A stretch of DNA of 64,000 nt, taken from NCBI GenBank assembly GCA_900107365.1, contig FNPS01000001.1, positions 1 through 64,000 on the forward strand, in the 5' to 3' direction. Position numbers and translations under genes: made by a program. Source of the DNA: Flavobacterium aquidurense. Lineage in GTDB: Bacteria; Bacteroidota; Bacteroidia; Flavobacteriales; Flavobacteriaceae. Below are positions 1-64,000 of the stretch, in pieces; positions within the stretch are counted from its first letter, which is position 1; the number at the start of each line of letters is the position of its first letter. A model generated the notes under the pieces. That model had not been told where the DNA came from and did no database searches. It worked only from the letters and a program-made list of their open reading frames with translations.

Positions 1-120
1 AATTCAGAGGTGTTAGAAATATAGAATACTTCCTTTTTAGGCTAACTAATATTTATGCTTAATTTTTGCTGCTCCTCAGATTTACGTCTTGATCCATTAT
101 TTTACAAAGAAAATAATAGG

Positions 121-158
121 ATAAAAAAAAAGAAACCCTTAACAAAAGTTAAGGGTTT
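121..158 (-). terminator. Rho-independent terminator of tRNA-Ser
   Basis: An 11-bp perfect stem (AAACCCTTAAC / GTTAAGGGTTT, loop AAAA, 133-158) is followed on the minus strand by a run of T (plus-strand A run at 122-131). It sits directly downstream of the tRNA. Confidence 0.85.
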
Positions 159-167
159 CAAGTTCAG

Positions 168-252
168 CGGAGAAAGAGGGATTCGAACCCCCGGACCTGT
201 TACAGTCAACAGTTTTCAAGACTGCCGCATTCGACCGCTCTGCCATTTCTCC
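168..252 (-). tRNA. tRNA-Ser (anticodon TGA)
   Basis: Read on the minus strand, this 85-base segment folds as a class II tRNA. The acceptor arms GGAGAAA and TTTCTCC pair, the anticodon loop is CTTGAAA with anticodon TGA, there is a variable arm as expected for Ser, and the T-arm holds GGTTCGAATCC. The discriminator base is G and CCA is not encoded. It decodes UCN serine codons. The terminator hairpin follows immediately and a TATATTTG box lies about 33 bases upstream. Confidence 0.95.
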
Positions 253-284
253 AGTATGTCGCCATCATTTGCTGATTGCGAGTG

Positions 285-292
285 CAAATATA
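285..292 (-). promoter_or_regulatory. -7 box for tRNA-Ser
   Basis: Minus-strand TATATTTG matches the Bacteroidota -7 consensus TAnnTTTG and lies 33 bases upstream of the tRNA 5' end. No clear TTG -33 element is visible at the expected distance, so the call is tentative. Confidence 0.5.
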
Positions 293-401
293 GTGCGCTT
301 TTCCGATTATAAAAACTTTTTCATTGATTTTTTTAACTTAATTTTCAAGTGTCTAATAATCAGTATTTACTAAAAGGATATTTTTATGCTAAATAATATA
401 A

Positions 402-791
402 TTAATCTAAAATAGGCGTTGGTTTCTTGTTTTCATCGACTGCAACAAACGAAAAAGTTCCTGAAACTACGGTTTCGCGAAGTTCAGAATACATTTGTTC
501 CATGAAAATATCCACATGAATTTTGCAACTTGTTCTTCCAACGCTAATCACTTTGGCAACTAATTCTATTAAAGTTCCGGCTGGTATTGCTTTTTTAAAG
601 TCAATTTGGCCTGTAGAAATCGTTACCACTTTCTTTCGGCTGAATCTGGTAGCGCAAATAAAAGCAACTTCATCCATAAGATGAAGTGCAGTTCCTCCAA
701 ATAAAGTATCATAATGGTTCGTTGTACTCGGAAAAACGGCTTTGAATATATGGGTTTCTGACTTTGAAATTCTCTCTTCTAATGTCCCCAT
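402..791 (-). CDS. Acyl-CoA thioesterase, hotdog fold (YciA-like)
   Basis: This is a 129-residue single-hotdog protein expected to hydrolyse acyl-CoA thioesters in the cytosol. The N-terminal half carries the typical segment FGGTALHLMDEVAF (residues 31-44), in which Asp40 is the likely catalytic acid. It is followed by the RKKVVTISTGQIDF strand seen in YciA/BFIT-type enzymes. Length matches the family. It begins one base after the ribB stop codon (791 against 793), so the two are translationally close and it is probably the last gene of the leftward tpx-to-thioesterase run. The natural acyl chain cannot be told from sequence. Confidence 0.85.
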   Translation of the reverse strand: MGTLEERISKSETHIFKAVFPSTTNHYDTLFGGTALHLMDEVAFICATRFSRKKVVTISTGQIDFKKAIPAGTLIELVAKVISVGRTSCKIHVDIFMEQMYSELRETVVSGTFSFVAVDENKKPTPILD

Positions 792-792
792 A

Positions 793-1923
793 TTAATAAC
801 TTACGTATTCAGTAATTTCAAGACCATAGCCAATCATACCGACACGTTTTGTTTGTTCCGTGTTTGATACTAATCTAATTTTTGAAATATCGATATCATG
901 TAAAATTTGAGCGCCAATTCCGTAGTCTTTACTATCAATAATTACTTTTGGAGCTTTCATTGTACCTTCTGCTTGTAAAGATTTAAGCTCAGAGATACGG
1001 CTTAATAGGTTTACGGCCTGCATATCCTGATTGATAAAAACGACAGCACCTTTTCCGTTTTCATTAATAACTTTAAACATACCGTCTAATTGTTGTTCGG
1101 CATTGTTGGTTAAAGTTCCTAATAAATCATTATTTACCTGAGAAGAATGAATTCTGGTTAAGATTGGTTCTCCAAGATTCCATGTTCCTTTGGTTAACGC
1201 AATATGTATTTGTTTATTGGTAGTTTGCTCGTAAGCTCTTAAACGGAAAGTTCCAAAACGGGTTTCGATATCAAAATCCTCTTTTTTAACGATCAGGCTG
1301 TCGTGTTGCATTCTGTACGCAACTAAATCCTCAATTGAAACTAATTTTAAATTAAATTTCTTTGCTACTTTTATCAATTCAGGCAAACGAGACATCGTTC
1401 CGTCTTCATTTAAGATTTCGCAGATTACACCAGCCGATTTAAATCCGGCCAATCGTGCGAAGTCAATTGCAGCTTCTGTATGACCAGTTCTTCTTAAAAC
1501 ACCACCTTGTTTTGCGATCAAAGGGAAAATGTGCCCCGGGCGTGCCAAATCATGTGGTTTTGTATTGCCATCAACTAAAGCTTGTACTGTTTTAGATCGG
1601 TCTGCTGCTGAGATTCCTGTGGTAACACCATGACCTTTTAAATCTACAGAAACAGTAAAAGCGGTTTCCATATGATCTGTATTGTTGCTTACCATGGCAC
1701 GTAAATCAAGTTCTTTACAACGGCTTTCAGTAAGTGGAGTACAAATTAGTCCGCGTCCGTGAGTAGCCATAAAATTGATCATTTCCGGAGTTACTTTTTC
1801 GGCTGCTGCCAGAAAATCACCTTCATTTTCACGATCTTCATCATCGACTACAATGATTACTTTACCTTGACGAATATCTTCTATAGCTTCTTCAATGGTA
1901 TTCAGTTGTATTTTTGTTGACAT
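793..1923 (-). CDS. ribB: 3,4-dihydroxy-2-butanone 4-phosphate synthase with degenerate GTP cyclohydrolase II-like domain
   Basis: Residues 1-205 form a complete DHBP synthase (RibB) domain with the acidic metal/substrate motif DDEDRENEGDF, then HGRGLICTPL and the RPGHIFPL segment. It converts ribulose 5-phosphate to the four-carbon riboflavin precursor. Residues about 215-376 align in layout with GTP cyclohydrolase II (RibA), but the zinc cysteines are absent: ECLTGD reads SQVNND, RCDCG reads TNNAE, and the RQEGRGIGL loop reads NQDMQAVNL. The C-terminal fold is retained (GAQILHD, MIGYGLEI). The cyclohydrolase activity is therefore predicted to be lost, and a separate RibA should exist elsewhere in the genome. 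The neighbour on the 5' side is the LptF/G permease, 5 bases away. Confidence 0.9.
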   Translation of the reverse strand: MSTKIQLNTIEEAIEDIRQGKVIIVVDDEDRENEGDFLAAAEKVTPEMINFMATHGRGLICTPLTESRCKELDLRAMVSNNTDHMETAFTVSVDLKGHGVTTGISAADRSKTVQALVDGNTKPHDLARPGHIFPLIAKQGGVLRRTGHTEAAIDFARLAGFKSAGVICEILNEDGTMSRLPELIKVAKKFNLKLVSIEDLVAYRMQHDSLIVKKEDFDIETRFGTFRLRAYEQTTNKQIHIALTKGTWNLGEPILTRIHSSQVNNDLLGTLTNNAEQQLDGMFKVINENGKGAVVFINQDMQAVNLLSRISELKSLQAEGTMKAPKVIIDSKDYGIGAQILHDIDISKIRLVSNTEQTKRVGMIGYGLEITEYVSY

Positions 1924-1928
1924 AATTA

Positions 1929-3380
1929 TTATTTTTTTTGAGCAGGAGTAAACCGCTCGGAAATTTTTTGAAATAGTTGTGAAATCGGAGTTGTGATTGC
2001 ATCAAAATTTATTAATCCATTATCGTTTGTAGCACGATACGTTAATAAAATGGCTAATGGAAGTAAGATAAAGGAGGACATCCAGGATCCCATAAACGGA
2101 CTCATACCGCCTTCCTGCGAAAGCCTTTTTCCAAAAGTATTGATGAAATGAAAAGTAATAAAAATTAATACTGCAAAGACAATAGGTAAGCCCAGTCCGC
2201 CCTTACGAATAATAGCACCTAAAGGCGCACCAATAAAAAACATTAAAAAGCACGCAAAGGCAATCACAAACTTCTCGTATAAAGCGCTTAAGTGTTTGTT
2301 GATGTCTCTTTGTTTGTCTTTTAATTCTTTTTGTGTAGCATCTATTGAATAAATATTGCTGCTAACGTTGCTGGTGGCCATTTTTAAAATGTCCAGCTTT
2401 TGTTTATTGTCATAAAGAGATAAAAGATCGTTAGGCAACGATTTTTTCTTTTTGTCTGTTTTGATTACAACAGGTGGTTGTTTTTTAATACCCACACGCT
2501 GATTTATATTTTCTGAAAAGGATAAAATTTCATTATCCAGATTTTTATTTAAAGAGTCTAAAGTATAGCGCAGTTCATTTACATTCAGCATACCGTTAGT
2601 ACTGCTAATTTCCTGATTGTCGTCAACTTTATTTAATTCGGATAAGTCAATATTGATGATTTGTTTCTTAAATGCTGCTTTTACAAACGGCAACTTAGCA
2701 CGATCCTCATATTTTTTTGGCGTGACATCCTGATAATAGTAACCGTCATTTAAAACTAATTTTAAGATGCTCGATTTCTCGTTACTGATAAGTTTACCAT
2801 TTTTAGCTTTAATAACGGTTTTGTTTTCTCCAACGTTATTTGCTTTTTCATGAATCGTAACGCCGGTTAGGATGTTACCGTTTTCGCCTGACTTTTTGTT
2901 TACTTTAATGTTATAAGTTCCAACATCGTTGAACTGGCCTTCGGCAATCGCCATGGCAGGTTTGGCCTGAGCAATGTTTTTTCGGAAGTTAACAAACTTA
3001 TATTCTGCGTACGGAATAACATTGTTGGCAAACCAAAAGGCCACAATACTCAGCACAAAGATAAAGACGATTAAAACACGCATCGCTCTTTGAAGTGATA
3101 TTCCTGAAGATTTCATAGCTGCGAATTCATAATTCTCAGCCAGGTTTCCGAAAGTCATAATAGAAGCCAATAAAACCGATAATGGCAGTACCAGCGGAAT
3201 AATTCTCGGCATGGAGAAAAGAAGGAATTTTACAACCAATATCAAATCAAGATCTTTACCTGCTAGTTCAGAGATAAAAAGCCATACGGTTTGAAGTATG
3301 AATATAAAAAAAAGGATTACGAATACCGTAGTAAACGTAATCAGAAATGTTTTTAGTAAGTATTTGTCTAAAATTTTCAA
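1929..3380 (-). CDS. LptF/LptG family permease (YjgP/YjgQ)
   Basis: This 483-residue inner-membrane protein has the LptF/G topology: N-terminal helices (residues about 10-120, starting KILDKYLLKTFLITF), a long periplasmic beta-jellyroll region (about 125-365), and C-terminal helices (about 370-465). LptF and LptG form the transmembrane part of the LptB2FG ABC exporter that extracts lipopolysaccharide. Only one of the pair is present here, and Bacteroidota often encode the two apart, so F versus G is not decided. The periplasmic part is longer than in E. coli and contains a lysine-rich charged stretch. It lies 8 bases after lolA, so this short run carries two envelope-export functions. Confidence 0.87.
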   Translation of the reverse strand: MKILDKYLLKTFLITFTTVFVILFFIFILQTVWLFISELAGKDLDLILVVKFLLFSMPRIIPLVLPLSVLLASIMTFGNLAENYEFAAMKSSGISLQRAMRVLIVFIFVLSIVAFWFANNVIPYAEYKFVNFRKNIAQAKPAMAIAEGQFNDVGTYNIKVNKKSGENGNILTGVTIHEKANNVGENKTVIKAKNGKLISNEKSSILKLVLNDGYYYQDVTPKKYEDRAKLPFVKAAFKKQIINIDLSELNKVDDNQEISSTNGMLNVNELRYTLDSLNKNLDNEILSFSENINQRVGIKKQPPVVIKTDKKKKSLPNDLLSLYDNKQKLDILKMATSNVSSNIYSIDATQKELKDKQRDINKHLSALYEKFVIAFACFLMFFIGAPLGAIIRKGGLGLPIVFAVLIFITFHFINTFGKRLSQEGGMSPFMGSWMSSFILLPLAILLTYRATNDNGLINFDAITTPISQLFQKISERFTPAQKK

Positions 3381-3387
3381 CCTTGGT

Positions 3388-4035
3388 TTAATCTAATTTG
3401 TTGATGTAGTATTTTGGATATTTGCTCGCTACAAAGGTAAATTGATTTTTTGATAAAGGCTGATTGGTTTTAAAAGAATTAACGGTTAAAGTGGTTTTTG
3501 TTCCATTTTTTCCTGTTTCAATCAAATTATAGATGTGTTTTGTTTGTACGTCAATTCCTAAAAGAATCTCTTTTCTTTGATCCTTAGTGTTTGTTGGCGC
3601 TAATTTGATGTATTGAATTTTTCTTCCTTTAATATTTTGAACGATGTCCATGTTGTATTTGTAGCCGGAATTGAAAAAAGTCAACATTTTTGAAGGCGTA
3701 ATAGCATTGTCATCTTTCTCGTTAACTTTTGAGATAGTAACTTCTTCGTCTTCAGGGTTTATTGTATAGGTTTTTTGTCCGTCAAATATCTTAGTGACAC
3801 CCATAAAATTCAATACATATTGATTGCCTTTCATGATCACATTTCCTTTGCTGTCCTGGTTGATGTTTTCTTTAACGTTGTTTAAAGAGTATTTAAAATC
3901 AATAGAAATATTATCGTAGCTTTTTATTTTTGCTGTTACCTCGTTCAATAAATCTTTGGCTTTTTTATCCTGTGCCTGAATAGAAGTAAAGCTCAAAAGC
4001 AATAAAATTGCCATTTGAAAAAACTTTTTAGTCAT
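3388..4035 (-). CDS. lolA: Outer-membrane lipoprotein carrier LolA
   Basis: This is a periplasmic chaperone of 215 residues that ferries lipoproteins to the outer membrane. I chose the ATG at 4035 because it gives a normal Sec signal peptide (MTKKFFQMAILLLLSF, cleavage after IQAQ). The reading frame is open further upstream, with other ATGs at 4080 and 4125. The mature protein shows the LolA pattern: an amphipathic N-terminal helix (LLNEVTAKIKSYDNISIDF), beta-strands with KGNVIMKGNQYVL, and a C-terminal QFTFVASKYPKY strand. LolA directly after ftsK is a common flavobacterial arrangement. Confidence 0.88.
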   Translation of the reverse strand: MTKKFFQMAILLLLSFTSIQAQDKKAKDLLNEVTAKIKSYDNISIDFKYSLNNVKENINQDSKGNVIMKGNQYVLNFMGVTKIFDGQKTYTINPEDEEVTISKVNEKDDNAITPSKMLTFFNSGYKYNMDIVQNIKGRKIQYIKLAPTNTKDQRKEILLGIDVQTKHIYNLIETGKNGTKTTLTVNSFKTNQPLSKNQFTFVASKYPKYYINKLD

Positions 4036-4087
4036 GTTAGAGATAGAATTGTTTGTGATTTCCTGAATTTTCGTTTTCATGATGGGA

Positions 4088-6541
4088 TTAATTTTGTTCA
4101 TTGTTAAAAAATTGATCAAGAGCACTTAAGTCAGAAATGTTTACACTTCGCGCTTTACTGCCTTCAAACGGACCAACAATTCCAGCTGCTTCCAGCTGAT
4201 CGATCAAACGACCGGCTCTGTTGTAACCCAATTTTAATTTTCTTTGCAATAACGAAGCGGAACCTTGTTGTGCATTGACAATAATCTCTGCCGCTTCTCT
4301 AAATAAAGTATCTCTTTCGGAAATATCCATATCAAGATTGATGCCAGTTTCCTCTCCAACAAACTCGGGAAGCAAATAAGCCGTGGCATATGCTTTTTGT
4401 GAGCCAATAAAATCTGTAATTTTTTCAACCTCAGGAGTGTCGATGAAGGCACACTGAACACGAACAACATCGTTTCCGTTTGTGTACAATAAATCTCCAC
4501 GACCAATTAACTGATCGGCTCCTTGTGTATCTAAAATCGTTCTGGAGTCAATTTTTGAGGTTACCCTAAAAGCAATTCTCGCAGGGAAATTCGCTTTAAT
4601 CAAACCTGTAATTACGTTTACAGATGGTCTCTGAGTCGCAATAATCAAGTGAATACCAATAGCACGCGCCAACTGTGCTAAACGCGCAATCGGGATTTCA
4701 ACTTCTTTTCCGGCCGTCATAATCAAATCGGCGAACTCATCGACAACCAGGATAATGTATGGTAAAAAGCGGTGGCCGGCTTCCGGATTTAATTTTCTGG
4801 CTTTAAATTTATCATTGTATTCTTTAATATTACGGACCATCGCATCCTTTAATAAGGAATAACGATTATCCATTTCAACGCAAAGTGAGTTTAATGTGTT
4901 GACTACTTTGGCATTGTCTGTAATAATGGCATCTTCAGTATCAGGAAGTTTGGCTAAATAATGTCTTTCAATTTTATTGAAAAGTGTAAGTTCCACTTTT
5001 TTCGGGTCAACCAGAACAAATTTCACTTCGGCTGGATGTTTTTTGTATAAAAGAGAAGTCAAAACCGCATTCAATCCAACTGATTTTCCTTGTCCTGTAG
5101 CTCCTGCCATCAATAAGTGAGGCATTTTGGCTAAATCGACAACGAAAGTTTCATTGGAAATGGTTTTACCCAAAGCAATTGGTAACTCCATTTCAGCTTC
5201 CTGAAATTTAGCTGATCCAATAACGCTTTTCATCGAAACCATAGTTGGGTTCTTGTTCGGAACCTCGATACCAATTGTTCCTTTTCCAGGAATTGGCGCA
5301 ATAATACGAATTCCTAAAGCAGATAATGACAACGCAATATCGTCTTCTAAACTCTTAATTTTAGAAATTCTGATTCCCGCTTCCGGCACAATTTCGTATA
5401 AAGTTACCGATGGACCAACGGTTGCTTTAATCTGTGCAATTTCAATTTTGTAGTTACGAAGAGTGTCTACAATTTTGTTTTTATTTTCTTCTAATTCTTC
5501 CTGATTGATTGTAATTCCGCCCGTCGAATATTCTTTTAATAAATCGATAGTAGGGAATTTATAATTAGATAGATCTAAAGTCGGATCAAATAAACCGAAA
5601 TCAGCAACCAGGCGAGAAGCCAGATTTTCTTCGATGATATCTTCCTCTTCCGGTTTTTCAACAACAAATTCTTCGGTGTGCACCGGAGCTGTTACAGTAA
5701 CCGGATTAACATTCATTTGAACGGGTTTTAAAACCGGGTTCAAATCAATTTCTGATGAATTTGAAATGGTTGGTTTTAAAGCCTCTTTGTTAATTTCGAA
5801 TTGAGTGTCTTCAGTTTTTAAATGAATATTGTCTAATTCCGGATCTTCTTCTTCAATAGCAAATTCTTCTAAATTGTAAGCACTTTCAGGCTGTTGTGGG
5901 GTTTTTAAGGTATTCAATTCCGATTTAAACTCCTTTTTAGTGGAATCAAAATAAGATTGAATTTTCTCCGGAGATAATTTTATTTTGAAAATTAGATACA
6001 CAATTAATCCAAAAAGCAAGGCTAATAAAGTTCCTGTTTTTCCAATGTAATCCTGTGAAAATAAATTTAATTCATACCCAATAGTTCCACCTAATTCAGG
6101 TGCAGAAGTGGCGAAAAATCCAAATAAGACAGAAACAATAATAATGGCAAATAAATCCCAGAACCAAATACTTTTTAGTCTTTTGGTTGACATTTCTAAA
6201 GCCAGAAATAATCCGGTTAAGAAAAATAAACGCACTAATATAAAAGAAGCAAGACCAAAACCTCTGTATACAAGCAGATCAGCAAGATAAGCTCCGAATT
6301 TTCCGAGCCAGTTTTGCACTTCTTCAGAGCGATCGCCAAGATGACTTACTGCGCTTTGATCTGTTTGCCATTGTCCGTTGACATAAAATGAAATAAATGC
6401 AACTAATAATGCAATAGAAAAGAGTACCAAAAGACAACCTAAAACAAATTTTTGTTGTTTGGTTATCTTCCAAGATCTTTTACTCTCGGTGTTTGGTTCG
6501 TTTTTTTTATTTACAGTTTCTTTTTTGGTTGTTTTTGCCAT
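4088..6541 (-). CDS. ftsK: DNA translocase FtsK/SpoIIIE
   Basis: This 817-residue septal DNA pump clears chromosome dimers and the terminus region at division. It shows four N-terminal membrane helices (residues about 30-190), an acidic linker (about 200-330), and the motor domain with Walker A GATGQGKS near residue 480 and Walker B ILVVDEFADLI near 595. A C-terminal winged-helix gamma domain (about 750-810, LLQRKLKLGYNRAGRLIDQL) would read KOPS-like sequences. The linker is short compared with E. coli FtsK. It starts 15 bases after dgkA and is followed by lolA, consistent with one transcript. Confidence 0.97.
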   Translation of the reverse strand: MAKTTKKETVNKKNEPNTESKRSWKITKQQKFVLGCLLVLFSIALLVAFISFYVNGQWQTDQSAVSHLGDRSEEVQNWLGKFGAYLADLLVYRGFGLASFILVRLFFLTGLFLALEMSTKRLKSIWFWDLFAIIIVSVLFGFFATSAPELGGTIGYELNLFSQDYIGKTGTLLALLFGLIVYLIFKIKLSPEKIQSYFDSTKKEFKSELNTLKTPQQPESAYNLEEFAIEEEDPELDNIHLKTEDTQFEINKEALKPTISNSSEIDLNPVLKPVQMNVNPVTVTAPVHTEEFVVEKPEEEDIIEENLASRLVADFGLFDPTLDLSNYKFPTIDLLKEYSTGGITINQEELEENKNKIVDTLRNYKIEIAQIKATVGPSVTLYEIVPEAGIRISKIKSLEDDIALSLSALGIRIIAPIPGKGTIGIEVPNKNPTMVSMKSVIGSAKFQEAEMELPIALGKTISNETFVVDLAKMPHLLMAGATGQGKSVGLNAVLTSLLYKKHPAEVKFVLVDPKKVELTLFNKIERHYLAKLPDTEDAIITDNAKVVNTLNSLCVEMDNRYSLLKDAMVRNIKEYNDKFKARKLNPEAGHRFLPYIILVVDEFADLIMTAGKEVEIPIARLAQLARAIGIHLIIATQRPSVNVITGLIKANFPARIAFRVTSKIDSRTILDTQGADQLIGRGDLLYTNGNDVVRVQCAFIDTPEVEKITDFIGSQKAYATAYLLPEFVGEETGINLDMDISERDTLFREAAEIIVNAQQGSASLLQRKLKLGYNRAGRLIDQLEAAGIVGPFEGSKARSVNISDLSALDQFFNNEQN

Positions 6542-6556
6542 TCTTGCGTTCCTTGC

Positions 6557-6931
6557 CTATATAAATTTGGGTAAATAAATAATCAAGCCTATTGCTATAG
6601 CTGTCATTGCAGCAAAAAATACCGCTCCAGCCGCAATATCTTTAATAAATCCGATTCGTTTGCTGTAATCAGGATGAATAAAATCGGCGATTTTTTCAAC
6701 TGCCGTATTCAAGCCTTCGACAGCTAAAACTAAACCGATTGCCAATGTCTGACAAAGCCATTCGGTTTGTGTAATATGAAAGTAAAATCCAGCAATAGTC
6801 ATTAGGATTCCCAATGAAAATTGAACCATAATGCTATGCTCTGTTTTTATAAGTTTTACAGCTCCGTTAAAAGCATAGGTCATGCTTTTTAACCGACCTG
6901 TAACAAAGGTATTGTCTTTTTCGAATGCCAT
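6557..6931 (-). CDS. dgkA: Diacylglycerol kinase / undecaprenol kinase, DgkA family
   Basis: This small integral membrane kinase of 124 residues has three predicted helices. The signature EGLNTAVEKIADF (residues 72-84) carries the catalytic and metal-binding acidic residues of the DgkA family, and the surface helix includes RLKSMTYAFNGAV. It phosphorylates diacylglycerol or undecaprenol, recycling membrane lipid carriers. Whether the substrate is diacylglycerol (proteobacterial type) or undecaprenol (Gram-positive type) cannot be read directly. Spacing is 10 bases to tpx and 15 bases to ftsK. Confidence 0.93.
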   Translation of the reverse strand: MAFEKDNTFVTGRLKSMTYAFNGAVKLIKTEHSIMVQFSLGILMTIAGFYFHITQTEWLCQTLAIGLVLAVEGLNTAVEKIADFIHPDYSKRIGFIKDIAAGAVFFAAMTAIAIGLIIYLPKFI

Positions 6932-6941
6932 TTAATGGATA

Positions 6942-7439
6942 TTATAGTGCTGCTAAAGCTGCTTCGTAATTTGGTTCGTTTGCAATTTCTGCAACTTGTT
7001 CTGTATGTAAAACTTTACCGTCAGCATCAACCACAATGATTGCTCTTGAGTGTAAACCTGCTAATGGTCCGTCAACAATTTCTAAACCGTTTGTTTTACC
7101 AAAATCTCCAGCCTGAAAATCAGATAAGTTTACTACATTTTCTAAACCTTCAGCACCACAAAAACGTTTTTGAGCAAATGGCAAATCTCTAGAAATACAA
7201 AGTACAGTTGTGTTTTCTAAGTTACTTGCACTTTCGTTGAATTTTCTAACAGAAGTTGCACAAGTTCCTGTATCAATACTTGGAAAAATATTTAAAACTA
7301 ATTTTTTACCAGCAAAATTACTTAATGAAGCAACTGATAAATCGTTTTGTACTAATTTGAAATCAGCTAGTTGTGATCCAACTGTTGGTAATTCTCCTGA
7401 AGTATGAATAGGATTTCCTCCTAATGTTATTGAAGCCAT
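6942..7439 (-). CDS. tpx: Thiol peroxidase Tpx (atypical 2-Cys peroxiredoxin)
   Basis: This 165-residue peroxidase has peroxidatic Cys60 in [10 protein letters not shown] and resolving Cys94 in [11 protein letters not shown], the exact Tpx arrangement. The N-terminal [17 protein letters not shown] segment is also typical. It reduces hydrogen and organic peroxides in the cytoplasm using thioredoxin. It is the first gene of the leftward run with dgkA and ftsK, and a TACTTTTG -7-like box sits 26 bases upstream of the ATG. Confidence 0.96.
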
Positions 7440-7464
7440 GATATTTGTTTAAATTAATGAGGTT

Positions 7465-7472
7465 CAAAAGTA
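7465..7472 (-). promoter_or_regulatory. -7 box upstream of tpx operon
   Basis: Minus-strand TACTTTTG matches TAnnTTTG, and the ATG of tpx follows 25 bases later. No TTG -33 element is seen 17-23 bases further up, so the promoter is only partly supported. It would serve the run from tpx to the thioesterase gene. Confidence 0.45.
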
Positions 7473-7585
7473 AGGATTAATATTTGAATCTAAAAGTATT
7501 TGTTGTGGGTTGTGAGCACAATTAGGCGAGTTTTAAGACTAACGGAGAAATCGGGATTTTATGATATAAACGTGTTGATTTGTCA

Positions 7586-7677
7586 ATTGCGAGGAACGAA
7601 GCAATCTCGTGTAGTATATCTATTTCAAGGCTTTTAAAGTTTTATTTTGATCGTGTGGTTGCTTCGTTCCTCGCAAT
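7586..7677. repeat. Inverted repeat, GAGGAACGAAGC type
   Basis: Perfect 19-bp arms (ATTGCGAGGAACGAAGCAA and its complement) flank a 54-base spacer. A degraded relative with a GCTTCGCC/CGTTCCTCG core follows at 7732-7775. A related element with GTTCCTCGG in one arm occurs at 25869-25968. This is probably a small non-autonomous palindromic element. Confidence 0.8.
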
Positions 7678-7790
7678 GACTTTGCGTGTGTTTATTTTTG
7701 TCAAATTACCGTGGGAAGCTACTTGCCGGGATTGCTTCGCCAGTTCACCATCGTTCGTGTCCTCGTTCCTCGTTACGACATACTTCGTGG

Positions 7791-7865
7791 TTCTTTATTC
7801 TTTGTTCTTTATTCTTTGCTCTTTATTCTTTATTCTTTGCTCTTTATTCTTTATTCTTTATTCTT
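7791..7865. repeat. Heptamer microsatellite TTTATTC/TTTGYTC
   Basis: About ten tandem copies of a 7-base unit (TTCTTTA with TTCTTTG variants) run from 7791 to 7865. A second 7-base microsatellite with a different unit is found near 45.4 kb. Confidence 0.9.
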
Positions 7866-7931
7866 GCCTCTATTTTCTCTTTTTCCCGCGAGAGGGATAG
7901 GAGCAAACTACCGAAGTAGTGCGGATAGCCC

Positions 7932-7996
7932 GACAGCATCCCGATGAGAGGGCGTATATGCTCAAAGTTAATTTGCCCTCTTATCGGGATGCTGTC
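7932..7996. repeat. 22-bp inverted repeat (GACAGCATCCCGAT arms)
   Basis: Arms 7932-7953 and 7975-7996 pair over 22 positions with one wobble mismatch and a 21-base loop. It is likely another small palindromic repeat; no T-run suggests termination. Confidence 0.75.
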
Positions 7997-8110
7997 TCGC
8001 CCAAACTATTTTAGATTTTAGAGTGGAGATTTTAGATTAATTTATGAAATGACAAGATTGAGTTGATAACTGAATAGTTAAAACTGAAAACGGAGACTGT
8101 GACTGAAAAC

Positions 8111-8145
8111 TAAAAAAAAAAGCGTCTCTTATCCAGAAACGCTTC
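8111..8145 (-). terminator. Probable terminator after the 85-residue gene
   Basis: A hairpin AAGCGT...ACGCTT is followed on the minus strand by a T-run (plus-strand A-run 8113-8120). The stem is short, six pairs plus partial extension, so confidence is moderate. It lies 40 bases past the stop of the leftward gene at 8185. Confidence 0.6.
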
Positions 8146-8184
8146 TTCAGTCATGTTTTTTGTTTTTTCTTTGAAAGAGGCCGA

Positions 8185-8442
8185 CTATTTGTCGATAGAA
8201 CCTAAAACACGTTTCATGAACGCATTTAAAGCTTCTTTTTTATCTGTGCCCTGAACTACCATTTTGTGTACTTCAAGCGCACCATACATGTTGGAAATCA
8301 ATTCGCCAATTACATCTAATTCTTCATCTTTTAGAGACGGAATTTCAGTCATCGCTTCCAGAACTTCAATCGTTTCAATGATATAATCCTGATCGTTTTC
8401 TTCGATAAATTGGGTCAATTGCTTTATTACGGGTAATTTCAT
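8185..8442 (-). CDS. Small conserved helical protein (DUF6952-like)
   Basis: This acidic, all-helical protein of 85 residues has no cysteine and no signal peptide (KLPVIKQLTQFIEENDQDY, then two helices rich in Glu and Leu). I believe it belongs to the small flavobacterial DUF6952 group, but this rests on memory of such proteins, not a search. It lies 83 bases downstream of the thioredoxin gene and is probably co-transcribed with it, which suggests a redox-linked or housekeeping role; no function is assigned. Confidence 0.7.
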   Translation of the reverse strand: MKLPVIKQLTQFIEENDQDYIIETIEVLEAMTEIPSLKDEELDVIGELISNMYGALEVHKMVVQGTDKKEALNAFMKRVLGSIDK

Positions 8443-8525
8443 TTTATTGATTGTTAGATTGTTGGATGATTGGATTTTTAGATAAAGATTCGAAAAATCT
8501 AACAGTCTAAAAATCTAAAATCTAT

Positions 8526-8834
8526 TTACGCAATTGCGTTTACCAGGTCGATTAAAACTTCTTGTTTGTTGGTTTGAGTTTCACCAACCAATTGTCCGTT
8601 TACGAAAGTAGCGAATGTTGGCAAGTTGCTTACATTGGCTAATTTTCTCGATTCCGGAGAATTTTCAGCATCAACCAAAACAAAAGTGATAGCTTCATTT
8701 TCTGTGGCTAATTTTTTGAATTTTGGTTTCATAATACGGCAATTTCCACACCATGAAGCTGAATATTGTACTACTACTTTTTCGTTTTTAGCAACTAAAT
8801 CTGCTAACGTATCTTCGTTTAAGTCGATTAACAT
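8526..8834 (-). CDS. Thioredoxin-family protein with CGNC active site
   Basis: This single-domain thioredoxin fold of 102 residues has no signal peptide and is therefore cytosolic. The active site reads SWCGNCRIMKP (Cys29, Cys32) rather than the usual CGPC, and the cis-Pro loop appears as NLPTFATF. Replacing the central Pro by Asn is expected to change redox potential and partner choice. Neighbours are an AhpC-type peroxiredoxin upstream and a small helical protein downstream, suggesting it may serve as reductant or adaptor for peroxide detoxification. That link is inference. Confidence 0.88.
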   Translation of the reverse strand: MLIDLNEDTLADLVAKNEKVVVQYSASWCGNCRIMKPKFKKLATENEAITFVLVDAENSPESRKLANVSNLPTFATFVNGQLVGETQTNKQEVLIDLVNAIA

Positions 8835-8844
8835 TTGTTTTGTT

Positions 8845-9100
8845 TTTTGAGGTTCTGAGGGACTAAGGTTCTGAGGGGCTAAGGTTTTTAGCTTCTTTTT
8901 TTAGTCTCTTTTGAATATTTTTGATAGTAAGACTTCAATGTCCAAGGTTTTTTTAGAGAAAATCTTAGAGCCTTAGCATCTTAGATTCTTAGAACCTTTC
9001 TTTAGTCTTTTGAATGTTTTTGGGTTGTAAGATTTTAAGTTACTAAGGTTATAAGTATAAAAACTTAGAACCTTAGCACCTTAGTATCTTAGAACCTTTA
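8845..9100. repeat. CTTAG/CTAAG stutter repeats between thioredoxin and ahpC genes
   Basis: The 274-base gap carries repeated GGTTCTGAGG-GGCTAAGG units at the left end and AACCTTAGCACCTTAG units at the right end, which are mutually complementary and could form a long irregular hairpin. The same AACCTTAG stutter recurs at 26016-26068. No gene was found in this gap. Confidence 0.65.
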
Positions 9101-9108
9101 TAAAAAAA

Positions 9109-9747
9109 TTAGTTTGCACTCAAGTACTCAGCTGTACTCAATCTGTCTGCAGACATTGCTTCTTTACCAGCTTCCCAGTTTGCAGGACAAACTTCTCCTT
9201 TTTCCTGGATATGAGTGTAAGCGTCAACCATACGTAAGTACTCGTTTACGTTACGTCCTAATGGCATATCGTTAACACTTTCGTGGAAGATTTTTCCAGT
9301 TTCGTCAATTAAGTAAGTCGCTCTGTACGTTACGTTTGAACCTTCGATGATAACTGAATCAGTTTCTTCGCTGTATTCTGTAGAATCGATATCTAAAATT
9401 CCTAAAATGTTAGATAAGTTACGGTTTGTATCTGCTAAGATTGGGTACGTTACACCTTCGATTCCACCGTTGTTTTTTGGAGTATTTAACCAGGCAAAGT
9501 GAACTTCGTTTGTGTCGCATGAAGCTCCAATTACGATAGTATTTCTTTTTTCAAATTCTGGTAATGCAGCTTGAAAGGCGTGTAATTCAGTTGGGCATAC
9601 AAAAGTAAAATCTTTTGGGTACCAGAACAATAATACTTTTTTGTTGTTGTTTACTGCTTCTTCAAAAATGTTGATTTTTAAGTTATCACCCATTTCTGAG
9701 ATAGCATCTACTGCAATACTTGGGAATTTTTTTCCTACTAAAGACAT
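9109..9747 (-). CDS. ahpC: AhpC-type 2-Cys peroxiredoxin
   Basis: This 212-residue typical 2-Cys peroxiredoxin has peroxidatic Cys51 in FTFVCPTELHAF and resolving Cys187 in GEVCPANWEAG. It reduces H2O2 and alkyl hydroperoxides in the cytosol. It is longer than E. coli AhpC (187) and resembles the Bacteroidota/plant-like Prx group. No ahpF lies next to it; a CGNC thioredoxin 274 bases downstream could be its reductant. A well-formed promoter lies upstream at 9784-9815. The leader is short and no OxyR-like site was recognised. Confidence 0.93.
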   Translation of the reverse strand: MSLVGKKFPSIAVDAISEMGDNLKINIFEEAVNNNKKVLLFWYPKDFTFVCPTELHAFQAALPEFEKRNTIVIGASCDTNEVHFAWLNTPKNNGGIEGVTYPILADTNRNLSNILGILDIDSTEYSEETDSVIIEGSNVTYRATYLIDETGKIFHESVNDMPLGRNVNEYLRMVDAYTHIQEKGEVCPANWEAGKEAMSADRLSTAEYLSAN

Positions 9748-9783
9748 CTTATTCGTTTTAAAGTTAAAAATTTATTTGTGCTG

Positions 9784-9815
9784 CAAAAGTAGGGTATAAG
9801 TAGAGTTACTTACAA
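9784..9815 (-). promoter_or_regulatory. Promoter of ahpC (TTG-N21-TACTTTTG)
   Basis: On the minus strand TTG (9815-9813) is separated by 21 bases from TACTTTTG (9791-9784), fitting the Bacteroidota -33/-7 consensus. The ATG lies 36 bases further downstream. Confidence 0.75.
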
Positions 9816-9884
9816 TAAGATGTAATTATAAATATTTATTAAGTGATAGTATTTAGTTATAGGTGTTAATGTGTGTTTTGTAAG

Positions 9885-11498
9885 TTATTGAAGTTCAATA
9901 TTTACAGGAAGAATTCCGTTGCAGATTTTATTTTCTAAAAATTGAATTCCTGCATTTTTTTGAAATTCTTCAAAATCCTGATACACCTGAATTAATCGGG
10001 AAGCTTTAGAAAGATTCGGAATAATGGGTAAAACGTACGGATTTCCGAAAACGTAAACGATGCATTTTTTGGTTTGAAGCAATTCTGAAAGAAATGCTAA
10101 AACTTCGTCATTAATTTCAAAATTATTCATTGGTTTTGCCTTTGGAACAAATAAGGAAATCAAAATGGTTTCAAAATTACCCAGCTCTTTTTTGATTGTA
10201 GCAATATCAGAAACTTCTAAGTTTTCAAAAGCAAATTCCGGTGCTTTTAGTTTTGAATTTAGAGTTTGAAAGAAAGTATTTTCTACATTTTTATACAAAC
10301 TTAATTTCGCTAATTGATTCTTTTTCTGCGCTTCAAAAGCTAATTCTGTATTTGAATTGTCAATGATTTTTGTGATCGAATCCTGAGCGATTTCAAAGTT
10401 TAATTCGGCTGCTTTTTTGAAGTTTAATTCGCCTGAAGTAAAATTGTTATCAGATAGAATTCCAACTTTTTTCTTTGCCTTCATGATTCTGTTGAAGCTT
10501 TCTTCGATTCTTTCTGGCGACGCATTTTTAAGAATGGTTTCAATTCCTTCGGGAACATTTTCGGCGAAACATAAAACATCATTTCCGGCGTTGAAGGCTT
10601 CCCATTCTAAATCGCCTTTTGTTTCGTACAATTTCGAAACGCTGTGCATGTTTAAAGCATCAGAAATAACCAAACCATCGTAGCCTAATTTCTCACGCAA
10701 AAGCGTCTGAATAACTGCTTTTGACAAAGTTGCCGAAGTGTCTTTTCCGTCATTCAAACTTGGAACAGCCAAATGTCCAATCATAATAGAGTCGACATTA
10801 TTCTCGATTCCTTTGATGAAAGGGTATAATTCGTTTTCTAATAATTCTTCTAAAGTCTCTTTTAAAACCGGTAATCCTAAATGCGAATCGACATTGGTAT
10901 TTCCATGTCCGGGAAAGTGTTTCAGACAGCCTAAAACGCCAACTTCCGACATTCCGTTTAAATATTCAACAGCAAAATGGGCAACTTTTTCTTTGTTTTC
11001 ACCAAAAGAACGATACCCAATAACCGGATTATTCGGATTGTTATTAATATCTGCCAAAGGCGATAAATTATAATGAATTCCGGCTGATTTTAGGTCTAAA
11101 CCAATTTGTTTTCCAACTTCGTAAACCAAATCCGATTTCCTTTCCGGCAAAGCACCAAGCGTAATCGCGTACGGATATTGCGGTGTTTTTTCGATGCGCA
11201 TGGCTAAACCCCATTCGGCATCAATACTGATTAAAAGTGGAGTAGAAGCCGACTTTTGGTAACGAACAATAAGTTCTTTTATTTTTTGATAACTGTCATC
11301 ATTAAAAACTACTTTTTTCTTGCTTTCATAATTCGTGGCCGCGCTCGCACGGCTGTGAAAAAAAGTCAGTCCGCCAATATTGTGTTCTTTTATTAAACGT
11401 TCGGTTTCCTGAATATGTTCTTCGGTATCGTTTATGAAAACTGCGGGAAAAAAGAATTGTCCCACTTTTTGTCTTAATGCTTCAGCTGTCATTTTCAT
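9885..11498 (-). CDS. nagZ: Glycoside hydrolase family 3, NagZ-like beta-N-acetylhexosaminidase
   Basis: This 537-residue cytosolic protein carries the NagZ fingerprint GCLKHFPGHGNTNVDSH (residues about 195-211), where the His of DSH and Asp act in catalysis, plus LISIDAEWGLAMR and DGLVISDALNM with the Asp nucleophile. Family members remove GlcNAc from 1,6-anhydro-muropeptides. Residues about 350-537 form an extra alpha/beta domain absent from E. coli NagZ (341 residues). I placed the start at 11498, just after the upstream GNAT stop, rather than at an in-frame ATG at 11522 inside that gene. AmpG- and AnmK-like genes nearby support peptidoglycan recycling. Confidence 0.85.
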   Translation of the reverse strand: MKMTAEALRQKVGQFFFPAVFINDTEEHIQETERLIKEHNIGGLTFFHSRASAATNYESKKKVVFNDDSYQKIKELIVRYQKSASTPLLISIDAEWGLAMRIEKTPQYPYAITLGALPERKSDLVYEVGKQIGLDLKSAGIHYNLSPLADINNNPNNPVIGYRSFGENKEKVAHFAVEYLNGMSEVGVLGCLKHFPGHGNTNVDSHLGLPVLKETLEELLENELYPFIKGIENNVDSIMIGHLAVPSLNDGKDTSATLSKAVIQTLLREKLGYDGLVISDALNMHSVSKLYETKGDLEWEAFNAGNDVLCFAENVPEGIETILKNASPERIEESFNRIMKAKKKVGILSDNNFTSGELNFKKAAELNFEIAQDSITKIIDNSNTELAFEAQKKNQLAKLSLYKNVENTFFQTLNSKLKAPEFAFENLEVSDIATIKKELGNFETILISLFVPKAKPMNNFEINDEVLAFLSELLQTKKCIVYVFGNPYVLPIIPNLSKASRLIQVYQDFEEFQKNAGIQFLENKICNGILPVNIELQ

Positions 11499-11500
11499 TA

Positions 11501-11950
11501 TTATAAAGTCTTTTTCATGCACACACTATTCTCCATTGCTTCATACGGCGGATAATTTGGAATGATAGTGTAATCTTGTTTTTGGTACAGATTAATAGCT
11601 TCCGGCTGATTTTTTCCGGTTTCTAAAATCGTATAAGTATAACCTGTTTCTTTTGCCCAAATTTCTAATTCTTTTAGAACGGAAGAGGCAATCCCTTTTT
11701 TTCGAAAATCAGGATGAACGTACATACGTTTGATTTCTACTGCATCACTTTCTTTTTCCCTAAAAGCGCCACAGCCCACAGCGGTATCATTTTCGTAAAA
11801 AACAATAACGTGTTTTATTTTATCGGTTTTATTAAACTGATTGTAAAAGGCGTGATCTTCTCCGTCTCTGATCGCTAAATCCTGGTCTAATAAAACAACA
11901 AGATTTTTAAAATCAGTATCGTCTGAGTTTGTTCTTTTGAGCGTAATCAT
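11501..11950 (-). CDS. GNAT family N-acetyltransferase
   Basis: This 149-residue GNAT enzyme has the acetyl-CoA binding motif A VHPDFRKKGIASSVLKELE (residues about 95-113) preceded by the VEIKRMYV beta-strand, and a C-terminal NLYQKQDYTIIPNY segment. The substrate is unknown. It sits within the peptidoglycan-recycling run, ending two bases before the NagZ-like gene begins, so co-transcription is likely. A role on amino sugars is possible but unsupported. Confidence 0.88.
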   Translation of the reverse strand: MITLKRTNSDDTDFKNLVVLLDQDLAIRDGEDHAFYNQFNKTDKIKHVIVFYENDTAVGCGAFREKESDAVEIKRMYVHPDFRKKGIASSVLKELEIWAKETGYTYTILETGKNQPEAINLYQKQDYTIIPNYPPYEAMENSVCMKKTL

Positions 11951-11975
11951 GATAAAGTGCGTAAAAGTTTATGCT

Positions 11976-12317
11976 TTATTTCAACTTTGCTTTCTTTTGT
12001 TTAGCCAGTTGTTTTTTGGTTTCAATTGCTTTTTCTAATCGGTTTTTGAAACGAAAAAGTTTCGGTAAACCTTCTAGTCGGTCTTCGAGTGTGATTTCTT
12101 CAAAAACAATAATTGCTTTTTCGAGCACCCGAATTTCGTTGTCAATATCATTTTGGTTTTTGTAGATCGTAGCTAATCGATCATAAGGATGATTTCCTTT
12201 AAAGCTTTCCGCGACATTTTCTTCATATACTTCAATTGCTTTTTCAAAATCTCCTGTTTTCTCGAACTCAGCTCCTTTTAGGTTGCGTTCGGCTTGCAGA
12301 TTTTCGTTGAATTCCAT
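11976..12317 (-). CDS. Small TPR-repeat protein
   Basis: This 113-residue helical protein contains at least one clear TPR-like unit (GAEFEKTGDFEKAIEVYEENV) followed by PYDRLATIYKNQND and VLEKAI repeats, with a lysine-rich C-terminus. The frame continues upstream to an ATG at 12365, inside the permease gene; I prefer the ATG at 12317 (MEFNENLQAERNLKG), which begins the folded region. Function is unknown. It lies between the AmpG-like permease and the GNAT gene in the same orientation. Confidence 0.75.
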   Translation of the reverse strand: MEFNENLQAERNLKGAEFEKTGDFEKAIEVYEENVAESFKGNHPYDRLATIYKNQNDIDNEIRVLEKAIIVFEEITLEDRLEGLPKLFRFKNRLEKAIETKKQLAKQKKAKLK

Positions 12318-12339
12318 ATTTAAGATGTTTGATTTGGGG

Positions 12340-13881
12340 TTAAACTTCTTCTGATTTTTTTCCAAAATCTTTTGGGAAAATTAAAAAACGGGATAAAATA
12401 ATACCAGGAATTGTAGCCAGAAATACCCAAATAAAGAAATTTCCGTAGCCTAAATATTCCTGAATGTAACCGCTAACCATTCCAGGCAACATCATTCCCA
12501 TAGCCATAAATCCAGTTGCAAGAGCGTAATGTGCCGTTTTTGATTCTCCTTCCGCCACATATATCAAATACATCATAAAAGCAGCAAAACCAAAACCGTA
12601 ACCAAATTGTTCGATTATAACAACAGCATAAATATAATAAATGGAAGCCGGATGAAAATGTGCTAACAGGATAAAACCAATTATAGGCAAATGCATGGTC
12701 AAAATCATTGGCAACATCCATTTTGTCAAGCCTTGTTTCGAGATGGCAATTCCACCTAGAATTCCGCCTAAGGTTAAAGCAATTAATCCAAAAGTTCCAT
12801 AAATCAAACCGATATCTTCGGTCTCAAGTCCCATGCCGCCTTTTTTGATTGTTTTTTGATTTCCTTTATTCGCAATCAATAAATCTACAAAGTCAATTCG
12901 GGCTTTGTTGGCATTTTTGTATTCTTCTTTATCTTTGTTTTCTACTTCTGCCAGTGGTTTCTTCTGATCTCTCATTTCCACTAAAATTGGCAGTTTAGAA
13001 TAAAGAGATTGTAATTCTGAATCCGATAATTTCTCTCCGTTTTTAACCTTTGAATTGTATAATTCTAATGCTTTTGTCTGCCCTTCGTCTGAGCCTGATT
13101 CAACCAATTCGTATTTGATGGGATCTACTAAAAATGGTGTCAGCATTTTAATTAATTGCGATTCTCCTAACCTGAATAATAGGATAAAAGCTAGGACAAT
13201 AACGATTTGTTTTTTCCTGAAGAAACTTGCAAAAATGCTGGCAAAGCTTTGTTTGTTTGTATCTACAGGTTTTTCGCCCGCGTTTATTTCGGTTTTTGGA
13301 GTTGAGAAAAAATTGTAAACCGTTATAAAAGTCATCAAGAAACCAACCGCAATCATGGTATACGACCAGGCTTTGGTATTGTCGCTGTATTTATGTTCCA
13401 GATATCCGGCCAATAAAACAATTAATCCGTTTCCGGCCAACATTGCAAGTCTGTAAAAGGTACTTCTGATTCCGATAAAAAAAGATTGTTTGTCTTCTGG
13501 TAAAACCAATAGATAAAAACCATCGCTGGCAATATCATTTGAGGCCGAAGCAAAAGCTGCAACCCAAAAAATAGCCAAAGTCATCATGAAAAAACCGCTT
13601 GTTGGAATAGTAAAACCGACTAATAAAAAGGCTATCGAAATAAGCAGTTGCATGGACAAAAACCATTTTCTTTTGGTTCCGATTAATTCAATAAACGGAC
13701 TCCATAATGGTTTGATTACCCAAGGCAGATATAATAAACTGGTATAAAGACCAATGTCTTTGTTAGAGATTCCGAGTTTTTTGTACATGATAACCGAAAC
13801 GGAAATGATGACAGCATAAGGCAGTCCAGATGCAAAATTTAAAAGCGGAATCCAATACCAGGGTTTATTATCTGTTTTCAT
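12340..13881 (-). CDS. ampG: MFS transporter, AmpG-like muropeptide permease
   Basis: This inner-membrane carrier of 513 residues has about 12 predicted helices. The start, PLLNFASGLPYAVI and SLLYLPWVIKPLWSPF, closely follows the AmpG/PAT pattern. A roughly 100-residue charged loop after TM6 (NGEKLSDSELQSLYSKLP to NQKTIKKGGMGLETEDIG) is an insertion relative to E. coli AmpG. AmpG imports GlcNAc-1,6-anhydroMurNAc peptides. Neighbours NagZ-like and AnmK supply the next two steps, which strengthens the call. Its ATG overlaps the end of the GHL10 gene by 14 bases. Confidence 0.82.
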   Translation of the reverse strand: MKTDNKPWYWIPLLNFASGLPYAVIISVSVIMYKKLGISNKDIGLYTSLLYLPWVIKPLWSPFIELIGTKRKWFLSMQLLISIAFLLVGFTIPTSGFFMMTLAIFWVAAFASASNDIASDGFYLLVLPEDKQSFFIGIRSTFYRLAMLAGNGLIVLLAGYLEHKYSDNTKAWSYTMIAVGFLMTFITVYNFFSTPKTEINAGEKPVDTNKQSFASIFASFFRKKQIVIVLAFILLFRLGESQLIKMLTPFLVDPIKYELVESGSDEGQTKALELYNSKVKNGEKLSDSELQSLYSKLPILVEMRDQKKPLAEVENKDKEEYKNANKARIDFVDLLIANKGNQKTIKKGGMGLETEDIGLIYGTFGLIALTLGGILGGIAISKQGLTKWMLPMILTMHLPIIGFILLAHFHPASIYYIYAVVIIEQFGYGFGFAAFMMYLIYVAEGESKTAHYALATGFMAMGMMLPGMVSGYIQEYLGYGNFFIWVFLATIPGIILSRFLIFPKDFGKKSEEV

Positions 13882-15439
13882 TCGGTTGGTTAGGGGAATA
13901 GGTTTTAAATGTATTATTTAAGTCAATAAAAGTAGCCGTACTTTCGTTTGCAAAATAGTCAATAAATGTTACAGCACAAGCTTTATACTGATTCATTTTT
14001 TGAGCCGGTATAGAAAATGAAATGGTTCCGTCAAACTGATTCACGGTTACTTTGTCAATTATTTTTGAAGGATCATTAATATCTACTTTCGAAATATGTT
14101 CTGCACCATATAGCACCATATAGCGCACTTTAGTGTTCAATGGAGATTTGATATTGAAGGAATATTTAGTGCTGTCTTTTTGATATTCATTGACAATCGG
14201 TGTATCAATAATAACATGTTTTAAATTCGGAACCGGAGCCGGAAGCGCGGGATATTTATATTGATTTTCTTCTAAAAGTCTTACAATGTCAAAGTTTTTA
14301 TCCATGAACCATTTCGAACTGAAATAAGCACTTCCGCCTACTTTTTTGAAACTTCTGGCGTAATCAATCTGAGTTGGAATTTCAGTCGCGAAGTTCCAGC
14401 TTTTGTCTGCATCTCCTCTAATTTTATAAGATGCGTGACCAATATAAAGTGCGGTATTATTAGAGTTTTCTGACCACCATTTTACCAATTTAGAGTAAGA
14501 AGCTCTCGGATTATTCATACTCCAATACAATTGCGGCATGATATAATCGATCCATTTTTGGTCCATCCATAAAACAGGATCGGCGTATAAATCGTCATAG
14601 TTGGATGTTGATTGTGTTTCGGAACCTTTAGGATCCTGAGATTTATTTCTCCAAACCCCAAACGGACTGATTCCGAATTGTACCCAAGGTTTGCTTGCTT
14701 TAATAGTAGTAGAAATCGTGTGTACAAAGTTGCTCACATTCGCACGACGCCAATCGGCAAGGCTTAAACCTGATCCGTATTTTTTGTACGATGCATTGTC
14801 GTTAAATGTTTTTCCGGGAACAGTGTAAGGATAGAAGTAATCATCAAAATGAATGGCGTCGATATCGTATTTATCCACTACTTCTTTTACGACTTTCGTC
14901 AAATGTTCCTGAACTTCAGGCAATGCAGGATCATAATATATTTTTCCGGCGTATTCGATCATCCATTCCGGATGTTTGAAAATGTCGTGAGTCGGGCTCA
15001 AAATTTGTTTGTTTAGATCGAAAGTCGCACGATACGGATTCATCCACGCGTGAAATTCAAAACCTCTTTTATGTGCTTCCTCAATCATCCAGGCCAATGC
15101 ATCGTAATACGGATTGGGAGCCTGACCTTCTTTACCCGTTAAAAAACGCGACCAAGGCGCCAGTTCTGAAGGATAAAAAGCATCACCTACACTACGAACC
15201 TGAACGATTACAGCATTATAATTTAGTTTTTTATACGCTTCCAGAGTTTCAATATAATCCGCTTTTTCTTTGGCAACACCGTCTTGCGCTGTTTTTGGCC
15301 AGTCAATATTGACAACGGTAGCGATCCATACACCTCTAAATTCGTTTTTAGGATGCATTAGTTTTTCCTGTGCGTTGGATGTCCATCCTAAGAAAAGTAA
15401 GAATATGATAGAGAATAGTAGTGGCTGATTTTTATGCAT
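13868..15439 (-). CDS. Secreted GHL10-family glycosyl hydrolase-like protein (YngK/DUF187)
   Basis: This 523-residue exported protein has a signal peptide (QPLLFSIIFLLFLGWTSNAQ). A TIM-barrel of the GHL10 (PF02638) type spans residues about 30-345: EFRGVWIATVVNIDWP, YNAVIVQVRSVGDAFYPSEL, FEFHAWMNPYRATFD, IDAIHFDDYFYPY. A C-terminal beta domain follows. Family members are thought to act on glycans, probably peptidoglycan, in the periplasm. The 14-base overlap with the AmpG-like gene suggests it frees or trims the fragments that the permease takes up. An outward promoter-like box TATTTTTG lies at 15462-15469. Confidence 0.85.
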   Translation of the reverse strand: MHKNQPLLFSIIFLLFLGWTSNAQEKLMHPKNEFRGVWIATVVNIDWPKTAQDGVAKEKADYIETLEAYKKLNYNAVIVQVRSVGDAFYPSELAPWSRFLTGKEGQAPNPYYDALAWMIEEAHKRGFEFHAWMNPYRATFDLNKQILSPTHDIFKHPEWMIEYAGKIYYDPALPEVQEHLTKVVKEVVDKYDIDAIHFDDYFYPYTVPGKTFNDNASYKKYGSGLSLADWRRANVSNFVHTISTTIKASKPWVQFGISPFGVWRNKSQDPKGSETQSTSNYDDLYADPVLWMDQKWIDYIMPQLYWSMNNPRASYSKLVKWWSENSNNTALYIGHASYKIRGDADKSWNFATEIPTQIDYARSFKKVGGSAYFSSKWFMDKNFDIVRLLEENQYKYPALPAPVPNLKHVIIDTPIVNEYQKDSTKYSFNIKSPLNTKVRYMVLYGAEHISKVDINDPSKIIDKVTVNQFDGTISFSIPAQKMNQYKACAVTFIDYFANESTATFIDLNNTFKTYSPNQPNENR

Positions 15440-15832
15440 TGCAATCTTTTTTAACAGAAACCAAAAATAGTTTTTTTAGCTGATTATCGTAAATAATTAA
15501 TAGATTATAATTTTAACGGTATTTATTTGAATTTCATATACGTGATTTTAGTTTTTTTGCCACGAAGGCGCTAAGGCACAAAGTTTTTATTTTTTAGAAA
15601 AGATCTGCAAGATCTGCTAAATCTGCGTGAGAAAATTTTTAGCCAAAGATTATGAATCAGTGCGAATAGTTTTTTCACGCAGATTTTAAAAAGATTTAAG
15701 CAGATTTAATTTGGATTAAACTATAAATAAATCTGCGTTCATCTGCTTTAATCTGCAAAAATCTGCGTGAAATTTTTTAGCCACACAGTAAACAAAAACT
15801 TAGTGTCCTAGTGCCTTCGTGGCAAACCCTCC
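15440..15832. repeat. Nested palindromic repeat between GHL10 and anmK
   Basis: No gene is present in these 393 bases. Outer arms 15556-15588 (TTTGCCACGAAGGCGCTAAG...) and 15794-15826 (its approximate complement) enclose inner arms beginning TTTCACGCAGATTTT (15674) and ending AAAATCTGCGTGAAA (15758-15772). It belongs to the CACGCAGAT repeat family found at six or more places in the window. The transcript would fold into one long hairpin. Confidence 0.85.
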
Positions 15833-17041
15833 CTAATCCGGTAAAGAAATTTTTCCCATTGTTACTGAGGGAATTCCTTTTTTTGTGCCAAAGTTATAAT
15901 CCCCGCCGGCAACGGTTTCGTTGGCTAAAACGGCAAATAAAACCGCTTCTTTTGCGTCGCCTGAAATGCCGAGATCGTCACTTTTTTTGAACGGGCACGA
16001 CAATAATTCCTTTAATCCTTTTACCAATAACGGATTACTTGCGCCACCGCCGGACATGTAAACTGTGAATTCTTCAATTGGCGTTCCCGTGTTTTTTACG
16101 ACAAACAGAATCGCTTCTGCAATTGTTTCGGCGCTTAGTCTTGTTAATGTGGCAAGCAAATCTGGTGCCGAAATATTTTCGAGCTTGGTTTTTGACAAAG
16201 CCGAATCGACAAAAGCTTTATTGAATAATTCCTGACCGATGGTTTTGGGGAAGCTTTTCTGGAAGAAAGCATTGCTTTTTAATTCCGTTAAAAGGGTTTG
16301 GTTTACGGTTCCGGTTTGGGCAATTTCGGCATCTTTATCGTAACTTTTTTCAGGGAAAAAGTGTTTCGTAAAAATGTCGATTAAGGTATTTGCAGTTCCG
16401 GTATCGGTTACAAAAACTTCTTCGGCGTTTTGGGAAGCGGGTAAATAGGTGAAATTCGCGATGCCACCCATGTTGAGCATAATGCGGTTTTCGCCTTTTT
16501 TGCTGAACAATAAATAATCGCCATAAACCGCCAAAGGCGCACCTTCACCACCGCCAGCCACATGTTTTTGCCTGAAATCTGATAACGTTATAATTCCGGT
16601 TTTTACAGCAATATGATCGCCGTCGCCAATTTGCAAAGTCGCATTGGGGAATTTTTCCTGCTGATGCAAAAACTTCGGAGCATGTAAAACCGTTTGGCCG
16701 TGCGAGGCGATTAAGTCGACTTCGTGGGCTGGAATATTCCATTTTTGAAGACAATCGTTGACCATACCGGCGTGCAAAAGACCGATCCATTCGTTTAATA
16801 AAGCCAAATGCTGAAAATCGATTGTTTTCTGGGCAAACACTTTACGGATTTCGGTTTTAATGTCTTCGGTATAACTGATGGTTTCGAATTCCAGAATTTT
16901 TACAGCCGTATTTTCGCCCGCACCAGAAATAGCACAAAGCGCAATATCCAATCCGTCAAGCGAAGTTCCGGACATTAAACCTACTATTTTTCGGGTCTCT
17001 TTTTGAGCGATTTCAAAAAGGGCGCTTATATTTTTATTCAT
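15833..17041 (-). CDS. anmK: Anhydro-N-acetylmuramic acid kinase AnmK
   Basis: This 402-residue cytosolic kinase converts 1,6-anhydro-MurNAc to MurNAc-6-phosphate. It shows VGLMSGTSLDGLDIALC (residues about 20-36), ASHGQTVLHAP, LNMGGIANFTYLP, FVTDTGTANTLID and MSGGGASNPLL, all AnmK/ROK-like phosphate-binding and catalytic segments. It lies upstream of the GHL10-AmpG-NagZ run in the same orientation, separated by a 393-base repeat-filled gap, so it may be a separate transcript. Its codon use is noticeably more GC-rich than the island that follows. Confidence 0.96.
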   Translation of the reverse strand: MNKNISALFEIAQKETRKIVGLMSGTSLDGLDIALCAISGAGENTAVKILEFETISYTEDIKTEIRKVFAQKTIDFQHLALLNEWIGLLHAGMVNDCLQKWNIPAHEVDLIASHGQTVLHAPKFLHQQEKFPNATLQIGDGDHIAVKTGIITLSDFRQKHVAGGGEGAPLAVYGDYLLFSKKGENRIMLNMGGIANFTYLPASQNAEEVFVTDTGTANTLIDIFTKHFFPEKSYDKDAEIAQTGTVNQTLLTELKSNAFFQKSFPKTIGQELFNKAFVDSALSKTKLENISAPDLLATLTRLSAETIAEAILFVVKNTGTPIEEFTVYMSGGGASNPLLVKGLKELLSCPFKKSDDLGISGDAKEAVLFAVLANETVAGGDYNFGTKKGIPSVTMGKISLPD

Positions 17042-17230
17042 TAAAATGATGTTTTAAGGAAGTGTATTATTTGGTAATGCTAAAATGGGATTTATTTGGG
17101 GATAAATTTAGGGAAAGTTGGGGATTTTTTTGGGTTGGGAAAAAGGGGTATTTGTACTTGGTGGTTTGGGATGGTTAATTGATATTTTTGAGGAATAGCT
17201 TTTTGTCAAAAATACAATTGATAATAAATA

Positions 17231-17258
17231 TTGTAAGAAAAAATATTCTATATATTTG
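17231..17258 (+). promoter_or_regulatory. Promoter of the AbiH-HEPN pair
   Basis: TTG at 17231-17233, a 17-base spacer and TATATTTG at 17251-17258 match the Bacteroidota consensus. The ATG of the abiH-like gene follows 15 bases later at 17274. The box overlaps a TTG codon that could be mistaken for the start. Confidence 0.75.
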
Positions 17259-17273
17259 ATTAAAACAAGGAAC

Positions 17274-18545
17274 ATGAATAGAATTATACTTATTGGAAAC
17301 GGCTTTGATTTAGCACATGGAATGAAAACAAGCTATAAAGATTTTATCAACGATTATTGGGTTAACACGATATCTGATATCAGGTCATCTACAGAAAGAG
17401 TATTTGAAAATTCAGAATTTAGTATCAACAAAAAACCGCCAGGTGCTTATTTGTCGTCAATTACCACATTTGAAGAATTATCCAAAATTTTAGAATCAGG
17501 TGGAAGTTCACTAACTTTTAAAAATAAATTTCTTGAAGAAATAAATAAAAAAAAGCAAATTCAAAATTGGGTTGATATAGAAAATGAGTACTACTTATTA
17601 CTAAAAAAATCTTTTAAGGATAAAAATTGCACTTATCAAATCTCTCAATTAAATTCCGATTTCACCGAAATACAAAAACTATTAGAAACATATTTACAAA
17701 AAATAGAATATGACTTCAATGAAGGCTTTGGCAGAGATAGTACTGACAACCATTTAAAAAAAGCTATCACGTACAAGGTTTATTCTAATTTTAAATTAAA
17801 AGATTTCACAGAAGCATCCATTAACAAAAAAGTTGAATTTGAATATCAACAGATTAGGAATGACCTTAAGGGTATTAATTCTGGAGATATTACAATGGAG
17901 GATATAAATGAAGAAAAACGTTCTTTAATATCTACAATAGGGAAAAGTGACCCAACAAGCACTATAAGAAACAGATTACTTTCAGATTCTGCTATTAACT
18001 ATTTCAACTTACAACCAACTGAAATTTTATTTTTGAATTTCAATTATACATTTACAGAAAAATTATATTATAATGTTTCTTGGTTTGACCTTTCTGGAGA
18101 TTTTAATAGAAATGTAGAAAAAAATGTTATTCATATTCATGGTACTACTAACCAAAGAGATAATAATAATGTTATTTTTGGATTTGGAGACGAAATTGAT
18201 GAAGACTACAAATCAATTGAAAATCTAAATGACAATATTTATCTCGAAAATATCAAATCAATTAAGTATTTAGAAACAGATAACTACAAAAAACTATTAG
18301 AGTTCTTAAATGGAGGAGATTACCAGATATTCATTTTTGGACATTCCTGCGGAAATTCAGACAGAACACTTCTAAGTACACTTTTTGAACATAAGAATTG
18401 TGTTTCAATAAAACCCTTCTATCACAAGAGAGAAGGTAACGATAATTACAGCGAAATTGTACGAAACATAACAAGAAATTTTAGTAACAAAGCTGTTTTG
18501 AGAGATAAGGTAGTGAATAAAGAATACTGTGAGCCACTAACATAA
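17274..18545 (+). CDS. AbiH-family abortive infection protein
   Basis: This 423-residue protein begins RIILIGNGFDLAHGMKTSYK, the signature opening of the AbiH family (phage abortive infection, first known from Lactococcus). Further motifs are NFNYTFT (255-261), HIHG (287-290) and GHSCGNSDR (356-364). Their order, a nucleotide-binding-like GNG loop, an NYT-type segment, an HxHG and a GHS...D near the end, resembles SIR2-like Rossmann proteins; that resemblance is my inference. The start at 17274 follows a good promoter. It is followed after 13 bases by a HEPN gene. Base composition is clearly more AT-rich than the anmK side, suggesting horizontal origin. Confidence 0.87.
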   Translation: MNRIILIGNGFDLAHGMKTSYKDFINDYWVNTISDIRSSTERVFENSEFSINKKPPGAYLSSITTFEELSKILESGGSSLTFKNKFLEEINKKKQIQNWVDIENEYYLLLKKSFKDKNCTYQISQLNSDFTEIQKLLETYLQKIEYDFNEGFGRDSTDNHLKKAITYKVYSNFKLKDFTEASINKKVEFEYQQIRNDLKGINSGDITMEDINEEKRSLISTIGKSDPTSTIRNRLLSDSAINYFNLQPTEILFLNFNYTFTEKLYYNVSWFDLSGDFNRNVEKNVIHIHGTTNQRDNNNVIFGFGDEIDEDYKSIENLNDNIYLENIKSIKYLETDNYKKLLEFLNGGDYQIFIFGHSCGNSDRTLLSTLFEHKNCVSIKPFYHKREGNDNYSEIVRNITRNFSNKAVLRDKVVNKEYCEPLT

Positions 18546-18558
18546 AAATTCTTTACTA

Positions 18559-19413
18559 ATGGTAACAAAAGGAACATGGTACATTTTAGGAAATGGAATC
18601 CATTTTAAAGAAAATGAAATAGAATTACTGCCGTATCTAACGATAAGAAAAATCAATAAAATATCTGTATTTGAATTGGCGGGATTAGGCTCCAAAGGTT
18701 TTAAACAATGGTCATTAGTTGAGCCTTTTTGTTATTTACAAAATACATTTGAAATCGTTAGTACCGAAAACGAATCCACTTTTGGTTATGACATTTTAAA
18801 CAGAGCGTGGCTATTAAATACACTATTTGTCTTAAGAAATAAAACGACGATAAATTCAGTTGCATTGTTGAATCGCTCTTGGAACAATTTAAAAGGCCCT
18901 GAAAATATCCAAGCAGGTCTTTGTGATTATCATGTTAATATGATTCAGCTAAAAACTCTGCAAGAAATCAAAATTGAAAACACAGATATCGATTGGATTA
19001 AAAAGTATTTTGAGATAGCAAATACTTTAGCTTATAAACATGAAAAATTTAGATATTCTATCGAAGTAATAAATTCGTGGAGATATTGTGTGGATATTAA
19101 AAGTGCTATTGCAATTATTTGGGCTGCAATTGAAAGTATAGTTGATGTTTCAACAGAAATCACTTATCGATTATCATTAAGCATATCATCGTTACTATGT
19201 GGAAGAGGTGAAGAAAGAGTACTAAAATTTAAAGAAATCAAAAGTCTATATGGCTTGCGTTCTAAAGTTGTTCATGGCTCTAATATTAAGGAAGCTGAAA
19301 TTGAAAAAGCGTTAGTCGGCTCTTTTAGTTTACTTGCTGAATTAGTTGTTTTCATGATTGAAAACAACAAAATGATTAATGATGAAGACTTCCAAACTGC
19401 TATTTTCAAATAG
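18559..19413 (+). CDS. Apea-like HEPN domain protein (candidate defence partner)
   Basis: This 284-residue soluble protein lies 13 bases after the AbiH gene. The C-terminal 120 residues form a HEPN-like helical bundle: AIAIIWAAIESIVDVS, YRLSLSISSLLCG, then EIKSLYGLRSKVVHGSN with the catalytic-type RX4H motif (Arg234, His239). This closely matches Apea-like HEPN domains, many of which are RNases in phage-defence or toxin systems. The N-terminal 150 residues are unrecognised (ELLPYLTIRKINKISVFELAG). Spacing implies co-expression with AbiH. Whether the HEPN part is a nuclease or only an interaction domain is unknown. Confidence 0.8.
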   Translation: MVTKGTWYILGNGIHFKENEIELLPYLTIRKINKISVFELAGLGSKGFKQWSLVEPFCYLQNTFEIVSTENESTFGYDILNRAWLLNTLFVLRNKTTINSVALLNRSWNNLKGPENIQAGLCDYHVNMIQLKTLQEIKIENTDIDWIKKYFEIANTLAYKHEKFRYSIEVINSWRYCVDIKSAIAIIWAAIESIVDVSTEITYRLSLSISSLLCGRGEERVLKFKEIKSLYGLRSKVVHGSNIKEAEIEKALVGSFSLLAELVVFMIENNKMINDEDFQTAIFK

Positions 19414-19432
19414 AATATTCACTGAATTATAT

Positions 19433-19446
19433 CCCGTGCTGGCGCG
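19433..19446. repeat. Left copy of 14-bp direct repeat CCCGTGCTGGCGCG
   Basis: This GC-rich 14-mer recurs exactly at 22067-22080, and both copies are followed within a few bases by TCGCTCGT. The two copies bracket the 19.4-22.1 kb segment with immunity-like genes and fragments. Confidence 0.8.
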
Positions 19447-19462
19447 ATCGTCTCGCTCGTAT

Positions 19463-19633
19463 TCACAGGGCAATAGTTCCATAATCTCGTTTGGCAAAAG
19501 GAATTTCTTTTTCGATGATTTCGATAGTTGCATCACTGTCGTACAAGTCCATTATTTGCTCATAAGTATCTCTTGCTAAATCTCCATCAATTATTTTTGT
19601 TCCGTCTGTTGCAATTGTATATTGAAAAATATT
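19463..19633 (-). pseudogene. 5'-truncated gene remnant
   Basis: On the minus strand an open stretch of 56 codons ends in TGA at 19465-19463 but is preceded by a stop (19636-19634) with no plausible start. The reading is protein-like: TDGTKIIDGDLARDTYEQIM, then LYDSDATIEIIEKEI and PFAKRDYGTIAL. Codon choice looks genuine (GAT GGA GAT TTA GCA). It appears to be the C-terminus of a lost gene, perhaps a toxin or immunity-type accessory protein. No family was recognised. Confidence 0.6.
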
Positions 19634-19679
19634 TTAAAAGAATTTTAGGCTAAATATAAATAGTTATTTTTACAAAACT

Positions 19680-20108
19680 ATGATCGAAGAAATTTTAATC
19701 AACTATATCAATTTTATAAGGCATTTTGAAACTTTATTAAAAACTAAGTACAAACAAGATATCAATCCGTGTTCATTTTCACGTACTTTTTTTGAAAGAA
19801 AAGGAAATATAGAAGGAATTGAATATTGGTTTCACGGAAGCGGTTGTACGGCAGAGAAAGATGGAGTTATTTATGCCTATGATATTACTGTAGATGAAAT
19901 TAAGTTTTCACAATGGAAATTTTCAGAGCTTATTAGAACACATCCTGATTATCAAAAATTAAATTATACTCCTGAATTTATTGAATATGAATTGTATCAA
20001 CTTATAAATAAAGGAATTTTAGATTGGGTCATTATTGAGGGAATCGAGGGAAAAGATTTTGGATGTGTTTTTATGTCGTATAGAGTTCTTCTGGAAGTAT
20101 TTAATTAA
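19680..20108 (+). CDS. Uncharacterised protein, DUF6896-like (possible immunity protein)
   Basis: This 142-residue cytosolic protein has an N-terminal helix (EEILINYINFIRHFETLLKT), a mixed core with WFHGSGCTAEKDGVIYAYDI, and a C-terminal EYELYQLINKGILDW helix. It resembles small DUF6896-type proteins that are often scattered near polymorphic toxin loci, but I cannot confirm the family. No toxin gene is adjacent, only a decayed fragment on the opposite strand. The next gene begins 14 bases later in the same direction. Confidence 0.6.
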   Translation: MIEEILINYINFIRHFETLLKTKYKQDINPCSFSRTFFERKGNIEGIEYWFHGSGCTAEKDGVIYAYDITVDEIKFSQWKFSELIRTHPDYQKLNYTPEFIEYELYQLINKGILDWVIIEGIEGKDFGCVFMSYRVLLEVFN

Positions 20109-20122
20109 ATAAAAGTTCAAGT

Positions 20123-21523
20123 ATGGTTAAAAAAATTCTTCTACTGTTATTGGTAATTTCCTTTTCAGCAAACTCTCAGGATTTAGCTGAAAAAATAGTC
20201 ATTTCTAAAATTACTTATGTTAATCAGTTTGATGACACTGACAAAGAGTTTAAAACAGAAAAGAAGGTTATTAAAAATCAAAAAGCAATCAAGAATTTAT
20301 TGCTGGAATTACAAAAAGTTGATGATACCACTCAATTATTATCAAAATTTAAAATTGACACCAACTACATAAAAAATAATCCTGAGAAATTATTGAGCCT
20401 TTACAATAGTGAACCTGTAATTGCCTGGAATCAGGAACAAAAAGAATACATTTTTAAAGTTTTACAAAACATAGCTGTATACAAAAAAGAGCTTAATGAG
20501 TATTTATCTAATGGCTGTTGTTATGGCATGCACAGTTCTTATCGAAATCAATTTGTGATTGAGGTTTTTAAAAATACGCAGTCTAAAAAAACTTTCAAAT
20601 CCAGAAAGTATGTTTGGGGTTACGCAATGCCTTTTGAGGATGATAATAAGGATCTCATTTATAATTTTGAAATTGAGAAAATACTAGATGAAGTTTTTAA
20701 TACTAAATCTAAAATTCAGAAACCGCTTGAAGGAAATGAATTGCTGAAATATTTAGTCAATAACATAATTAGAAATAATAATGATGAGCTTTATAAATTA
20801 TCGGCTTATACTTACTTAAAAGAGATAAACGAATTAAAAACTGATTTCAATATTCTATCTTTTGAAGAAGTGCTTGGTAGAGGAAGATATATTTGGAATG
20901 AACCGAAAACATTTAAAGTAACGTTGAAAAATGACAAAATGCTTCCAAATGTTTGCATTCAGTTTTTAGCATCAAAGGAAGGGAATTCAATTTATTCCCG
21001 AGATTCTATTAAAACTGATTATCAGGAAATTTTAAAAAGAGTTCAATCGATAAAGTTCATTTCAGAAAGCTTGAATAGTAATCCAAATCTCAAACTTGAT
21101 ATTTATTACTTTAATAATAATGCAATTAACGCTTATAATATTGATGGCGTAAATAAAAATCCTGAAGAATGGAAAAAGCAGGATGATTATGTAAAAAGCT
21201 TAAATTGGTCTGCAGTAAATAATATCAAACCAACTTTTGATAGTAACGAAGCTTTAAAAACTTCAGAAAAAAATCATTGCGGCTGTAATTATAGATTTGA
21301 TCAAAAATTCATTGAGAAAGCCATATTTTTTGAATTAAATGACGAGCAGAGCACAGATAATTCGGTTTGGTTTTTATTACCAGATAATAGGGTTTTATTG
21401 TATATATTGGAGGGAGAAAAAGTACTTAATCATGATTATTCAGAATTTGGGAAGTTTTCCGGAATTCAATTTCCGTGTGTTATGTTTAATGAGAATGGAA
21501 AAATAACGAATAGAAAGTTATAA
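20123..21523 (+). CDS. Exported protein of unknown function
   Basis: This 466-residue protein has a clear Sec signal peptide (KKILLLLLVISFSANSQ) and no lipobox Cys, so it is probably periplasmic or secreted. Notable cysteine clusters are SNGCCYGMHS (about residue 131) and KNHCGCNYRF (about 388). The middle includes WGYAMPFEDDN and YLKEINELKTDFNILSFEEV. I recognise no family. It follows the 142-residue gene by 14 bases, so the two are likely one unit. High Lys/Asn/Ile content fits the AT-rich island. Confidence 0.65.
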   Translation: MVKKILLLLLVISFSANSQDLAEKIVISKITYVNQFDDTDKEFKTEKKVIKNQKAIKNLLLELQKVDDTTQLLSKFKIDTNYIKNNPEKLLSLYNSEPVIAWNQEQKEYIFKVLQNIAVYKKELNEYLSNGCCYGMHSSYRNQFVIEVFKNTQSKKTFKSRKYVWGYAMPFEDDNKDLIYNFEIEKILDEVFNTKSKIQKPLEGNELLKYLVNNIIRNNNDELYKLSAYTYLKEINELKTDFNILSFEEVLGRGRYIWNEPKTFKVTLKNDKMLPNVCIQFLASKEGNSIYSRDSIKTDYQEILKRVQSIKFISESLNSNPNLKLDIYYFNNNAINAYNIDGVNKNPEEWKKQDDYVKSLNWSAVNNIKPTFDSNEALKTSEKNHCGCNYRFDQKFIEKAIFFELNDEQSTDNSVWFLLPDNRVLLYILEGEKVLNHDYSEFGKFSGIQFPCVMFNENGKITNRKL

Positions 21524-21544
21524 ATCTTAAACCTTTTTGTGGAA

Positions 21545-21605
21545 AAGATTTCCCTAGCCCTGATGGTCCCGAAGTGTCGGGAGCAAAATCCTTTCGTATT
21601 CCAAA
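21545..21605. repeat. Copy A (partial) of the CCCTAGCCC repeat family
   Basis: CCCTAGCCCTGATGG (21552-21566), a short hairpin CCCGAAGTGTCGGG (21569-21582) and AAAATCCTTT match the left half of the element at 25671-25760; the right half is missing or replaced. Confidence 0.75.
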
Positions 21606-21703
21606 CTCAAATAAGGATTTAAAACTTCGGCTAATTCGTTCAACCAAAAAAAGCTGTTTTCTAAAGTGTTTATTTGGGTTTGAAGGGTTCCATGTTCCCT
21701 CAT
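21554..21703 (-). pseudogene. Short coding remnant ending inside a repeat element
   Basis: A 49-codon frame runs from ATG (21703) to a TAG that lies inside the CCCTAGCCC repeat. It is protein-like and aromatic-rich: REHGTLQTQINTLENSFFWL then NELAEVLNPYLSLEYERILL. The last residues (PTLRDHQG) are encoded by the repeat itself. A stop lies two codons upstream of the ATG, so this is either a very small protein or, more likely, the tail of a lost gene that had acquired its stop codon from the repeat. No family recognised. Confidence 0.45.
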
Positions 21704-21782
21704 CAATTAGGATAAAATGAATATTATCATCTGATTGAAAAATATTTTTCTTAAATTAGAGAAACAATTAAATTCAAAAAAC

Positions 21783-22004
21783 ATGAATCCATCAAAAATA
21801 ATAGGAATAATTCTAATCGTTATTAGTCTCGGTGTGGGATATATAGGTATCAACAAAATAGCTGATAATACAAAAGAAATTAATTTATTAGGACTAAAAA
21901 TTAATGCGTCCAACGAATCAGGTAAACAACAGGGATACCTTTATTTAGGGCTGGGCGTCATTTTACTTGTGGGCGGAATTTACACTGTCAACAAATCAAA
22001 ATAA
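21783..22004 (+). CDS. Small two-helix membrane protein (DUF3185-like)
   Basis: This 73-residue protein has two predicted transmembrane helices (KIIGIILIVISLGVGYIG and GYLYLGLGVILLVGGIYTV) joined by a short polar loop. I chose the ATG at 21783 over an upstream in-frame TTG at 21735 because it begins just before the first helix. The layout resembles DUF3185-type small membrane proteins; the assignment is weak. It stands alone between repeat elements. Confidence 0.65.
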   Translation: MNPSKIIGIILIVISLGVGYIGINKIADNTKEINLLGLKINASNESGKQQGYLYLGLGVILLVGGIYTVNKSK

Positions 22005-22066
22005 AGTGCTGTAAGCAGGGATTGTAAATATTGGATGAGGGAATTGTTTGGGAACTATTTCTTGTC

Positions 22067-22080
22067 CCCGTGCTGGCGCG
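22067..22080. repeat. Right copy of 14-bp direct repeat CCCGTGCTGGCGCG
   Basis: This is identical to 19433-19446. It is followed by CGTATCGCTCGTGCGCG, which itself contains a short GCGCG-rich inverted repeat. It lies between the small membrane protein and the 3' end of the lipoprotein gene. Confidence 0.8.
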
Positions 22081-22147
22081 CGTATCGCTCGTGCGCGTAA
22101 CTATTTTACATTCTAAATGTCAACGAGCAAGACGATATCAATAATAG

Positions 22148-23428
22148 TTATTCATTTTTTATCTTGGTCTTACACACGTAACCCTTTTTGCCTTCTTTAG
22201 TTTGCACAAACCACCAATCTCCTGAATTGTCAATTACTTTTACATTTTCTCCAGTTTTAATTTTCTCCAGTATTATCGAACTGCTTTTTTTTTCTTTCCT
22301 TAAATTAGTGAAACCATCTAAGTCGGCTATTATTACAGAATAGTTTAAATAACTTTTATAATCTTGGTAATTAAAATTTCTTAAAGAGATTGAAGTATTT
22401 AGTTTTATTGAAACCGTATTTGCAAAGTCATTATTTAATTCAGAGCTTGTAGTAGTAACTCTATCTAACTTGAAATCACTTTTATTATTTAAAAATTCAT
22501 ACTTTATTTTGATTAAATTAGAATCGCTAATTTTTAATTGAATAAAACTTAAGATATTATTATTGAAAGATAAATCATCATACGAATCTTCTCCTCCAGT
22601 TCCTCCAGCACATTTTAAGCAAGGAATAATATTTGAGCTTTTAAAATTTAACGAGTACTCCTTATTTTGGTTGTATAATAAAATTAATAATATTCGGGAT
22701 TCGTTATTTTTAAATTCTTGACTATTGGCTAAAATTAAAATTTTATCTGTTAAATTGTCATCATTTATATAGCCGGACAAGCTGTCTAATATTGTATAAC
22801 CTTCTGGTATAAAATCGTTGATTAATTTTAATTTATTGGTTTTACTTTCATTAGTAATTTCGGAAACTAAATTCTCTTTTTGAATTAATGTCAATTCTTT
22901 TTCTAGCGAAGAATATATTTGAGGACAGCTATTTTTTAGAATTTTAAAGATATCAGGAACAGCGGTCAATGGTTGTGGAGAATCTAAATAAAAGTGCCAA
23001 AAACTATCTATTTCTTCAAGCGTTCTATTGCCTAGAAGATCACAAGCTAAATTTGGATTTTCCTTAAATATTCTTTCAATATTTATTTTAAAATAGTTTA
23101 CGGCATCAGCTTGATATTTTCCATTAATGCCAATATCTATAATTAATTTAAGTGATTTACCAGTTTTGTCTTTTTTAATTATTTTAAATAATCTATTGAT
23201 ATATTCTTCACTTTCATTATATAACGGATACGGAACATCTAAGCTATCATTCCATCCAAAATACTTTACAAATTGATTGTAGTTTTTCGGAAAGTTTTGT
23301 AAAAAAAGTTTTTCATCATTTTTTGTAAAAGCGATTTTTAAATCAGCTATTGTGGCTTCTTTACTTTGTGATTTTGATGTACAAGAAATAAAAAGCGACA
23401 AAATTATTAAGGCGATTAATTTATTCAT
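22148..23428 (-). CDS. SH3b-domain lipoprotein, candidate immunity protein
   Basis: This 426-residue lipoprotein has a signal peptide with lipobox (IILSLFISC, Cys about residue 16). The first 200 residues are helical and unrecognised. Residues about 205-350 look like a beta-rich repeat domain with an EF-like GYINDDNLTDKILIL strand. The last 60 residues form a bacterial SH3 domain (IKTGENVKVIDNSGDWWFVQ, GKKGYVCKTKI). SH3b domains bind peptidoglycan. Its start overlaps the upstream putative cell-wall-cleaving effector by 8 bases. A periplasmic, wall-bound location is what an immunity protein against such an enzyme would need; that role is inferred. Confidence 0.7.
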   Translation of the reverse strand: MNKLIALIILSLFISCTSKSQSKEATIADLKIAFTKNDEKLFLQNFPKNYNQFVKYFGWNDSLDVPYPLYNESEEYINRLFKIIKKDKTGKSLKLIIDIGINGKYQADAVNYFKINIERIFKENPNLACDLLGNRTLEEIDSFWHFYLDSPQPLTAVPDIFKILKNSCPQIYSSLEKELTLIQKENLVSEITNESKTNKLKLINDFIPEGYTILDSLSGYINDDNLTDKILILANSQEFKNNESRILLILLYNQNKEYSLNFKSSNIIPCLKCAGGTGGEDSYDDLSFNNNILSFIQLKISDSNLIKIKYEFLNNKSDFKLDRVTTTSSELNNDFANTVSIKLNTSISLRNFNYQDYKSYLNYSVIIADLDGFTNLRKEKKSSSIILEKIKTGENVKVIDNSGDWWFVQTKEGKKGYVCKTKIKNE

Positions 23429-25556
23429 ATTCTTGAGTTATTATAATTTTTGCATTTTCAATTCCAATTGATTTAACGTATTCATTTATTTCGTTTAATT
23501 TATCAACACTTTTCGATACCCAATCTACACTTCTTGAAGAACCAGGTAATAGGCATCCCTCTGTTGCCTCAGCTGAATTTCCTGCGTGAATTAAAATTGC
23601 CCTATTAATATTAACTTCGTTATTATATAATTTTAAAACATTTTTAAATTTTGTACCATTATGCCAAACTAGATTGTAAGTACCTATAGGAATTCTTTGT
23701 TCAATTCCTGAAATAGTTGTGTCTGGTCCTTTTTCTTCTAATATGTATCCCGTTATATCTGAATTATCGATTGTAAATTCGCCAATAGTTGATTTTTTTG
23801 TTTGCCATTTTCTTATTAATCTAATAACAACTCCTGCATTTAATTCTTGATCTATATTTTTACATTCATTTAGACGATAAACTTCTTTTGAAGTCAAAAA
23901 AGATTTCCTTCTTTTTTCATAATGACTCGCATCTAAGTTTTTATTTATAATTTTTGTAATACTATCAACATTTGCTGGATTTGATCCTATATCAGCTTTA
24001 GAATTTAGATTATTATTAATCCAGTAGCTAAATGCAGACATTACGGCGTATTTAGGTTCTTCTAAAAGATCAGGATTTTTTATTAAATCTCCCTTCCCTG
24101 GAAAGGCTTTTTTAAAATCTTTATTAATTTGAGAATAATTGTATTTTCCAGTTAATTGAATTAATCCTCGCCCAATATACGTATAACCTTCTTCTTTACT
24201 TTCATTGCCTAAGTCATTACATTTACCTCCAGGCGATAAAACACAAGATACAATATCTTCATCGTTATCTACTTTTCTTAGACCGTAAGCTCTGATAGCA
24301 ATTTCATAAAGATTTCCTTTATAAATCTCTGCTTCTTTTGGATGTCTTTTAAAATAACCAAATAAATTCGTTAGGGTAGTTGTACTATATCCGTCAATTT
24401 CTTCTATCAAAGTATTAAAACCTGTTTCAGAACCTAATTGGTTTATCAAATGAGCTTTTCTTAGACAAGTATTAATTTTATATTCATCTTTTAATAAATT
24501 TATTTCTTCGATTAATTTCGTTGCTAAATTTTTATTTTTCGAAGCTGATGGAAATATTTTTACAATGTCATCATATTTAAAATCTTGATTACATCTAGGG
24601 CAATTATTTTTTCCTTTTTCATCTTCTTTTTTCTTCCACCAATCAGGATCCATATTAACGGTCATCATACTATTAATCTTTTCCCATACAGGATTTGTCG
24701 AAATTTCATTTTTTACAGAGACTTTCGTTTCATGATAATCATGAATGTTCTTTTCAGATTTCGCTATTCCTTTTTCTTCTTTTTTAGACGGGCCTTTTTT
24801 TTCCGCCGGAGTTTGCTTCTTAGGTGCTTGAACTTCTGGCTTATAATCAGGATTGGGGATATTTGCATTTTTACTTGTTGCTCGTTTCGAAATTTTTTCA
24901 AAAATTTCGGCAGTTACGTAGTACTCATGAAATTTTCCTTCGTTTTTGTCGCCTTTAGCTAATTTCGCATTTGCCAGCCAGGCATGACTAGGGTTTAGAT
25001 AAAATTTAGCATAAGCTATTCCATTTAAAATGTCGCTTATTTTAGTTTCGATCCTTACATTTGTTGTGTTTTGCTTCGTTTTATCTCCGTCATCTTCCCA
25101 TAAAGTTACTTTTACAGGCAGCAATTCCATATCTACACAATGTACACGGGCAATTATCCAATCGCCGTATGCAAATGGTCTTGTAGGTTTATTATAATTA
25201 TTGTCTAGTAAATCAACATGCAATATTTTCCCTTGTGTGGCTTTTTCTGTTTTTATATCAAGGACTGCTTTTTCGCCATTTGCCTCGACCAGCATTCGGA
25301 TTCCTTTTCTGGTCAGGCTTTTTTGAGAAAAAGTATAAGGTACCGTTATTCCTGTCTTGTTGTTTTCAGGTCTTTTTGACCATGAACTTCCACTCAATGT
25401 CCAAATGCTCCATTTAACATGTTCATCGGATAAACTTTGAAATTGTGATTGATCAAATGAAACAAGGTTGGAGCTACCAAAAAAATCATAAATTGAATAA
25501 TATTCTTTTTTACCTACTACAGGATTGGCTTTTCCAAATATTGTTAATTTCGACAT
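23421..25556 (-). CDS. Putative secreted cell-wall effector: GH19-like lysozyme plus DUF5675-like domain
   Basis: This 711-residue protein lacks a signal peptide. Residues 1-225 are beta-sandwich-like (KLTIFGKANPVVGKKEYYSI, GDWIIARVHCVDMELLPVKV), a region type seen in Bacteroidota proteins associated with type VI-like secretion. A Lys/Glu-rich linker follows (about 235-280). A CPRC knuckle (Cys319, Cys322) opens a GH19-like chitinase/lysozyme domain (about 319-590) with LINQLGSETGF (putative catalytic Glu about 374) and YIGRGLIQLTGKYNY. The C-terminal 120 residues (IPIGTYNLVWHNG, AILIHAGN, TEGCLLPG) resemble DUF5675. It overlaps the SH3b lipoprotein gene by 8 bases. No secretion-system genes are in the window. 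Confidence 0.75.
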   Translation of the reverse strand: MSKLTIFGKANPVVGKKEYYSIYDFFGSSNLVSFDQSQFQSLSDEHVKWSIWTLSGSSWSKRPENNKTGITVPYTFSQKSLTRKGIRMLVEANGEKAVLDIKTEKATQGKILHVDLLDNNYNKPTRPFAYGDWIIARVHCVDMELLPVKVTLWEDDGDKTKQNTTNVRIETKISDILNGIAYAKFYLNPSHAWLANAKLAKGDKNEGKFHEYYVTAEIFEKISKRATSKNANIPNPDYKPEVQAPKKQTPAEKKGPSKKEEKGIAKSEKNIHDYHETKVSVKNEISTNPVWEKINSMMTVNMDPDWWKKKEDEKGKNNCPRCNQDFKYDDIVKIFPSASKNKNLATKLIEEINLLKDEYKINTCLRKAHLINQLGSETGFNTLIEEIDGYSTTTLTNLFGYFKRHPKEAEIYKGNLYEIAIRAYGLRKVDNDEDIVSCVLSPGGKCNDLGNESKEEGYTYIGRGLIQLTGKYNYSQINKDFKKAFPGKGDLIKNPDLLEEPKYAVMSAFSYWINNNLNSKADIGSNPANVDSITKIINKNLDASHYEKRRKSFLTSKEVYRLNECKNIDQELNAGVVIRLIRKWQTKKSTIGEFTIDNSDITGYILEEKGPDTTISGIEQRIPIGTYNLVWHNGTKFKNVLKLYNNEVNINRAILIHAGNSAEATEGCLLPGSSRSVDWVSKSVDKLNEINEYVKSIGIENAKIIITQEYE

Positions 25557-25670
25557 ATTATATTTATTTGTAAATAAAAACTTATAAATAACGAATATAA
25601 TATTTTTCTTAAAATAAAATAATTTTCTTACAAATTTTAACTTTGGATAAAACTTCTTATGAAAAAGAAT

Positions 25671-25760
25671 GCCCTAGCCCTGATGGGAGGGAAAATCCTT
25701 TTGTGTCCGCCGCGGCGGACACAAAAGATTTAGAAGGACAGCAGGAAATAGCTCCTTATT
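25671..25760 (+). repeat. Copy B of the CCCTAGCCC repeat family
   Basis: Conserved left end CCCTAGCCCTGATGGGAG, central perfect hairpin TTTTGTGTCCGCC/GGCGGACACAAAA (25699-25724) and conserved right end GGACAGCAGGAAATAGCTCC. Other copies lie at 21545, 34395, 54412 and 62762. Confidence 0.85.
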
Positions 25761-25868
25761 AAAAACGAAATTCCAATAAATGAAATTGAAATTCCAATTG
25801 TAAAAATCGTAAAGGCCCGGAAAAAAATTGCGTAAAATTTCTTAAAATAATGATTATACGTTACTATT

Positions 25869-25968
25869 TGTCATTTCGACAAAGGAGAAATCCTCGCAAG
25901 TAACTCCGCAACGAAATTCCAATCTTTGTAGAGTTACTTGCGGGGATTCCTCGTTCCTCGGAATGACA
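25869..25968. repeat. 38-bp imperfect inverted repeat
   Basis: Left arm TGTCATTTCGACAAAGGAGA... (25869-25906) and right arm ending CGTTCCTCGGAATGACA (25931-25968) pair with five mismatches, separated by 24 bases. The ends TGTCATT...AATGACA resemble the termini of the 7586-7680 element. Confidence 0.85.
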
Positions 25969-26103
25969 TAAAATGAGAAAAAACCTTCGAACCTTTGTTC
26001 CTTTGCTCCTCTGCGCCTCCAAAAAAAAAACCTTAGAACCTTAGCAACTTAGAACCTCAGAACCTTAAAAAAACCTATTTTTGTCAAATAATATTCAGCA
26101 AAA

Positions 26104-29013
26104 ATGTCACTATTTAAGGATTTAGAACAATTATCAGCATCGTTGGAAGGAACACTTTTATACGATGATCTTCATAAAACGCTTTATTCGACCGATGCTT
26201 CGGTGTACCGGATTAAACCAAAAGCAGTTGCGGTGCCTAAAACGATCGCAGATATTAGTAAACTGATTCGGTTTGCGGGGGAGCATCAGATTTCGATTAC
26301 GCCAAGAACAGCGGGAACTTCGCTGGCCGGACAAACGGTGGGCGACGGAATTGTGGTCGATGTTTCGAAGAATTTTACCAAAATCCTGAATTTCGACCCG
26401 ATTAAAAAAACAGTTACGGTAGAGCCTGGCGTGATTCGCGATGAACTGAATTTGTTTCTGAAACCGCATGGCGTGTTTTTCGGCCCGAATACTTCTACAT
26501 CTAACCGCTGTATGATTGGCGGAATGGTGGGCAATAATTCTTCGGGAACGACTTCGATTCGCTATGGCGTGACGCGCGATAAAATTGTGGAGATCAAAGC
26601 GATTTTGAGCGATGGATCGGAAGTGGTTTTTAAGGAACTGACTTCGGCGGAATTTATCGAGAAAACCAAAGGCGATACCTTAGAAAATAAAATATACAAA
26701 AGCGTTTACGACGAACTTTCGGTAAAAGCAATGCAGGATGAAATTGTAAAAGAGTTTCCGAAACCGGAGATTCACAGAAGAAATACGGGTTATGCGGTTG
26801 ATATTTTACTGAAATCGGATTTGTTTGGCGGAACAGAACCGACAATCAATCTCGGAAAATTACTCTGCGGAAGCGAAGGAACTTTGGCTTTTACTTATGA
26901 AATTACCTTAAAAGTTGACAATTTACCGCCGGCCAATAATATTATGGTGGTAGCGCATTATCATAGTATTCAGGAATCGCTGGAATCTGTTGTGGTGGCG
27001 ATGAAACATCATTTGTACACAGCAGAAATGATCGACGACACGATTTTGGATTGTACCAAAACGAATCGCGAACACATTAAAAATCGTTTCTTTTTGGTGG
27101 GAGAACCGAAGGCGATTATGATGTTTGAAGTAGCTTCGCATGATCCTGAAGATGCAGAAAGACAAGCGAATGCTTTGGTTGCCGATTTAGAAAAAAACAA
27201 CTTTGGTTACGCGCTCGTAAAAATTTACGGGGCCGATATTGAAAAAGTAAACGAATTGAGAAAAGCCGGCCTCGGACTTTTAGGAAGTATTGTTGGAGAC
27301 GACAAAGCAGCCGATTCTATTGAAGATACTGCGGTTGAGTTGAGCGATTTGCCCGCTTATATTGCAGAATTTTCGGCGATGATGCTGCGTCACGGACAAG
27401 GTGCGATTTATTATGCGCATGCGGGTGCGGGCGAACTGCATTTACGTCCGGTTTTGAATTTGAAGAAAGCATCTGACTTAAAACTTTTTAGAACCATCGC
27501 GACCGATGTGGCAATTTTGGTTAAAAAATACAGAGGTTCGCTAAGCGGAGAACACGGTGACGGAATTGTGCGCGGCGAGTTTATTCCGTTTATGATTGGC
27601 GAGACAAATTATGAATTGTTGAAACGCATTAAGTTGGCTTTTGACCCGAATTCGGTTTTGAATATCGGGAAGATTGTGAACGCTTTAAAGATGGATGAAA
27701 ACCATCGTGTGATTTCGGGCAGGGTAGAACCGGATATTAAAACGTTTCAGGATTTCTCAGACAGTTTAGGGATTTTGCGTGCGGCCGAAAAATGCAACGG
27801 ATCTGGAGATTGTCGAAAATTGCCATCGGCAGGAGGAGCGATGTGTCCGAGTTACCGAGCAACTAAAAACGAAAAAGAAACCACGCGTGCGCGAGCCAAT
27901 GCGCTGCGTGAATATTTGACCTATTCTGAAAAAGAAAACAAATTTGACCAGAAAGAATTATATGAAGTTTTTGAATTGTGTGTAAGCTGTAAAGCCTGCG
28001 CCAGCGAATGTCCGAGTAATGTGGACGTTGCAACTTTAAAAGCCGAATTTTTATACCAATATCAAAAAGCTAACGGATTTTCGACCCGAAATAAGATTTT
28101 TGCACACAACGCAAAACTGAATAAAATGGGAAGTAAGTTTCCGTCAATCACCAATTTTATTTCGAATCAATCGCTCGTTAAAAAAAGCATGGGAATTGCG
28201 CCGGAAAGACAAGTGCCACTTTTGGCAAAAAAGACTTTCAGAAAATGGCATGAAAATCATAAACCTGCAGTTACGGATTTTCCGAACGGAAGATTGTATT
28301 TGTTTGTAGATGAATTTACCAATTATTATGATGTAAATATAGGAATCGATGCTTTCGAATTATTAACTAAACTAGGGTACCAAGTTCTGGTTATCGACCA
28401 TGAAGAAAGCGGAAGGGCTTATTTGTCTAAAGGTTTTTTAGAAGAAGCAAAAAAAATAGCCAATCACAATGTCCGCATTTTTAAAGATTTGGTTTTAGGC
28501 AATGCGCCTTTGGTTGGTATTGAACCTTCTGCTATTTTAACTTTCAGGGATGAATATCTTCGCTTGGCAGATGATAAAGAAGAAGCTGAGAAGTTATCCC
28601 GAAATGCTTTTACCATTGAAGAATTCTTTAAAAAAGAGATTATCGATGGAAAGATAAAACCGGATTCATTCTCTGATGAAAAGAAAGAAATCAAGATTCA
28701 CGGACACTGTCACCAGAAATCATTGAGTTCTGTTGAAGCAACTTTTGCGATGCTGAATTTACCAACCAATACTACGGTTACGATTTACAATTCGGGCTGT
28801 TGCGGAATGGCAGGATCTTTTGGTTACGAAAAAGAACATTACCAGGTAAGCATGCAAATGGGAGAAGATACTTTATTTCCAAAAGTGCGTGCCACGGCCG
28901 AAAATGTAAAAATCGCTGCCGCAGGAACGAGCTGCCGTCATCAAATTTATGATGGAACGAGTAGGGAAGCACAGCATCCGGTTAGTATTTTGAGAAGCTG
29001 CCTGAAGGCTTAA
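26104..29013 (+). CDS. Fused FAD-linked oxidase / Fe-S oxidoreductase (D-lactate or glycolate dehydrogenase type)
   Basis: This 969-residue flavoprotein joins three parts. A PCMH-type FAD-binding domain (about 20-250) contains ITPRTAGTSLAGQT and MIGGMVGNNSSGT. An FAD oxidase C domain (about 260-535) contains YYAHAGAGELHLRP and SGEHGDG. A GlcF-like Fe-S part (about 560-969) has a first cluster region CNGSGDCRKL, a [4Fe-4S] motif CVSCKACASECP at 626-637, then C-terminal cysteine-rich motifs HGHCHQKS and NSGCCGMAGSFGYE. It should oxidise a 2-hydroxy acid and pass electrons to the respiratory chain at the inner membrane. D-lactate and glycolate cannot be told apart here. It stands alone, with a TATTTTTG box just upstream. 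Confidence 0.92.
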   Translation: MSLFKDLEQLSASLEGTLLYDDLHKTLYSTDASVYRIKPKAVAVPKTIADISKLIRFAGEHQISITPRTAGTSLAGQTVGDGIVVDVSKNFTKILNFDPIKKTVTVEPGVIRDELNLFLKPHGVFFGPNTSTSNRCMIGGMVGNNSSGTTSIRYGVTRDKIVEIKAILSDGSEVVFKELTSAEFIEKTKGDTLENKIYKSVYDELSVKAMQDEIVKEFPKPEIHRRNTGYAVDILLKSDLFGGTEPTINLGKLLCGSEGTLAFTYEITLKVDNLPPANNIMVVAHYHSIQESLESVVVAMKHHLYTAEMIDDTILDCTKTNREHIKNRFFLVGEPKAIMMFEVASHDPEDAERQANALVADLEKNNFGYALVKIYGADIEKVNELRKAGLGLLGSIVGDDKAADSIEDTAVELSDLPAYIAEFSAMMLRHGQGAIYYAHAGAGELHLRPVLNLKKASDLKLFRTIATDVAILVKKYRGSLSGEHGDGIVRGEFIPFMIGETNYELLKRIKLAFDPNSVLNIGKIVNALKMDENHRVISGRVEPDIKTFQDFSDSLGILRAAEKCNGSGDCRKLPSAGGAMCPSYRATKNEKETTRARANALREYLTYSEKENKFDQKELYEVFELCVSCKACASECPSNVDVATLKAEFLYQYQKANGFSTRNKIFAHNAKLNKMGSKFPSITNFISNQSLVKKSMGIAPERQVPLLAKKTFRKWHENHKPAVTDFPNGRLYLFVDEFTNYYDVNIGIDAFELLTKLGYQVLVIDHEESGRAYLSKGFLEEAKKIANHNVRIFKDLVLGNAPLVGIEPSAILTFRDEYLRLADDKEEAEKLSRNAFTIEEFFKKEIIDGKIKPDSFSDEKKEIKIHGHCHQKSLSSVEATFAMLNLPTNTTVTIYNSGCCGMAGSFGYEKEHYQVSMQMGEDTLFPKVRATAENVKIAAAGTSCRHQIYDGTSREAQHPVSILRSCLKA

Positions 29014-29020
29014 CCGCAAT

Positions 29021-29036
29021 CCCGATAGCTATCGGG
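29021..29036. repeat. CCCGATAGCTATCGGG palindrome, copy 1
   Basis: A perfect 16-bp palindrome just after the dehydrogenase stop codon. The same core GATAGCTATC recurs at 34421, 35394 and 54558. Confidence 0.85.
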
Positions 29037-29076
29037 AGCAAAGGTCTACGCAAGGTTCGCAAAGATTTTAAAAAAA

Positions 29077-29124
29077 TAATTCGTGAATTCGTGGCTATTT
29101 TTTCCGCCACGAATTCACGAATTA
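29077..29124. terminator. 19-bp perfect hairpin between convergent genes
   Basis: TAATTCGTGAATTCGTGGC (29077-29095) and its exact complement (29106-29124) enclose a 10-base loop. It lies between the rightward dehydrogenase and the leftward oxidoreductase, so it may act as a two-way terminator, though the flanking T-runs are weak. The GTGAATTCGTGG motif belongs to the same repeat class seen at 41.9 kb. Confidence 0.6.
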
Positions 29125-29166
29125 AAATTATTAAAAACTCTGTGTCTTAGAGCCTTTGTGGCAAAA

Positions 29167-30324
29167 CTACGTCAGTGAAACTTTCTTTCCAGTTTCAGCG
29201 GCTTTGTAAATGGCGTTTATGACTTTAATGTCTTTCAATCCTTCTTCTCCAGTAATATGGTTGGGCAGTTTTTTGTTTTCTAAAAGTACTTTCGCGATTT
29301 CATCCATTTGAGTTTGCTGTTGGTTGATAACCGGAAATTTTAATGGTCCTTTTGATGATTTTCCTTCATACGGTCCATAGCTCAATGCTGGACTTAGTTC
29401 AAAGAAACCTTCATCTGCGGAAGCGTATAATCTATCAACATTATAACTAACAGTAGTGTTGCAACTGGAGAGCGCACCGCTTGGAAATTCCATTTGCCAC
29501 GAAATGCTTTCTTCAGTTTCAGAAAAAATTTGTTTGTTATGTATGGTTCCAAATTGTGCTGTAACAGCAATAGGCTCTTCTCCTAAAATATAACGACTGG
29601 CCTGAATGCAATAAATCCCTAAATCCATTAACGGACCACCTCCGGATAATTTTTTGTTTAGTCTCCATTCATTTCGGTCATTCAAATTAACAGTGCTTTT
29701 GGTATCACGAGGATCATGTATTTGATAACCCAAAGAAGCTTCTATAAAACGGACTTGTCCTAAAACTTTTTCTTGTCCGAGTCTTTTAATTTCTAAATGA
29801 GTCGGTTCATAATGCAAGCGGTAACCAAGTGCCAATTGCACCTTATTATCGTCGCAGGCTTTGATCATTTCTTCGCAGTCTTTAACGGTAATAGCCATTG
29901 GTTTTTCGGTAATGACGTGTTTGCCGGCTTTTGCAGCGCGAATGACAAATTCTTTGTGCAGGCCATTTGGTAAAATCACATACACCAGGTCAATGTCTTT
30001 ATTTTTTATTATTTCATCAAAGTTCTGATAATTATAGATATTTTTTTCTGGAATATTGTACTGACTTTTCCATTGTGCTGCTTTTGATGGTGTTCCCGTC
30101 ACTATTCCGGCAAGCGTACAATATTCAGAAACCTGAATTCCTTTCGCTACCAAATCAGCGTAAACTCCCAAACCACAAAGCGCAACATTTAATTTTTTTC
30201 CGGTATAAGGTGTCTTATTTCCTTCCGGTGCCGATAAAAAAGAGGGAAGAGTGGTTATGATAACGGATGCACCAACGCCAATACCAAATTTATTCACAAA
30301 TGATCTTCTTGTAATTTTTTCCAT
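29167..30324 (-). CDS. Tat-exported Gfo/Idh/MocA family oxidoreductase
   Basis: This 385-residue NAD(P)-dependent sugar or cyclitol oxidoreductase has a twin-arginine signal peptide (RRSFVNKFGIGVGASVII). The Rossmann domain follows (LNVALCGLGVYADLVAKGI, about residues 44-62), with the EKPMAITVKDCEEMI motif (Lys about 142) and GGPLMDLGIYCIQASRYILG in the C-terminal domain. Such exported members in Bacteroidota are thought to act on extracellular or periplasmic sugars with tightly bound cofactor. Substrate unknown. No carbohydrate operon is adjacent. Confidence 0.9.
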   Translation of the reverse strand: MEKITRRSFVNKFGIGVGASVIITTLPSFLSAPEGNKTPYTGKKLNVALCGLGVYADLVAKGIQVSEYCTLAGIVTGTPSKAAQWKSQYNIPEKNIYNYQNFDEIIKNKDIDLVYVILPNGLHKEFVIRAAKAGKHVITEKPMAITVKDCEEMIKACDDNKVQLALGYRLHYEPTHLEIKRLGQEKVLGQVRFIEASLGYQIHDPRDTKSTVNLNDRNEWRLNKKLSGGGPLMDLGIYCIQASRYILGEEPIAVTAQFGTIHNKQIFSETEESISWQMEFPSGALSSCNTTVSYNVDRLYASADEGFFELSPALSYGPYEGKSSKGPLKFPVINQQQTQMDEIAKVLLENKKLPNHITGEEGLKDIKVINAIYKAAETGKKVSLT

Positions 30325-30702
30325 ATAGTTTATCTTTTAAGTTAAATATCAATTTATTAGTAAGCACTTTTTGATAAATGTTACATTTGTTAAGTTTAAA
30401 GTTGTTTTCGCAAAAAATGTTCTGCCACAGATTAATGGATTAAAAAGATTTTGTTTCGCGCATATTAAGCAGATTTTAAAATAATCTGTGTAAATCTTTT
30501 AATCTGTGGCAAAAAAATAATTCGGGAAAATTCGTGCAATTTGTGGCAAAAAAACTTCGAGCCTTAGCGCCTTAATAGCAAAAAATAATTCCCATTAAAA
30601 CAAAATGGTTTTATATATTTGAAATCAGGATAATTTTTGCATTATTTGCAAAATAAAACCACAAAGACCGATATAAATTAATTTTAAAAAGCAAAATCAT
30701 AT
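30325..30702. repeat. Intergenic region with CCACAGATT hairpin
   Basis: No gene is present in these 378 bases. Arms TGCCACAGATTAATGGATTA (from 30422) and TTTAATCTGTGGCA (ending 30511) form a long irregular hairpin of the CACGCAGAT/CCACAGATT class. Near the APC gene, TTTG (30618-30621), 19 bases, then ATTATTTG (30641-30648) may serve as a promoter; TATATTTG at 30614-30621 is an alternative -7 box. Confidence 0.65.
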
Positions 30703-32634
30703 ATGGCATTATCAGGTTTATTCCGAAAAAAAACGGTACAAGATATTCTCAAGCAAGTTGCAAAGAACGAAGCAGATGGTCATAATGCATTAGGAAAACA
30801 TTTAACGACCAGGGATTTAACTGCTTTTGGAATCGCTGCAATTGTTGGAGCGGGAATTTTTAGTACTATCGGAAAAGCAAGTGCTGATGGTGGACCAGCC
30901 GTTATTTTCTTGTTTTTATTTACCGCATTGGCTTGTAGTTTTGCCGCTTTTGCTTACGCCGAATTTGCTTCGATGGTTCCGGTTTCAGGAAGTGCTTATA
31001 CGTATTCGTATGTAGCTTTTGGAGAAATTGTTGCCTGGATAATTGGTTGGGCTTTAATCATGGAATATGCCGTCGGAAATATAACAGTAGCCATATCGTG
31101 GAGTGATTATTTTACGGGACTGCTCCAGAGTGGCGGGATTCATTTACCGCAATGGGTTCAGATGGATTATCTAACCGCTTCAAACGGATTTAAAGATGCC
31201 ACAGCTTTAATGCAGGGCGGAAAAACATACGAAAACTTAGGTGCAGGATTACAAGCTGCTTACACGGCCTGGACAACAGCACCAACAATTGGTTCTTTCC
31301 ATTTTGTTGCTGATTTACCGGCTTTATTTATTATTGTTTTAATTACAGCTTTGGTGTACCGCGGAATGAAGGAATCCCGTAATGCGAGTAATGCAATGGT
31401 TGTGGTAAAACTTTGTATCGTACTTTTAGTTATTGCTGTAGGTGTATTTTATGTAGATACTGCCAACTGGGATCCGTTTGCTCCAAATGGTGTTAGTGGC
31501 GTTTTAAAAGGAGTTTCTGCCGTTTTCTTTGCTTATATTGGTTTTGACGCGATTTCAACAACGGCCGAAGAATGTAAAAATCCACAACGTGATTTACCTC
31601 GTGGAATGATGTGGGCGATTATCATTTGTACTATTTTATATATTGCCATTGCGTTGGTTTTAACCGGAATGGTGCGTTATAACGAATTGAATGTTGGAGA
31701 TCCTCTGGCGTTTGTTTTCGATAAATTAAACTTAAAATGGATGTCGGGAATTATCGCCGTAAGTGCTGTAATTGCGATGGCTAGCGTTCTTTTGGTTTTT
31801 CAAATGGGACAGCCTCGTATCTGGATGAGCATGAGCCGTGACGGTTTATTGCCAAAGAAATTCTCTACCGTGCATCCAAAATTCAAAACACCATCTTTTG
31901 CAACCATTGTAACTGGTTTTGTAGTGGCAGTTCCGGCATTGTTTTTAAACTTAACAATGGTTACCGATTTATGTAGTATCGGAACTTTATTTGCCTTTGT
32001 ATTGGTTTGTGCAGGAGTTTTGGTTTTACAAAACAAAACGGATATTCCAAGAGGTAAATTCAAAACGCCTTATGTGAATTCAAAGTATATTTTGCCTGTT
32101 TTAATGATTGCTGGTTTGTATTATGCATTTGCTTTCAACAATAAGGCGACGATGGCTTTCATTAATAATGAAGCGCAAACAAATGATGCAACGACAATTA
32201 TAACGGCTTTAGATAAAGAAGAATCAGCTAAAGTCTTTAATTATTTAGAAAGTATCGATGTTCATAATAAAACGGCTGAAACTTCGGATTTAGAGCATTT
32301 ATTAAGCCAATACCAAGACGACGATGCTAAATATGCTGAAGTCGTAAAAGGTTTACCAATTAATGATTCTCTAAAATACGAGTCAGGTTTCAGTTTATTC
32401 AAACACAAAATACCAATGTGGATTTTCCTGTTTGTTTTAGTTGGATTAGCCGTTTGGTCATTCAGACAAAACCTTTCTTTGATTCCACTTTTAGGATTAA
32501 TCTGCTGCCTGTATATGATGGCCGAATTAAGCGTTTGGAACTGGATTTACTTTACAGTTTGGTTGTTAATCGGATTGTTTATTTACTTTACTTATAGTAG
32601 AAAAAATAGTAAGCTGAATGCGATTGAAGCGTAA
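30703..32634 (+). CDS. APC-superfamily amino acid permease (CAT-like)
   Basis: This 643-residue inner-membrane transporter has the APC consensus AFGIAAIVGAGIFSTIG at the first helix (residues about 43-59), FAAFAYAEFASMVPVSGSAY, GFDAISTTAEECKNPQRDLP and the GQPRIWMSMSRDGLLP loop. About 12 helices are predicted. A roughly 90-residue soluble segment (from about 480 to 570, NNEAQTNDATTIITALDKEE ...) is inserted between the last helices, which is unusual for the family. Substrate unknown, probably cationic or neutral amino acids. A terminator follows at 32671. Confidence 0.92.
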   Translation: MALSGLFRKKTVQDILKQVAKNEADGHNALGKHLTTRDLTAFGIAAIVGAGIFSTIGKASADGGPAVIFLFLFTALACSFAAFAYAEFASMVPVSGSAYTYSYVAFGEIVAWIIGWALIMEYAVGNITVAISWSDYFTGLLQSGGIHLPQWVQMDYLTASNGFKDATALMQGGKTYENLGAGLQAAYTAWTTAPTIGSFHFVADLPALFIIVLITALVYRGMKESRNASNAMVVVKLCIVLLVIAVGVFYVDTANWDPFAPNGVSGVLKGVSAVFFAYIGFDAISTTAEECKNPQRDLPRGMMWAIIICTILYIAIALVLTGMVRYNELNVGDPLAFVFDKLNLKWMSGIIAVSAVIAMASVLLVFQMGQPRIWMSMSRDGLLPKKFSTVHPKFKTPSFATIVTGFVVAVPALFLNLTMVTDLCSIGTLFAFVLVCAGVLVLQNKTDIPRGKFKTPYVNSKYILPVLMIAGLYYAFAFNNKATMAFINNEAQTNDATTIITALDKEESAKVFNYLESIDVHNKTAETSDLEHLLSQYQDDDAKYAEVVKGLPINDSLKYESGFSLFKHKIPMWIFLFVLVGLAVWSFRQNLSLIPLLGLICCLYMMAELSVWNWIYFTVWLLIGLFIYFTYSRKNSKLNAIEA

Positions 32635-32670
32635 ATAATTATTAATTGTGAATTATAAATTATAAATGGG

Positions 32671-32708
32671 AAAGCCGTTCTGAGATTGATCAGAACGGTT
32701 TTTTTATT
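32671..32708 (+). terminator. Rho-independent terminator of the APC permease
   Basis: GCCGTTCTGA (32674-32683) pairs with TCAGAACGGT (32690-32699) around a 6-base loop and is followed by a run of eight T. Confidence 0.9.
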
Positions 32709-32712
32709 TTAT

Positions 32713-33056
32713 TTTTTCACGCAGATTTGGCAGATTAAAGCAGATTAAAAAAAGATTTTTTAAGCTATAGCAATAATAAATCTGCGCGAATCTGCCTAAA
32801 TCTTTTTAAATCTGCGTGAAAAATTCTGTGCTCTCTAAAAAAAATCCGCTAAGAGAAAAATCTCCAGCGGATTTAAACAAACAAATTAAAAATCTTGCAA
32901 ATTTATATATAAAGAAATGTTTGCCTTTTTAAGACGTTATGATTTTGTTTCACGCAGATTGTGCAGATTAAAGCAGATTTAAATAGATTTTTTTTTAGCT
33001 GAGCAATATATAAATCTGCGCTCATCTGCTTAAATCCTTTTAAATCTGCGTGAAAT
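32713..33056. repeat. Two CACGCAGAT palindromic elements, direct order
   Basis: Element 1 (32713-32823) and element 2 (32948-33056) each start TTTCACGCAGATT, contain GCAGATTAAAGCAGATT, and end AAATCTGCGTGAAA, forming long imperfect palindromes of about 110 bases. Between them lies a hairpin with AAATCCGCT/AGCGGATTT arms (32842-32874) that, with its T-run on the minus strand, could terminate the PLP-enzyme transcript. No gene is present from 32635 to 33107. Confidence 0.85.
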
Positions 33057-33107
33057 AACTTAGTGTATCTCTGCGAAAACCCTCCGTGAATCTCTGCGAA
33101 ATATAAA

Positions 33108-34310
33108 TTACAAAATTCCCAATTCCACCATACAAGCTTTCATCATTTCATAAGTACGCTGAATATCATTATCCAGTCCAATAGAAAAACGAATCAAGCC
33201 ATCTGTCAATCCCATTTCAGTTTGTTCCTCTAACGGAATTTCACTAGAAGTTGAGGTTCCGGGTGCGCTGAAAAGTGTTTTGTAAAATCCTAAACTTACC
33301 GCCAAATAACCTAAGTTTCTTGCCTGCATTAATTCCATTAATTCATTGGCTTTTTCCAAAGTTCCAACGTCGATTGTCATCATCCCACCAAAACCATATT
33401 CCGGATTAATCATCGTTTTATATAACTCATGACTTGGGTGGCTTTTCAATCCCGGATAAACGGTTTTCAAGCCGTCAGCTTCAAATTGGTCTGCCAGAAA
33501 ATGCGCATTATGGCTGTGTTGTTTGATTCGGATATGAAGTGTACGAAGATTTTTCATTACCGAGGCCGAACGCAAACTATCCATCGTTGGTCCCAAAAGC
33601 ATGCTTGCTCCCGAGTTTACATTTTTCAATGAATTGATAAATTCTTTAGAGGCACAAGTAACACCACCAACCGTATCACTGCTTCCGTTAATGTATTTCG
33701 TCAAACTGTGAATCACGATATCAGCTCCTAATTTTGCAGGTGAAACAGATAAAGGTGAAAAGGTATTATCAACCACCAATTTCAAATTATGCTTTTTAGC
33801 AATATTAGCCAAACCAGCAATATCAGCCACTTCCAACAACGGATTACTAACCGTTTCACAATAAATAACTTTCGTATTTGGTGTAATTGAAGCTTCTACA
33901 ATATCTAATTTCGTGATGTCTACAAAGCTCGTTTCAATTCCGAATCGAGGTGTAAAATTCTTCAAAAAAGCATACGTTCCGCCATAAATAGTTCGGCTTG
34001 ACACAATATGATCGCCCGCACCGCACAACTGCAATAGCGTAGGCGTAATGGCTCCCATTCCCGAAGCGGAAACGTTTGCCGTTTCCGTTCCTTCCATTGC
34101 CGCCAAAGCCTGATCCAAATATAAATTACTTGGCGAAGAATGGCGTGAATACAAATAACAGCCTTCCATGTTGCCTTCAAAAGTATCAAACATCGTTTTC
34201 GCCGAAAGGAAAGTATAAGTAGAAGAATCAGAAATCGAAGGATTCACCCCTCCAAATTCCCCAAAGTATTGCAAATCCTGAATTTTATCTGCTGGGTTAT
34301 AGTCTTTCAT
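33108..34310 (-). CDS. Cys/Met metabolism PLP-dependent enzyme (cystathionine/methionine gamma-lyase type)
   Basis: This 400-residue fold-type I PLP enzyme of the trans-sulfuration family has the Schiff-base Lys205 in HSLTKYINGSSDTVGG, plus YSRHSSPSNLYLDQALA for the neighbouring-subunit Tyr/Arg phosphate contacts. The IYGGTYAF loop has Gly111 where true methionine gamma-lyases carry Cys, so cystathionine gamma-lyase/synthase or O-acetylhomoserine chemistry is equally possible. It is divergent from an Lrp/AsnC regulator, a pairing known for methionine gamma-lyase genes. A repeat element with large hairpin separates the two. Confidence 0.88.
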   Translation of the reverse strand: MKDYNPADKIQDLQYFGEFGGVNPSISDSSTYTFLSAKTMFDTFEGNMEGCYLYSRHSSPSNLYLDQALAAMEGTETANVSASGMGAITPTLLQLCGAGDHIVSSRTIYGGTYAFLKNFTPRFGIETSFVDITKLDIVEASITPNTKVIYCETVSNPLLEVADIAGLANIAKKHNLKLVVDNTFSPLSVSPAKLGADIVIHSLTKYINGSSDTVGGVTCASKEFINSLKNVNSGASMLLGPTMDSLRSASVMKNLRTLHIRIKQHSHNAHFLADQFEADGLKTVYPGLKSHPSHELYKTMINPEYGFGGMMTIDVGTLEKANELMELMQARNLGYLAVSLGFYKTLFSAPGTSTSSEIPLEEQTEMGLTDGLIRFSIGLDNDIQRTYEMMKACMVELGIL

Positions 34311-34394
34311 ATAGTTAGTTTTTGTTTGTTTTGTTTCTAGTTTCAGGTTTCAAGTTCCAACAACGTGAAACTTTAAACCTGAAACAAAATTTTT

Positions 34395-34556
34395 AGAACC
34401 TATTCCAGCTTTCCGTTTCATCCCGATAGCTATCGGGACATAAAAAAGGCAAAGTTTCTAATGTTCTAAAAAGAGCTTCCGTTGGTCGCTTTTTTAGAAC
34501 AAGAAACTCTTGCCTTTTTTACTCCGGGCTTTACTCTTCAATCTGGGCTAGGGCAC
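34395..34556 (-). repeat. Copy C (long form) of the CCCTAGCCC repeat family
   Basis: On the minus strand it starts GCCCTAGCCCAGATTGAAGAG and ends GAAACGGAAAGCTGGAATAGG, the same termini as other copies. The centre is enlarged, with a nested hairpin (GGCAAGAGTTTC.../...GAAACTTTGCC, and inside it TTCTAAAAAAGC/GCTCTTTTTAGAA) plus the GATAGCTATC palindrome. Confidence 0.7.
34421..34438. repeat. TCCCGATAGCTATCGGGA palindrome, copy 2
   Basis: A perfect 18-bp palindrome sharing its core with the copies at 29021, 35394 and 54558. Here it lies within repeat copy C. Confidence 0.85.
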
Positions 34557-34738
34557 TCGTTTTCAAAAGAAAATCAGTTCAAAATAACATCTATTAAGAA
34601 AATTAATCAATGATTAGTTTAAAAATTAGATTTTAAAACTATTAAATATGGTTATGATGGATTATTAGTTTAAATTTGTTATAAAAAACCCAAATAAGTA
34701 GATTTTTTTTCGGCAACAGCCACCAACAATCAACAATC

Positions 34739-35194
34739 ATGACCTTAGACGCAATTGATAAAAAACTTCTGGTTCTGTTACAAACCGACAGTAAAAAGAC
34801 AACCAAAGAATTATCCTTAAAACTGAATCTTTCGGTTACAGCAGTTTATGAAAGAATCAAAAAACTAGAACGTGAAGGAATCATCAAAAACTACGTAGCT
34901 TTAGTCGATAAAACCAAAATCGAAAGAGGATTTGTGGTTTTCTGCCATTTAAAACTGATCCAACATACCAAAGAATTCTTAACCAAATTCGAAAGCGAAG
35001 TCATCAAACTCAACGAAGTTTTAGAATGCCATCACGTAAGCGGAGATTACGATTACATATTAAAAGTATTAGTAAAAGACATGGAAGCTTACCGAGAATT
35101 TTTGGTAACCAAACTGACAACACTACAACATATAGGCAGCACGCAAAGCACTTTTATGATTAGTGAAGTGAAGAATTCGACAGTGATTTTCTAA
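34739..35194 (+). CDS. Lrp/AsnC family transcriptional regulator
   Basis: This 151-residue regulator has an N-terminal winged HTH (LDAIDKKLLVLLQTDSKKTT, then TAVYERIKKLEREGIIKNYV) and a C-terminal RAM ligand-binding domain (residues about 65-150, VFCHLKL, ECHHVSGDYDYILKV). Such proteins sense amino acids and often control an adjacent divergent gene, here the trans-sulfuration-type PLP enzyme, so methionine or a related amino acid is the likely effector (inference). Confidence 0.93.
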   Translation: MTLDAIDKKLLVLLQTDSKKTTKELSLKLNLSVTAVYERIKKLEREGIIKNYVALVDKTKIERGFVVFCHLKLIQHTKEFLTKFESEVIKLNEVLECHHVSGDYDYILKVLVKDMEAYREFLVTKLTTLQHIGSTQSTFMISEVKNSTVIF

Positions 35195-35231
35195 GATACT
35201 AAGGTTCTAGGTTGCTAAGATTCTAAGTTTT

Positions 35232-35370
35232 TATTGAATTGCCTCCAGCTTTAGCTGGAGGTTTTAGAATTAGATAGAAAAAGGCTTTAGCCAAAATTGC
35301 AGCATTTGGCTAAAGCCTTTTCACTTTGACGATATTTTCCATCCAGCTAAAGCTGGACGCTATTCAATTT
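35232..35370. repeat. Nested palindrome (CCAGCTTTAGCTGG / GGCTTTAGCC)
   Basis: Outer arms 35232-35260 and 35341-35370 are complementary, and each contains its own CCAGCT-TT/AA-AGCTGG palindrome. The inner hairpin has arms AAAAGGCTTTAGCC (35279-35292) and GGCTAAAGCCTTTT (35308-35321). The T-run after the inner stem could also end the Lrp transcript. Confidence 0.85.
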
Positions 35371-35393
35371 TTTCCCAGACTTTGCGACTCTTC

Positions 35394-35410
35394 TCCGATA
35401 GCTATCGGGA
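35394..35410. repeat. TCCGATAGCTATCGGGA palindrome, copy 3
   Basis: A 14-bp perfect core (CCGATAGCTATCGG) with flanks like the other copies. It is preceded by a TTTGCGACTC context that is also found before the copy at 54558. Confidence 0.8.
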
Positions 35411-35566
35411 TTTCGAGATTAAAAAAATAAAGCTTCGAGACCTTTGCAGTAAAACCCACAACATAAAAAAAACTTTGCGTCTTAGTGCCTTCGTGGCAGA
35501 AACCCTTCACCTCAAATTTCACACAAAAAACATTGAAATTTAAACTTTAAACAAAACTTTATTCCT

Positions 35567-35574
35567 TAATTTTG
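35567..35574 (+). promoter_or_regulatory. -7 box of lpdA
   Basis: TAATTTTG fits TAnnTTTG and lies 27 bases before the lpdA ATG. The nearest TTG upstream is too far (31 bases), so the -33 element is unclear. Confidence 0.5.
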
Positions 35575-35601
35575 TATCGCTAAAAATAAAATAGACAAAC
35601 T

Positions 35602-37005
35602 ATGAGTTCATTTGACGTAGTCATTATAGGTTCAGGTCCTGGCGGATATGTATCAGCAATTCGTTGCGCACAATTAGGTTTCAAAACAGCTATTGTAGAA
35701 AAGTATAGCTCTTTGGGCGGAACTTGCCTTAACGTAGGTTGTATTCCTTCAAAAGCATTGCTTGCTTCTTCTCATCATTATGCAGAAATTGCTCATTTCG
35801 CAGATCACGGAATCGAAGTTTCTGGTGATGTGAAAATCAATTTAGAGAAAATGATCGCGCGCAAACAAGCAGTTGTAGATCAAACCGTAGGTGGAATCAA
35901 CTACTTAATGGATAAAAATAAAATCACTGTTTTCAATGGTTTAGGTTCTTTCGTAGACGCAACACACATTGCAGTTGCAAAAGCAGACGGAACTTCTGAA
36001 ACTATCGAAGCAAAATATACTGTAATCGCTACAGGTTCAAAACCATCTTCTTTGCCTTTCATCAAAATTGACAAAGAAAGAATCATCACTTCTACTGAAG
36101 CTTTGGCTTTAAAAGAAGTTCCAAAGCACTTGGTAATTATTGGTGGTGGTGTTATCGGAATCGAGCTTGGACAAGTTTACCTGCGTTTAGGAGCTCAGGT
36201 TTCTGTAGTAGAATTCATGGACAGAATCATTCCTGGAATGGATGCGTCTTTGTCTAAAGAATTGACTAAAGTATTAAAAAAACAAGGAATGAAATTTTAC
36301 GTTTCTCACAAAGTAAAATCAGTTGAAAGAAACGGTGATGCTGTTGTTGTTCAGGCTGAAAATGCAAAAGGAGAAACCATCACTCTTGAAGGAGATTATT
36401 CATTAGTTTCTGTTGGTCGTCGTCCTTACACAGACGGATTAAACGCTGACAAAGCAGGAGTAAAAATTTCAGACAGAGGACAAGTTGAAGTAAACGATCA
36501 TTTACAAACTAATGTTCCAAATATTTACGCCATTGGTGATGTTGTTCGTGGAGCAATGTTAGCGCACAAAGCGGAAGAAGAAGGAACTATGGTTGCTGAA
36601 ATCTTAGCAGGTCAAAAGCCACATATCGATTATAACTTAATTCCTGGTGTAGTTTACACCTGGCCAGAAGTTGCTGCAGTTGGACAAACTGAAGAGCAGG
36701 TTAAAGCTTCAGGAACAGAATACAAAGTAGGTAGTTTTCCTTTCAAAGCTTTAGGTCGTGCAAGAGCAAGTGGAGATTTAGACGGATTTGTAAAAATCAT
36801 TGCTGATGCTAAAACAGATGAGGTTTTAGGAGTTCACATGATTGGAGCACGTACAGCTGATTTAATTGCTGAAGCGGTTACTGCAATGGAATTCAAAGCT
36901 TCTGCTGAAGATATTTCAAGAATGAGCCACGCACATCCCACTTTCGCGGAAGCGGTAAAAGAAGCAGCATTAGCCGCTACTGATAATAGAGCATTACACG
37001 TATAA
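35602..37005 (+). CDS. lpdA: Dihydrolipoyl dehydrogenase (E3)
   Basis: This 467-residue FAD enzyme is the E3 subunit shared by 2-oxo acid dehydrogenase complexes. It has the FAD motif VVIIGSGPGGY (6-16), redox-active disulfide Cys42/Cys47 in GGTCLNVGCIPSK, NAD motif VIIGGGVIGIELG, IYAIGDVV, and the C-terminal His-Glu pair region SHAHPTFAEAV. It is monocistronic with its own terminator, and no E1 or E2 genes are adjacent. Codon use is strongly biased, suggesting high expression. Confidence 0.97.
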   Translation: MSSFDVVIIGSGPGGYVSAIRCAQLGFKTAIVEKYSSLGGTCLNVGCIPSKALLASSHHYAEIAHFADHGIEVSGDVKINLEKMIARKQAVVDQTVGGINYLMDKNKITVFNGLGSFVDATHIAVAKADGTSETIEAKYTVIATGSKPSSLPFIKIDKERIITSTEALALKEVPKHLVIIGGGVIGIELGQVYLRLGAQVSVVEFMDRIIPGMDASLSKELTKVLKKQGMKFYVSHKVKSVERNGDAVVVQAENAKGETITLEGDYSLVSVGRRPYTDGLNADKAGVKISDRGQVEVNDHLQTNVPNIYAIGDVVRGAMLAHKAEEEGTMVAEILAGQKPHIDYNLIPGVVYTWPEVAAVGQTEEQVKASGTEYKVGSFPFKALGRARASGDLDGFVKIIADAKTDEVLGVHMIGARTADLIAEAVTAMEFKASAEDISRMSHAHPTFAEAVKEAALAATDNRALHV

Positions 37006-37025
37006 GCTACGTAAAAGCATACTTT

Positions 37026-37066
37026 AAAACCCATCAGTCCCGTAGCCTCGGGATTGATGGGTTTTT
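37026..37066 (+). terminator. Rho-independent terminator of lpdA
   Basis: AAAACCCATCAGTCCCG pairs with CGGGATTGATGGGTTTTT around a short loop, giving a stem of about 15 pairs with one bulge, and ends in T-rich sequence. Confidence 0.93.
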
Positions 37067-37172
37067 CTTTTGCTGTAAATTTCTGGTTTAGAAAATATAA
37101 AATTCAAAAATAATTTTGTAAATTAGATGTATAATTCTGATGCTATCTTTACTTCTATAAAAAGATAACATT

Positions 37173-37718
37173 ATGAAAAATAGATATATAGCTCCAGTAC
37201 TTCTTGGAGCGGGAATTGCATTTATGCTTTATTCCTGTAGTGGTTCAAAGATTCCGAAAAAAGCTGTTGCTGTCACTAATTTTGACAAAGCAAAGTATCT
37301 TGGAAAATGGTTTGAAATTGCAAGATTAGATTATAAATGGGAGAAAAATTTAAATAACGTAACGGCCGAATATTCGCTTAAGGATGATGGCACGATTAAA
37401 GTGGATAACAGGGGCTATAATGTCAAAAAAGACAAGTGGGAGGAAAGCATCGGGAAAGCCAAGTTTGTCAAAAAGGATAATGTTGGAATGCTAAAGGTCT
37501 CATTTTTTGGTCCTTTTTATGCCGGATATAATGTAATTGCGGTTGATCCGGATTATAAATATGCACTCGTAGCAGGAGAAAATTTAAAATACATGTGGAT
37601 ACTTTCAAGAGAAACTACAATTCCTGAAAGTATAAAAGCAGACTATCTTATAAAAGCACAGGAAATTGGTTATAATGTCTCAGACCTCGTTTGGGTCGAG
37701 CATAATAAAGCCAATTAG
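37173..37718 (+). CDS. blc: Lipocalin-family lipoprotein (Blc-like)
   Basis: This 181-residue lipoprotein has a signal helix and lipobox YSCS (Cys about 22). The lipocalin motif is clear: FDKAKYLGKWFEIARLDYKW (first conserved region, residues about 39-58), later FFGPFYAGYNVIAVDPDY and YMWILSRETTIPE. Bacterial Blc proteins bind fatty acids or lysophospholipids at the outer membrane. It is monocistronic; a loosely TAnnTTTG-like TATCTTTA lies about 30 bases upstream. Confidence 0.92.
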   Translation: MKNRYIAPVLLGAGIAFMLYSCSGSKIPKKAVAVTNFDKAKYLGKWFEIARLDYKWEKNLNNVTAEYSLKDDGTIKVDNRGYNVKKDKWEESIGKAKFVKKDNVGMLKVSFFGPFYAGYNVIAVDPDYKYALVAGENLKYMWILSRETTIPESIKADYLIKAQEIGYNVSDLVWVEHNKAN

Positions 37719-38164
37719 CATCAACATGAAAACCTGTGGAGCAGCAAAAAAAAATTACTGCAAAGCACGCAAAGTTTTTTTTCTGCTGTGTGTAGGATCT
37801 TTAATAAGTTTGCAAAGCTGTATGTAATTAATCTTTGCGGGCATTCTGTTAATCCTTTGCTAACATTGCGGTTAAACAATCCTATGTTGAAATAAAAAAT
37901 AGTACCACAGGAAATATTAAATTTCATTCTTTATTTTTATAAAAAGCTGAAGTTTAAATATTTGTATTGGTTTAGCTTTTTGTACTCTGTGTTTTCAACG
38001 GCATCAAAAGATAAAAAGTCTTAGTGATCTCTGTGGTAAAAAATAATTACTAAATACATTCTTGTTTTTTTACAACATTTATGGTTTATCCGACAATAAA
38101 AAGCAAACCCGGCAGGTTTTTAATTTGCCGGGTTTGTTATTTTAAAGTTCTAAGGTTAAATTTT
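37719..38164. other. Intergenic region, decayed repeats and a terminator
   Basis: No convincing gene is present in these 446 bases; open frames are short and unlike protein. Scattered GCAAAG/CTTTGC words suggest decayed palindromic repeats. The strong hairpin at 38104-38136 belongs to the leftward DoxX-like gene. Confidence 0.6.
38104..38136 (-). terminator. Terminator of the DoxX-like gene
   Basis: An 11-bp perfect stem CAAACCCGGCA/TGCCGGGTTTG with 11-base loop, flanked on the minus strand by TTTTTATTG. It could work in both directions. Confidence 0.85.
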
Positions 38165-38539
38165 TTATGCAGTGAAAACGCTTTTATAATTATCCCAATA
38201 CCTGTAAATCAAAAATAAGTTGGCCAGGAAAAGTACGGCTGCAATAGGCAAGCCTTCCGGAGCTAAGAAATAATTGATAAACAAAATGTTTACCGTTATA
38301 GGTAAGATCAAAATATTAGCTAATGTTACATAACGTCCTGTTACAAATGCAATTCCGCAAAGCAATTCTATTGATTTTGCCAAAGGCATTAAATACGTTG
38401 CAGCCATTAAACCAACATTAAAGGCTTTAAAATTACCGGTTGTTTCTGGTTCTGGCATGAGATGGAAAAAATAACTGATCGATGCAAAAAGTAGCAAAAG
38501 ACCAATTAAAACACGGACAATAATAGTAGCAATTTTCAT
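38165..38539 (-). CDS. DoxX-like small membrane protein
   Basis: This 124-residue protein has four predicted helices (TIIVRVLIGLLLLFASISYFF, FNVGLMAATYLMPLAKSIEL, LANILILPITVNILFI, LPIAAVLFLANLFLIYRYW). Layout and the KSIELLCGIAFVTGRYVTLA segment fit the DoxX/SURF4 group. Function uncertain; relatives are linked to thiosulfate oxidation or oxidative-stress complexes. Monocistronic with a strong terminator. Confidence 0.8.
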   Translation of the reverse strand: MKIATIIVRVLIGLLLLFASISYFFHLMPEPETTGNFKAFNVGLMAATYLMPLAKSIELLCGIAFVTGRYVTLANILILPITVNILFINYFLAPEGLPIAAVLFLANLFLIYRYWDNYKSVFTA

Positions 38540-38749
38540 AATACTTAAAATTTTTAAAAGGTTAAAAAATATATTTATTTAGCTGGAAATCGTATACGTT
38601 TTCTGTCCTAATAAAAATGAAATTTAATATTTAGTCTCTTTTTATTGAGGAATTCACAATCAATACAACCCTATTTTAGGATTAATTGAATGCTATATCA
38701 AATATAACGCTTTTTTTATTATGATATTGCTATTTTATTAACACTTTTC

Positions 38750-39643
38750 TTATTTCTTGCTGTATTTTTTATAGAGGAAAAATCCGCCGAAACTAATTAA
38801 AATAAAAGGCCAAAGGTTAAGTAAGAAAACCAAAATTCCTTGCAGGATATACCAACCCGTTTTTAAGGAATCGATAATTTGAATTCCTAAATTGGGTTTG
38901 TAATACGCAGCATCTTTTTCTCCGGCTGTTATTTCTTGTTTAATCGTTTCGTTTTGATAAAGTTGTAAGGTAACGGTGCTAAAGTTAATTTGATCCTGCA
39001 TAGATAAATTTTCGATGACTTTACTATCATTACCTTCTTTTTGACTGGCCAAAGTATTTTCGGCTTCTATAATATCATTTATTTTTTTGCCTTTCGCGTC
39101 TATTGCTTTTTCAATTCTTTTTTCATTTGTGGCACTTCTTTTTTGTGAAAACTGATTGGCTAATAATTTCAACGAAACATCATCTGCTTTGATCACTCTG
39201 AAATCCAGAAAATCAATTTGCTTTGCGATGCTTTTAATTACAGTATCAAGCTGGGTGTTGGGAACGCGAATGGTAATATTATTTTCTACTGAAAACTTAG
39301 TAGTTTCCAAGGTGCTGTCCTGACTGATTTTTGTTTTAATCTGATCGTGAATATTGCTTTGCAGATTAGTGTACGTAACAAAACCTCCAAATTTTGCTAC
39401 GGCATTTTCAATTGCATAAGTAGATTTGACGACATTTTTAACCTTGAATTTAATATCAGCGGTTCGAATAAATTTCTGTTTGCTGTTTTTGGGCTGCACT
39501 GCGGCAGATGAGGAAACAGCCGTGCTGTCTGCTGTAGTTTTGTAATCGGCAGCTTCCTCAGAAGCGTAATCTGCTTTTTTACAAGAAAATAGTAATGCGA
39601 TAATCACCAAGGTAGTCAAACCTAATTGTGCAATTGTTTTCAT
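38750..39643 (-). CDS. DUF4349 lipoprotein
   Basis: This 297-residue lipoprotein has a signal helix and lipobox (IALLFSC, Cys about 21). The DUF4349 pattern spans residues about 58-285: KFIRTADIKFKVKNVVKSTY, AVAKFGGFVTYTNLQS, ENNITIRVPNTQLDTVIKSI, a coiled coil (about 175-210), then a single C-terminal transmembrane helix (WYILQGILVFLLNLWPFILI) and a lysine-rich end. It is anchored at both ends in the envelope. No known enzymatic role. Confidence 0.87.
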   Translation of the reverse strand: MKTIAQLGLTTLVIIALLFSCKKADYASEEAADYKTTADSTAVSSSAAVQPKNSKQKFIRTADIKFKVKNVVKSTYAIENAVAKFGGFVTYTNLQSNIHDQIKTKISQDSTLETTKFSVENNITIRVPNTQLDTVIKSIAKQIDFLDFRVIKADDVSLKLLANQFSQKRSATNEKRIEKAIDAKGKKINDIIEAENTLASQKEGNDSKVIENLSMQDQINFSTVTLQLYQNETIKQEITAGEKDAAYYKPNLGIQIIDSLKTGWYILQGILVFLLNLWPFILISFGGFFLYKKYSKK

Positions 39644-39705
39644 AAAGGTTATAAAATTTGATTAATAAATAGACTCGCCTGTCTTTCAGGTTAGTTTTGT
39701 TTTTT

Positions 39706-39766
39706 TGCCACAGATGAAATGATTTTAGAGATTTTTTATCTGTGTTAACCTGTACAATCTGTGGCA
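39706..39766. repeat. Short TGCCACAGAT inverted repeat
   Basis: 10-bp arms 39706-39715 and 39757-39766 flank a loop with AGATTTTTTATCTGTG; this is a small relative of the CACGCAGAT/CCACAGATT family. Confidence 0.7.
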
Positions 39767-39871
39767 TTTTTTAGAAAGTAATTTTTTAATCAAATGGCAA
39801 GAAAAGTTTTAATAATTAGCACTAATTCGATATACTAAAAAGTGTGCCAATAATTTTTTGGGATTACTTTA

Positions 39872-39899
39872 TTGAAGGATTTTTTTTGTCGTAATTTTG
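39872..39899 (+). promoter_or_regulatory. Promoter of pabB
   Basis: TTG (39872-39874), 17-base spacer, TAATTTTG (39892-39899). A start codon inside this box (TTG at 39897) is therefore unlikely, which sets the pabB start downstream. Confidence 0.7.
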
Positions 39900-39920
39900 G
39901 AGTCTAAAATTTATACTTTT

Positions 39921-41207
39921 TTGAGAGTTTCCATTCATAAATCCATTTCAAACCCAGAGCAGTTTAAACAGCAACTTCTAACATGGTCACAGCAATTTCG
40001 TGAAGTTGTTTTTTTGGACAGCAATTCGCATACGCAAGACTATTCAAGTTTTGATTGCATGATGGCTGTAGATGCTTTCACCTCTTTAAAAACGGATTTT
40101 CAAAACGCTTTTGACGATTTAAAACAATATCAGCAAACGACTAAAGACTGGCTTTTTGGTTATTTGACCTACGATTTAAAAAACGATGTCGAAGAGTTGA
40201 AATCGGCTAATTTTGATGGATTGAATTTTCCGGATTTGTTTTTCTTTCAACCAAAAAAAATATTTTTATTGAAAGGAAATGAGCTTGAAATTCGGTATTT
40301 ATTACTTTGTGATGATGAGGTTGAGGAGGATTTTGAAGAGATAGTTAGAAGTGAAAAGTTAGAAGTAAAAAGTCTGGAATCTTTGGAAATTGAACAGCGA
40401 ATTTCAAAAGAATTTTATATTGAAAAAGTAAATAAAATGCTCGAACATATTCACATTGGCGATATGTACGAAGCTAATTTTTGTATGGAATTTTACGCTG
40501 AAAATGCGGTTATAAATCCCTTGGACAAATTTTTAAAATTAAATGAAATTTCAAAAGCGCCGTTTTCGGTTTTCTTTAAAAATTGCAAACAATATCTGCT
40601 TTCTGCTTCTCCGGAACGTTATTTGAAAAAAGAGGGAGAAACTATTGTTTCACAACCGATAAAAGGAACTTCAAAACGATTTTTAGATCCGATTGAAGAT
40701 GAAAAATCAAAACAATTCTTAGAATCAGATTCTAAAGAAAGAGCAGAGAATATCATGATTACCGACTTAGTCAGAAATGATTTGTCGCACACAGCACAAA
40801 GAGGTTCAGTTGAGGTAGTGGAGCTTTGCAAGATTTATTCGTTTTTGCAGGTGCATCAAATGATTTCAACCATAAGTTCAAAACTAGATGCTCAATATGC
40901 TCCGGTTGATGTTTTGAAAACGACTTTCCCAATGGGAAGTATGACGGGAGCTCCGAAGATTTCTGTAATGAATATTATTGAAAATCTCGAAGAAACAAAA
41001 CGTGGTTTGTATAGCGGAGCAGTAGGTTACTTTACTCCCGACGGTGATTTTGATTTTAATGTTGTAATCAGAAGTATTCTGTATAATCAGGAAAATCAAT
41101 ACGTCTCCTTTTCAGTAGGAAGCGCGATCACAGCGCAATCGGACCCTGAAAAAGAATATGAAGAGTGTTTGTTGAAGGCTAAGGCAATGCATGAGGTTTT
41201 GCAGTAA
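39921..41207 (+). CDS. pabB: Aminodeoxychorismate synthase component I (PabB)
   Basis: This chorismate-utilising enzyme of 428 residues makes 4-amino-4-deoxychorismate for folate. Family motifs are KGTSKR, AENIMITDLVRNDLS, FPMGSMTGAPKISVM and RGLYSGAVGYFTPDGDFDF. The N-terminal region is short compared with anthranilate synthase TrpE, supporting PabB. There is no ATG near the 5' end. I chose TTG at 39921 (giving MRVSIHKSISNP) because an upstream in-frame TTG at 39897 falls inside the -7 box. The next rightward gene is tilS, 750 bases away across a repeat array. Confidence 0.87.
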   Translation: MRVSIHKSISNPEQFKQQLLTWSQQFREVVFLDSNSHTQDYSSFDCMMAVDAFTSLKTDFQNAFDDLKQYQQTTKDWLFGYLTYDLKNDVEELKSANFDGLNFPDLFFFQPKKIFLLKGNELEIRYLLLCDDEVEEDFEEIVRSEKLEVKSLESLEIEQRISKEFYIEKVNKMLEHIHIGDMYEANFCMEFYAENAVINPLDKFLKLNEISKAPFSVFFKNCKQYLLSASPERYLKKEGETIVSQPIKGTSKRFLDPIEDEKSKQFLESDSKERAENIMITDLVRNDLSHTAQRGSVEVVELCKIYSFLQVHQMISTISSKLDAQYAPVDVLKTTFPMGSMTGAPKISVMNIIENLEETKRGLYSGAVGYFTPDGDFDFNVVIRSILYNQENQYVSFSVGSAITAQSDPEKEYEECLLKAKAMHEVLQ

Positions 41208-41956
41208 AAAATTAAAAAAGTTAACCACATATTTCACAAATTCTCGCAAATTTTTATTAGTAAACTGCATAATAAAACATATAGTAATTAGTGAAAATTT
41301 GTGAAATTTGTGGTAAGAAAAAATATAGCCACAGAATTAAAGGATTAAAATGATTTTGTTTCACGCTGATTCTGCAGATTGAAGCAGATTTAAATAGATT
41401 TTTAGTAAAATAGATTTGGGTGAAATAATTAGTGAAAATTAATGAAATTCGTGGCAAAAAAAATATAGCCACAGATTAAAGGATTAAAATGATTTTGTTT
41501 CACGCTGATTCTGCAGATTGAAGCAGATTTAATAGATTTTTAGTAAAATAAATTTGCGTGAAATAATTAGTGAAAATTTGTGAAATTTGTGGTAAGAAAA
41601 AATATAGCCACAGATTAAAGGATTAAAATGATTTTGTTTCACGCTGATACTGCAGATTGAAACAGATTTAATAGATTTTTAGTAAAATAAATTTGCGTAA
41701 ATCTGCTGAAATCCTTTTAAATCTGCGTGAAACAATTAGTAAAAATTAGTGAAATTCGCAGCAAAAAAGAATAGCCCCAGATTAAGGGACTAAAATGACT
41801 AAAAAATCGGTGTAAATCTTTTAATCTGTGGCAAAAAAATCCAGGCCAATCAGCTAAATCTGCATGAAAAAATAATTCGTGAATTCGTGGCAGAAAAAAC
41901 ACATGCTTAACATTTCATTTAAAAATTGATCGAATTTAATTCTTTACATTTATCAA
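41208..41956. repeat. Tandem array of about 140-bp CACGCTGAT/GCCACAGATT units
   Basis: Units begin AGCCACAGA(A)TTAAAGGATT at 41327, 41467 and 41606 (lengths 140, 139 and 167), with a partial unit before 41327 and a degraded one from 41773 to about 41900. Each holds TTTCACGCTGAT...GCAGATTGAA and ends in GTGAAATTTGTGG-like sequence. The third unit carries 28 extra bases (AAATCTGCTGAAATCC...). No gene is present. Confidence 0.9.
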
Positions 41957-43267
41957 ATGTTTTTAAAATTTCAAAATCACATCATTTCGAGGTTTCCATT
42001 TCTGGAAGATAAAAAACTATTTCTGGCGGTTAGCGGAGGTTTGGACAGTATGGTGTTACTGCATTTGCTGCAGCAATTACCTTTTGAAATTGCCGTTTTG
42101 CATTGTAATTTTCAACTACGCGGATTAGAAAGTTTTGGGGATCAGAGTTTTATTCAAAACTATTGCGATCAAAATGAAATCCCTGTATTTACTACCCAAT
42201 TTGATACCCAAGCTTTTGCAAAAGATTATAAACTATCCACTCAGGTTGCAGCACGCGAGCTACGTTACAGTTGGTTTTATGAGCTTTTGGAAACTGAAAA
42301 ATTCGATTATATTCTAACAGCGCATCATGCCGATGACAATCTCGAAACGTTTATTATCAATTTAACGCGCGGAACCGGTTTGGATGGTTTAACAGGAATT
42401 CCGGAACAAAATGATAAAATTATCCGTCCGCTTTTGCCATTTTCAAGAGATGAAATTCTGAACTATGCTGAAGAAAATAATATCGAATGGCGAGAAGACA
42501 GCAGTAATGCATCTAATAAATATCTTCGAAATAAAATACGTCATGATTTAGTTCCGATGCTTAAACAAATCAATCCTAACTTTTTGAATGCTTTCCAGAA
42601 GACACAATCGTATTTACAGGAATCGAAAGAAATGGTTGAAGATGCTTCGATTATGATTTATCAGCAGGTAGCGAAAGAAGTGGGAGCTGCTATTCATTTT
42701 GATTTATATCAGCTTCAAAAATTACCTAATTATAAATCCTATCTGTACCAATGGCTGAACGAATTTGGCTTTCTGGCGTGGAATGATATTTATGATTTAG
42801 TGGATGGACAATCTGGAAAACAAGTGTTTTCTGAGGAATTTAGATTGCTAAAAAATAGAAATACCTTGATTTTAAGTCCGCTTTCAGAAGAAGATGAAAA
42901 GGACGAATATTACATAAATAAAGAAGATCAAGACGTTAATTTTCCCTTAAAATTGAGGCTTTGTCAGGTAGACGACATTACATTAGATTCAAATAAAGCT
43001 ATCTTTGTTGACGCCGAAAAAATCCAGTTTCCCTTGGTTTTACGTAAATGGAATGAAGGCGATGTTTTTCATCCGTTTGGAATGAATGGAAAATCTAAAA
43101 AAGTCAGTAAACTTTTTAAAGATGAAAAATTATCACTGATCGAAAAAGAAAAAACGTGGATTTTGTGTTCAGATAATCAGATTGTATGGGTTATCGGAAT
43201 CAGGCAGGACGAACGTTTTAAAATAGAAAATACCACAAATAAAATACTTAAAATAGAACTACAATAA
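41957..43267 (+). CDS. tilS: tRNA(Ile)-lysidine synthase
   Basis: This 436-residue ATP-pyrophosphatase modifies C34 of tRNA-Ile(CAU) to lysidine, changing decoding from AUG to AUA. It has the PP-loop SGGLDS (26-31), HCNFQLRG, TAHHADDNLETFIINLTRG and EDSSNASNKYLRNKIRHDL. The C-terminal TilS domain (about 355-430) contains RKWNEGDVFHPFGMNGKSKK. Its stop codon overlaps the dsbD ATG (TAATG), indicating translational coupling. Confidence 0.97.
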   Translation: MFLKFQNHIISRFPFLEDKKLFLAVSGGLDSMVLLHLLQQLPFEIAVLHCNFQLRGLESFGDQSFIQNYCDQNEIPVFTTQFDTQAFAKDYKLSTQVAARELRYSWFYELLETEKFDYILTAHHADDNLETFIINLTRGTGLDGLTGIPEQNDKIIRPLLPFSRDEILNYAEENNIEWREDSSNASNKYLRNKIRHDLVPMLKQINPNFLNAFQKTQSYLQESKEMVEDASIMIYQQVAKEVGAAIHFDLYQLQKLPNYKSYLYQWLNEFGFLAWNDIYDLVDGQSGKQVFSEEFRLLKNRNTLILSPLSEEDEKDEYYINKEDQDVNFPLKLRLCQVDDITLDSNKAIFVDAEKIQFPLVLRKWNEGDVFHPFGMNGKSKKVSKLFKDEKLSLIEKEKTWILCSDNQIVWVIGIRQDERFKIENTTNKILKIELQ

Positions 43268-45366
43268 TGAACTTTACTCAATCCTATCAAACGATAACTT
43301 CAAAAAGTATCTGGAATACAACCATCGTTTTTTTGTTATTTTTCATTTTTGCTTTTGCAAAAGTTAACGCTCAGATTTTAGAACCGGTAAAATGGACGGC
43401 TAAAATTGAAAAAAAATCAGGTACAAATGCTGTTTTAATTTTTGATGGAACTATTGAAAAAGACTGGCATATGTATTCGCAATTCACGCCAGACGGAGGA
43501 CCGCTTCCGTTGGAAATTGTGTTTAAAAATCAAAAAGGAAATTATAATTTGGTTGGCAAGGCCAAAGAAGGAAAAACCAAAACGGCTTTTAATGATGTCT
43601 TTGGTGTAAATGAAACTTTCTTTGAAGGGAAAGCGCATGTCGAACAGGAAATTACGATTACAAATCCGGATTTAAAAACGGTTGATGTCGATTTTGACTT
43701 TCAGGTTTGTAAAGAGGTTTGTATCAATTCCAGTAAAAAATTCTCTATCGCAATTCCGGCCTCTTTCAAAATGGAAGCTGTTGCAACTGTTTCTGAAGTG
43801 AAAAAAGATGAAACAAAAGTAACAGGAATTGCAATTGATACAGTAGAATCAGTTGCTATCGATACTGCTAAAGCAGATGTTCATATTGCTCCGAAAGGAA
43901 TTTCTGCGCAGGAAGAACTTCCCGTTTCAGCTCCAACAAGAAGCTTATGGTCGATCTTTTTTATTGCTTTTATATCCGGATTTGCTGCGTTGCTAACACC
44001 TTGTGTTTTTCCAATGATCCCAATGACGGTAAGTTTCTTTACCAAACAAAGTAAAAGCAGAGCTAAAGGAATTCGAAATGCTGTGATTTACGGATTTTCA
44101 ATTATTGCCATTTATGTAATATTAGGATTAGTAGTGACTAAAATATTTGGAGCTGATGCATTAAATGCTTTGTCTACGGATGTTTGGTTTAATTTGATAT
44201 TCTTTATTTTATTGATTGTATTTGCTGTATCCTTTTTGGGAGCATTCGAAATTATGCTGCCAAATTCATGGGCGAACAAAGCAGATCAACAAGCAGACAG
44301 AGGCGGAATAGTTGGAATATTGTTCATGGCTTTGGCTTTGGCAATTGTATCTTTTTCTTGTACAGGTCCAATTGTTGGAACATTATTAGTGGATGCCGCT
44401 TCAAACGGTGGAATTGCGCCAGTAATAGGAATGTTAGGATTTTCATCGGCTATGGCATTGCCATTTATGTTGTTTGCTATGTTCCCGGGCTGGTTAAATT
44501 CATTACCAAAATCAGGTGGTTGGCTGAATACAGTAAAAGTGGTTTTAGGATTTTTAGAATTGGCTTTGGCTTTCAAATTTTTATCAAATGCAGACTTGGT
44601 TTTACAGTTGCATTTATTAGAAAGAGAAGTTTTCTTAGCGATCTGGATTGCAATCTTTGGAACTTTAGCATTGTATCTTTTCGGAAAAATTACATTGCCA
44701 CACGATAGTCCAACTAATCATATTTCGGTTGGAAGATTATCATTCGGATTATTAGTGCTGACTTTTACGATATATTTAATTCCAGGACTTTGGGGAGCGC
44801 CCTTGAAATTAATCAGTGCGTTTCCACCTCCACAAACCTATAGCGAAAGTCCTCTTGGATTTGGAGGTTCGGCAAGTTCAAATGTCAATACCGGCGAAAT
44901 AGAAGGTTTACCTGAAGGCGCTGAATTAGGACCACACGGTATTATGGTTTTTAACGATTATGAAGATGGATTAGCGTATGCGAAATCAATCAATAAACCT
45001 ATAATGTTAGATTTTACAGGGTATGCATGCGTAAACTGTAGAAAGATGGAAAACAATGTTTGGTCTGACGAAAGAGTTTTGCCTATCTTAAAAAATGAAG
45101 TTGTTTTGATCTCTCTTTATGTAGATGACAAACGAGAATTGCCAAAAGAAGAGCAATTTGTTACTACAAAAGGAGATAAAATTGAAACGGTTGGTGATAA
45201 ATGGACGGACTTTATGATTTCAAAATACAAAACAAATACACAACCTTTATATGTTATCACTGATCTGGAAGGAAAGAATTTAAACAGTTCAAAACCCACT
45301 ATTAGTTATGTAGATGTTGAGGAATATCTGACTTGGTTGAAAACTGGGATTTCGAATTTTAAGTAG
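43267..45366 (+). CDS. dsbD: DsbD-family protein-disulfide reductase
   Basis: This 699-residue envelope protein has a signal anchor (about 17-36), then a periplasmic DsbD-alpha-like domain (about 37-170) with FQVCKEVCINSSKKF. Next are eight transmembrane helices (about 225-520) with TPCVFPMIPMTVSFF (Cys246) and SFSCTGPIVG as the membrane thiol pair. The C-terminal thioredoxin domain has CVNC at 588-591 (GYACVNCRKMENNVW). It moves electrons from cytoplasmic thioredoxin to the periplasm. It is coupled to tilS and ended by a bidirectional terminator. Confidence 0.94.
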   Translation: MNFTQSYQTITSKSIWNTTIVFLLFFIFAFAKVNAQILEPVKWTAKIEKKSGTNAVLIFDGTIEKDWHMYSQFTPDGGPLPLEIVFKNQKGNYNLVGKAKEGKTKTAFNDVFGVNETFFEGKAHVEQEITITNPDLKTVDVDFDFQVCKEVCINSSKKFSIAIPASFKMEAVATVSEVKKDETKVTGIAIDTVESVAIDTAKADVHIAPKGISAQEELPVSAPTRSLWSIFFIAFISGFAALLTPCVFPMIPMTVSFFTKQSKSRAKGIRNAVIYGFSIIAIYVILGLVVTKIFGADALNALSTDVWFNLIFFILLIVFAVSFLGAFEIMLPNSWANKADQQADRGGIVGILFMALALAIVSFSCTGPIVGTLLVDAASNGGIAPVIGMLGFSSAMALPFMLFAMFPGWLNSLPKSGGWLNTVKVVLGFLELALAFKFLSNADLVLQLHLLEREVFLAIWIAIFGTLALYLFGKITLPHDSPTNHISVGRLSFGLLVLTFTIYLIPGLWGAPLKLISAFPPPQTYSESPLGFGGSASSNVNTGEIEGLPEGAELGPHGIMVFNDYEDGLAYAKSINKPIMLDFTGYACVNCRKMENNVWSDERVLPILKNEVVLISLYVDDKRELPKEEQFVTTKGDKIETVGDKWTDFMISKYKTNTQPLYVITDLEGKNLNSSKPTISYVDVEEYLTWLKTGISNFK

Positions 45367-45373
45367 TTTTTTG

Positions 45374-45490
45374 AGAGATAAGAGATAAGAGATAAGAGAC
45401 AAGAAAATAGAATATAGAATATAGAATATAGAATATAGAATATAGAGTATAGAATAGAAAGTATAGAATATAGAATAGAAAGTATAGAAT
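45374..45490. repeat. Two adjacent heptamer microsatellites (GAGATAA and ATAGAAT)
   Basis: GAGATAA is repeated about four times (45374-45399), then ATAGAAT about seven times with GTATAGAATAGAA variants up to 45490. They are intergenic, between convergent dsbD and amt. Confidence 0.9.
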
Positions 45491-45559
45491 AAGGTGTTTA
45501 AAAATCTAAAATCTACAATCTAAAATCAAAACATAATAAAGGGGAAATTAATTCAAAAC

Positions 45560-45596
45560 AAAAAGCACTCTAAGTAAAACCTAGAGTGCTTTTTTA
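45560..45596. terminator. Bidirectional terminator between dsbD and amt
   Basis: Stem AAAAAGCACTCTA/TAGAGTGCTTTTT with a 9-base loop has A-run and T-run on both sides, so it suits transcripts from either direction. Confidence 0.92.
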
Positions 45597-45622
45597 TGAT
45601 TGGGCAAATCGGGAATTAATTC

Positions 45623-46939
45623 TTATAGGTATTCTCCGTGTTGAGAGATATCTAATCCTAATTCTTCTTTCTCTTCAGTAACTCTTAGAGGAGTAATTTT
45701 ATTTACAACGAAGAATAATATGTAAGAACCAACGAAAGCAAAGATAGAAACTCCTACTAAAGCAATTAATTGGTTGATAAACAAAGTTGGAGTTCCGAAA
45801 ATCAAACCTTGATTGTCACCAACAACCGGGTTAATTGCTTTTGAAGCAAAAACTCCTGTTAATAACATACCTACCATACCACCAACACCGTGACACGCAA
45901 AAACATCTAAAGCGTCATCGATTTTTCCTTTAGGGAATTTACTTACTACCAGGTTACTTACGATAGCAGCAAAAGCTCCAATGAAAATCCCGTGAGGAAT
46001 GCTTACGAAACCAGCAGCAGGAGTAATAGCAACAAGACCTACAACAGCTCCAATACAAGCTCCAAGTGCAGATAATTTGTGTCCTAATATTTTGTCAAGG
46101 AAAACCCATGCCATTGCAGCAGCAGCAGCAGCTACAGTTGTAGTTCCTAAAGCTTGTACAGCTAAACCATTTGATCCTAAAGCAGAACCTGCGTTGAAAC
46201 CAAACCATCCAAACCATAATAAACCTGTTCCTAGTAATACATAAGTAATTCTTGCCGGGTTAACTTTTTGAATTTTTCTTTTTCCTAAGAAGATTGCACC
46301 AGCTAATGCAGCCCAACCAGCACTCATGTGTACTACAGTTCCTCCAGCAAAGTCTAATACTCCCATTTTGAAGAAAACACCATCAGGATGCCAAGTCATA
46401 TGTGCCAACGGTGCATATATAATCAGGATGAATAAAACCATGAATAATAAATAAGCCCAGAAACGTACACGCTCTGCAAAAGCACCTGTAATTAACGCTG
46501 GTGTAATGATGGCAAATTTTGCTTGAAATAATGCGAATAACATAAATGGAATTGTAGGAGCAAGACTCCAGGCAGTATTTGTACCAACACCCTGAAAAAA
46601 TAAATTTGGAAGTGGATTTCCAATGATTCCTCCAATAGTAGGACCAAATGCTAAACCAAAAGCAACAACAACCCATAAAATAGTAACAATTACCATTGCC
46701 ATAAAACTTTGTAGCATAGTACTGATAACGTTTTTCTTACCTACCATACCTCCGTAGAAAAATCCTAAACCTGGTGTCATTAGCAATACAAATGCAGTTG
46801 CTACGATCATCCAAGCTGTATCTCCGGTATCAAACTTTACAGCTTCTGCTGGAATTGGGTTGTCTGATAAGATGAAATTTGATACAAAAGTCAGTACCAA
46901 AATAGTGATAAGAATCACACTTAAAATAATTTTTCGCAT
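45623..46939 (-). CDS. amt: Ammonium transporter (Amt/MEP/Rh family)
   Basis: This 438-residue channel has 11 or so helices. The N-terminal signal-like helix (KIILSVILITILVLTFVSNF) precedes DTAWMIVATAFVLLMTPGLGFFYGGMVGKK. Family motifs include VHMSAGWAALAGAIFLG, GLLWFGWFGFNAGSAL and CHGVGGMVGMLLTGVFA with the pore His residues. It carries NH4+/NH3 across the inner membrane. No glnK (PII) gene lies on either side, which is unusual because the two are normally paired. Confidence 0.96.
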   Translation of the reverse strand: MRKIILSVILITILVLTFVSNFILSDNPIPAEAVKFDTGDTAWMIVATAFVLLMTPGLGFFYGGMVGKKNVISTMLQSFMAMVIVTILWVVVAFGLAFGPTIGGIIGNPLPNLFFQGVGTNTAWSLAPTIPFMLFALFQAKFAIITPALITGAFAERVRFWAYLLFMVLFILIIYAPLAHMTWHPDGVFFKMGVLDFAGGTVVHMSAGWAALAGAIFLGKRKIQKVNPARITYVLLGTGLLWFGWFGFNAGSALGSNGLAVQALGTTTVAAAAAAMAWVFLDKILGHKLSALGACIGAVVGLVAITPAAGFVSIPHGIFIGAFAAIVSNLVVSKFPKGKIDDALDVFACHGVGGMVGMLLTGVFASKAINPVVGDNQGLIFGTPTLFINQLIALVGVSIFAFVGSYILFFVVNKITPLRVTEEKEELGLDISQHGEYL

Positions 46940-47277
46940 AGTTATTTAGTTTTAAATTTTTTATAAAAATATAAAATCATTCGACACCCCTATCAAAAAT
47001 AGAGTCTAATGTTTAATTTTTGTTAATTTTTGAATTTACCCCCCTATATTTTATGTGTATTTGTTAAAATGAACTTAAATTTTACAATTTATTAAACCGA
47101 AACTGAAAACGTGTAGGTTTTTTCGGCTTTGTTAACAAAAAACAATGAAAATAATTCTAATTTTAAGACTAATTATGGTTAAATATTTATAAAAATAGTA
47201 AAATTGCTTCATTTTTAAATAAAAAAGGCATCAAATGAAAATTTCAAGTGATGCCTTTTTAATAAAATGATTTTAGA
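46940..47277. other. AT-rich leader of amt and downstream region of amidohydrolase gene
   Basis: No gene is present in these 338 bases. A TATTTTTG box on the minus strand at 47001-46994 could drive amt, with ATG 54 bases downstream. No -33 TTG or obvious NtrC-type site is seen. The terminator at 47222-47260 belongs to the gene on its right. Confidence 0.5.
47222..47260 (-). terminator. Terminator of the amidohydrolase pair
   Basis: Stem AAAAAGGCATCA/TGATGCCTTTTT with a 15-base loop ends in a T-run on the minus strand, 18 bases past the stop codon of the leftward gene. Confidence 0.9.
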
Positions 47278-48603
47278 CTATTTCTGTCCGTACTTTGCTT
47301 TGAATTTGTCGTTCAGCTTGCTTTGAAAAGTTTCCAGATTAATAGTTCTTCCCTGAATGAAAGCCGTTGTTAGTTTATTTGTTCTCATATCTAAGGCATC
47401 TCCTTCAGAAATAAAGAGTGTTGCATCTTTACCTGATTCTAAAGTTCCGCAACTTGCCTCAATGCCCAATAGTTTAGCCGTATTTAAAGTAATCAGTTGT
47501 ACTGCTACTTCTTTGTCTAAACCAAAGGCAGCACAGGTTCCAGCTAAGAACGGAAGGTTTCTAACACTCATACGTTCGTGATCTCCACTGTTTTCAAGTC
47601 CAACCACAATACCTTTATCCGTTAATATTTTTGCCATTTTGTATGGTAAATTTACATCCTGGTCGTCGCTTGTTGGCATGTCGTGAACACGTCTTAATAA
47701 TACACCAACATTGTATTTTTGTAAAACTTCAGCCGATTTATAAGCTTCAAATCCACCAACAATAACAATTTTTTTGATTCCATGATTTTCCGCAAGCTCG
47801 ATAGCGTCTACAATTTGCTTCTCCTCGTCAGCATGAATATAAAGCGTTTGTGTTCCGTCAAACAAACCTTTTGTAGCTTCTAAGACAATGTTTCTTTCTT
47901 TGGTCGCCGTTTGATTGTAAGCTTTTGAATTAATCAGGAAGGCATTTATTTCCTCAACCTGTTTTGCATAATCTTTATTGGCTTCAATAACGCCAGGTTC
48001 AAACCATGATCCTGATCTTTTAAAACCGGATGGGAAATTAAGATGAATTCCGTCATTTTCTTTCAAAATAGCATCTTTCCAGCTCCATGCATCTAATTGC
48101 ACTACTGATGACGTTCCTGAAATTCTCCCTCCACGTGGCGTAACCTGAGCGATTAAAACACCGTTTGGACGCACCGTTTCTACTACTTTAGATTCTGAAT
48201 TATAAGCAATAATACTTCTCACATTCGGATTAAATGTTCCGATTTCTTCTTCATCATCAGATGATTTCACAGCATCAATTTCTACTAAACCTAAAGTCGA
48301 GTTTGCAGCGATGAATCCAGGATAAACATGTTTTCCTGTAGCATCAATAGTGGTGTCATAAGCGCCAGTAGCAAGCCTGATCGTTGTGGCATCGGCTACT
48401 AATGTTAGTTTCCCATCTTTAAACCCAATAGCACTGTTCTGAATCACTTTTCCGTTACCTAAGTGGGCCGTGGCGTTTAAAATCAAAACCGATTTGCTTT
48501 GTTTTGGCGCCGGGATTTGCTGTGCATTTATTTGCACAGAAGCACAAAATACGAGCAGCAATTTATATATGTTTCTATTTATCATGTTGTCTTTTTTTAT
48601 CAT
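47278..48603 (-). CDS. Exported amidohydrolase-like protein lacking the HxH metal motif
   Basis: This 441-residue protein has a signal peptide (YKLLLVFCASVQINAQ); an alternative ATG at 48585 fits it equally. The imidazolonepropionase-like composite fold is visible: SVLILNATAHLGNGK at the start, YPGFIAANSTLGLVEIDA where active enzymes read PGFIDxHxH, LYIHADEEKQI, and ASCGTLESGKDATLFI at the end. The two N-terminal metal His are replaced and the late Asp ligand region reads ENSGDHERMSVRNLP, so hydrolase activity is doubtful. It follows the 999-residue paralogue by 19 bases and probably forms a complex with it (inference). Confidence 0.85.
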   Translation of the reverse strand: MIKKDNMINRNIYKLLLVFCASVQINAQQIPAPKQSKSVLILNATAHLGNGKVIQNSAIGFKDGKLTLVADATTIRLATGAYDTTIDATGKHVYPGFIAANSTLGLVEIDAVKSSDDEEEIGTFNPNVRSIIAYNSESKVVETVRPNGVLIAQVTPRGGRISGTSSVVQLDAWSWKDAILKENDGIHLNFPSGFKRSGSWFEPGVIEANKDYAKQVEEINAFLINSKAYNQTATKERNIVLEATKGLFDGTQTLYIHADEEKQIVDAIELAENHGIKKIVIVGGFEAYKSAEVLQKYNVGVLLRRVHDMPTSDDQDVNLPYKMAKILTDKGIVVGLENSGDHERMSVRNLPFLAGTCAAFGLDKEVAVQLITLNTAKLLGIEASCGTLESGKDATLFISEGDALDMRTNKLTTAFIQGRTINLETFQSKLNDKFKAKYGQK

Positions 48604-48622
48604 TATGAATTTTCTAAAGTTC

Positions 48623-51622
48623 TTATAACTGTTCTAAAGTATCACAGTGATATTCTTTCTTCTCTTTTCTGGTTGGTTGTTGCGTTCCGTTTCCTTTATT
48701 TTTTTCCTGCAACATCTGTCCAATCAATTCACTTCTTTCTTTAGTAATGGCCAATTGTTTCTGAGCATCTTTTTCGATATCAAAATAAACAACACCTTCA
48801 ATGATTGTTTTCTCAGCTTTAGCATAAATAGAAAGCGGGTTTTCGCTCCAAAGTACAACATCAGCATCTTTACCTACTTTTAAACTTCCTACTTTATCAT
48901 CAATATGTAAAAGTTTTGCAGGGTTTAAGGTTACAAATTTCCAGGCATCTTCTTCAGAAATATTTCCGTATTTCACTGCTTTTGCAGCTTCCTGGTTTAA
49001 TCTGCGTGACATTTCAGCATCATCAGAGTTATAAGCAACCACTAATCCTGCGTTATGCATAATTGGTCCGTTATACGGAATGGCATCATTCACCTCAAAT
49101 TTATAAGCCCACCAGTCAGAGAAAGTTGAAGCTCCAACTCCGTGTTCTTTCATTTTGTCTGCTACCTTATAACCTTCTAAAATGTGTGTGAATGTATTTA
49201 CTCTGAAATTGAATTTCTCGGCAACATTCATCAACATCAAAATTTCAGACTCTACATAAGAGTGACACGTAATGAAACGCTCTTTGTTTAAAATTTCAGC
49301 AAGCGTTTGCAATTCTAAATCTACTCTTGGTGCTTTTCCTTTTTTAGAACCAGCGTTGAATTTTTTCCAGCTTTCATCATATTCTTTTGCCAATTGAAAA
49401 TAATCTGTAAAAACCTGTTCAACTCCCATTCTGGTTTGTGGAAAACGAGTTGGATTGTCAATTCCCCAATTCGCTTGCTTTACGTTTTCACCTAAAGCAA
49501 ATTTGATGAATTTAGGTTGGTTTTTGTATAACATTTCATCTGCTGAAGAACCCCATTTCCATTTTACAATCGCAGAACGACCCCCAATTGGATTCGCAGA
49601 TCCGTGCAATAATTGTGAAATAGTTACACCTCCCGCTAAATCTCTATAGATATTAATGTCTTCAGAGTTGACAACATCCTGAATCGTAACTTCTGCAGTT
49701 GAGTTGTGACCGCTTTCGTTTACCCCTTTAGAAATCGCGATATGCGAATGCTCATCGATGATTCCGCTGGTAATGTGTTTTCCTTTAGCATCAATAACGG
49801 TCGCGCCGGCATCAGCAAGATTTTTACCAACAGCAGCGATTTTTCCGTTTTTAATTAAAACGTCAGTTTCTGTTAGGATTCCGTCTTTTTCATTCGTCCA
49901 AACCGTAGCATTTTTAAACAATAAGGTTTGGGCCGTTTGTTTTTTAGTATCACCAAAAGCAACGTTTGGATATGTTACAGGCATAATAGGATTTGGTTTT
50001 TCTACTTTAGAAGAATCTTTTGCCATAACAAACGGACTCGTTTTTACAGCAGTCCAAACCAATTCGTCTCCGTTTGATAAAACCGCTTTTCCAGATAAAG
50101 CAGCTGTTTTTTCAATAAAGCCGCTTAAACGGGTGTAGTTCGATTTAATAGTATCTGCAGGTTTGATTACCAATGAAATCCAGTTTTTAGCAATAGAAAA
50201 AGTGCTTTTTACCTTTTTGGCATCAACAGTAGTTACCTCTGATTTTTGAGCATCAGCCGTTCCGTCGATTTTCCATTTGTAAACATCTTTTCCAACTGTT
50301 AAGTCATAATTTCCACGGATATCTTTAGCACTAAGATCATTTACAATAAATTTAGATCCCTGAACCCAGTTTTCATACAGAACTGTTTTCTCGTCAAAAA
50401 CTTCTCCTGAAGTAATGATAAAGTTAGCATAAGTACCCACTTTCAAACTACCTATTTCATCGCTTTTTCCTAAAATAGCAGCCGGAACTGTAGTCAGGGC
50501 TTCTAAAGCTTTCATTTTATCAAAACCTAATTTTATAGCTTTTAGTAGATTTGGTTTGAAATCTTCAATCTTTTTTAATTTGTCTGTCGTAAGGGCAAAT
50601 ACCACTCCGTTGTCTGAAAGCACTTTTAGGTTTGTTGGTGCCTGGTTCCAGAAACGCATATCAGCCAATTCAATTTGGTTGGATAAATATGGATTTGAAA
50701 CATCGTAAGCTTCCGGGAAACTGATCGGAATAATGAATTTAGCATTGGTAGCTTTAATTTCCTCAATTCTTTCAAATTCATTTCCGCTTCCTTTTAGAAC
50801 GTAAGTTAAACCAAATTCTTTTGCAATTTTGGCCGCTCTCAAACTGTTTAATTTATCTTCAGAAGTAAATATCTGAACCAGTTTTTCATTGTTTGCTAAA
50901 GCTTCTAATGATAAATCTTTGGTTTCAGAATTGCCTTTTTTGTACCAGTCTAAATCCAGATACATTTGGCGTATCAATGCCATTGATCCCATTAAAGAGC
51001 TTGGATAAGCCTGATTGGTAAGGGCACTTTTTGAGAAAGATAAATGATTGGTTAATTTATTTGCGATAATTTGTTTGCTGTTGTCTTCATTGTTCAGGGC
51101 AACCAAAGCTCCGGTTCCTTGTGCAATTCCGTCAGCAACGTGAGTTCCAACAACACCAAAACCAGCTTTCAGTAATTCATCAGCTTTTGGTTGGTCGTAT
51201 TTAAAAGTTTCGTAAACGTTGATTTCCGGACGAACGCTTTCATTCCAGTAGTAACCAACTCTTTTAGTATCGTACAACGGGTTACGGTTACGACCCGGAG
51301 TGAAATTTCCTTTTGGTTTTTCAATTCCAAAACTCGTATAAATATCAATAAAAGAAGGGTAAATTGTTTTTCCGGCTAAATCTATTGTAATAGCATTTTT
51401 CGGAATTGAAACAGTATTTCCAACCGCAATAACTTTACCGTCCTGGATCAGTAAAGTTCCTTTTTCGATTTTTTGAGTTGGCGTAACATAAATAGTGGCA
51501 TTCGTAAAAACAGTAAAGTTCTTGTTTTTGTTGTGCACACTTTCATTAACAGGGAAGTAATCTTGAGCATACGTTTTTGTTAAAAAAACACTCAAAAAGA
51601 GTAGAAGTAGGGCTTTTTTCAT
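48623..51622 (-). CDS. Exported double amidohydrolase (one degenerate, one intact metal site)
   Basis: This 999-residue protein has a signal peptide (KALLLLFLSVFLTKTYAQ). Residues about 40-450 form an amidohydrolase-like module whose motif reads YPSFIDIYTSFGIEKP, so the HxH pair is missing. Residues about 565-985 form a second module with an intact DEHSH (about 622-626), THILEGYKVADKM and NSDDAEMSRRLNQEAAKAV supplying His and Asp ligands, then KVGSLKVGKDADVVLW. The two modules presumably arose by duplication. Likely a periplasmic peptidase or amide hydrolase; substrate unknown. It is first in an operon with the 441-residue protein. Confidence 0.88.
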   Translation of the reverse strand: MKKALLLLFLSVFLTKTYAQDYFPVNESVHNKNKNFTVFTNATIYVTPTQKIEKGTLLIQDGKVIAVGNTVSIPKNAITIDLAGKTIYPSFIDIYTSFGIEKPKGNFTPGRNRNPLYDTKRVGYYWNESVRPEINVYETFKYDQPKADELLKAGFGVVGTHVADGIAQGTGALVALNNEDNSKQIIANKLTNHLSFSKSALTNQAYPSSLMGSMALIRQMYLDLDWYKKGNSETKDLSLEALANNEKLVQIFTSEDKLNSLRAAKIAKEFGLTYVLKGSGNEFERIEEIKATNAKFIIPISFPEAYDVSNPYLSNQIELADMRFWNQAPTNLKVLSDNGVVFALTTDKLKKIEDFKPNLLKAIKLGFDKMKALEALTTVPAAILGKSDEIGSLKVGTYANFIITSGEVFDEKTVLYENWVQGSKFIVNDLSAKDIRGNYDLTVGKDVYKWKIDGTADAQKSEVTTVDAKKVKSTFSIAKNWISLVIKPADTIKSNYTRLSGFIEKTAALSGKAVLSNGDELVWTAVKTSPFVMAKDSSKVEKPNPIMPVTYPNVAFGDTKKQTAQTLLFKNATVWTNEKDGILTETDVLIKNGKIAAVGKNLADAGATVIDAKGKHITSGIIDEHSHIAISKGVNESGHNSTAEVTIQDVVNSEDINIYRDLAGGVTISQLLHGSANPIGGRSAIVKWKWGSSADEMLYKNQPKFIKFALGENVKQANWGIDNPTRFPQTRMGVEQVFTDYFQLAKEYDESWKKFNAGSKKGKAPRVDLELQTLAEILNKERFITCHSYVESEILMLMNVAEKFNFRVNTFTHILEGYKVADKMKEHGVGASTFSDWWAYKFEVNDAIPYNGPIMHNAGLVVAYNSDDAEMSRRLNQEAAKAVKYGNISEEDAWKFVTLNPAKLLHIDDKVGSLKVGKDADVVLWSENPLSIYAKAEKTIIEGVVYFDIEKDAQKQLAITKERSELIGQMLQEKNKGNGTQQPTRKEKKEYHCDTLEQL

Positions 51623-51753
51623 ATGTAATTTGGTAAATTTTTGCTAAAAATATGAAATATATGTTATAACCGATTTGTTTTTGATAATCTTTTTTTCTCT
51701 ATTTTCGTAAGCTTGCTAGTTAACCTTTTGATTAGAAGTGTAAATAGGACATT

Positions 51754-52728
51754 ATGAAAAATAAGGATAAAATAAATTGGGGAATTATTGGTTTGGGAAA
51801 TATAGCCAATCAATTTGCTGCTGATTTAGTATTGATAGAAGAAGCTAATTTGATCGCTGTTGCTTCCAGAAATTTGGATAAAGCAAATGAATTTGCGAAA
51901 CAATACAACTGCCAAAAAGCATATAATTCATATGAAGCACTTTTAGCCGACGATCAGGTTGATATTGTTTATATCGCAACGCCTCACGATTCCCATGCCG
52001 AATTATCCATCAAAGCTTTAGAAAACGGAAAACATGTTTTGTGCGAGAAGCCAATGGCGCTTTCGTATACAGATGCTGTTAGAATGATTGAGGCTTCAAA
52101 AAAGTATAATAAGTTTTTTATGGAAGCCTTTTGGACGCGTTTTCTTCCGTCTGTAAAAGAAGTTGTAGAAAAAGTAAATCAGGGAATAATTGGCGACGTA
52201 AACTCTCTAAAAGCCGATTTTAATTTTTATGCCGATGAAGCAGCAGGGGGAAGACTTTTTGATAAAACATTAGGAGGAGGAGCACTTTATGATATTGGTG
52301 TTTATCCGTTATTTCTATCCTATATCATGTTCGGAATTCCGAAAGAAATTATAGCGAAATCAATCTATAGCAAAAACGGAATTGATTTGCAGACTTCTAT
52401 GATTTTACATTATGAAAAAGCACAGGCTATTTTAAATGCTTCAATAAATTCTGAATCAGACATGAAAGCAGTGATCGGAGGAACAAAAGGACATATTCAA
52501 TTGAACGCTCCGTGGTATGTGGCCGATGGATATTCGATTGTAAAAGATAATAAGGAGGAAGTTTTTAATTTGCCAAATCTTGGAAAAGGATATGCGCATG
52601 AAGCAATTGAGTGTCATAATTGTATTCGAAACAATCAGATTGAAAGTGAGTTATGGTCGCATCAGAATAGTTTGGATTTGAGTAAGATTGTGGAGGAGAT
52701 TAAGGTTCAGATTAAGTTGCCTTTTTAG
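51754..52728 (+). CDS. Gfo/Idh/MocA family oxidoreductase (cytosolic)
   Basis: This 324-residue NAD(P)-dependent oxidoreductase has Rossmann motif WGIIGLGNIANQFAADL (residues 8-24), IATPHDSHAELSIKALENGK, the catalytic-site CEKPMALSYTDAV (Lys about 97) and GGALYDIGVYPLFLSY. No signal peptide, unlike the paralogue at 29167. Similar to dimeric dihydrodiol or 1,5-anhydrofructose dehydrogenase-like members; substrate unknown. A TATTTTCG box with upstream TTG lies 50 bases before the ATG. Confidence 0.9.
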   Translation: MKNKDKINWGIIGLGNIANQFAADLVLIEEANLIAVASRNLDKANEFAKQYNCQKAYNSYEALLADDQVDIVYIATPHDSHAELSIKALENGKHVLCEKPMALSYTDAVRMIEASKKYNKFFMEAFWTRFLPSVKEVVEKVNQGIIGDVNSLKADFNFYADEAAGGRLFDKTLGGGALYDIGVYPLFLSYIMFGIPKEIIAKSIYSKNGIDLQTSMILHYEKAQAILNASINSESDMKAVIGGTKGHIQLNAPWYVADGYSIVKDNKEEVFNLPNLGKGYAHEAIECHNCIRNNQIESELWSHQNSLDLSKIVEEIKVQIKLPF

Positions 52729-52807
52729 AAATATATTTTTTTGTAGTAAAATAGTTACAATATAATTATTTTCATTAGATTTAAAAACATTTAATGAAAT
52801 TGAAATT

Positions 52808-54343
52808 ATGTTAGTAAAAGTTTACGGAAGTGCCGTTTTTGGAGTCGAAGCAACCACCATTACCATCGAAGTTCATATGGACAAAGGTATTGGTTTACAC
52901 TTAGTTGGTTTGCCGGATAGTGCTATTAAGGAAAGCAGTTTCAGGATTGCAGCTGCCCTTAAAAACAACGGATTATATTTACCGGGAAAAAGAATAACCA
53001 TCAATATGGCGCCCGCCGACCTTCGAAAAGAAGGTTCTGCTTACGATTTACCGTTGGCAATGGGAATATTAGTAGGTTCCGATCAGATTAAAGCACCCGA
53101 AATCGAACAATATATTATAATGGGTGAGCTTTCTCTTGATGGAAGTTTACAGCCTATTCGCGGTGCATTACCAATTGCGATAAAAGCAAAAGAAGAAGGA
53201 TACAAAGGCTTTTTTCTCCCAATTCAGAATGTCAAAGAAGCCGCAATAGTGACTGGTCTGGATGTTTACGGCGTTACCAATTTACAGGAAGTAATTAACT
53301 TTTTTAAAGGAAAAGGAGATTTAAAACCCACCATTATCGACACAAGAGCCGAATTTTATAAAACCTTGGATTTCCCCGAATTTGATTTTTCTGATGTTCG
53401 CGGGCAGGAAAGTATAAAACGTTGTATGGAAATCGCCGCTGCCGGAGGACATAATATTATTCTGATTGGTCCGCCGGGAGCAGGAAAAACCATGTTAGCC
53501 AAAAGAGTTCCGAGTATTTTACCACCTATGACCTTGCGTGAAGCATTAGAAACAACTAAAATTCATAGCGTTGCCGGAAAACTGAAAGAAGTTGGGTTGA
53601 TGAATCAAAGACCTTTTAGAAGTCCACACCATACTATTTCGAATGTAGCCTTAGTTGGCGGTGGAAGTTATCCGCAACCGGGCGAAATCTCGATGGCACA
53701 CAATGGCGTTTTGTTTTTAGACGAATTACCGGAATTCAAACGCGATGTTTTGGAAGTAATGCGCCAGCCGTTGGAAGATCGTGAAGTAACGATTTCGCGA
53801 GCTAAATTCACGGTTACTTATCCGTCGTCGTTTATGCTGGTAGCAAGTATGAACCCGAGTCCGAGTGGTTTTTTCAACGATCCGAGTATGCCCAATACTT
53901 CTTCGCCACACGAAATGCAACGTTATCTGAGCAAAATTTCCGGACCCTTATTAGACCGAATCGACATTCATATTGAAGTAACACCGGTTCCGTTTGAGAA
54001 ACTCGCCGATGACAGAAAAGCCGAAAGCAGTGTCGAAATCAGAAAACGTGTTACCGCCGCCAGAGAAATTCAGACCAAACGATTTGAAGAAGTTGAAAAC
54101 ATACATTACAATGCACAGATGAGCAGTAAATTAATTCGCGAATATTGTGCACTCGACGAGCAATCAAAAGAGTTATTAAAAACGGCTATGGAAAGATTAA
54201 ACCTCTCCGCCAGAGCCTACGACAGAATCCTAAAAGTAGCCAGAACCATAGCCGACTTAGATGCCTCGCCAACAGTAATCTCCCAACACATAGCCGAAGC
54301 CATTCAATACAGAAGCCTCGATCGCGATGGATGGCTGGGGTAG
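52808..54343 (+). CDS. comM: YifB/ComM family Mg-chelatase-like AAA+ ATPase
   Basis: This 511-residue protein has an N-terminal Lon-like/ChlI substrate domain (about 1-170, GLPDSAIKESSFRI, ITINMAPADLRKEGSAYDLP), Walker A GPPGAGKTMLAKR (about 222-234) and Walker B VLFLDELPEF. The C-terminal helical domain holds LNLSARAYDRILKVARTIAD. ComM is a hexameric helicase that extends branch migration during integration of donor DNA in natural transformation. Single gene, 79 bases after the oxidoreductase. Confidence 0.94.
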   Translation: MLVKVYGSAVFGVEATTITIEVHMDKGIGLHLVGLPDSAIKESSFRIAAALKNNGLYLPGKRITINMAPADLRKEGSAYDLPLAMGILVGSDQIKAPEIEQYIIMGELSLDGSLQPIRGALPIAIKAKEEGYKGFFLPIQNVKEAAIVTGLDVYGVTNLQEVINFFKGKGDLKPTIIDTRAEFYKTLDFPEFDFSDVRGQESIKRCMEIAAAGGHNIILIGPPGAGKTMLAKRVPSILPPMTLREALETTKIHSVAGKLKEVGLMNQRPFRSPHHTISNVALVGGGSYPQPGEISMAHNGVLFLDELPEFKRDVLEVMRQPLEDREVTISRAKFTVTYPSSFMLVASMNPSPSGFFNDPSMPNTSSPHEMQRYLSKISGPLLDRIDIHIEVTPVPFEKLADDRKAESSVEIRKRVTAAREIQTKRFEEVENIHYNAQMSSKLIREYCALDEQSKELLKTAMERLNLSARAYDRILKVARTIADLDASPTVISQHIAEAIQYRSLDRDGWLG

Positions 54344-54409
54344 AATTGTGAATTGTGAATTATAAATTGTGAATTAAAATAAAGAGCACATTATTCATTT
54401 TCAAAAGAC

Positions 54410-54505
54410 CTCTAGTCCCGCTGTCCACTATATCTTTTGTGCCTCCCGAAGCCTCGGGACCGGCACAAAAGGATATCGCTCCCATCGGGGCTAAATAAGA
54501 GGTTT
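54410..54505 (-). repeat. Copy D of the CCCTAGCCC repeat family
   Basis: On the minus strand it begins TTAGCCCCGATGGGAGCGAT, has a hairpin CTTTTGTGCCGG.../...GGCACAAAAG with an inner TCCCGAGGCTTCGGGA stem, and ends GGACAGCGGGACTAGAGG. Confidence 0.87.
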
Positions 54506-54557
54506 AGTTTTTAGAATAAGTAAAAAAAGCTTAAAAAAGAAAACTTTGCGACTCTGC

Positions 54558-54575
54558 TCCCGATAGCTATCGGGA
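54558..54575. repeat. TCCCGATAGCTATCGGGA palindrome, copy 4
   Basis: A perfect 18-bp palindrome identical to 34421-34438. The left flank TTTGCGACTC matches that of the 35394 copy. Confidence 0.88.
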
Positions 54576-54651
54576 TTGCGAGATTAATTTATGCATAAAG
54601 CTTAGCGAACCTTGCGTAAAATCCTTGCGACCCTTGTGGTTAAATCAGCGG

Positions 54652-56241
54652 TTAGGCAAGTTCAACACAACGCTCAATATTAATTTGCTCCAAGAAAGCT
54701 TCATCATGCGAGACCACAATCAAAGTACCCTCATATTCATTAACAGCCGCCGTAAGAATCTCAATATTTTGAATATCTAAATTATTCGTAGGTTCATCCA
54801 GAATAATAATATCCGGTGCCTGATTGTTTATCGTCAGACAACAAAGCATCAAACGCATTTTTTCGCCGCCACTCAAAGCACTGCAAGGTTTTTCTAATTC
54901 ATTTTGTGAAAACAAAAACCGATTCAGCCGCATCCTAATGTCATGCTCCTGTAAACCGGAACCATTGAATTTTTGAGCCTGATCATAAACCGTTAAGTCA
55001 TTTTCGATTAAAGAATAATCCTGATCGATATATACAATTTTAGCGTTAGCTTTATACATACTTCCCTGTGTCGGGACTACTTTTCCTGTAATGATTTTAA
55101 TTAAAGTTGTTTTTCCGGAACCATTGGATCCTTTTAAAACAAGGCGCTCACCACTCAGAATTTCAAAGTTTAGATTCTCCTTCCAAAGCAATTTTTCTCC
55201 ATAGCCGTAATTTAAATCAGTAGCCGTAAAAAGTATTTTGCCTTTGTGTAGTTCGGTACTATCAAAACCAAATTTCATTTTATCAATATCAGGTAAACCA
55301 GAACGTAGTCCTTGTAATTCCTGTGAGATACCACCAATTTTTTCTGCATGAATGCTCTTGGTTTTCGAAGTGCTGTTTTCAGCATTATTCCGCAAAGTGT
55401 TCATCATGATTCGGGATACGCCGGCTTTTTCCTGTTTCTTTTTTCCGCGAGCGTCCAGTTTTTGCTGACGTTCCAGCGTATCACGTTCTTTTTCTTTAGC
55501 TTTACGCAACGCTTTCTCTTTGCTATGAATGTCCTGTTGTAAAGCGTTGTTTTCTATTTGTTTTTGCTCTGCATAAAAATCATAATTTCCGCCATAAACC
55601 GTAATACCATGTTTATTTAATTCATAAACCGTATTCAAAAGATTCAATAACTTGCGGTCATGACTAACGATAATCACAGTACCCGACGTATTTTGAATGA
55701 AATGATAAAGCAATTTTCTGGCAGTCAAATCCAAATGATTGCTCGGTTCATCCAATAAAATAAGTTCAGGCTGGTGAATCGAAATTCCGGCAAGGAAAAC
55801 TTTTGTTTTTTGTCCGCCACTTAAATTTTCCAGTTTTTGTGTTAGATCTAAATCGGTTAATTGCCAATATTCTAGTGCTTCATTGCAACGATCCTCAATA
55901 GTCCAGTCATCGTTTAAGATTTCCAGATTTTCCTCGGTTACATTTCCATTCAGAATCTCTTTAAGTGCATTGAGTTTGTTATCCACTTGTAACGCCTCGG
56001 CAAGGGTAAAATGATTGAATTGCCCGAAAATCTGCGGGACATAATAAGGTTTTGCATCGGTTCTAAGCAATCCTTCTGAAGCTTGCAATTCACCGGCAAT
56101 GATTTTTAAAAGTGTCGATTTTCCAACACCATTATTTCCAATTAAGGCAATTTTTTCCTGCTGATTCGCAGTAAAAGTAATTTTGTCGAATAGCAAATCT
56201 CTATTCGTATGTAAATAGGATATATTTTGTAAAATAAGCAT
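54652..56241 (-). CDS. ABC-F family ATPase
   Basis: This soluble protein of 529 residues has two ABC domains and no membrane segment. Domain 1 holds GNNGVGKSTLLKI, LSGGQKTKVFLAG and LLDEPSNHLDL; domain 2 holds GSNGSGKTTLIKI, LSGGEKMRLMLC and LDEPTNNLDI. The inter-domain linker (about 235-310) is a highly charged coiled coil (HSKEKALRKAKEKERDTLER). ABC-F proteins act on ribosomes, either freeing stalled ones or protecting against antibiotics. The short linker and absence of a C-terminal extension do not settle which; a resistance-type (ARE) or a regulatory member is possible. Confidence 0.92.
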   Translation of the reverse strand: MLILQNISYLHTNRDLLFDKITFTANQQEKIALIGNNGVGKSTLLKIIAGELQASEGLLRTDAKPYYVPQIFGQFNHFTLAEALQVDNKLNALKEILNGNVTEENLEILNDDWTIEDRCNEALEYWQLTDLDLTQKLENLSGGQKTKVFLAGISIHQPELILLDEPSNHLDLTARKLLYHFIQNTSGTVIIVSHDRKLLNLLNTVYELNKHGITVYGGNYDFYAEQKQIENNALQQDIHSKEKALRKAKEKERDTLERQQKLDARGKKKQEKAGVSRIMMNTLRNNAENSTSKTKSIHAEKIGGISQELQGLRSGLPDIDKMKFGFDSTELHKGKILFTATDLNYGYGEKLLWKENLNFEILSGERLVLKGSNGSGKTTLIKIITGKVVPTQGSMYKANAKIVYIDQDYSLIENDLTVYDQAQKFNGSGLQEHDIRMRLNRFLFSQNELEKPCSALSGGEKMRLMLCCLTINNQAPDIIILDEPTNNLDIQNIEILTAAVNEYEGTLIVVSHDEAFLEQINIERCVELA

Positions 56242-56410
56242 AACTTCTTTCTTTTGGGAATTAACAAATAAGCAAACTGTTTTGCAGCTGCTTTTATAAT
56301 TGTCTGAAAGAAATTTTATTTCACATGGAATTTTCTAATTAGTTTGTGGTTGCAAAGATAAAAATATTTTTTAACTCTGTTTCCTTGCTTAAAAAATGGA
56401 GTTCAGGATG

Positions 56411-57106
56411 TTATTTTGTAATGTTCCAAAAACTCATTTTGCGTCTGGTTGTAAAACCTAGCTTTTGATATAAGGCGATAGCACCAAGATTCGTTTCTGC
56501 AACGTGCAAAAATGGAACTTTAGCCTGATCAAATATGGTATTTACAACATGGGTAATGAGTTGCTTAGCATAGCCTTTTCCTGTATAATCAGGATGTGTA
56601 ATTATCGCGCTTAGTTCAGTAAAAGTATTCATTTTCATCCGCTCTCCGGTAACGGCAATCAGCTGATTATCTTTGAAAATTCCGTAATAATCGCCGAGTA
56701 AAATGGTTTTATTTTTAAAATATCCTGGTTGAACCAAATTAACCAGATCGCATAAAATTTCGTTATGATCGGTCGTTAATTTCACGATTTCAATATCAAT
56801 AGGAAGCTGAATTTTTTCGTTAATAACCATTTGAAGGCAAACCAGTTCTTTTGCAATTTTTAGATTAGGGGCGATTTCAGGTTTTTCCCCAACAACAAAG
56901 TAATTATCAATCAAGGCGGAATATTTCTGCGTTGCCATTGCAGTATTTTCTAAAGCTATAAAACCTCCAAACGGGCCATAATTTGGATTATAGAATTTAG
57001 TATTGCCATAATCAATTGCAAATTGCTGATGGTTTTCGGATAAGGAATACCACACCGGATTGTCTAGTTTAGTTTCTTCTGAAATTATCATTGTAACGTT
57101 TTTCAA
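56411..57106 (-). CDS. GNAT family N-acetyltransferase (FR47-like)
   Basis: This 231-residue protein has its GNAT core in the C-terminal half: LLGDYYGIFKDNQLIAVTGE, LSAIITHPDYTGKGYAKQLI (acetyl-CoA motif), FLHVAETNLGAIALYQKLGF and a closing RRKMSFWNITK. The N-terminal 110 residues (DNPVWYSLSENHQQFAIDYG) are a helper domain seen in FR47-like members. Substrate unknown. Single leftward gene. Confidence 0.88.
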   Translation of the reverse strand: MKNVTMIISEETKLDNPVWYSLSENHQQFAIDYGNTKFYNPNYGPFGGFIALENTAMATQKYSALIDNYFVVGEKPEIAPNLKIAKELVCLQMVINEKIQLPIDIEIVKLTTDHNEILCDLVNLVQPGYFKNKTILLGDYYGIFKDNQLIAVTGERMKMNTFTELSAIITHPDYTGKGYAKQLITHVVNTIFDQAKVPFLHVAETNLGAIALYQKLGFTTRRKMSFWNITK

Positions 57107-57166
57107 AATTAAAATTAAAGTAAATTTTGAAATATAAAAATAAGGATTAAAAAATAAAGTAGTTGA

Positions 57167-57277
57167 TTACGACGGATGCAAGTCAAACAGCTTCCCTACA
57201 AAATTGTCCAAAATGAAGAACGCTATTAATAACAAAAGAATTATAAAAATTAGGGTTATTGCTTTTCTATTTTTCAT
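57167..57277 (-). CDS. Putative 36-residue single-helix membrane peptide
   Basis: From ATG at 57277 to TAA at 57167 the minus strand encodes a peptide with a basic start (MKNRKAITL), a hydrophobic helix (IFIILLLLIAFFIL) and a short polar tail (DNFVGKLFDLHPS). It lies 26 bases downstream of the leftward exported protein gene at 57304 and may be co-expressed with it. Similar small membrane proteins are common but hard to prove from one sequence. Confidence 0.45.
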   Translation of the reverse strand: MKNRKAITLIFIILLLLIAFFILDNFVGKLFDLHPS

Positions 57278-57303
57278 TGATGAACCTCGTGTGTTGCTGA
57301 AAA

Positions 57304-57861
57304 TTATTTTTTCTTTTTCAAATCGTTTAAGACTTTTCGCATTACAATCGAATCTTGTTTTGTACAGTTAATTTTTGAAAGGTGAATGTTCACAAATAAA
57401 TCCTTGCCGAACATGCAATAAGCGTACATGTTTTTTTGGTTTACTTTCTGTCCTTCAAATTCAGGAATATCAGTTTGTTTGAACATGAAATCATCAGTTG
57501 GTTCGCCCCACTTCGCAAAGTTTTTTTCATATTTTGCTAAGTTAGAATTCATAAAGTAAGTAAAAGGAATTATCGGACTTGTAGTTTTTCCTTCCGGATC
57601 AAAAGAGTCCACCATCATTTTTTGTTCATCCTTATTAAGTTTGTAAAAAAGGACAGAACAAATGATTTTACTTTCTCCTTTTTCGCATAAATAATAATAG
57701 TCTTCGCCACGCCATTCTTTTTCAAATTTATCAAAGAGATTGGTTTTCATAATAATGGTTGCAGCTTCATTTTTAGGATAACTTAATTCAACTGTTTTAT
57801 CTTCACTTGAAAAGGACAAAAAGCTAATTATTAGAATTGAGAAAAGGATTTTTTTGGTCAT
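57304..57861 (-). CDS. Exported protein of unknown function
   Basis: This 185-residue protein has a signal peptide (KKILFSILIISFLSFSS) and no lipobox. The mature part contains EWRGEDYYYLCEKGESKIIC, FTYFMNSNLAKYEKNFAKWG and QKNMYAYCMFGKDLFVNIHL, a mixed alpha/beta pattern. I recognise no family. Same orientation as the three genes to its right, with gaps of 20-50 bases. Confidence 0.7.
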   Translation of the reverse strand: MTKKILFSILIISFLSFSSEDKTVELSYPKNEAATIIMKTNLFDKFEKEWRGEDYYYLCEKGESKIICSVLFYKLNKDEQKMMVDSFDPEGKTTSPIIPFTYFMNSNLAKYEKNFAKWGEPTDDFMFKQTDIPEFEGQKVNQKNMYAYCMFGKDLFVNIHLSKINCTKQDSIVMRKVLNDLKKKK

Positions 57862-57911
57862 GGTTAGTGGGTTTTGTTTTGACAGTTTATATTGGTTTAT
57901 TAAAAGTATTT

Positions 57912-58433
57912 TTATTCTTCAATAACTTTCGCGTGTAAAATTCCTTCTAAATCTTTTATACTTTTTTTACTTTCAGTTTTAAATCCAAAATAAACCATTG
58001 CAAGTCCAAATAATAGCATTGCAAAAGGAATAAACATAAAAAAACCAGCTTCTGAATTGGCAGTATCTGTAAAAAATAAACTGTATATTGCTCCTGCGCA
58101 ACCAAGAGAAACAGCACCTAGCCAAAGAATCATAAACACTTTTACAAAATCAACCAACCCCATTTTGACATTGATTTTTGCTCCGTTTATTCCATCCTTA
58201 ATTTGCCCTTTAATTACAGGTAAAAATGAGTTTCTGTAATTAACTACTCTTTTAATTTCAAATCGATTTGAATTTGTTTTTCCAATATAAGGTTTTGAAT
58301 AGGAAGATTTTTGAACTCCAAAACCAAAAGATTTCTCAGCTTCTATTTCATTTTGAAGATGATTTATAAGTTCTTCTTTACTTAATGTTGATTGATAAAC
58401 TAATTTTTCAAATGGAAGTAGTTTTTTGATCAT
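57912..58433 (-). CDS. Two-helix membrane protein of unknown function
   Basis: This 173-residue protein has a soluble N-terminal part (about 1-88, LPFEKLVYQSTLSKEELINH, SNRFEIKRVVNYRNSFLPVI) and two transmembrane helices (VFMILWLGAVSLGCAGAIYS and FFMFIPFAMLLFGLAMVYFG). A short C-terminal tail (KDLEGILHAKVIEE) would face the cytosol. The soluble part could bind a partner, but no family was recognised. Spacing of 19 bases to the next upstream gene suggests an operon. Confidence 0.7.
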   Translation of the reverse strand: MIKKLLPFEKLVYQSTLSKEELINHLQNEIEAEKSFGFGVQKSSYSKPYIGKTNSNRFEIKRVVNYRNSFLPVIKGQIKDGINGAKINVKMGLVDFVKVFMILWLGAVSLGCAGAIYSLFFTDTANSEAGFFMFIPFAMLLFGLAMVYFGFKTESKKSIKDLEGILHAKVIEE

Positions 58434-58452
58434 ATTTTTTTAATTATTTTTT

Positions 58453-59058
58453 TTACGAATCAATCCCTAGTGTCAGGATTGTCTTTCCGTTTTTAGTTTT
58501 GTAAACCTGAATTTCAGTGAGAACTAAATCAGCAATATCATGCCCCCAAATTCTGTATTTTCCATTTGTTTCATTGCGGTTATACATTGTTCTTTTTTCC
58601 ATCGGAATAGTTTTTACCGTTGCTGTTTTTTCTTCTTCGGCATAAAGTTTATAGTAGTGTTTACTAATTTCAGTTAGAAGGGTTTCTCTGTTAAATCCGT
58701 TTTGTGATTTCAAATCAAATTGGTATTTATTCAGTAATGGATAATCAATAATAATAGTTATATTTTGATCCAGAATTACAGTTTCAGTTTTATCAACAAG
58801 GTTTGGTAAATCTTTTTCAGGCTTTTCAACACTTGCCCATGGTTGAATGCCGTCAGCAAAATCTTTGACGTCTGCTTTTACTTCAAACGCTATTGTTTTT
58901 TGTAAATCTCCAGTAACATTTGTTTGAGCTTCGGCAGCCGAGTTTTCACGTTCAGTAAGAATTTTTTCATAATTGTCAACTGAAGTTTGTGCCGGTTTAT
59001 TTTTACAACTAGCAAATAAGAGAGAAGTAACAATAAATAAATAGAAGTTTAATTTCAT
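58453..59058 (-). CDS. Lipoprotein of unknown function
   Basis: This 201-residue lipoprotein has lipobox LLFASCKN (Cys about 17); the ATG at 59058 (MKLNFYLFIVTSLLFASC) is preferred over one six codons upstream. The mature part has an early coiled region (ILTERENSAAEAQTNVTGDL), then WASVEKPEKDLPNLVDKTET and a mixed C-terminus ending KNGKTILTLGIDS. No family recognised. Lies between the DUF4919-like exported protein and the two-helix protein. Confidence 0.7.
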   Translation of the reverse strand: MKLNFYLFIVTSLLFASCKNKPAQTSVDNYEKILTERENSAAEAQTNVTGDLQKTIAFEVKADVKDFADGIQPWASVEKPEKDLPNLVDKTETVILDQNITIIIDYPLLNKYQFDLKSQNGFNRETLLTEISKHYYKLYAEEEKTATVKTIPMEKRTMYNRNETNGKYRIWGHDIADLVLTEIQVYKTKNGKTILTLGIDS

Positions 59059-59096
59059 AGTTTGGTTAATTATCATTTTCCTTTTGTGCGGATCAA

Positions 59097-59936
59097 TTAT
59101 TTTTGAATATTATAATCTCCTTTTTTTAAGAGCGGTAACCAATGCGTTAAATCGGCAAGTGTATTAATATGAAAGCATCGAAAAGTACCTAAAAGTCTTT
59201 TGTCAGTGGTTAAAACTAGTGATGTATCTGGAAAACAGCCAAATTTTGCTTCGTACAGTGATTTCCCTTCAAAAAAGTTATTCAAAATATAAGGATTTTC
59301 AATACTTCCATCGCTGTATTTTAGTATCGATTTAATTATTTTAACCATCATTGCAAAATGTTTATTCTCCAAATCAGTATTACCGCTATGTTTGTAGGCA
59401 TAACTAATTTCCTTATGTCCGGTTAGATTATTCGGGCTTTGTATCAATATAGCTTTGGCTAGTTCAATAGCTTCAGTATATTTTTTTTCTTCATTTAGTT
59501 TATAAACTTTAGTAGCCAAACTATCCAGATAAGTTGGGTTTATTGTATTCGAATGTATTTTGTATTTCGTTAAACTTATTAATTGTTCTTCGGAAATTAA
59601 TGTATCAAATTTTGTTATTCTTTCTTCAATATTTTTGAAGTAATAGATAGAATTTTTATTAGTTGATTCTTCTAACGCTACTGGGAATTTTGGAACAGAA
59701 TGAGGTACAGGTTTTTTTTCAGGTTTGCTTTCAACAATTTCAATTGGACTAATACTTTCTGTCTTTTGGATATTTTTTTTAGTTTTTCCTTTCGAAGAGT
59801 TTTGATCAGGTTCACCACTAATCATTTCTTTTTTTAAATCTTTAGGGTTTGGAGGAGGAGGAGGAGGAGGGGCTTGTCCAAAACTAAAATGAAACACGAA
59901 GAAAAGGAAATAAAGAAGCAGGTAGGTTTTTTTCAT
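59097..59936 (-). CDS. Exported polyproline DUF4919-like protein
   Basis: This 279-residue protein has a signal peptide (TYLLLYFLFFVFHFSFGQ) followed directly by a seven-proline run (APPPPPPPNPKD) encoded by a GGAGGA repeat on the plus strand. A low-complexity linker (about 35-90) precedes a helical domain whose C-terminal half (NNLTGHKEISYAYKHSG, DGSIENPYILNNFFEGKSLY, TDKRLLGTFRCFHI) resembles DUF4919. It is the first gene of the leftward set of exported unknowns. Confidence 0.7.
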   Translation of the reverse strand: MKKTYLLLYFLFFVFHFSFGQAPPPPPPPNPKDLKKEMISGEPDQNSSKGKTKKNIQKTESISPIEIVESKPEKKPVPHSVPKFPVALEESTNKNSIYYFKNIEERITKFDTLISEEQLISLTKYKIHSNTINPTYLDSLATKVYKLNEEKKYTEAIELAKAILIQSPNNLTGHKEISYAYKHSGNTDLENKHFAMMVKIIKSILKYSDGSIENPYILNNFFEGKSLYEAKFGCFPDTSLVLTTDKRLLGTFRCFHINTLADLTHWLPLLKKGDYNIQK

Positions 59937-60049
59937 CAGGAGCTAAAATAATTTTCATGCTAAAATATAAAAATCGGAGAAAGAAATGCGCATATAACGC
60001 TTTTAAGTTTTTATAAATTTCAGAATTTACCTCGTAAAATTTAAATAGC

Positions 60050-60086
60050 AAAACAAAAAAATCCCGCTTGAGGTGAAACGGGATTC
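60050..60086 (-). terminator. Terminator of the ArsR-SRPBCC operon
   Basis: Stem AATCCCG/CGGGATT (60060-60066 and 60079-60085) is followed on the minus strand by a T-rich run (plus-strand A run 60051-60060), 20 bases past the SRPBCC stop codon. Confidence 0.8.
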
Positions 60087-60105
60087 CATAAAATATAAAT
60101 AAAAT

Positions 60106-60609
60106 TTACTTCGTTCTTGCGGCAAAAATAGCATCCAAACCTTCCATTGCAATAGTGAAACCTTCTTTGAAACCCATTTCGATGATTTTTTCCAGATCAG
60201 AAAGGTTTTCATGTTTAATTGCAATATCCACAATAGTTGCATCACCTTGCTTAGAGAAATTTACATTCCAGTCAGAACGCGGAAAATCTTTGTTGAGGTT
60301 GCCTTCGCTGTCGCTAAAAGCATCCAGGTATTTAAAGTTCGATTTTGGCGTAATCGAAGTAAAATCGGCAATAGCCCAATGCTCTTCGCCTTGCGGACCA
60401 ACCATGGCATATAATCTTCGTCCGCCTTCTTTAAAATCCATGCTTTTTGTTCTCGCTTTCCACGGAGCCGGCGCCCACCATTGGTCCAGTCTTTCAGGTT
60501 CTGTCCAGGCAGACCAAACATGGTCAAGAGAGGCATTAAATTCGCGTTTTACATTTACCGTACTATTTTCTTTGTCCACGGTAAAATTCATCAAGAGATT
60601 AGATTTCAT
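60106..60609 (-). CDS. SRPBCC/AHSA1-domain protein
   Basis: This 167-residue START-like fold (AHSA1 family) has VKREFNASLDHVWSAWTEPE then LDQWWAPAPWKARTKSMDFK, the hallmark opening. Such proteins bind hydrophobic ligands. It is translated from an ATG that overlaps the end of the ArsR-type gene by 11 bases, a very common regulator-SRPBCC pairing. Its role is unknown; ligand-responsive control by the neighbouring regulator is possible. Confidence 0.93.
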   Translation of the reverse strand: MKSNLLMNFTVDKENSTVNVKREFNASLDHVWSAWTEPERLDQWWAPAPWKARTKSMDFKEGGRRLYAMVGPQGEEHWAIADFTSITPKSNFKYLDAFSDSEGNLNKDFPRSDWNVNFSKQGDATIVDIAIKHENLSDLEKIIEMGFKEGFTIAMEGLDAIFAARTK

Positions 60610-60925
60610 TTTCTTTAGATTTTAGATTCATTAATACTTGATCCAACTGACTAAAACGGGTTTCCCAAATTTCCTTAAACTGTGCTAGCCATTTGTCAAT
60701 TTCTTTCATTTTATCAATTTTTAGTTGGTAGTAGATTTCTCTTCCGACTTTTTTCTCGGCTAATAATTCGCATTCATTCAGAATTTTAATGTGTTTAGAA
60801 ACGGCTTGTCTCGTCGTATTAAATTGCTCTGCAATGGCATTTGGTGTCAATGCATTTGTAGCAATCAATACTAAAATTGCTCTTCGTGTCGGGTCGGCAA
60901 TGGCCTGAAAGATATCCCTTTTCAT
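60599..60925 (-). CDS. ArsR-family winged-helix repressor (SdpR-like)
   Basis: This 108-residue regulator has a winged HTH (IADPTRRAILVLIATNALTP, then TTRQAVSKHIKILNECELLAEKKVGREIYYQL, residues about 8-68). No cysteine metal-binding motif of ArsR/SmtB type is visible (no CVC), so it is unlikely to sense metals through that site. The C-terminal helix KWLAQFKEIWETRFSQLDQV probably dimerises. It overlaps the SRPBCC gene and has two operator-like palindromes in its promoter, arguing for autorepression. Confidence 0.93.
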   Translation of the reverse strand: MKRDIFQAIADPTRRAILVLIATNALTPNAIAEQFNTTRQAVSKHIKILNECELLAEKKVGREIYYQLKIDKMKEIDKWLAQFKEIWETRFSQLDQVLMNLKSKENEI

Positions 60926-60945
60926 TTTTTGAATTATTTAAATAC

Positions 60946-60985
60946 GCAACTAATCAGTTGCAAATATAGGCAATCTTTTGGTTGC
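60946..60985. promoter_or_regulatory. Two operator-like palindromes for the ArsR-type repressor
   Basis: GCAACTAATCAGTTGC (60946-60961, perfect 6-bp arms, 4-base spacer) overlaps the end of the -7 box and the start-site region. GCAATCTTTTGGTTGC (60970-60985, one mismatch) lies within the -33/-7 spacer. Centres are 24 bases apart, about two helical turns. Confidence 0.7.
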
Positions 60986-60990
60986 GCAAA
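60961..60990 (-). promoter_or_regulatory. Promoter of the ArsR-SRPBCC operon
   Basis: Minus-strand TTTG (60990-60987), 18-base spacer, TATATTTG (60968-60961). It is the best promoter match in the window; the ATG follows 35 bases later. Confidence 0.82.
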
Positions 60991-61043
60991 ATAATTTTAT
61001 GATTTTTTAAGATATTTTTTTTAGAGTAAAAGTGCAGTTGATT

Positions 61044-61433
61044 TTATTTCGGCCAGTACAACACATTAAATTTATGACCATCCGGATCAGAAAATCCAAA
61101 GAAATAACCTTTTTCAAAGCTTTGAGGTTCAGCGAAAATTTTTCCGCCCGCATTTTTAACTGCCAACAATCGTTGATGCACTTCATCTATACTTTCAGCC
61201 GAAAGCGAAAATAGTATTTCATTGCCCTGCTTTAAATCGGCAACTTCATCATTTATAGCCCATTTAAATCTTTCTTTTATAAAAAAATGAATTATAAAAT
61301 CATCATCTCCAAAACAAAAACTCGTCAGTTCTGTATTGGTACCATTTGGTTTAAACCCCAATTTGCTGTAAAATTCGGTTGTTCGCGCTAAATCTTCTAC
61401 ACCTAAATTGGCCCATATTTTTTTAGTTTTCAT
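61044..61433 (-). CDS. VOC-superfamily (glyoxalase/bleomycin-resistance-like) protein
   Basis: This 129-residue protein (ATG at 61433 chosen because MKTKKIWANLGVEDLARTTE starts the fold; the frame is open upstream to 61475). It has the paired beta-alpha-beta-beta-beta pattern: FYSKLGFKPNGTN, CFGDDDFIIHFFI, then AVKNAGGKIFAEPQSFEKGY and FGFSDPDGHKFNVLYW. Members include lactoylglutathione lyases and dioxygenases. Metal ligands are not obvious, so the activity is undefined. Possibly accessory to the adjacent ArsR/SRPBCC genes. Confidence 0.88.
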   Translation of the reverse strand: MKTKKIWANLGVEDLARTTEFYSKLGFKPNGTNTELTSFCFGDDDFIIHFFIKERFKWAINDEVADLKQGNEILFSLSAESIDEVHQRLLAVKNAGGKIFAEPQSFEKGYFFGFSDPDGHKFNVLYWPK

Positions 61434-61518
61434 AAGATTCGTTTTAAAAATTAGAACTTTAATCCCGCTATCCAATAATAGTCGTGTACTAAATTTACGA
61501 ATTTTAAATTAGAATTAT

Positions 61519-61546
61519 AAAAAAGAAGGAGCACTGCAGTGCCTCT
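61519..61546 (-). terminator. Probable terminator of the 267-residue membrane protein gene
   Basis: The palindrome GCACTGCAGTGC (61531-61542) with flanking pairs AGAG/TCCT is followed on the minus strand by TTCTTTTTTAT, 70 bases past the stop codon at 61614. Confidence 0.65.
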
Positions 61547-61613
61547 ATAAATAAAAATGGCGATAAAAATCTTTATTTTACAGAACAAAGCAAGGTCAAA
61601 TAGTGAGAAATAA

Positions 61614-62417
61614 TTATCCTGCTAATCTGATTCCTTTTACTGTCTCCTCAATTCTCAAATAATCGTTTTTATTGACATATTTCAGAGATTTGATTAATAA
61701 GCTGTCTTCGATTATTTCAATTTCAAGGTCTTTTTGCATGTCAAGTAACCGCAGCGTTTTTAGTAGCGGAATCATAGTTGTTGATTCCTTAAAAACGAAA
61801 GTTTCAAAATGATCCAGTTCTATTAAATCATCATTTCGTATCATGTCTGTGAAGGCTTCAAAATTTGTCTTTTCTCTTAAATAAACATGGCCATCTAAGC
61901 TCATATCGTTAATCCAAAACATAATTTGCGATTCACTATAACCATTTTCATGTCGATTGTTATTGAAGGTAACGCGAGGGAAAAAGACAAAATCCTTGCC
62001 TTCATTAAAGCTATAAGAACAGGAATAGGACCAATCATCATATTTAGATAATATTTTAGTTTGCTCCAAAAATTCAATTTGAGAATCGGTTAGTTTGGTA
62101 AACTTATAACCGTTGCTTTTCAAAAAGTTGGCAAGTTCTTCGATTTCTTTTTCTTTTCCCTTATAATATTGCTCAAGTTCTTCTTTGGGCTTAATCCTGT
62201 TTAGATTATTGTGGGCAATCCAATTTCCTGATTCCGCTTGCTCTAACGTTAATTTGGCTCCGGTTTCAGGGTCATAGATAAATTCGTCGGCCAGACTTTC
62301 CTTCAATTTTCTTTCATATTCTTTTTCTTTTTGTGTTTTTGAGAAGAAGAATTTATAAGCTAAACTAATTATAAAAAGGGCAACAATCAAATAAAATACA
62401 ATTTCTCCAAATTTCAT
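61614..62417 (-). CDS. Membrane-anchored protein of unknown function
   Basis: This 267-residue protein has one N-terminal transmembrane helix (EIVFYLIVALFIISLAYKFF). It is followed by a charged helix (KTQKEKEYERKLKESLADEF), DPETGAKLTLEQAESGNWIA, and a soluble domain with aromatic-rich strands (SKYDDWSYSCSYSFNEGKDFVFFP, given here in parts as SKYDDWSYSCSYSF and EGKDFVFFP). No family recognised. Its orientation matches neighbours but gaps are large, so it is probably monocistronic. Confidence 0.7.
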   Translation of the reverse strand: MKFGEIVFYLIVALFIISLAYKFFFSKTQKEKEYERKLKESLADEFIYDPETGAKLTLEQAESGNWIAHNNLNRIKPKEELEQYYKGKEKEIEELANFLKSNGYKFTKLTDSQIEFLEQTKILSKYDDWSYSCSYSFNEGKDFVFFPRVTFNNNRHENGYSESQIMFWINDMSLDGHVYLREKTNFEAFTDMIRNDDLIELDHFETFVFKESTTMIPLLKTLRLLDMQKDLEIEIIEDSLLIKSLKYVNKNDYLRIEETVKGIRLAG

Positions 62418-62493
62418 ATTAAATGGTTTTTATTGGTTTAAAACGGCTTTTAACTTTTGATTTGGGGACTCAATAAACTGAATTGCTATATAA

Positions 62494-62619
62494 TTAGGTT
62501 TTTTTGAATTTATCTTTTTTGCTTAGTCGTGTAGCATAATTTGCTTTTAGAAATCTGCTGATCTTTTTTGATATAGCAACAGCAGAAATAATAATTATTA
62601 GAGCTAAAATATAGTACAC
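62494..62619 (-). CDS. Putative 41-residue single-helix membrane peptide
   Basis: A GTG at 62619 opens a frame with a hydrophobic helix (YYILALIIIISAVAI) followed by a basic tail (SKKISRFLKANYATRLSKKD...), ending TAA at 62494. The positive-inside pattern is convincing for a membrane peptide, but the start is not an ATG and there is no promoter evidence. Confidence 0.35.
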   Translation of the reverse strand: MYYILALIIIISAVAISKKISRFLKANYATRLSKKDKFKKT

Positions 62620-62761
62620 GAATTCACAAAATGATTCTTTTTGGTATTACTAATATAGTAAATTAACACTTATAAATGCAAAAAGAATAATTTTTTTTTA
62701 ACAAGTGTTTAGCTTTTTACCTCAGTGTTGGATTTTAAGGAGCAGCAGTTTTTCTTTTCAA

Positions 62762-62856
62762 AAGACGCCTCGTCCCGCTGTCCGTTAAATCTTTTGTGTC
62801 TGCCGCGGCGGACACAAAAGGATATCACTCCCATCGGGGCTAGAGTAGAAGTTTAT
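62762..62856 (-). repeat. Copy E of the CCCTAGCCC repeat family
   Basis: On the minus strand it starts CTCTAGCCCCGATGGGAG, has a central perfect hairpin CTTTTGTGTCCGCC/GGCAGACACAAAAG and ends GGACAGCGGGACGAGG. The hairpin core is nearly identical to that of copy B. Confidence 0.88.
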
Positions 62857-62974
62857 TTTTTCATAAGAACTATATAGAGACATAGCACTACGTCTCGCAT
62901 ACCGGACATAAAGGGATATTTTGAAGGCTTTCAAGGTTTTATCCCGCTTGTATTCAATCGCTATTAGCTGATTT

Positions 62975-64000
62975 CTAGTTCGTATATTCAATAGTCCTTT
63001 TTACAAGGGTCATTGGTTCTTTGCTTAGAAATTTCTTTTTCTCAATCCAGTTATTATGTTTGTCATAAACATACTGGTAGATATAAATGGAAGTGTGAAA
63101 TGGTTTATTGTCAGTTAAAAGCTCAATTTTTTCAGTAATAAGATCTCCAAAAGCATTGTATGTGTTTTGCTCTCTTCTATCTAAAGATCCATTTTTTTGA
63201 ACTTCAACACGCTCTAAAATTTGATTTTGTTTATTATAAGTATATTTGATCGCATTGCTCTCAATATTTTTGTTGTCGTAAAATTTAATCTCTTTAATGA
63301 GATCATTTAGGTAGATTTTCTTTTGAATAGAGCTATTTTCCTTTTCAAATATTAGATTCCCGGAAGCATCAAATTTTTTAGTAACTTTTTCGGAAGTATT
63401 TTTCATCAAATAATCCATTAGAAAATTATAATCTATGTTTTCAACCAATAAATTTTCTACCCTTGCATAACTGTAATTAAACACATTTTCTTCTTCATTT
63501 GTAATTTTTCTCAAAGAAAGAATAGCAATACTGTTTAACTGTTTGATGTATTTAACCTCCAAAATATCTTTATCATGATATAAATATTCCACATTTACTC
63601 TCGGATAACCAGCTGCCTGCTCCATGTTTTCTATTTTGACAAGCGCATTATCTTTAAAAATGTATTCCGTGGTATTGATACCATTATTGTATTTTGAATA
63701 GTTATTTCTTTTCCTGTTTTTCTCTAAATGATTGTTTATCGTTTTCACCAGTTTACCTTTTTCAAAAGTATATTTACTGCCGTATCCTAAATCCTGGTTG
63801 TTATCAAATTCCAATATGTTTACCAGAGTGTCGTTTCTATAAACTCTTTCAGCGTATAAAGTATCTTCTGTAATGCCATAAAAAATTACATTCTTTTGAA
63901 CTTTACCATTTGAAAAATACAGTTTGGTATGAGACGTATTAGATTTATGATATTTATTTGTATAGAACAATAATATGTTTTGTAACAGGGTTTTAATTTG
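62975..64000 (-). CDS. YD/RHS-repeat-like protein, cut by the window edge
   Basis: The minus-strand frame is open from the window end (64000) to the stop at 62975, giving at least 341 residues, so the N-terminus lies outside. The sequence is built of short beta-hairpin repeats of the form KxYLNDLIKEIKFYDN, KYTYNKQNQILERVEVQKNG, NTYNAFGDLITEKIELLTDN, YQYVYDKHNNWIEKKKFLSK, similar to YD/RHS or YwqK-like repeats. An exported surface protein is likely. There is no ATG near the edge; a TTG at 63970 is an unlikely start. Function unknown. Confidence 0.7.
   Translation of the reverse strand, partial: QIKTLLQNILLFYTNKYHKSNTSHTKLYFSNGKVQKNVIFYGITEDTLYAERVYRNDTLVNILEFDNNQDLGYGSKYTFEKGKLVKTINNHLEKNRKRNNYSKYNNGINTTEYIFKDNALVKIENMEQAAGYPRVNVEYLYHDKDILEVKYIKQLNSIAILSLRKITNEEENVFNYSYARVENLLVENIDYNFLMDYLMKNTSEKVTKKFDASGNLIFEKENSSIQKKIYLNDLIKEIKFYDNKNIESNAIKYTYNKQNQILERVEVQKNGSLDRREQNTYNAFGDLITEKIELLTDNKPFHTSIYIYQYVYDKHNNWIEKKKFLSKEPMTLVKRTIEYTN

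Follow-up and report, generated by a model that had tools for sequence, protein, structure and literature searches.

Paired palindromes as predicted autoregulatory operators of ArsR-SRPBCC promoters, and a proposed recognition code linking repressor helix and operator letters

The window analysed here, a stretch of 64,000 nucleotides from Flavobacterium aquidurense, contains two palindromes in the promoter of an ArsR-SRPBCC gene pair, and these are very probably operators at which the ArsR-type repressor, the product of the next gene, regulates its own promoter. The window promoter itself looks like an ordinary autoregulated ArsR promoter; what appears unusual is the protein-operator code that can be read from its relatives. 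Based on sequence comparison, we consider it likely that the ArsR-SRPBCC family, in bacteria and in haloarchaea, shares a single 5-N6-5 operator geometry and a modular, transferable recognition code, with a specificity that could be re-programmed letter by letter. The letters of the operator half-site appear to track residues at the start of the recognition helix, i.e., residue 40 with letter 2, residue 41 with letter 4, residue 44 with letter 5 and, across phyla, residue 39 with letter 1. Written out in full, the code assigns letter 1 by residue 39 (R for G, L for T, Q for A), letter 2 by residue 40 (Q for C, P for T), letter 4 by residue 41 (A for A, T and often V for G) and letter 5 by residue 44 (K or R for C or T, L or Q for G).

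Genes and promoter of the window

The features of the locus, all on the minus strand, are as follows.

60106..60609, minus strand: SRPBCC/AHSA1 gene, 167 aa; Pfam AHSA1 at 64 bits (cut-off 22.1)
60599..60925, minus strand: ArsR-type winged-helix repressor gene, 108 aa; recognition-helix residues R39, Q40, A41 and K44
60946..60961, minus strand: predicted proximal operator, GCAACTGATTAGTTGC, read from the sequence; -5 to +11 if +1 is 60956
60961..60968, minus strand: -7 box, TATATTTG; its final G also opens the proximal operator
60970..60985, minus strand: predicted distal operator, GCAACCAAAAGATTGC, read from the sequence; -29 to -14, flanked by the -33 and -7 boxes
60987..60990, minus strand: -33 box, TTTG; -34 to -31, one base from the distal operator
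61003..61008, minus strand: A-tract, about -53 to -47
61044..61475, minus strand: glyoxalase/VOC-family gene, upstream of ArsR on the same strand

The ArsR ORF comes first and overlaps the SRPBCC/AHSA1 ORF by 11 bp. The window ArsR scores above the family thresholds of Pfam (HTH_5, 31.1 bits with a cut-off of 22; HTH_20, 36.3 bits with a cut-off of 27) and of NCBIfam HTH_metalloreg (NF033788; 73.9 bits, cut-off 55), while its 74.3 bits for NCBIfam SdpR (NF033789) fall under the cut-off of 100 for that subfamily. The AlphaFold2 model (pLDDT 88.3) has a helix at 39-51, strands at 55-60 and 63-68 and a helix at 70-107, which corresponds to a predicted winged-helix fold with a long C-terminal helix, and the top PDB structures retrieved with this model by Foldseek were ArsR-type proteins. 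In this model, the recognition helix carries residues 39, 40, 41 and 44 in its first turns.

ArsR/SmtB metalloregulators proper carry a metal-binding Cys/His cluster in alpha3 or alpha5. No such classical ligand cluster was found in the sequence of the window ArsR, whose 108 residues include one Cys (C52) and one His (H45, within the recognition helix). Because of this composition, the NCBI label “metalloregulator” should not be read literally here, and the repressor would be released by some signal other than a metal bound at the classical ArsR/SmtB sites. Of the 161 cluster representatives of the 327-locus alignment described below, 153 have Cys52, directly after the recognition helix, and a second Cys occurs at alignment column 66 in 47 of the 161 clusters; with these two cysteines, redox or thiol sensing is possible. 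The SRPBCC protein, judged by its fold family, may carry or modify a hydrophobic ligand.

The promoter, TTTG-N18-TATATTTG, spans 60990-60961 on the minus strand. Read in order, the intergenic sequence is TTTG-C-GCAACCAAAAGATTGC-C-TATATTTG, the last G of which opens GCAACTGATTAGTTGC, and the 18-bp spacer is occupied by the distal 16-mer with one base to spare at each end. The two 16-bp palindromes described in the earlier note are present at 60961-60946 and 60985-60970 on the minus strand, with their centers 24 bp apart, and their placement was also as described: the distal site falls within the -33/-7 spacer, and the proximal site overlaps the -7 box, by the last G of that box. The formula given there, GCAAnC-N4-GnTTGC, fits the distal site but not the proximal one, which has T and A at positions 6 and 11. 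The form common to both window sites is GCAAC-N6-RTTGC, and most orthologues have GCAAC-N6-GTTGC. The common form was matched three times in the 64-kb window, always at the paired site (shuffles: mean 0.21, largest 2), with three matches arising from two sites because the symmetric proximal site counts on both strands. The promoter pattern alone, with 4 matches in the window and 4.1 expected, is not unusual. The promoter has both the -7 box (TAnnTTTG) and the TTG-containing -33 box of Bacteroidota sigma-A promoters. In the portion of the F. psychrophilum start-site map available to us (PMC9723704), the sigma-A -7 box TAnnTTTG occupies -12 to -5, and with that spacing the +1 of the window promoter would be 60956.

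Conservation in the closest orthologues

We compared 80 orthologues, i.e., the best 80 of 540 relatives found in a scan of genome contigs, nearly all of them titled Flavobacterium. The earlier note had made its reading depend on the palindromes being conserved upstream of orthologues, and conserved they are: among these best 80 of 540, at least 8 of the 10 half-site letters are retained at the proximal site in 80/80 and at least 9 of 10 at the distal site in 71/80, all 71 at a distance of 24 bp. The proximal half-sites in the same best 80 are GCAAC/GCAAC in 61, GCAAC/GCAAT in 16 and others in 3. Eight of the 80 have lost the distal site while keeping the proximal one (L055, L056, L057, L061, L063, L066, L069 and L131). 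The TATATT of the -7 box is invariant in the 80 orthologues and its final two letters differ in a few, while a TTG is found 17-20 bp upstream of the -7 box in 52/80, which means that the -33 part is not universal. Further upstream, the A-tract (61003-61008) keeps A at 1.6 to 2.0 bits across the 80 orthologues, with flanking bases that are not conserved; it is possibly an UP-like element or a terminator tail.

A doubled 5-N6-5 geometry across ArsR loci

Genome sets of the family (199), class (395) and genus (101) were searched and, together with fetched regions and the 80 orthologues, yielded 327 ArsR loci, which group into 161 clusters at 85% identity. The window's own locus is one of the 327, and some genomes occur in two collections, which makes the 161 clusters the safer count. 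ArsR matches at E <= 1e-12 were found in 122 of the 395 genomes of the class. At 321 of the 327 loci, the ArsR gene has an SRPBCC gene nearby on its own strand (311 times downstream, 11 times upstream).

When the 130 bp upstream of ArsR were scanned blindly for 5-bp inverted repeats, a spacer of 6 was found in 87/161 clusters (shuffles 16.5 +- 3.5). Among other even spacers, 8 was found in 104/161 and 10 in 75/161 clusters (shuffles about 16), counts to which offset arms of these palindromes and the repeat between the two sites also contribute. When the scan was anchored on the -7 box only, a 5-N6-5 repeat with at least 4 of 5 pairs was found in 278/327 loci; of the remainder, 39 have fewer pairs and 10 have no such -7 box. 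The earlier note proposed to look for GCAAC-N-GTTGC at other ArsR-SRPBCC promoters; a doubled 5-N6-5 repeat was found before most of the ArsR-SRPBCC genes examined in Bacteroidota. Of the 300 loci that have a proximal site, 281 also carry a distal copy, recognized by how closely its half-sites resemble the proximal ones (shuffles: mean 4.2, max 9). Among these 281 loci, the center-to-center distance is 26 bp in 158, 24 bp in 99, 25 bp in 14 and 27-28 bp in 7, with one locus each at 20, 39 and 40 bp. The distal copy is immediately preceded by TTG plus one base in at least 117 of the 136 clusters having such a copy (counted over the top 20 contexts). These contexts suggest that the position of each copy is mostly fixed relative to one promoter element, the -33 box for one and the -7 box/start for the other; the distance between the copies therefore follows the promoter spacer. 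A strict helical phasing of the two sites was rejected, because the distance varies across loci (24-28 bp, and 41-42 bp in eight others).

The right half of the proximal site is often GAAAC and not GCAAC (25 of 148 RQAVSKH loci), an asymmetry that the simple code leaves unexplained. Outside Bacteroidota, on a Metabacillus plasmid (L401, Bacillota), an ArsR-SRPBCC pair with the ArsR helix GRTAVSKH is preceded by two identical copies of the palindrome GACACCAATTAGTGTC, spaced by 26 bp, i.e., the same doubled layout with a different half-site.

The doubling raises the possibility of a cooperative unit, in which two ArsR dimers touch or jointly distort the DNA and thereby give a tight, steep autorepression, and the presence of a second copy at nearly all loci with a proximal site would suit it. 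The center distance is nonetheless 24, 25, 26, 27 or 28 bp in 278 of the 281 loci, and the step from 24 to 28 bp alone shifts the angular relation of the dimers by more than 100 degrees; the distal copy can also be lost, as in the eight orthologues listed above, and each copy keeps to its own promoter element. We regard such a unit as possible though doubtful, and the “tight cooperative” part of the earlier note is not supported, given this varying spacing and the 8/80 orthologues without a distal site. Simple occlusion, with each palindrome tracking its own promoter element, would fit as well as cooperativity.

Covariation of recognition helix and half-site

Each class of recognition helix comes with its own half-site: RQA-V/I-SKH with GCAAC, RPA-K with GTAAC, RQT-K with GCAGT/C, RPT-K with GTAGT/C and RQA-L with GCAAG. 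Covariation was examined in 150 of the 161 cluster representatives, the 11 without a usable half-site being left out; half-sites were entered by hand for eleven representatives (10 operon-head sites and L322). In these 150, Q at residue 40 goes with C at letter 2 in 93/93 and P with T in 51/55; A at residue 41 goes with A at letter 4 in 105/105 and T with G in 37/39; and K at residue 44 goes with C or T at letter 5 in 127/129 and L with G in 9/10, N being mixed. When all 108 protein columns were scanned with no prior choice, the best predictors of letters 2, 4 and 5 were residues 40, 41 and 44. Leave-one-out accuracy was 97.3% for residue 40 and letter 2 (baseline 65%), 98.0% for residue 41 and letter 4 (baseline 74%) and 76% for residue 44 and letter 5 (baseline 66%).

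Disjoint contrasts in which one of the three residues differed and the other two matched came out as predicted in 42/51 (residue 40), 40/44 (residue 41) and 17/20 (residue 44), with none reversed; these contrasts are not all independent by descent, and they use 37 of the 48 held-out loci described below (those with an anchored site present). Tree-based independent pairs on supported branches numbered 3, 1 and 3 for residues 40, 41 and 44, too few for significance, and on average none went against the rule. In an expanded set with noisier operator calls, the pairs numbered 4, 2 and 3 (residues 40, 41 and 44) and 1, again with no significance, and the residue-40 pairings averaged 2.5 as predicted and 0.5 opposite. 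A palindrome caller that used DNA only made calls in 75 of 78 new loci and was noisy, picking other palindromes in many AT-rich promoters; we therefore relied on the anchored and rule-based tests.

The code has irregular places. With serine or valine at residue 41, letter 4 is ambiguous: valine as an extra rule for G is followed at L433, L485 and L514, is mixed at L520 and gives A at L522. Letter 3 departs from A in L401, L408 and NolR. Paralogue pairs share a code in 11 of 107 cases (67 genomes), with 17.3 expected from identity-matched between-genome pairs, a difference that is suggestive only.

Predictions at held-out loci

The residue-39 rules, and Q44 in other phyla, were formed after L398-L418, 21 plasmid-borne loci from several phyla, and for that reason these loci are not counted as held-out. 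The rules were fixed in writing before further loci were fetched, and a success was defined as the predicted operator at 90% or more of the called letters.

Of 48 unseen Bacteroidota loci, from genomes of the same phylum and a different class, 45 had the predicted operator (shuffles: mean 0.27, max 2), compared with a mean of 2.6 and a max of 6 when predictions were swapped between the 48 loci. The predicted class was the unique best in 44/48, and the operator was missed at L444, L452 and L463. With the training set as reference, 37 of the 40 clusters below 85% identity succeeded, as did 23 of the 24 loci below 70%. Rare combinations predicted beforehand were right in every case (GTAAG 3/3, GCAAG 3/3).

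In other phyla, the predicted operator was present in 5/9 (shuffles 0.05) and 7/12 (shuffles 0.04) unseen loci, or 12/21 together, several of the second 12 sharing plasmid records. Salinigranum and Halostagnicola, both haloarchaea, are among the successes. In only 3 of the first nine did the predicted class stand alone as the best, in part because letters left uncalled produce ties. The predicted site was missing in 9/21 (L425, L429, L430, L431, L491, L499, L500, L510 and L521), where L491 had no usable upstream sequence scored and was counted as a miss, and L500 has a perfect TTAGC palindrome in place of the predicted site.

The link between helix and operator might also reflect shared ancestry alone, with a few clades each keeping their own helix and their own operator and no contact between the two, and the small number of supported independent changes in the tree test is in line with this. 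Against it, the four Q/P by A/T combinations show letters 2 and 4 to be controlled separately, the rare combinations were predicted correctly beforehand, columns outside the helix predict worse, and the same rules hold in the 12 successful loci of distant phyla and haloarchaea. We consider ancestry alone improbable, and favor a code read through the recognition helix.

Operators displaced from the ArsR gene

Of 49 loci without a good anchored site, 17 have the rule-predicted operator no more than 150 bp away and 20 have it 460-700 bp upstream; in the other 12 it was absent from the available upstream DNA (only 16 bp at one of these). Seven of the 12 are RPT-K loci, with T at half-site letter 5 or other departures in place of the C of the rule.

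Ten loci were examined closely, chosen since the stretch before ArsR looked coding. The operator class expected from the helix was found 460-700 bp upstream in 10/10, and none of the other three classes tried was found; in 9 of the 10, the operator precedes an upstream ORF. The operator of the right class thus appears to move to the head of the operon when ArsR is internal, in all ten loci examined. At six loci (L036, L037, L190, L243, L309 and L327), ArsR follows a dihydrofolate-reductase/RibD-like gene (named by eye), and the operator is upstream of the latter. At three others the order is reversed, with an SRPBCC-like gene (named by eye) leading to ArsR and the operator pair before the first gene, spaced by 28 bp (L335, L356) or 24 bp (L336). 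Eight distant ArsR relatives (L357-L364; helix RQG-V/I-TKH) have GCAAC pairs 42 bp apart (41 in one), about 500 bp upstream, and belong to the 20 displaced loci. Their spacing is close to four helical turns, and they may represent a form of the doubled operator with both sites in phase.

Palindromes in promoters can belong to unlinked regulators, and the ones described here could in principle be read by another DNA-binding protein that ArsR merely adjoins. We rejected such a second regulator as very improbable, as residues 40, 41 and 44 of the adjacent ArsR's own helix are the best predictors of the letters among 108 columns, and the right-class operator shifts to the operon head when ArsR is internal in 10/10 loci. 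Even less credible is an RNA hairpin in the 5' leader (an attenuator or stability element) with no DNA operator: the proximal inverted repeat could pair if fully transcribed, but this reading was rejected because the inferred start, going by the -12 to -5 position of the -7 box in the available portion of PMC9723704, lies inside the proximal palindrome, which would leave its left arm untranscribed, and the distal copy is entirely upstream of the start.

Proposed mechanism

Autorepression by the ArsR protein encoded just downstream, as the earlier note had predicted, is strongly supported by the sequence, since the palindromes are conserved and covary with the recognition helix. In the mechanism that we propose, one ArsR dimer would occupy each palindrome, placing one recognition helix in each half-site, and the bound dimers would bar RNA polymerase from the -33 and -7 elements and the start. 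ArsR and the co-transcribed SRPBCC protein would be made when the repressor is released, and otherwise not.

Paralogues, regulon and significance

In the whole 5.4-Mb genome, the operator pattern has 23 matches, compared with 11 for a reversed control, and among the 23 exact matches there is no adjoining pair besides that of the window. A search of the same genome for the -7 box joined to the operator, with 2 mismatches at most, gave 77 matches (control 33) and is too loose to define a regulon. Two ArsR paralogues were found in this genome at E <= 0.001. One of them, G000:C6:74990 (L002), is 69% identical to the window ArsR, with helix RQSVSKH and doubled GAAAC/GCAAC-type sites, and cross-talk between it and the window ArsR is predicted because their operator sites are closely similar. 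The other, C15:539207, has helix RPTVSKH and GTAGT-type sites, and should be insulated from the window ArsR sites. No ArsR relatives were found in the viral contigs scanned.

ArsR-SRPBCC pairs are common and are often annotated as metal sensors, though the window ArsR is without metal ligands. Should the code be confirmed at the bench, the operator, and hence the regulated genes, could be predicted from the protein alone across phyla; given a modular code, the protein would be enough to spell out the operator for much of the group labelled “metalloregulator ArsR/SmtB”. The family would also offer a clean natural system for the joint change of recognition helix and operator, as well as a set of small repressors with differing operators.

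Comparison with known systems

The ArsR/SmtB metalloregulators SmtB, CzrA and CmtR are relatives of the window ArsR in sequence and fold, and their classical metal ligands are missing from it (one Cys, one His). The SdpR autorepressor (NF033789) resembles the window ArsR in being a small ArsR-like autorepressor adjoining a partner gene; its partner, however, is SdpI, whereas that of the window ArsR is an SRPBCC protein, and a perfect 5-N6-5 palindrome was not seen at the one SdpR locus inspected (L418).

NolR of Sinorhizobium, an ArsR-family protein with solved structures (PDB 4omy, 4omz and 4on0), one of them with DNA, shares the winged-helix ArsR fold and was retrieved at Foldseek rank 13. 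Its operator motif, as worded in the accessible part of PMC12445080, is (A/T)TTAG-N9-A(T/A), which by our own reading can be taken as a 5-N6-5 palindrome like the window sites. For the NolR helix, GLSQSALSQHL, the rules give A at letter 1, A at letter 4 and G at letter 5 (Q39, A41 and Q44), and these agree with the motif in that form. NolR differs in having T and not A at letter 3, in its residue 40 (S), which lies outside the rules, and in repressing nodulation genes in trans. HlyU has helix letters identical to those of NolR. The 17-bp HlyU palindrome given in the accessible part of PMC4330345, TAATTCAGACTAAATTA, is not of the 5-N6-5 form, unlike the window sites, while the bottom strand of the HlyU probe in that same part contains, by our own reading, one match to the NolR motif (TTTAG-N9-AT); as an outside anchor for the code, HlyU is therefore mixed.

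No comparable recognition code for ArsR-family proteins appeared among the open-licence matches listed, as judged by title and start of abstract. Studies of MerR (PMC5045206; position correlations) and IclR (PMC8222616) look similar in kind in their accessible parts. A result of the same kind exists for the LacI family, for which the accessible part of PMC2978694 describes a family-stable code in which autoregulation links few amino acids with few operator letters. As described there, the LacI code connects two residues with two letters, whereas the ArsR code proposed here would connect four residues with four letters and reach into the archaea.
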